Positions 1-15,877 of a DNA stretch of 15,877 bases are shown here, one piece after another (position 1 is the first letter of the stretch; each line of letters begins with the position of its first letter). The translations under genes were made by a program, and so were the position numbers. Under the pieces are notes generated by a model that searched no databases, was not told where the DNA came from, and worked only from the letters and a program-made list of their open reading frames with translations. Source of the DNA: an uncultured Clostridiaceae bacterium (lineage in GTDB: Bacteria; Bacillota; Clostridia; Lachnospirales; Lachnospiraceae); the NCBI GenBank assembly GCA_949841235.1, contig CATKZA010000005.1, forward strand, positions 1-15,877, given 5' to 3'.

Positions 1-3000
1 CCACGTAGGCGGCAATATATTTTCCCCCGGAAGGCTCGTCAAAGGCCGCAACCGTGGCATCCTTGATGCCGGGGAACCGGCGGATGATCTCCTCCACCTC
101 CGTCAGCTCGATGCGGAAGCCCCGAATCTTCACCTGACCATCCCGCCTGCCGATAAACTGGATGTTGCCATCGGGAAGGAACCGCACGATATCCCCAGTG
201 TGGTAGATTCTATCGTATCCCTCCTGGGTGCAGAATGGATTCTCCTCATAGGCCTCTGCCGTCTTTTCCGGCCGGTTCAGATAGCCCCGGGACACCTGAT
301 AGCCCGCAATGCAAAGTTCTCCCGGCACTCCCACGGGAACTCTCCTGCCCAGTCCGTCCAGCACATAGAGCTTTACATTGGAGATTGCCTTCCCGATGGG
401 AAGTTCCTCCTCAAATTCCCGAAGCTGGTAGGAGGTCACGAACACGGTACACTCCGTCGGCCCATAGAGATTAAAATACTTCGTATCCCCCTCCGGGGCA
501 AAGGGAGCCAGTGCCTCTCCGCCCATGGACAGATATTTCAGCCCATCATTCTTCATGGTGGTGGCAAACGCCCGCCCAATCTGGGTGGTCATAAAGGAAT
601 TGGTAATGCCCTGCTCCTTAAAATACGCATTCAGGGCATTCAAGTCCAGACGAATCGCCTCGTCAATGATATGAAGCTCCGCCCCCGATATCAGCGCAGG
701 ATACATATCCATCATATTGGCATCAAAGCCGTAGCTGGCGTAGGCCGCAACCCTGCTCTCTCCATCAAGCTGGTAATCCCTGCAAAATGTATGGCAGAAT
801 GCCGCAATATTTCCATGCTCCAGCATGCAGCCCTTCGGCACGCCCGTGGAGCCGGAAGTATACAATAAGATAAACAGATCCTCTGGCTTTGGCGGCTCCG
901 GAAGTTTCTCCGCCTCCGGCAGTCCGGGGATATCCTTGGTCAAGAGAACCTTTCCCTGCCATTCCGGCACCAAATCAAGAAGTGCCTCATCCGCAATCAA
1001 TAGTTTTGCATCCGCATCCTTCATCATAAATGCCAGCCGCTCCTTGGGATAGGAGGGATCCAATGGCTGGTATGCCGCCCCGGCCTTGGACACGCCAAGG
1101 GAGGCCACCGCCATATATTCGCTTCTGGAAATCAGCACGGACACCACCTGCTCCCTGCCAATGCCAAGCCCCGCAACATAGCCGGCCACGCGGTCTGTCA
1201 TGTCGTCCAGCTGGGCGTAGGACATCCGCACCTCGCGCCCATTCCCTGCCTGAGATGGATTTTCCTGCTCCCCATCCCCCTTCTCTATGTAAACCACCGC
1301 CGTATGCTCCGGCATCTTCCCGGCCCGCTCCCGGAACAGGTCAATCACGGTTCTGCCCCTGTCGAAAGGCGTATCCGTCTCATTCAAGCGATCCAGCCGC
1401 TGGATATCCAATTCCGATGTGAGGGAAATCTGGCTCAACGTGCTGCAAGACAGCATTCCCTTGAGAGTCTGGGTCAGCATCCCCAGCAGCCCCTTCGCCG
1501 TCTCTTCCCGATACAGATCCCTGCGATATTCCAGAGAGACTTCATAGCCCTCCCGGTTCTTCATCACCATCAGGGACATATCCGCCTGCACATCCCCAGT
1601 GGAAAGGGGCTTTGCAGGAAACTCCCTGCCATCCAGGGAAAGCCCGCTAAGCATCTCGCCCTGATAGACAAAGAGAATATCTGACACAATGCCATAGTCC
1701 CTGGCCAGTTCCCCGAAGGAAATGCAGTCATGGCTCATGGTCTCATAAAAGTCTTTCTGGAAATCCTGCAAATAGGATTCCACGGCAGTGCCTTCCTCCC
1801 ATGCCTGGCAGATGGGAAGGGTCTTTACAAACATTCCCGTGGACTGGGCCAGATTCACCGAATGCCTTCCATTGTTTACCGTGCAGAACAGGCTCTTGCT
1901 CTCTCCGTTATACTTGCCCAAGGCATAGGAAAATGCGCCGAGAAAGAACGTATTCTCGGAAATTCCCCTCTGCCTTGCAAACTGCTCCACCGCCATGGTG
2001 GAAAACTCCTCTCCCAGAGACAGCCGCACCTCGTCGCTCCCAGATCCGGCCTCCTTTTTCTTGTAATCCTTGATCAGAGAGTCCCCGAAATCCTCTCCCT
2101 CCAGCCGTTTCCTGAAATATTCCTGCGCCGCCTGATACCGGGGCTTTTCCACCAAAGTCTCCTCATACGCTGACATATCCATCAGGGAGATTTCCTCCGG
2201 CTTCGGCTCCTCTCCCCGGTAGAGAAGGGAGATTTCATCCAGGAATACCGTCACGGAAGTGCCGTCAAAGATGATATGATGCACATCAAAGAGAAAATAC
2301 ACATGGTTCTGATCCCGGTAAAGTGCCATGCGGTAGAGCGGCTCGCCCTCCATGGCAAATGGGCGGACAAAGGTTCTCTTCACCGCTTCCATATCCTCTG
2401 TCTCCCACTCTCCCACTTCTGCCTTCAAATACTCCGGGTGCAGATACATCACGGGACTTCCCTGGCACAGCCCGATATTGACCCCGAAGGAAGGATGCAT
2501 TGCCACCGCCTTCCTGACGGCATCCCGGAACCTGTCGGTATCAAGGTCTGCCGGCAATTCACAGCACATGGGAATATTGTACATCGTCCCCTCCGGCTCA
2601 TTGATGCACTCCAGGTAAACCCCCATCTGGGCATCCGTAAGGGGAAATTCCTTCCTGTCGCCGGAATATTTCTGCAAGCCATCCTCCTGCTCCCCGCCCA
2701 GAAGGGATGCGATATTTCCCGGCGTCCTGCCGGTCAGGACCATCTCCGGGGTCAGAGCCAGCCCGTCAAGAGCCTCCACCAATTTCAGCACATTGATGGA
2801 ATCTCCCCCCAGTCGGAAGAAATCGTCGTCCAGTCCCACGGTACCGCAGGAGAGAACCTCCTCAAAGGCAAGGCAGATGCGGCGCTGGGTATCATCCTGC
2901 GCCTCCCGGTACTCCGCCTTATACTCCTCCATTCCCGGAGGAAGGAGAGCCGTCCTGTCCAACTTTCCATTTACATTCTTGGGACGGCTTTCCAGCCTCT

Positions 3001-4318
3001 TAAAGAAGCGGGGAATCATGTACTCAGGCAACGTCTGCCCCAGATGGGTGCGGAGTTTCTCTCCCGTCACCTCCTCCCCCGACACGTAGAATCCGCAGAG
3101 GTAGCTCCTGCCATACTCATCCTCAAAGGCTTTCACCACCGCATTATCCACTCCGGGGAATAAAGTCATCTGAACCTCAATTTCCCCGGTCTCCACTCTC
3201 TGGCCATTGACCTTCACCATCCAGTCCTTGCGGTTGACATAAACATAATTGCCGTCCGGGAGCCTCTTACCCATATCCCCGGTATGCAGAAGAATCTTTC
3301 CATCCTCCTGCGTCTGGAACGTCCTTGCGCTCTGCTCCTCCAGATTCAGATAGGCCACCGCAAGGTATCCCTTGATGCAGATCTCGCCCTCTTCCCCCTC
3401 GGGAACCTCCTTCCCCTCGTCATCCAGCAAGAAGAACTCCAATCCCTCTGCGGGCCTTCCAATGGGGGTGTTCGCCATAGGTTCCTGAATCTTGTAGCTG
3501 CAAGCCAGGGTAGCCGTCTCGCTGGCACCATAAAAATTATACAAATCATAGCCGTCTCCCGCCAGCATGGATACCCGCTCGCTTCCCGTAACCAGCTTCT
3601 TCAACGCCTTGTCCTTATTCTTGAAGAGCCGCAGAATCTGGGGACTGATAAAGCCACAGGTAATCTCCTTCTCCGCATAATAGTCCTCCAGAAGCCGCAC
3701 GTCCTTCCTCACCTCTTCCGGAAGCATATGAACGCATGCACCGGCGGCAAGAACGGCATAATACTCCAGTGCAAGGGCCACGAAGGACAGGGGAGCCATG
3801 GCGGCCAGCACATCCCTCTCATGCAGAGAGAAGCCCTTTCGGTTCCGCATAACCCCCTGGGTGAAGCTGAGCATGGTGTGGACGATTCCCTTCGGCCTGC
3901 CAGTGGAGCCGGAGGTATAGACAATCAATGCCCTATTGTCGTCCGCCACCTTCACGGGATTCGCAGGCTCAAATGCGGCAACGTCTGCCATCCAGTCCAT
4001 ATCAATGAAAGCCGCCGCATCGCAGTCCTTTCTGATATACTCCAATCGCTCCTGGGGATATTCCGGCAGCACGGGGGCAAACGCCCCTCCCGCCATCAGG
4101 ATGCCGATCTCCGCCGCTATGTATTCCATCCTCCTGCCCATGCATACCAAGGCAACTCTCCCGGAGATTTCCCCATTCTTTCGAAGCTTTGCCGCAACCC
4201 TTCGGCTGAGGGTTTCCAGCTCCCTGTAGGAAGTAGCCCTCTCCCCATTGCAATCCACAATCGCCGCCTGATCCGGGTATCGCTCTGCAATATACTGAAA
4301 TTCGTCCAAAAAATTCAT
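1..4318 (-). CDS. Nonribosomal peptide synthetase, A-T-C-A..., 3' end outside window
   Basis: Multimodular enzyme that activates acids as adenylates, loads them on carrier domains and condenses them into a peptide. Start ATG at 4316-4318 follows GGGAGG by 12 bases; 1439 codons are visible and the frame is open at base 1. Adenylation domain 1: YTSGSTGRPKG near residue 134, YGASE from 263, TGD near 343, VKVNGQRVETGEIE near 370, NGKLDR near 451. Carrier domain: LGGDS with the phosphopantetheine Ser at 507. Condensation domain: LTDAQ near 556 and an intact HHIIFDG at 680-686. Adenylation domain 2: YTSGSTGVPKG from 1153, YGPTE near 1283, VKIRGFRIEL near 1395; its final NGKxDR motif and carrier are not reached. 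There is no N-terminal condensation domain, so module 1 is a loading module. Its A4 motif reads SFVALAL (V180) in place of the usual FDxx. Domain 2 keeps FDAN (D1199). Product unknown; no transporter or MbtH gene is in view. Confidence 0.95.
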   Translation of the reverse strand, partial: MNFLDEFQYIAERYPDQAAIVDCNGERATSYRELETLSRRVAAKLRKNGEISGRVALVCMGRRMEYIAAEIGILMAGGAFAPVLPEYPQERLEYIRKDCDAAAFIDMDWMADVAAFEPANPVKVADDNRALIVYTSGSTGRPKGIVHTMLSFTQGVMRNRKGFSLHERDVLAAMAPLSFVALALEYYAVLAAGACVHMLPEEVRKDVRLLEDYYAEKEITCGFISPQILRLFKNKDKALKKLVTGSERVSMLAGDGYDLYNFYGASETATLACSYKIQEPMANTPIGRPAEGLEFFLLDDEGKEVPEGEEGEICIKGYLAVAYLNLEEQSARTFQTQEDGKILLHTGDMGKRLPDGNYVYVNRKDWMVKVNGQRVETGEIEVQMTLFPGVDNAVVKAFEDEYGRSYLCGFYVSGEEVTGEKLRTHLGQTLPEYMIPRFFKRLESRPKNVNGKLDRTALLPPGMEEYKAEYREAQDDTQRRICLAFEEVLSCGTVGLDDDFFRLGGDSINVLKLVEALDGLALTPEMVLTGRTPGNIASLLGGEQEDGLQKYSGDRKEFPLTDAQMGVYLECINEPEGTMYNIPMCCELPADLDTDRFRDAVRKAVAMHPSFGVNIGLCQGSPVMYLHPEYLKAEVGEWETEDMEAVKRTFVRPFAMEGEPLYRMALYRDQNHVYFLFDVHHIIFDGTSVTVFLDEISLLYRGEEPKPEEISLMDMSAYEETLVEKPRYQAAQEYFRKRLEGEDFGDSLIKDYKKKEAGSGSDEVRLSLGEEFSTMAVEQFARQRGISENTFFLGAFSYALGKYNGESKSLFCTVNNGRHSVNLAQSTGMFVKTLPICQAWEEGTAVESYLQDFQKDFYETMSHDCISFGELARDYGIVSDILFVYQGEMLSGLSLDGREFPAKPLSTGDVQADMSLMVMKNREGYEVSLEYRRDLYREETAKGLLGMLTQTLKGMLSCSTLSQISLTSELDIQRLDRLNETDTPFDRGRTVIDLFRERAGKMPEHTAVVYIEKGDGEQENPSQAGNGREVRMSYAQLDDMTDRVAGYVAGLGIGREQVVSVLISRSEYMAVASLGVSKAGAAYQPLDPSYPKERLAFMMKDADAKLLIADEALLDLVPEWQGKVLLTKDIPGLPEAEKLPEPPKPEDLFILLYTSGSTGVPKGCMLEHGNIAAFCHTFCRDYQLDGESRVAAYASYGFDANMMDMYPALISGAELHIIDEAIRLDLNALNAYFKEQGITNSFMTTQIGRAFATTMKNDGLKYLSMGGEALAPFAPEGDTKYFNLYGPTECTVFVTSYQLREFEEELPIGKAISNVKLYVLDGLGRRVPVGVPGELCIAGYQVSRGYLNRPEKTAEAYEENPFCTQEGYDRIYHTGDIVRFLPDGNIQFIGRRDGQVKIRGFRIELTEVEEIIRRFPGIKDATVAAFDEPSGGKYIAAYV

Positions 4319-4384
4319 GATAACCTATTACCTCCCTTGATGTATATTTGCCAGACTTCTACACACCTTAATAAAGCAAAAAAA

Positions 4385-4416
4385 TTTGTTAGTGTTTTAT
4401 TTTGTTAGTGTTTTAT
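4385..4416. repeat. Perfect 16-bp tandem duplication in the NRPS leader
   Basis: TTTGTTAGTGTTTTAT is repeated head to tail without a gap (4385-4400 and 4401-4416). It lies between the candidate promoter and the NRPS ribosome binding site, about 70 bases upstream of the ATG. It may be a dimeric operator, a leader RNA element, or a chance slippage product. Confidence 0.85.
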
Positions 4417-4452
4417 ATAGTAACAATGCATTCGCAAAGTTAGTAATAGTTT

Positions 4453-4482
4453 ATCATATCTTGATGCCACCACTGATGCCAA
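4453..4482 (-). promoter_or_regulatory. Candidate sigma-A promoter of the NRPS gene
   Basis: On the minus strand TTGGCA (4477-4482) and TATGAT (4453-4458) are separated by 18 bases. This would start transcription near 4446 and give a leader of about 130 bases before the NRPS ATG. The match is good for a Firmicute housekeeping promoter, but it was found by eye in AT-rich DNA. Confidence 0.5.
4462..4481. repeat. Spaced 8-bp direct repeat over the NRPS -35 region
   Basis: TGATGCCA occurs at 4462-4469 and again at 4474-4481, a 12-bp period. The second copy overlaps the proposed -35 hexamer and the first lies in the spacer, where a bound regulator would affect polymerase. Its role as an operator is inference. 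Confidence 0.5.
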
Positions 4483-4553
4483 TTCTGTTTCAAAACATGC
4501 AAATTTGGATATGTTGCCTATATATCAATGCCTACTCAATTCACCCCAGCATA

Positions 4554-4587
4554 ACTGGGAGATTGGCGTTTTCATTCAACTCCCAGT
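4554..4587. repeat. Inverted repeat across the brxL stop codon
   Basis: ACTGGGAG (4554-4561) and CTCCCAGT (4580-4587) form a perfect 8-bp inverted repeat with an 18-base loop holding the TGA of the brxL remnant. A competing 5-bp stem, CCCAG/CTGGG, lies at 4545-4559. There is no T-run after it on the minus strand, so a standard terminator is not supported. Confidence 0.5.
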
Positions 4588-5093
4588 GCCTTAAACACAG
4601 CATCTTCTGCACTTTGATACGGAATTCGTTGAAATGCACTCATAAGGTCTGCCGGAACACTCGCAAAGTCCACAAAAGAAGTGCTTGGAATCAACACTTT
4701 CTTTGCACCGCTGTCCAGACACACCTGAAGTGTATTTGCAAGATCGTCCACCTTTATCAACGTTCCACTGATTGTAATATCCCCCAGTATTGCCAAATTG
4801 CTCACTGACGATTTTCCAAGTGCAATAGAGCAAAGAGCAATCAATGTCGGCAACACCAGTTTATTGGTCATACCAATCCCCTGCAAATCTTGATAATTAA
4901 TGATATAATCCTTCGTAGAGGTACTAATAGAGCCGCTGATTCGGTTGCCATTCGCCTTCAGGTAATTGAATGCCGTGTTTACAGCCTCCCTGCACTTACC
5001 GTCACTGCCCAAGCCGGTGCGCTCGAACTTGCCGTTTCCTGGCATCATCTGAGATTCCAGCCGGAATACCCCCAGCATACCAGGATAAATCAA
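4572..5093 (-). pseudogene. brxL: BrxL C-terminal remnant (BREX Lon-like protein)
   Basis: About 170 residues matching, from memory, the C-terminal Lon-like region of BrxL, which with its N-terminal ATPase part works in type 1 BREX phage defence. Recognisable pieces in order: GVFRLESQM and PGNGKFERTGLGSD at the start, YIINYQDLQGIGMT, LPTLIALCSIALGK, LANTLQVCLDSGAKKVLIP, and the terminal SAEDAVFKALGVE, where the family normally ends. Full BrxL is several times longer, so the whole N-terminal ATPase part is gone. Upstream it runs straight into the start of pglZ in another frame. The ATG at 5093 lies at the join and is probably not a genuine start; no convincing ribosome binding site was assigned. 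The remaining frame has no internal stop, so the deletion may be recent or the piece may still be translated. Confidence 0.85.
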
Positions 5094-5253
5094 TCAGAGC
5101 GACTACCTTGGCATTGTCCAGCCGAATCTCATCCAACTTGTCCTCAAACTCCCGCTCCTCGTCATGCCAGAAGATAATGCGACGGTGATAGTATTCCGGC
5201 AAAGGTGCAGCAAATTTGCGGTTTAGTTCTTGCGTTACATTTTCTATATCCAT
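5002..5253 (-). pseudogene. pglZ: PglZ N-terminal remnant (BREX alkaline-phosphatase-like protein)
   Basis: The ATG at 5253 is followed by MDIENVTQELNRKF, APLPEYYHRRIIFW and EEREFEDKLDEI, a signature start of BREX PglZ as I recall the family. Homology stops after about 53 residues (LDNAKVVAL, near 5094). The rest of this frame to its stop at 5002 is out-of-frame reading of the brxL remnant. The metal-binding phosphatase core is therefore absent. The start lies 6 bases after the restored stop of the AlbA_2 gene, whose tail supplies AGAAGG as ribosome binding site, so the two were translationally coupled. Confidence 0.82.
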
Positions 5254-5303
5254 ACTGCTTTACCTTCTTTCTGTATTGATTACATAAGCAGTGTTTCTGG
5301 AAG

Positions 5304-5309
5304 CCCCCC
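5304..5309 (-). repeat. Six-G run at third AlbA_2 frame break
   Basis: Minus-strand CAGGGGGGCTTCC. With five Gs the frame would read GASRNTAYVINTERR and stop at 5260-5262, just before pglZ. With six it reads a non-family tail down to 5162. Confidence 0.75.
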
Positions 5310-5459
5310 TGTTTTTTCAACCATCTTTTCTGAACCATTCCATTCAGTATTTCTCTGGCTCTGCGCGGCTTTACTCCAAGCAGCGCCGCTGTCTGTGCTG
5401 TTGTAATGACTCCATTTTCTATCGTATACTTATGAATTTTCTGTTCTTGCTCGCTTGCT

Positions 5460-5492
5460 GGCACTTTTCCGGCATTTTTCCGGCACTTTTCC
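5460..5492 (-). repeat. Three 11-bp tandem units at second AlbA_2 frame break
   Basis: Minus-strand units GCCGGAAAAGT, GCCGGAAAAAT and GCCGGAAAAGT. Because 11 is not a multiple of three, copy number sets the frame. Three copies lead to a stop at 5430; four (or one) would continue into the winged-helix tail at VPASEQEQKIHKY. Confidence 0.85.
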
Positions 5493-6273
5493 GGCAATAT
5501 CAGTGCCAGAAAGGCTGTGCTGAAACATATCATTTTCCGAAACCGTGTTGTTTTGCCCTCTGTATAGATTGATGCGGAACGCCACCTCCATGTCCACGAA
5601 CTCTGGTTCTTTCAGTCCATACTGCTCCATTGCAACCATCAGTTTTGAGATTCCACTGCCCCATGCTTCCACCAAGTTCATGTAGGAAAACGCATTGGCA
5701 AGAGAACGGTTGCGGATTTTAGAGAATCCTTCTTTCATCAAATCAATGGTTACGCCAGGAAGCAATCCACCCGGAGAGGTAATCTCCAGTCTGTCATCGT
5801 AAATGGCCACCTGGATACGAGACTCCTGAATATAGCTACAATTCATCACCGCATTGACAATCAACTCCCGGATGCTGTCTGGCGGCAGTTCATAAATATC
5901 CTTCCTGTAAGCACCCTCAATTTGACTACCTAGACGGATATTCCGCAGGACGAACTTCAAGGCATTTTCCACCTGTTCCCACAAAGGGCCGCCATAATCT
6001 CTTTTATCCACAAACACGCTTCTGGTAGTCCCTTTAAACACGCCGCACTGGATGACCGAATGAAAACAGTCCTGCCCGGTCAGATACACATAGGCGTTGG
6101 TGGGATAAATCTTCCCATCATCTCCTTTTTTCAAAATCCCCCAGCTCAACAGGACATTCTTCGTCACATCTTTTACCAATTCCCGCTGAAGCTCAGACTT
6201 GCTATTCGTCAGAGCAACCTCTTTCATCTGCTGGCACAGAGCCTGAATCTCCTCATCGGCAACTGTCAAATCG

Positions 6274-6289
6274 GTCCGAATGACCGAAT
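6274..6289 (-). repeat. 8-bp tandem duplication at first AlbA_2 frame break
   Basis: On the minus strand ATTCGGTC and ATTCGGAC are adjacent, identical but for one base. Removing one unit joins frame 1 (VVGI) to frame 2 (TVADEEIQAL) without a stop. Confidence 0.8.
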
Positions 6290-6475
6290 GCCAACCACCT
6301 TCCTGGTTTTATCATCAACGCCAAATACGATTTGGCCGCCTTTGCCATTGGCAAAAGCCACCACAGACTTCATATATTTGATGCTCCTGTCTGGTCTCTG
6401 CACCTTAAACTCTATATTCTTAGACTCCCCTGCAAGGAGTTCTTCTATAGTCACGGGAACACCTCGCTTTCTAAT

Positions 6476-6491
6476 GGCAGCTTATGCTGCC
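6476..6491. repeat. Short hairpin between mosaic gene and AlbA_2 gene
   Basis: GGCAGC (6476-6481) and GCTGCC (6486-6491) form a 6-bp stem with a 4-base loop in the 64-base gap. No T-run follows on the minus strand, so termination is doubtful. It lies about 20 bases upstream of the AlbA_2 start. Confidence 0.4.
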
Positions 6492-6698
6492 TCTACTTTA
6501 TTTTAGCCCAAATATCACTTATTCTATTAGAGAATTGACAAACTCCGATAATGCAATAACCGCTTTGCCAAACTCCGTGATTCCTCCTATGTTTTTCAGT
6601 GCCGCAATAGCTGTTCTCAGCATACCCTTTTTAGGCTTATCCGACGATGCTTCCACCTCAATAACCTCCAAACTATCGGATACAGTTTCCTGTTCTTC

Positions 6699-6944
6699 TT
6701 CCAAGTGGCAATACAGGGTTCCGCTGCGCCTGGACACCTGATACGCGACAATATCCTGCTTGCCTAATTGTCCCGCCCAATAATCGGCAATCTGACAGTG
6801 CGCTGACCCACATACCGGGTCTTCCGAGATCGACAGATTGGGGCAGAAGCTCCAGGAAACGCAATCTGTTTTCATGCCCTTCGACGTAGCGTTCTGAATC
6901 CTGCCTTCGATCTGTGTCAGCAGATTCTGATCCGGCTCCAGTAC
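6699..6944 (-). pseudogene. PhzF-family isomerase C-terminal fragment
   Basis: VLEPDQNLLTQIEGRIQ, then SFCPNLSISEDPVCGSAHC, ADYWAGQLGK and SRRSGTLYCHL match the second half of PhzF-like epimerase/isomerase proteins; EDPVCGSAH is the family hallmark. About 80 of a usual ~260-300 residues are present, and the N-terminal half with the catalytic Glu is absent. It is one base out of frame with the acetyltransferase piece beside it, and the join falls within GGTACTGG. Confidence 0.8.
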
Positions 6945-7086
6945 CGAAATCATCCGTGTACACACGCAGTTCCGGCTTCTCGATGATGCCCCGTGTGGGA
7001 GGCTCCGTTCCCTTCGGTATGAAGATAACTTCATACAAGAAGTCCTTCAAAAGTTCTATTTCACCCTTGCGAAGGCTACGGATCAC
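6945..7086 (-). pseudogene. GNAT acetyltransferase N-terminal fragment
   Basis: VIRSLRKGEIELLKDFLYE, then VIFIPKGTEPP, IIEKPELRVY and TDDFG, resemble the start of a common clostridial GNAT family. Only about 47 residues remain; the acetyl-CoA-binding part that should follow is missing. It shares the frame of the 7299 start. The left edge, near a GTG at 7086, is approximate. Confidence 0.6.
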
Positions 7087-7308
7087 ATATTTTTTGTGCT
7101 TGTCGCTCGTCATGTGGGAGATACGCTCGTTACGCAACCTGCCCAGCATCTCAAGCATCTGTTTTCCGATTCGCTCCGGCTCGTTGTCATTCCCACCGCA
7201 TATCAGTTCCAGCGTGTCCGGTGTCCAAATATACCCGTGCGCTTTGTTGTAGAGGTACTGCTGGAATTCTTCATATTCCTTGTTGCTTATCTGTTTCATC
7301 CTTTTTCC

Positions 7309-7911
7309 TTACTTCTTAGGTAACTTTAGATTCACATTGCCACCAAATATGCTTACACCAACCACCAATCCGGCAAGAAGTACCGAACTTGCCACTTTCA
7401 CAATTCCCCAATTAAACTGTCTTTTCTCGGAATCCTTCTTGTCAACCATTTTGACAGTCTCGGTTTCATGGTTGCGGATTTCTGTATCCTTGTTGCTGAC
7501 GGCTTTCAAAATCTCCATTTCCTGCGTCAAAATATCCTTACGCTCTTCGGCGGTCAAATTGGGATTGTCAAGACACCTACTAAGATCAGCATGGACTTTT
7601 CCTGCAAAATCATAAAACTGTTTTCGACTGTCTGCGGAAGTTTCCAAGTCTTTATCTGTGACAGCATATACTTGTTTTATGCTTTCATCATCGCTGGCGA
7701 TGATGTTCCCAAGGATATCTTTGTATTCCTCCATCGAGGACTGAATCAGCTTAACAAACTCAGGAAACTGCGCTATCACTTCCTTTGCCACGTCAGGACG
7801 CAGTTCTCCAAGTTTAGATGCAATGCTTAAAACATCGCTCTTTGACAAATTTTTGAAATCGGTCCTTCTCATCAAATCGAGTGCCTGCTGCTCAATCGGT
7901 GTATATTCCAT
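7309..7911 (-). CDS. Uncharacterised protein with C-terminal membrane anchor
   Basis: 200 residues. The ATG at 7911 is chosen over longer in-frame starts because AAAGGAG lies 8 bases before it and the upstream gene ends at 7925. The first ~165 residues are charged and probably helical (LSKSDVLSIASKLGEL; CLDNPNLTAEERKDILTQEM; VDKKDSEKRQF). A single hydrophobic segment spans about 169-190 (VASSVLLAGLVVGVSIFGG), followed by a short lysine-rich tail, so it is probably tail-anchored with the bulk in the cytoplasm. It resembles hypothetical proteins of gut Clostridia that I cannot assign a function. It is intact and sits 13 bases after its neighbour, in one transcription unit with it. Confidence 0.75.
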   Translation of the reverse strand: MEYTPIEQQALDLMRRTDFKNLSKSDVLSIASKLGELRPDVAKEVIAQFPEFVKLIQSSMEEYKDILGNIIASDDESIKQVYAVTDKDLETSADSRKQFYDFAGKVHADLSRCLDNPNLTAEERKDILTQEMEILKAVSNKDTEIRNHETETVKMVDKKDSEKRQFNWGIVKVASSVLLAGLVVGVSIFGGNVNLKLPKK

Positions 7912-7924
7912 ATCATTTACTCCT

Positions 7925-8497
7925 TTATCTCTTGCTCCAAAGAAGATAATCAATCTTCTTTACTGCGGTCAGTTTTTCCTTATAATGCGGCATTGCAGAA
8001 TCGAATGCCGCAACACACGCTTCTCCGTCTGTGCTGCAGATAAAAGCATCATACCAGGAGTTTATATCCTCATATATTTGCTCTGCTTCATCTATGCGCA
8101 GGGCTTTATCCTTGCCGATCAGCTTTTCCCATCGCTTCAAGAGTCCAAGGTTCTGCAAGACGTACCGATCCCATATTGGGAACGACGGGTCAACCGCCGC
8201 CATCAGCTTGCTCACAAAAGATACATCGATTGTGCCACTGACAGATTCGAGACATATCAGCAAATCTCGGAATCCTCTGTTCGCTGTCCGCTGTTCCTCC
8301 ATGAGCTTATAATACTTATCGTACCAGGCGGCAGATTTCTGGCGAACCCTATAAAAGCCGTTGAAGGTCTTTCTAAACTCCGGCGTTGCAGTAAAACCTT
8401 CCCTCCGAATGGCAGAGATAATATCTATGTAAGCCCTTAAGCCGAATGCCGTCTCAAGGCTGTCCTCAATGACCGTGTTTGGATTTAGCGTAATCAC
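7925..8497 (-). CDS. Uncharacterised soluble protein
   Basis: 190 residues from a GTG at 8497, preceded by AAAGGTGGTGG. No signal peptide or membrane segment. Notable stretches are FNGFYRVRQKSAAWYDKYY, SFVSKLMAAVDPSFPIWDRY and VLQNLGLL. The last two resemble, weakly and from memory, helix-hairpin-helix glycosylase-like hypothetical proteins, but no catalytic motif can be named. It is intact, 13 bases downstream of the DUF4268 remnant and 13 upstream of the membrane-anchored gene. The pair may work together. Confidence 0.7.
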   Translation of the reverse strand: MITLNPNTVIEDSLETAFGLRAYIDIISAIRREGFTATPEFRKTFNGFYRVRQKSAAWYDKYYKLMEEQRTANRGFRDLLICLESVSGTIDVSFVSKLMAAVDPSFPIWDRYVLQNLGLLKRWEKLIGKDKALRIDEAEQIYEDINSWYDAFICSTDGEACVAAFDSAMPHYKEKLTAVKKIDYLLWSKR

Positions 8498-8510
8498 TCC
8501 ACCACCACCT

Positions 8511-8729
8511 TTACAGATACTTTTTGAACGCCTTTTTCATTTTAAGCATGACATCAATCAGCCAGTCAAAAGTAAGTTCCACATCCAGTTCGTTCCGTTT
8601 CTGAATCTGTGAAACGGCAAGGTGACAGGCGGAAGAACCCACGCTGAAGTTCTTCCAATGATCCATAGACGGTTTGCGGCGATTGAAGTTCTTCCCGATA
8701 ACAGTCAGCATAAATTCACACATAGCCAT
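8511..8729 (-). pseudogene. DUF4268-like remnant with internal deletion
   Basis: 72 residues. GKNFNRRKPSMDHWKNFSVG, then SSACHLAVSQIQKRNELDVEL, look like the conserved start of a DUF4268 domain, a domain often attached to restriction- or defence-related proteins. Right after it comes DWLIDVMLKMKKAFKKYL, which looks like the family's extreme C-terminus, so roughly 80 residues seem missing between them, in frame. The N-terminus is also short. The ATG at 8729 overlaps the birA end by 14 bases and has AGGGGG just upstream inside birA. Family call from memory. Confidence 0.5.
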
Positions 8730-9717
8730 CCATCCCCCTCACGGACACCTCGCCAGACACGATCCTCTCTTCCCTTCCGTCTATTTCCACCAAAAGGGCT
8801 CCCTCCCCGTCAATGCCCCTGGCAATCCCCATCCGAACATCCTCTCTGGCAGCATCCTCCACCATGCCATAGTACACCCGCACTTCCCGATCCCTATTGG
8901 CAAGCAGCTGGTTATAATCCGGCACAAGAGCAGAGAGGTTTCCCTCCCTTTCATACTGGCGGTAATATTCCCCGAAAAGCGTTACCGTCCTTGCCGCCAG
9001 AGCGCATCGGTCTAGTTTCTCTCCCGCCTCCAGAAAAATAGACGTGGCCTTTCCCTGCAATTCCTCGGGAAAGTCCCTCTGGTTCACATTGATTCCCATG
9101 CCCACCACCCCATAGTGGACAAAGTTTTCCTCCGAACTCATCTCCGTCAGAATGCCGCAGACCTTCTTTCCTGCCACAATCACGTCATTAGGCCACTTGA
9201 TAGCCACATCCAGGGAAACCATTTCCCGAATCGCCTTTGCGATAGCCAAGGCTGCCAGAAGGGTCATGCCGGATATCCGGGAGGGATGGAGTTCCGGCCT
9301 GAGAATCAGCGTCATAAACACGTTCACGCCCTCCTGGCTGTCCCAGTGCCTTCCCCTTCTCCCCCGGCCCGCAGTCTGCCGCTCTGCCATCACCAGAGTC
9401 CCCTCTGGCTCTCCCTGTTCCGCCAGTTTTTTGGCATAGCTATTGGTGGAATCCACTTCCTCCAGGCATTCCACCCTCCGGCAGAACTCATCCTCCGGCA
9501 AATGGCTCTCAATCTCCGGCCCATAGAGCCTGTCCGGTGCAGACATCAGACGGTAGCCTTTCTTGGAACCGGCAGCAAATTCGTACCCCATCTCCTTCAG
9601 CGCAGCAATATTCTTCCACACTGCCTGTCTGGATACCCCAAGTTTTTCACAGAGAGCCGCACCGGAAACATACTCCTGCCCCGCCTCCCGCAATGCTCTC
9701 AGTATTTTTTCCTTCAT
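8716..9717 (-). CDS. birA: Bifunctional biotin-[acetyl-CoA carboxylase] ligase / biotin repressor
   Basis: Joins biotin to carboxylase carrier proteins via biotinyl-AMP and, in this two-domain form, can repress biotin genes. Full length at 333 residues. N-terminal winged helix at ~1-60 (KLGVSRQAVWKNIAAL); ligase domain with VDSTN at 88-92, the biotinyl-AMP loop GRGRRGR at 117-123, KWPND at 174-178 and GMGIN at 206-210; small C-terminal domain to 333. The ATG at 9717 has GGAAG 7 bases upstream. It follows argF by 51 bases holding two hairpins. The accessory island starts at its stop codon. Confidence 0.96.
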   Translation of the reverse strand: MKEKILRALREAGQEYVSGAALCEKLGVSRQAVWKNIAALKEMGYEFAAGSKKGYRLMSAPDRLYGPEIESHLPEDEFCRRVECLEEVDSTNSYAKKLAEQGEPEGTLVMAERQTAGRGRRGRHWDSQEGVNVFMTLILRPELHPSRISGMTLLAALAIAKAIREMVSLDVAIKWPNDVIVAGKKVCGILTEMSSEENFVHYGVVGMGINVNQRDFPEELQGKATSIFLEAGEKLDRCALAARTVTLFGEYYRQYEREGNLSALVPDYNQLLANRDREVRVYYGMVEDAAREDVRMGIARGIDGEGALLVEIDGREERIVSGEVSVRGMDGYV

Positions 9718-9733
9718 ATCACACTTCCAATCA

Positions 9734-9768
9734 TGCCGCCACAGGCGGCAGTGTCAGCAAAGCTGACA
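9734..9768. repeat. Two adjacent hairpins between argF and birA
   Basis: TGCCGCC-ACA-GGCGGCA at 9734-9750 and TGTCAGC-AAA-GCTGACA at 9752-9768, each a perfect 7-bp stem with a 3-base loop, fill most of the gap directly after the argF TGA. No T-run follows on either strand. They may attenuate transcription, protect the argF 3' end or mark an RNA processing site. Confidence 0.7.
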
Positions 9769-10779
9769 TCAACAATCCATGAAAGAAGAATTTGCGCCCA
9801 GCGTTGCCACCATCACAGCCTTGATGGTATGCATCCTATTCTCCGCCTCGTCGAACACAACGGACTGGGGAGATTCAAAGACTTCGTCCGTCACCTCCAG
9901 CTCTTCCATGCCAAACTTCTCGTAGACCTCTTTTCCAATCGCCGTCTTTAAGTCGTGGAATGCGGGCAGACAGTGGGTAAAAATGGCACCATCCCGGGCA
10001 TTCTCCATCACCTTCCGATTCACCTGATAGGGCTTTAATGCCTGAATGCGCTCTGCCCATACTTCCTCCGGCTCTCCCATGGATACCCACACGTCGGTAT
10101 AAATCACATCCGCAGCCTTCGTCCCCGTCATCACATCCTCCGTCAAGGTGATGGAACCCCCGGAAGCCTTGGCGTACTCCTGGCACTGCTCCACCAATGC
10201 ATTGTCAGGGAAATATTCCTTCGCCGTGCAGGCAACGAAATTCATTCCCATCTTGGCGCAGACAATCATCAGGGAATTTCCCATATTGTAGCGGGCATCG
10301 CCCATATATACCAGTTTCACTCCCTTGATTCTTCCTAAATGCTCCCTGATGGTAAGGAGGGTGGCAAGCATCTGGGTGGGATGATACTCATTGGTCAGGC
10401 CATTCCACACGGGAACCCCTGCATGCTCTGCCAGTTCTTCCACAATCTCCTGCCCATAACCCCGGTATTCGATGCCGTCAAACATCCTGCCCAGCACCCT
10501 AGCCGTATCCGCAATGCTCTCCTTCTTCCCGATCTGGGAGCCGGAAGGATCCAGATACGTGGTTCCCATGCCCATATCGTGAGCAGCCACCTCAAAGGAA
10601 CATCTGGTACGGGTACTGGTCTTCTCAAAGATAAGAGCCACATTCTTGCCTATGTAGTGGTTGATCTTCTCCCCCTTTTTCTTCATCTCCTTCAATTTCT
10701 CTGCCAAATCCACCAGATACAAGATTTCCTCCGGCGTAAAATCCTTCAATGTCAAAAAATTTCTTCCTTTTAAATCCAT
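9769..10779 (-). CDS. argF: Ornithine carbamoyltransferase
   Basis: Cytosolic enzyme making citrulline and phosphate from ornithine and carbamoyl phosphate. Full length at 336 residues. Carbamoyl-phosphate site STRTR at 55-59 and HPTQ at 133-136; ornithine-loop DVWVSMG at 229-235; catalytic HCLPA with C270. The ATG at 10779 follows GAGAGG by about 7 bases. Anabolic (argF) and catabolic (arcB) forms cannot be separated on motifs alone; the absence of arginine deiminase or carbamate kinase next to it favours biosynthesis. birA follows. Confidence 0.95.
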
Positions 10780-11091
10780 AATTTACCTCTCTTCCGCAAA
10801 GCGTACTCCGCTCACTTTTACCTCATTGCGCATAAAAAGAACCAAAGTCCTTACAGTGTCCCCATTGCAACGCAGACACTAGTACAACGAATATTAAGTA
10901 ACTGACATCTTCACTTGTCTAATTGTTCAGCTACTGCGTCAAAAAATCTAGATGAACCATTGCTTTATATGGTCTTTGCCACACTCTACTCCGTCGATTT
11001 TCTTCCCGGTATCTGAAACAATTATCCTGCGCGAATATATCAAGAACTTAATTTTCGCTGTACTAGTTGTACTAACATGCATCTTATTCAA
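10780..11091 (-). other. argF upstream region without a clear gene or promoter
   Basis: About 310 bases between argF and the terminators. Only TTGACG (minus strand, complement near 10936-10941) stands out as a possible -35, with no good -10 at the right distance. A 9-bp inverted pair, TAGTACAAC/GTTGTACTA, lies near 11070 and 10885. No confident ArgR box, T-box or riboswitch fold was recognised. Confidence 0.4.
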
Positions 11092-11119
11092 TGAAAAAAG
11101 GGAACGCCAGCGCATTCCC
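11092..11119 (-). terminator. Second rho-independent terminator
   Basis: Minus strand GGGAATGC-GCTG-GCGTTCCC, an 8-bp stem with one T-G pair, followed by six Ts (11094-11099). The T-G pair means it folds better as RNA from the minus strand. It lies about 45 bases beyond the first terminator. Confidence 0.75.
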
Positions 11120-11159
11120 AATGGCATAGCGTTACGTTATGAGCAGTTTCTTAATAAAG

Positions 11160-11202
11160 TGAAAAAAGGAAAACCCCGAATAGCCGGACAGCCATCGGAG
11201 TT
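11160..11202 (-). terminator. Rho-independent terminator of the nfeD-SPFH operon
   Basis: Minus strand AACTCCGA pairs with TCGGGGTT; the inner ATGGCT/GGCTAT extends the stem past one bulge to a GTCC loop, and TTCCTTTTTT follows. It lies about 105 bases after the SPFH stop. Confidence 0.8.
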
Positions 11203-11306
11203 CCCTCTTATTATTTCCTTTAACCTTCTTTGGCTTCCCTACACAGCAACTTCCTATCCAAAAACTTCCACTTTTCCATCCTTCCAAGAAATAGGCTTTT
11301 CACTCC

Positions 11307-12224
11307 CTATTCCTTTGCCACTTCCTTGACAGAAGTGACCAATCCCGCCAAGGACTGGATTTCCGATGGAATAATAATCTTCGTGGCCTTGCCGTCTGCC
11401 GCCCGCTCGAAGGCATCCAGGCTCTTCAGCTTGATGACCTCCGGCGATGCGCCCGCCTCGTTCAGCATGCGAATGCCGTCTGCCTTCGCCTTCTGCACGG
11501 CAAGAATCGCCTCTGCCTGACCTTCCGCCTCCCGAATGGTGGCCTCCTTCTTCGCCTCTGCGTGGAGGATGGCAGCAGCCTTGTCTGCCTCTGCGTCCAG
11601 AATGGCCGCCTCCTTCTTGCCCTGCGCCACCAGAATGGCAGATTCCTTCTCGCCCTGGGAGCGGAGAATGGACTCCCTCTTCTCTCGCTCTGCCTTCATC
11701 TGCTTCTCCATGGCATCCTGAATGGCCGCCGGCGGAATGATATTTTTCAATTCCACCCGGTTCACCTTGATGCCCCAGGGATCTGTGGCAGAATCCAAGG
11801 ATGCCCGCATCTTCGTGTTAATCGTCTCTCTGGATGTGAGCGTCTCGTCCAATTCCAGTTCTCCGATGACATTTCGCAGCGTGGTGGCCGTCAGGTTCTC
11901 GATGGCCACGATGGGATTTTCCACGCCGTAGGCATATAACTTAGGATCTGTAATCTGATAAAATATCACCGTGTCAATCCGCATGGTGACATTATCCTTG
12001 GTAATCACGGGCTGGGGTGCGAAGTCCACCACCTGTTCCTTCAATATCACCTTCTTTGCCACCCTGTCAATGATCGGCGTCTTAAAATGCACGCCCACGC
12101 CCCAAGTGGTCTGGTATCCTCCCAGCCTCTCCACCACGAAAGCCTTTGCCTGCGGCACCACATTGATGCAGGACAGCAGAATGATCAATACAATCGCTAA
12201 AATTACAATAAACAATGGTCCCAT
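11307..12224 (-). CDS. SPFH/band 7 membrane protein (stomatin/QmcA-like)
   Basis: 305 residues. An N-terminal membrane anchor at ~3-20 (LFIVILAIVLIILLSCI) is followed by a band 7/SPFH domain (ERLGGYQTTWGVGVHF at 32-47, VVDFAPQPVITKDNVTMRID at 65-84, RNVIGELELDE at 117-127) and a long alanine/glutamate/lysine-rich helical region at ~170-250 built from related segments such as GEKESAIL, GKKEAAIL, ADKAAAIL and AKKEATI, which should drive ring oligomerisation. Such proteins organise membrane microdomains. ATG 12224 is chosen because AGAGGA sits just upstream and the anchor begins at once; a longer in-frame start at 12368 has neither. It pairs with nfeD upstream, the classic partner. Confidence 0.93.
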   Translation of the reverse strand: MGPLFIVILAIVLIILLSCINVVPQAKAFVVERLGGYQTTWGVGVHFKTPIIDRVAKKVILKEQVVDFAPQPVITKDNVTMRIDTVIFYQITDPKLYAYGVENPIVAIENLTATTLRNVIGELELDETLTSRETINTKMRASLDSATDPWGIKVNRVELKNIIPPAAIQDAMEKQMKAEREKRESILRSQGEKESAILVAQGKKEAAILDAEADKAAAILHAEAKKEATIREAEGQAEAILAVQKAKADGIRMLNEAGASPEVIKLKSLDAFERAADGKATKIIIPSEIQSLAGLVTSVKEVAKE

Positions 12225-12239
12225 ACGATTCCTCTTTTC

Positions 12240-12284
12240 TGCGCCGCATTTTGATAATAATGCATCTCCGTGCCAAGCGGCGCA
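12240..12284. repeat. Inverted repeat just upstream of the SPFH ribosome binding site
   Basis: TGCGCCGC (12240-12247) and GCGGCGCA (12277-12284), a perfect GC-rich 8-bp stem with a 29-base loop, in the 148-base gap between nfeD and the SPFH gene. It ends a few bases before the ribosome binding site, so it could stabilise the downstream message or tune translation. Confidence 0.6.
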
Positions 12285-12372
12285 CAGACACAGAGCGCTA
12301 TTTTCCTCCCATGCAGGGATGCACTGCGCAACACCGCACGCAAGTCCCCACTGAGCAGCATTCCCCAAGAGC

Positions 12373-12810
12373 TTACTGTTCCTCCACCTTTACAACCTCC
12401 AGATGCGCTCCCCTCACTTCCTGCACCATCACTCTGGCACCCACGGGTATCTTTTCATCCGATGCCGCATTTCTGGCCATCCATTCCATGCCATCCAGAA
12501 GCACCGTGCCCTTCTGGTTGAAATTATCAATCTCCTCAATCACCTTGCCCTGGCGCATCTTCACGCTGTCCACATTGGTCTTCTCCCGATTGTGATTCAG
12601 ATGCTTTTCCACCACGGGCTTCGTAAAGATCAGCAGCAGGATGGAAACTGCCAAAAAAAGCACGATCTGCAGCCAGAATGGTGCGCCCAGAAGAGCGGCC
12701 ACAAAGGCCACCAGACACCCTCCCGCAAACCAGATACTGGTAAGTCCAAGAGAAATCATCTCCAAAACCACGAAAACGCCCAGCGCAACCAGCCAGTATA
12801 TTGGATCCAT
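12373..12810 (-). CDS. NfeD-like membrane protein with OB-fold tail
   Basis: 145 residues, the short NfeD form without the N-terminal ClpP-like protease part. Three hydrophobic segments at ~5-22, 24-42 and 47-63, then a C-terminal OB-fold at ~85-143 containing the typical GTVLLDGMEWMARNA (101-115) and VGARVMVQEV. ATG 12810 follows AGGAGG by 8 bases. NfeD proteins act with the SPFH protein encoded next to them in membrane quality or microdomain functions. Confidence 0.9.
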   Translation of the reverse strand: MDPIYWLVALGVFVVLEMISLGLTSIWFAGGCLVAFVAALLGAPFWLQIVLFLAVSILLLIFTKPVVEKHLNHNREKTNVDSVKMRQGKVIEEIDNFNQKGTVLLDGMEWMARNAASDEKIPVGARVMVQEVRGAHLEVVKVEEQ

Positions 12811-12867
12811 GCCTCTCCCTCCTTCTATTGTTACTATTCTCAGCAACTCCTTATTTCATTTTTCAGC

Positions 12868-12897
12868 ATTATAGCACATTTCCCCAATAAGATACAA
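12868..12897 (-). promoter_or_regulatory. Extended -10 promoter of nfeD
   Basis: Minus strand TTGTAT (12892-12897), 18-base spacer, perfect TATAAT (12868-12873) preceded by TGC, giving an extended -10. It would start transcription near 12861, about 50 bases before the nfeD ATG and just after the upstream methyltransferase gene ends. Confidence 0.8.
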
Positions 12898-12906
12898 GTA
12901 TGACTA

Positions 12907-13701
12907 TCATGACGAGCCGCCACGCCTCTGCCTGGCAATCTCATACATCAGCACCCCGGCCGCCACCGAGGCATTCAGGGATTCCAACATGCCCTCCATG
13001 GGAATCCGAATCCCCCCGGTAAGCGACTCCGCTACTTCATCGGAAATTCCGTTGGCCTCATTTCCGATGACGATCCCTACCGGACCAGTGTAATCAGGCG
13101 CATCATACACTGTGCTTCCATCCATCATGGTGCCATATACCGGAATATCCGCAGACTTTAATGCTCCGATGCATCTCGCCAGATTCTCTTCATAACAAAA
13201 TGGCACCCGAAAAATAGCCCCCATGGTGGCTCGAACTACCTTGGGATTAAACAGATCCACCGTCTCCCTGCTCATGATGACCCCGGACATGCCGGCACCT
13301 TCCGCCGTCCGCAGAATGGTACCCAGATTGCCGGGATCCCTCACATCATCCAACAGAATATATGCCTTCCTGGAATCATCCAGCAGTTCCTCCAGATGAT
13401 GCTCCGGCATTTCTACAACCCCCAGAACCCCCTGGGGCGTGACCGTATCTGCAATCTTATGAAATACCGGCTCCGACACCACCTCCCAGACAACCCGGCC
13501 GGTGATTTCCTGCCAATCCTGCCCCCGGGATTCCCAGAACTTCTCAGAAAAATAAATTGCCCGCAGTTTTCCGCAGCCAAAGGCTTCCCGCACCATCTTC
13601 ACGCCCTCTGCCAGAAAGCATTTCCTCTTCCTTCGCTCTCTGGCAGACTTCTGCAATTTCACGATTTCCTTAATCTTCCCATTAGATTCGCTGGTAATCA
13701 T
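12907..13701 (-). CDS. TrmH/SpoU-family RNA 2'-O-ribose methyltransferase
   Basis: 264 residues. SPOUT enzyme that methylates a ribose 2'-hydroxyl in rRNA or tRNA with S-adenosylmethionine. N-terminal substrate-binding region (FLAEGVKMVREA at 29-40); knot-fold motif 1 DPGNLGTILRTA at 122-133 with N125 and R131; motif 2 IGNEANGIS at 212-220; motif 3 IPMEGMLESLNASVAAGV at 233-250. The architecture is RlmB/TsnR-like, but the exact site cannot be told from sequence. ATG 13701 has only a distant AAAGG, so its ribosome binding site is weak. No terminator separates it from prfA 195 bases upstream. Confidence 0.92.
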   Translation of the reverse strand: MITSESNGKIKEIVKLQKSARERRKRKCFLAEGVKMVREAFGCGKLRAIYFSEKFWESRGQDWQEITGRVVWEVVSEPVFHKIADTVTPQGVLGVVEMPEHHLEELLDDSRKAYILLDDVRDPGNLGTILRTAEGAGMSGVIMSRETVDLFNPKVVRATMGAIFRVPFCYEENLARCIGALKSADIPVYGTMMDGSTVYDAPDYTGPVGIVIGNEANGISDEVAESLTGGIRIPMEGMLESLNASVAAGVLMYEIARQRRGGSS

Positions 13702-13896
13702 ACGATATCAAAAACCTTTCAAATACTCGCAGTACTTTGAGTCTGCTATTCGCTGCCATTCTTGCTTCGCCTTTTATCAAATCCAACCCCCACAAAACGC
13801 TCTGCATCATCAGCACAATCCCTTTTATCCCTTCGGACAATTCTCACACGGCATCAATTCATTTCTTAATAATTTATCATCTGCCACACTCGGAGG

Positions 13897-14973
13897 TCAG
13901 GCACTTTCATTCAATTTCTCCAACTTTGCCGTCTGGTCCGCCACGATGATATTTTGCAGAATCTCGCTGATATCCCCCTCCAGCACCTCATTGAGGCGGT
14001 GGCTGGTAAATTTGATCCGATGATCCGTCACCCTGCCCTGGGGGAAATTATATGTCCTAATCTTCTCCGAGCGATCCCCGGTACCCACCTGGCTCTTTCT
14101 CTCCGCCGCCTGCTCGCTTGCCGCCTTCTCCTGCTCCATATCGTATATGCGGGAGCGCAGCACCTTCATGGCCTTATCCTTATTCTTCAGCTGGGATTTC
14201 TCATCCTGGCAGGTCACCACGATACCTGTGGGCATGTGGGTAATGCGCACGGCAGAATCGGTGGTATTGACACACTGGCCGCCATTGCCGGATGCCCGGT
14301 AGACATCAATCTTGCAGTCATTAGGATCCACAAAAACCTCCACGTCCTCCACTTCCGGCATGATTGCCACCGTGGCAGTGGAAGTGTGAATCCTCCCGCC
14401 GGATTCCGTGGAAGGTATCCGCTGCACCCTGTGAACGCCGCTCTCATACTTCAACTTAGAATATGCCCCACTGCCAATGACCATAAACACGATTTCCTTA
14501 AATCCCCCGATGCCATTCTCGTTGGCACTCATCACCTCCACCTTCCAGCGGTTTCCCTCCGCATACTTAGAATACATGCGGAACAAATCTGCCGCAAAGA
14601 GAGCCGCCTCGTCACCGCCGGCACCGCCACGGATTTCCACGATGACATTCTTGTCATCATTGGGATCTTTGGGCAGCATGAGAATCTTAAGTTCCTGCTC
14701 GCAACGCTCCACTGCCTCCCGGCAATCCGCCAATTCCTCCTTGGCCATCTCCCGCATCTCCTCGTCGCTCTCTTCCTCCAGAAGCGTCAGGCTATCCTCC
14801 ACGCCCTCCTTCGCCTTCTTGTATTCCATATATTTATCCACGATGGGCGTCAGTTCATTCTGCTCCTTCATCAGCTGGCGGTACTTCTCCTGATTGCTCA
14901 CAGTATCCGGGTCTGTCAGCTCCATATTGATTTCCTCCAGCCTGCGCACCAAATCCTCCAAACGGTCAAACAT
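13897..14973 (-). CDS. prfA: Peptide chain release factor 1
   Basis: 358 residues, normal length. Terminates translation at UAA and UAG. GGQ at 231-233 within [15 protein letters not shown] triggers peptide release, and its Gln is the residue PrmC methylates. The codon-reading tripeptide is PST at 187-189 in [17 protein letters not shown], where E. coli RF1 has PAT; this marks RF1 and not RF2 (SPF). ATG 14973 follows GGAGG by 7 bases; an upstream in-frame ATG at 15003 lacks one. It lies 31 bases after prmC. Confidence 0.97.
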
Positions 14974-15004
14974 GTTCTTACCTCCATTCCCAAATGCCTT
15001 CATG

Positions 15005-15835
15005 CTATGGTTTCCAAAAACCTATCACCACCCTGTCATGCCCTCCATAGTCTTTCTTGCAGCGCACGGAGGCATATCCCGCCTCTATCATCAGCTGCTC
15101 CACGTCCCCGCCCTGGTCATGGCCGATCTCAAAGGCCAAGATGCCCCCGGGAGATAGGAAGTTCCCAGCCTCTGCCACAATTCTGCGGTAATAATCCAGC
15201 CCATCCTCTCCCCCATCCAGGGCAATCATAGGCTCGTGCACCCGCACTTCCTCCTCCAGCCCGCTGATAACGGCAGGGGGAATATAGGGAGGATTGGACA
15301 CGATCATGTCATAAGTCCCATTCACCTTTTCAAACAAGTCACTCTCCACAAAAGAAACACCGCCGCCCAGCTTCCGATTATTGCGCTCTGCCACCCGAAG
15401 CGCCTCCCGGGAGATATCCGTCCCCACACAGCACCCAGGCTTTCCCAGCACCGCCAGAGAAATGATAATGCATCCGGAGCCAGTGCAAAGGTCAAGTACC
15501 CGCTTTTTCGCCACCATGGGCAATACCGTCTCCACCAAAATCTCCGTATCCTGCCTGGGAATCAGCACATTTTCATTCACAGAAAAGGGGAGTCCCATAA
15601 ATTCCTGCTCCCCGATAATCTGCTGCACTGGCATGCGCCCTTTCCTCATCTCTATCTTTTCCCAATATGCTTCCTGCCATTCCGGAAGAGCATCCTCTCC
15701 CCGGTGCAGATAGTATTCTGCCCTGCTAAGACCCGTCACATGGGAGAATAAAAGCCATGCATCTGTCTCGGCCTCTAAAATCCCCCCATCAGCCAACGCC
15801 TCTGTTCCACGGCGAAGCAGTTCCCCGTTGATCAT
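15005..15835 (-). CDS. prmC: Release factor glutamine methyltransferase
   Basis: 276 residues. Methylates the GGQ glutamine of release factors, here presumably of the prfA product next door. N-terminal helical domain, then LIPRQDTE at 91-98, SAM-binding DLCTGSGCI at 115-123 and the substrate-binding NPPY at 181-184. ATG 15835 is preferred over a GTG at 15844 because GAAGG lies 9 bases before the ATG but almost touches the GTG. Confidence 0.96.
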
Positions 15836-15855
15836 TCCATTCACACCTTCAAATA

Positions 15856-15872
15856 TGCCAGTTTCGCTGGCA
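15856..15872. repeat. Short hairpin upstream of prmC
   Basis: TGCCAG-TTTCG-CTGGCA, a 6-bp stem with 5-base loop, about 20 bases before the prmC start. On the minus strand no T-run follows. Too close to the window edge to interpret. Confidence 0.35.
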
Positions 15873-15877
15873 AAAAC

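Follow-up and report, generated by a model that had tools for sequence, protein, structure and literature searches.

A broken BREX-linked AlbA_2 gene carries an inherited array of DNA sites that may serve as an operator for its own winged helix

The window, by which we mean the whole stretch of 15,877 nucleotides analysed here, contains a wrecked island on the minus strand, flanked by genes that were named by eye as birA-like and peptide synthetase. Two fragments of a BREX operon lie in this island, the 5' end of pglZ at 5089..5253 (-) (profile positions 1-55 of 855; PADLOC PDLC02564, 9.7e-15) and the 3' end of brxL at 4572..5081 (-) (profile positions 512-680 of 680; PADLOC PDLC02506, 1.7e-54), and a scan of 10 window ORFs recognised no other BREX genes. 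Across 4572-5253, ~55 codons from the start of pglZ are joined to ~169 codons from the end of brxL in a differing frame, and the intervening stretch of the BREX operon is lost. The set of brxC, pglX and pglZ expected of a functional BREX locus was not found among the 10 window ORFs, and PglZ (PF08665) had no match in the source genome, itself fragmentary (404 contigs) and only 65.7% complete.

Three long neighbouring ORFs are open, namely those of 1439 (peptide synthetase), 333 (birA-like) and 368 amino acids (prfA-like), all named by eye. The first of these occupies 2-4318 and runs off the contig start, so that it encodes at least 1439 residues, and a perfect 16-bp tandem duplication is located 5' of it at 4385-4416. 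Within 6519-7299, a single ORF combines a PhzF-like stretch (PF02567) with a PDC-M14B C-terminal stretch, forming a mosaic remnant, and overlaps a second ORF in another frame. A DUF4268 fragment at 8511-8729, whose ORF begins within the 3'-terminal part of the birA-like gene, may mark the edge of the island.

Directly before pglZ, the window carries a broken gene of a family defined by a Schlafen/AlbA_2 domain, a HATPase_c_4 domain and a winged helix. Its N-terminal piece at 6266..6454 (-), a 62-amino-acid ORF with a GTG start, holds the beginning of the AlbA_2 domain (PF04326, 1.3e-13; profile positions 1-48 of 118), which is complete in the relatives L022, L029 and L030. The middle piece at 5430..6269 (-), an ORF of 279 amino acids, covers the inter-domain region and the HATPase_c_4 domain (PF13749, 1.7e-26) that characterises the family of Schlafen RNase, HATPase_c_4 and wHTH. 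The end of the linker and the winged helix follow at about 5306..5494 (-) in a frame that differs from that of the middle piece. This last piece was recognised by tblastn with L029, L030, L031 and L043, and the C-terminal winged helix typical of the family is thus assigned via homology; the winged helices of the relatives match HTH models weakly, under the curated cut-offs. The last piece stops just ahead of the pglZ start at 5253, in agreement with the gene end given by the first-pass annotation of this DNA. In L029, the next ORF begins 9 bp after the gene and by eye resembles the pglZ start in the window.

The first-pass annotation had described the gene as broken three times, each time at a short repeat, with slippage as the proposed cause. 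The second and third breaks, at an 11-bp array and at a run of six G, are real. The first is a deletion of ~274 bp with its junction at 6273..6292 (-), as seen by comparison with L022, an intact relative of 478 residues on the Lachnospiraceae contig CAJTFW010000008.1, which is 81% identical across the middle piece, was the closest relative detected and was the single relative returned by one scan of genome contigs. L022 has ~91 extra residues between 'VVGI' and 'SVIRTD', from which the length missing in the window gene was counted by hand, and ATTC is present at both edges of the corresponding stretch. The 8-bp tandem duplication to which this break had been ascribed is a near-duplication consisting mostly of native right-edge sequence, as judged from L022. 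When the window pieces are bridged, the resulting protein lacks most of AlbA_2. Thus slippage does not account for all of the indels: one of them is the ~274-bp deletion, and the array, a trait of the family, does not look like a slippage accident. The reported absence of nonsense mutations was borne out, since no stop occurs within the homologous stretches of the pieces.

The 11-bp array occupies 5452..5495 (-) in the linker that precedes the winged helix, where it had been placed originally (repeat score 67, 3.4 copies, ~5496-5452). It comprises four sites at 11-bp spacing, starting at 5495, 5484, 5473 and, for the last and degenerate one, 5462, and it exceeds chance with z values of 9.0 and 11.9 against shuffles. 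A search of genome G000 for the three-unit array pattern matched a single place, the linker array of the window. The six-G run lies at 5304..5309 (-) and is the site of the third frame change, the one following that at the array; relatives continue there in another frame, a reading based on their weak, short tblastn matches. Five sites at 11-bp spacing are found in L029, L030 and L032, all intact, and in L031, an ORF without the start region. G086 and G144 have three such sites, with one extra site 15 bp upstream in G086, and in both the winged-helix frame is also lost; these two losses may share one ancestral event.

A genome of 404 contigs and 65.7% completeness, with breaks on error-prone tracts such as the array and the G run, might be suspected of assembly errors. 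We hold this very unlikely for the window gene, as the neighbouring ORFs of 1439, 333 and 368 amino acids are open and neither the ~274-bp deletion nor the pglZ-brxL fusion can be explained by errors in such tracts. Comparison with its relatives shows that the window gene is the dead remnant of a BREX-linked AlbA_2/HATPase/winged-helix gene that decayed together with its BREX operon, through an internal deletion, a shortened array and the change at the G run. The message of the window itself is that of a decayed BREX island.

It had also been proposed that the gene is phase variable, gain or loss of 11-bp units toggling the winged helix. A change by one unit does shift the frame, 11 not being a multiple of three, and the suggestion that copy number affects the winged helix stood the comparison, with five, four or three 11-bp-spaced sites among relatives and the lower numbers accompanying a lost winged-helix frame. 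In a contingency gene, however, the remainder should be intact in the OFF state. We surveyed lesions in 68 gene instances with a summed score of at least 220 bits, the window's own included. Thirty-six were intact, 5 were merely cut by contig ends and 27 were classed as broken by a rule of thumb. A frameshift in the linker was present in 4/27 broken genes (window, G086, G351 and G144), each of which carries a further lesion, so that a linker frameshift was the sole lesion in 0/27; phase variation was rejected as the leading function on this ground. The remaining lesions include deletions, missing starts and stop codons. L115, classed as broken, lacks a winged-helix piece in all three frames and could be short by nature, and for L110 the tag of a missing C-terminus was wrong, yet an internal stop is present. 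Moreover, the window gene lacks ~274 bp as well as its operon, and many arrays advance in steps of 9/12, 12 or 21 bp, which, as multiples of three, are unable to switch the frame. Together, these observations make phase variation improbable. Decay of the ordinary kind fits the window gene better than switching, and the broken copies give the impression of a gene that is often discarded rather than of one switched at its linker. Such frequent breakage and a cost of the gene to its host would go together, consistent with the escape mutants in trlG of Photorhabdus discussed below.

The array is an inherited trait of the family, located in the DNA that encodes the linker, immediately 5' of the part encoding the winged helix. 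We defined the linker as 220 bp beginning 84 bp after the G-x-G of the ATPase domain, and an array was called at a linker self-repeat score of at least 12. From the first set, 11 gene pieces lacking the G[STAN]G anchor were dropped. The 122 linkers were reduced to 120 by taking out 2 that were short or contained N, and then to 108 by taking out 12 near-duplicates. Arrays were present in 54/108 of these non-redundant linkers versus 0/108 core segments of equal length just upstream. Among close loci (at least 220 bits), 38/50 linkers had an array. For the other windows of these loci the figure was 38/1882, and one or more of those 38 fell in a second gene copy (L111). An order-level sample taken later, consisting of 14 loci of a new search with previously seen ones left out, had an array in 10/12 linkers, and a distant sample (phylum level, with named plasmid and phage records) in 3/18; the control segments of both gave zero positives, and 2 and 15 anchor-less pieces, respectively, were left out. 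The members below the array threshold, 54/108 in the first set and 15/18 in the distant sample, are mostly distant ones. One array was found in a relative on an Azotobacter salinestris plasmid (L193, 1989-3452), situated between brxC and pglX and carrying a 12-bp GAGTCGCGGCTA linker array; the trait therefore extends to Pseudomonadota. Two scans of viral contigs and a DNA search of plasmids returned no relative, and protein searches matched 26 plasmid records (4 retrieved) and 11 phage records (3 retrieved). Family genes are often located outside any recognisable operon.

The motif of the array is 8-9 bp long and its sequence varies between members. In most loci, the array ends ~170-260 bp ahead of the stop codon of its own gene. 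Of 217 spacings, 146 measure 9-13 bp and 39 measure 21-24 bp, so that neighbouring sites are separated by roughly one or two turns of the helix. Several arrays alternate 11/10 or 9/12 bp, giving 21 bp per pair, i.e., two helical turns. The single commonest spacing, 12 bp (63/217), drifts out of helical phase and counts against strict helical phasing. L039, with a score under the threshold, shows spacings of 32, 21, 42, 10, 11 and 21 bp, with unrelated spacers between the sites.

Copies in the main run of an array occupy more than one reading frame in 26/54 arrays (28 when stray copies are counted), and in 12/54 they occupy all three. In these arrays it is the DNA that is conserved and not a peptide, and a peptide repeat was rejected as a general explanation on this basis; it may still apply to the remaining 28/54 arrays, whose main-run copies are all in one frame. 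The same motif also recurs at different periods: TCGGAGAA at 10 bp in L168, 10/11 bp in L106, 11 bp in L070 and 12/24 bp in L008, and GGAGCC at 11 bp in L028 and 12 bp in L157, two members with distant cores. Copies in opposite orientation numbered 6 in 54 arrays versus 0.5 expected from shuffles. We conclude that conservation of the sites lies at the level of DNA and not of peptide, and that the arrays, being regular, short, direct repeats conserved in this way, are iteron-like.

An array of this kind might also arise by neutral slippage, i.e., as function-free tandem duplications piling up in a tolerant linker. A linker between domains would be expected to tolerate change, and some arrays (L006, L112 and L126) do consist of near-perfect tandem copies. 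However, the spacing is narrow, conserved cores persist between diverged spacers in L039, L004 and L071, the motif stays constant across different periods (L168, L106, L070 and L008, as well as L028 and L157), and, as described below, it tracks the winged helix even where the cores are distant. We therefore regard neutral slippage as unlikely, if less so than phase variation.

The relationship between motif and winged helix was tested with 53 arrays at first and then with 57, of which 3 came from the later sample. In the 57 arrays, the partial correlation between motif similarity and winged-helix similarity, given the core, was 0.281, which was reached by 0/2000 permutations (maximum 0.196); the 53-array version gave 0.233, again with 0/2000 permutations. 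Pairs with distant cores (<0.3) and a winged-helix similarity of 0.4-0.6 had a mean motif similarity of 0.319 (n=35 pairs), versus 0.111 (n=494 pairs) in the comparison group with winged helices below 0.25. Pairs with close cores (>0.6) and winged helices below 0.25 reached 0.162 (n=73 pairs). When the partner with the nearest winged helix was chosen among distant cores, it ranked among the top 10% by motif similarity in 22/56 arrays, with a median rank of 0.25. The core retains a partial correlation of its own with the motif (0.218, reached by 0/2000 permutations), perhaps reflecting base composition and descent, and motif similarity on the reverse strand is likewise correlated with that of the winged helix (r 0.234), although its absolute values are low. 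Because the array adjoins the winged helix, part of the correlation between the two represents joint inheritance. These statistics show that the motif follows the adjacent winged helix more than it follows the core.

Twelve rules connecting motif and helix were fixed in writing before a new search was made. In the training set, rule R1, which had the most cases and pairs the helix R.[IV]E.[NS][IL]K with TCGG[AT]G, held in 8/9 arrays versus 1/48, and R3 held in only 4/6; motifs of several rules also occurred in other arrays (R2 in 11/51, R3 in 5/51 and R12 in 7/55). Three rules were applicable to held-out arrays, in which the predicted motif was present in 4/5 cases versus 4/25 of the other rule-array combinations (hypergeometric 0.011, calculated by hand from combinations that are non-independent). 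The single miss concerned R1 in L225, where the one-base variant ACGGAGAA takes the place of TCGGAGAA.

Exact array patterns were searched in 14 whole genomes (8 + 6), which had been selected for carrying the gene. This gave 29 matches (17 + 12) in 12/14 genomes (7/8 + 5/6), all within this gene, and a backward control pattern gave one match. Thus, the gene's own array is the only array of such patterns seen in these genomes. In the flanks, a search by exact 9-mers found 12 copies of the own motif versus 3.9 from foreign motifs. A weight-matrix search of up to ~2 kb detected 4 further own-motif copies versus 0.45, in 4/54 loci, and two of these 4 copies are located at or just past the 3' end of the gene. 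With a further copy in just 4/54 loci, no general promoter operator was seen, and the candidate of a promoter operator sharing the motif was mostly not found.

We propose as the most probable mechanism that the winged helix binds the array within its own gene and that the bound array would slow or block transcription of this gene, for example as a roadblock. Such a brake might hold a self-toxic RNase at a low level, where both the RNase activity and the sense of the regulation are suggested by the domain content. Winged helix and operator, lying side by side, could then be exchanged as one cassette. An RNA-level alternative, in which the Schlafen RNase core recognises the repeats in its own mRNA, draws on the match of AlbA_2 to Schlafen proteins with solved structure; it seems to us highly improbable, as the motif tracks the winged helix above the core and copies in opposite orientation are present in a few linkers (6 versus 0.5 expected, in 54 arrays). 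Self-binding by the winged helix, taken as one explanation together with a dead BREX-linked remnant in the window and an inherited, winged-helix-matched array of DNA sites, is what we consider probable. That bacterial Schlafen-type defence genes, as a widespread class, carry a predicted operator array for their winged helix, exchangeable as a cassette and embodying a recognition code and a feedback brake, appears from the sequence comparisons slightly better supported than its opposite. If this is true, every array-bearing member would reveal, with no experiment needed, which DNA target belongs to its winged-helix sequence, and dozens of such natural pairs would allow a direct test of a recognition code for winged helices. 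A defence RNase that is probably self-toxic would, moreover, restrain itself wherever it lands by means of an operator inside its own gene.

Among solved structures, PDB 3lmm (DIP2311) matches the family profile best, the match covering the HATPase region. The model of the DIP2311-like C-terminal domain (PF22168) matched the winged helices of L029 and L030 weakly, below cut-off, and the relatives of AlbA_2 with solved structure include Schlafens. An array of binding sites inside the gene of its own binder is familiar from phage lambda, in which the origin iterons recognised by O lie within the O gene. This layout resembles that of the family array, but lambda O is a replication initiator of another family with longer iterons. 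In SaPI Rep and SCCmec Cch2, according to the part of PMC7581432 available, short direct repeats next to the gene are recognised by the C-terminal domain of the encoded protein; these iterons differ in being downstream of the gene, in their replication role and in belonging to another kind of protein.

A Schlafen-family RNase with a minimal histidine kinase and a wHTH has been reported in no fewer than 1017 taxa that possess BREX or BREX-related loci, according to the accessible part of PMC12839542. The three-part architecture of this type is the same as that of the window family, and so is the adjacency to BREX genes: the gene precedes pglZ in the window and, judged by eye, in L029, and lies between brxC and pglX in the Azotobacter plasmid; unlike the reported type, the window copy is broken. 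Repeats or operators for this type go unmentioned in that part of PMC12839542, and a literature query joining AlbA_2 with BREX and pglZ gave no match. In the literature searched, mostly below full-text level, we found no description of linker arrays in this family, and the array as a family-wide, largely DNA-level, winged-helix-matched feature is undescribed there.

TrlG of Photorhabdus contains AlbA_2 and HATPase_c_4, the same two domains as the family, and trlG mutations, stops included, occur in clones that have escaped from growth arrest at elevated temperature, as far as the available part of PMC7554251 describes these clones. These escape mutations agree with the frequent broken copies seen here (27/68). 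TrlG differs from the family in being accompanied in its operon by a separate gene, the regulator-like trlR, in the same account (PMC7554251).

At one locus (L111, genome G312), two members of the family lie ~5 kb apart; their arrays differ, and so do their winged helices.
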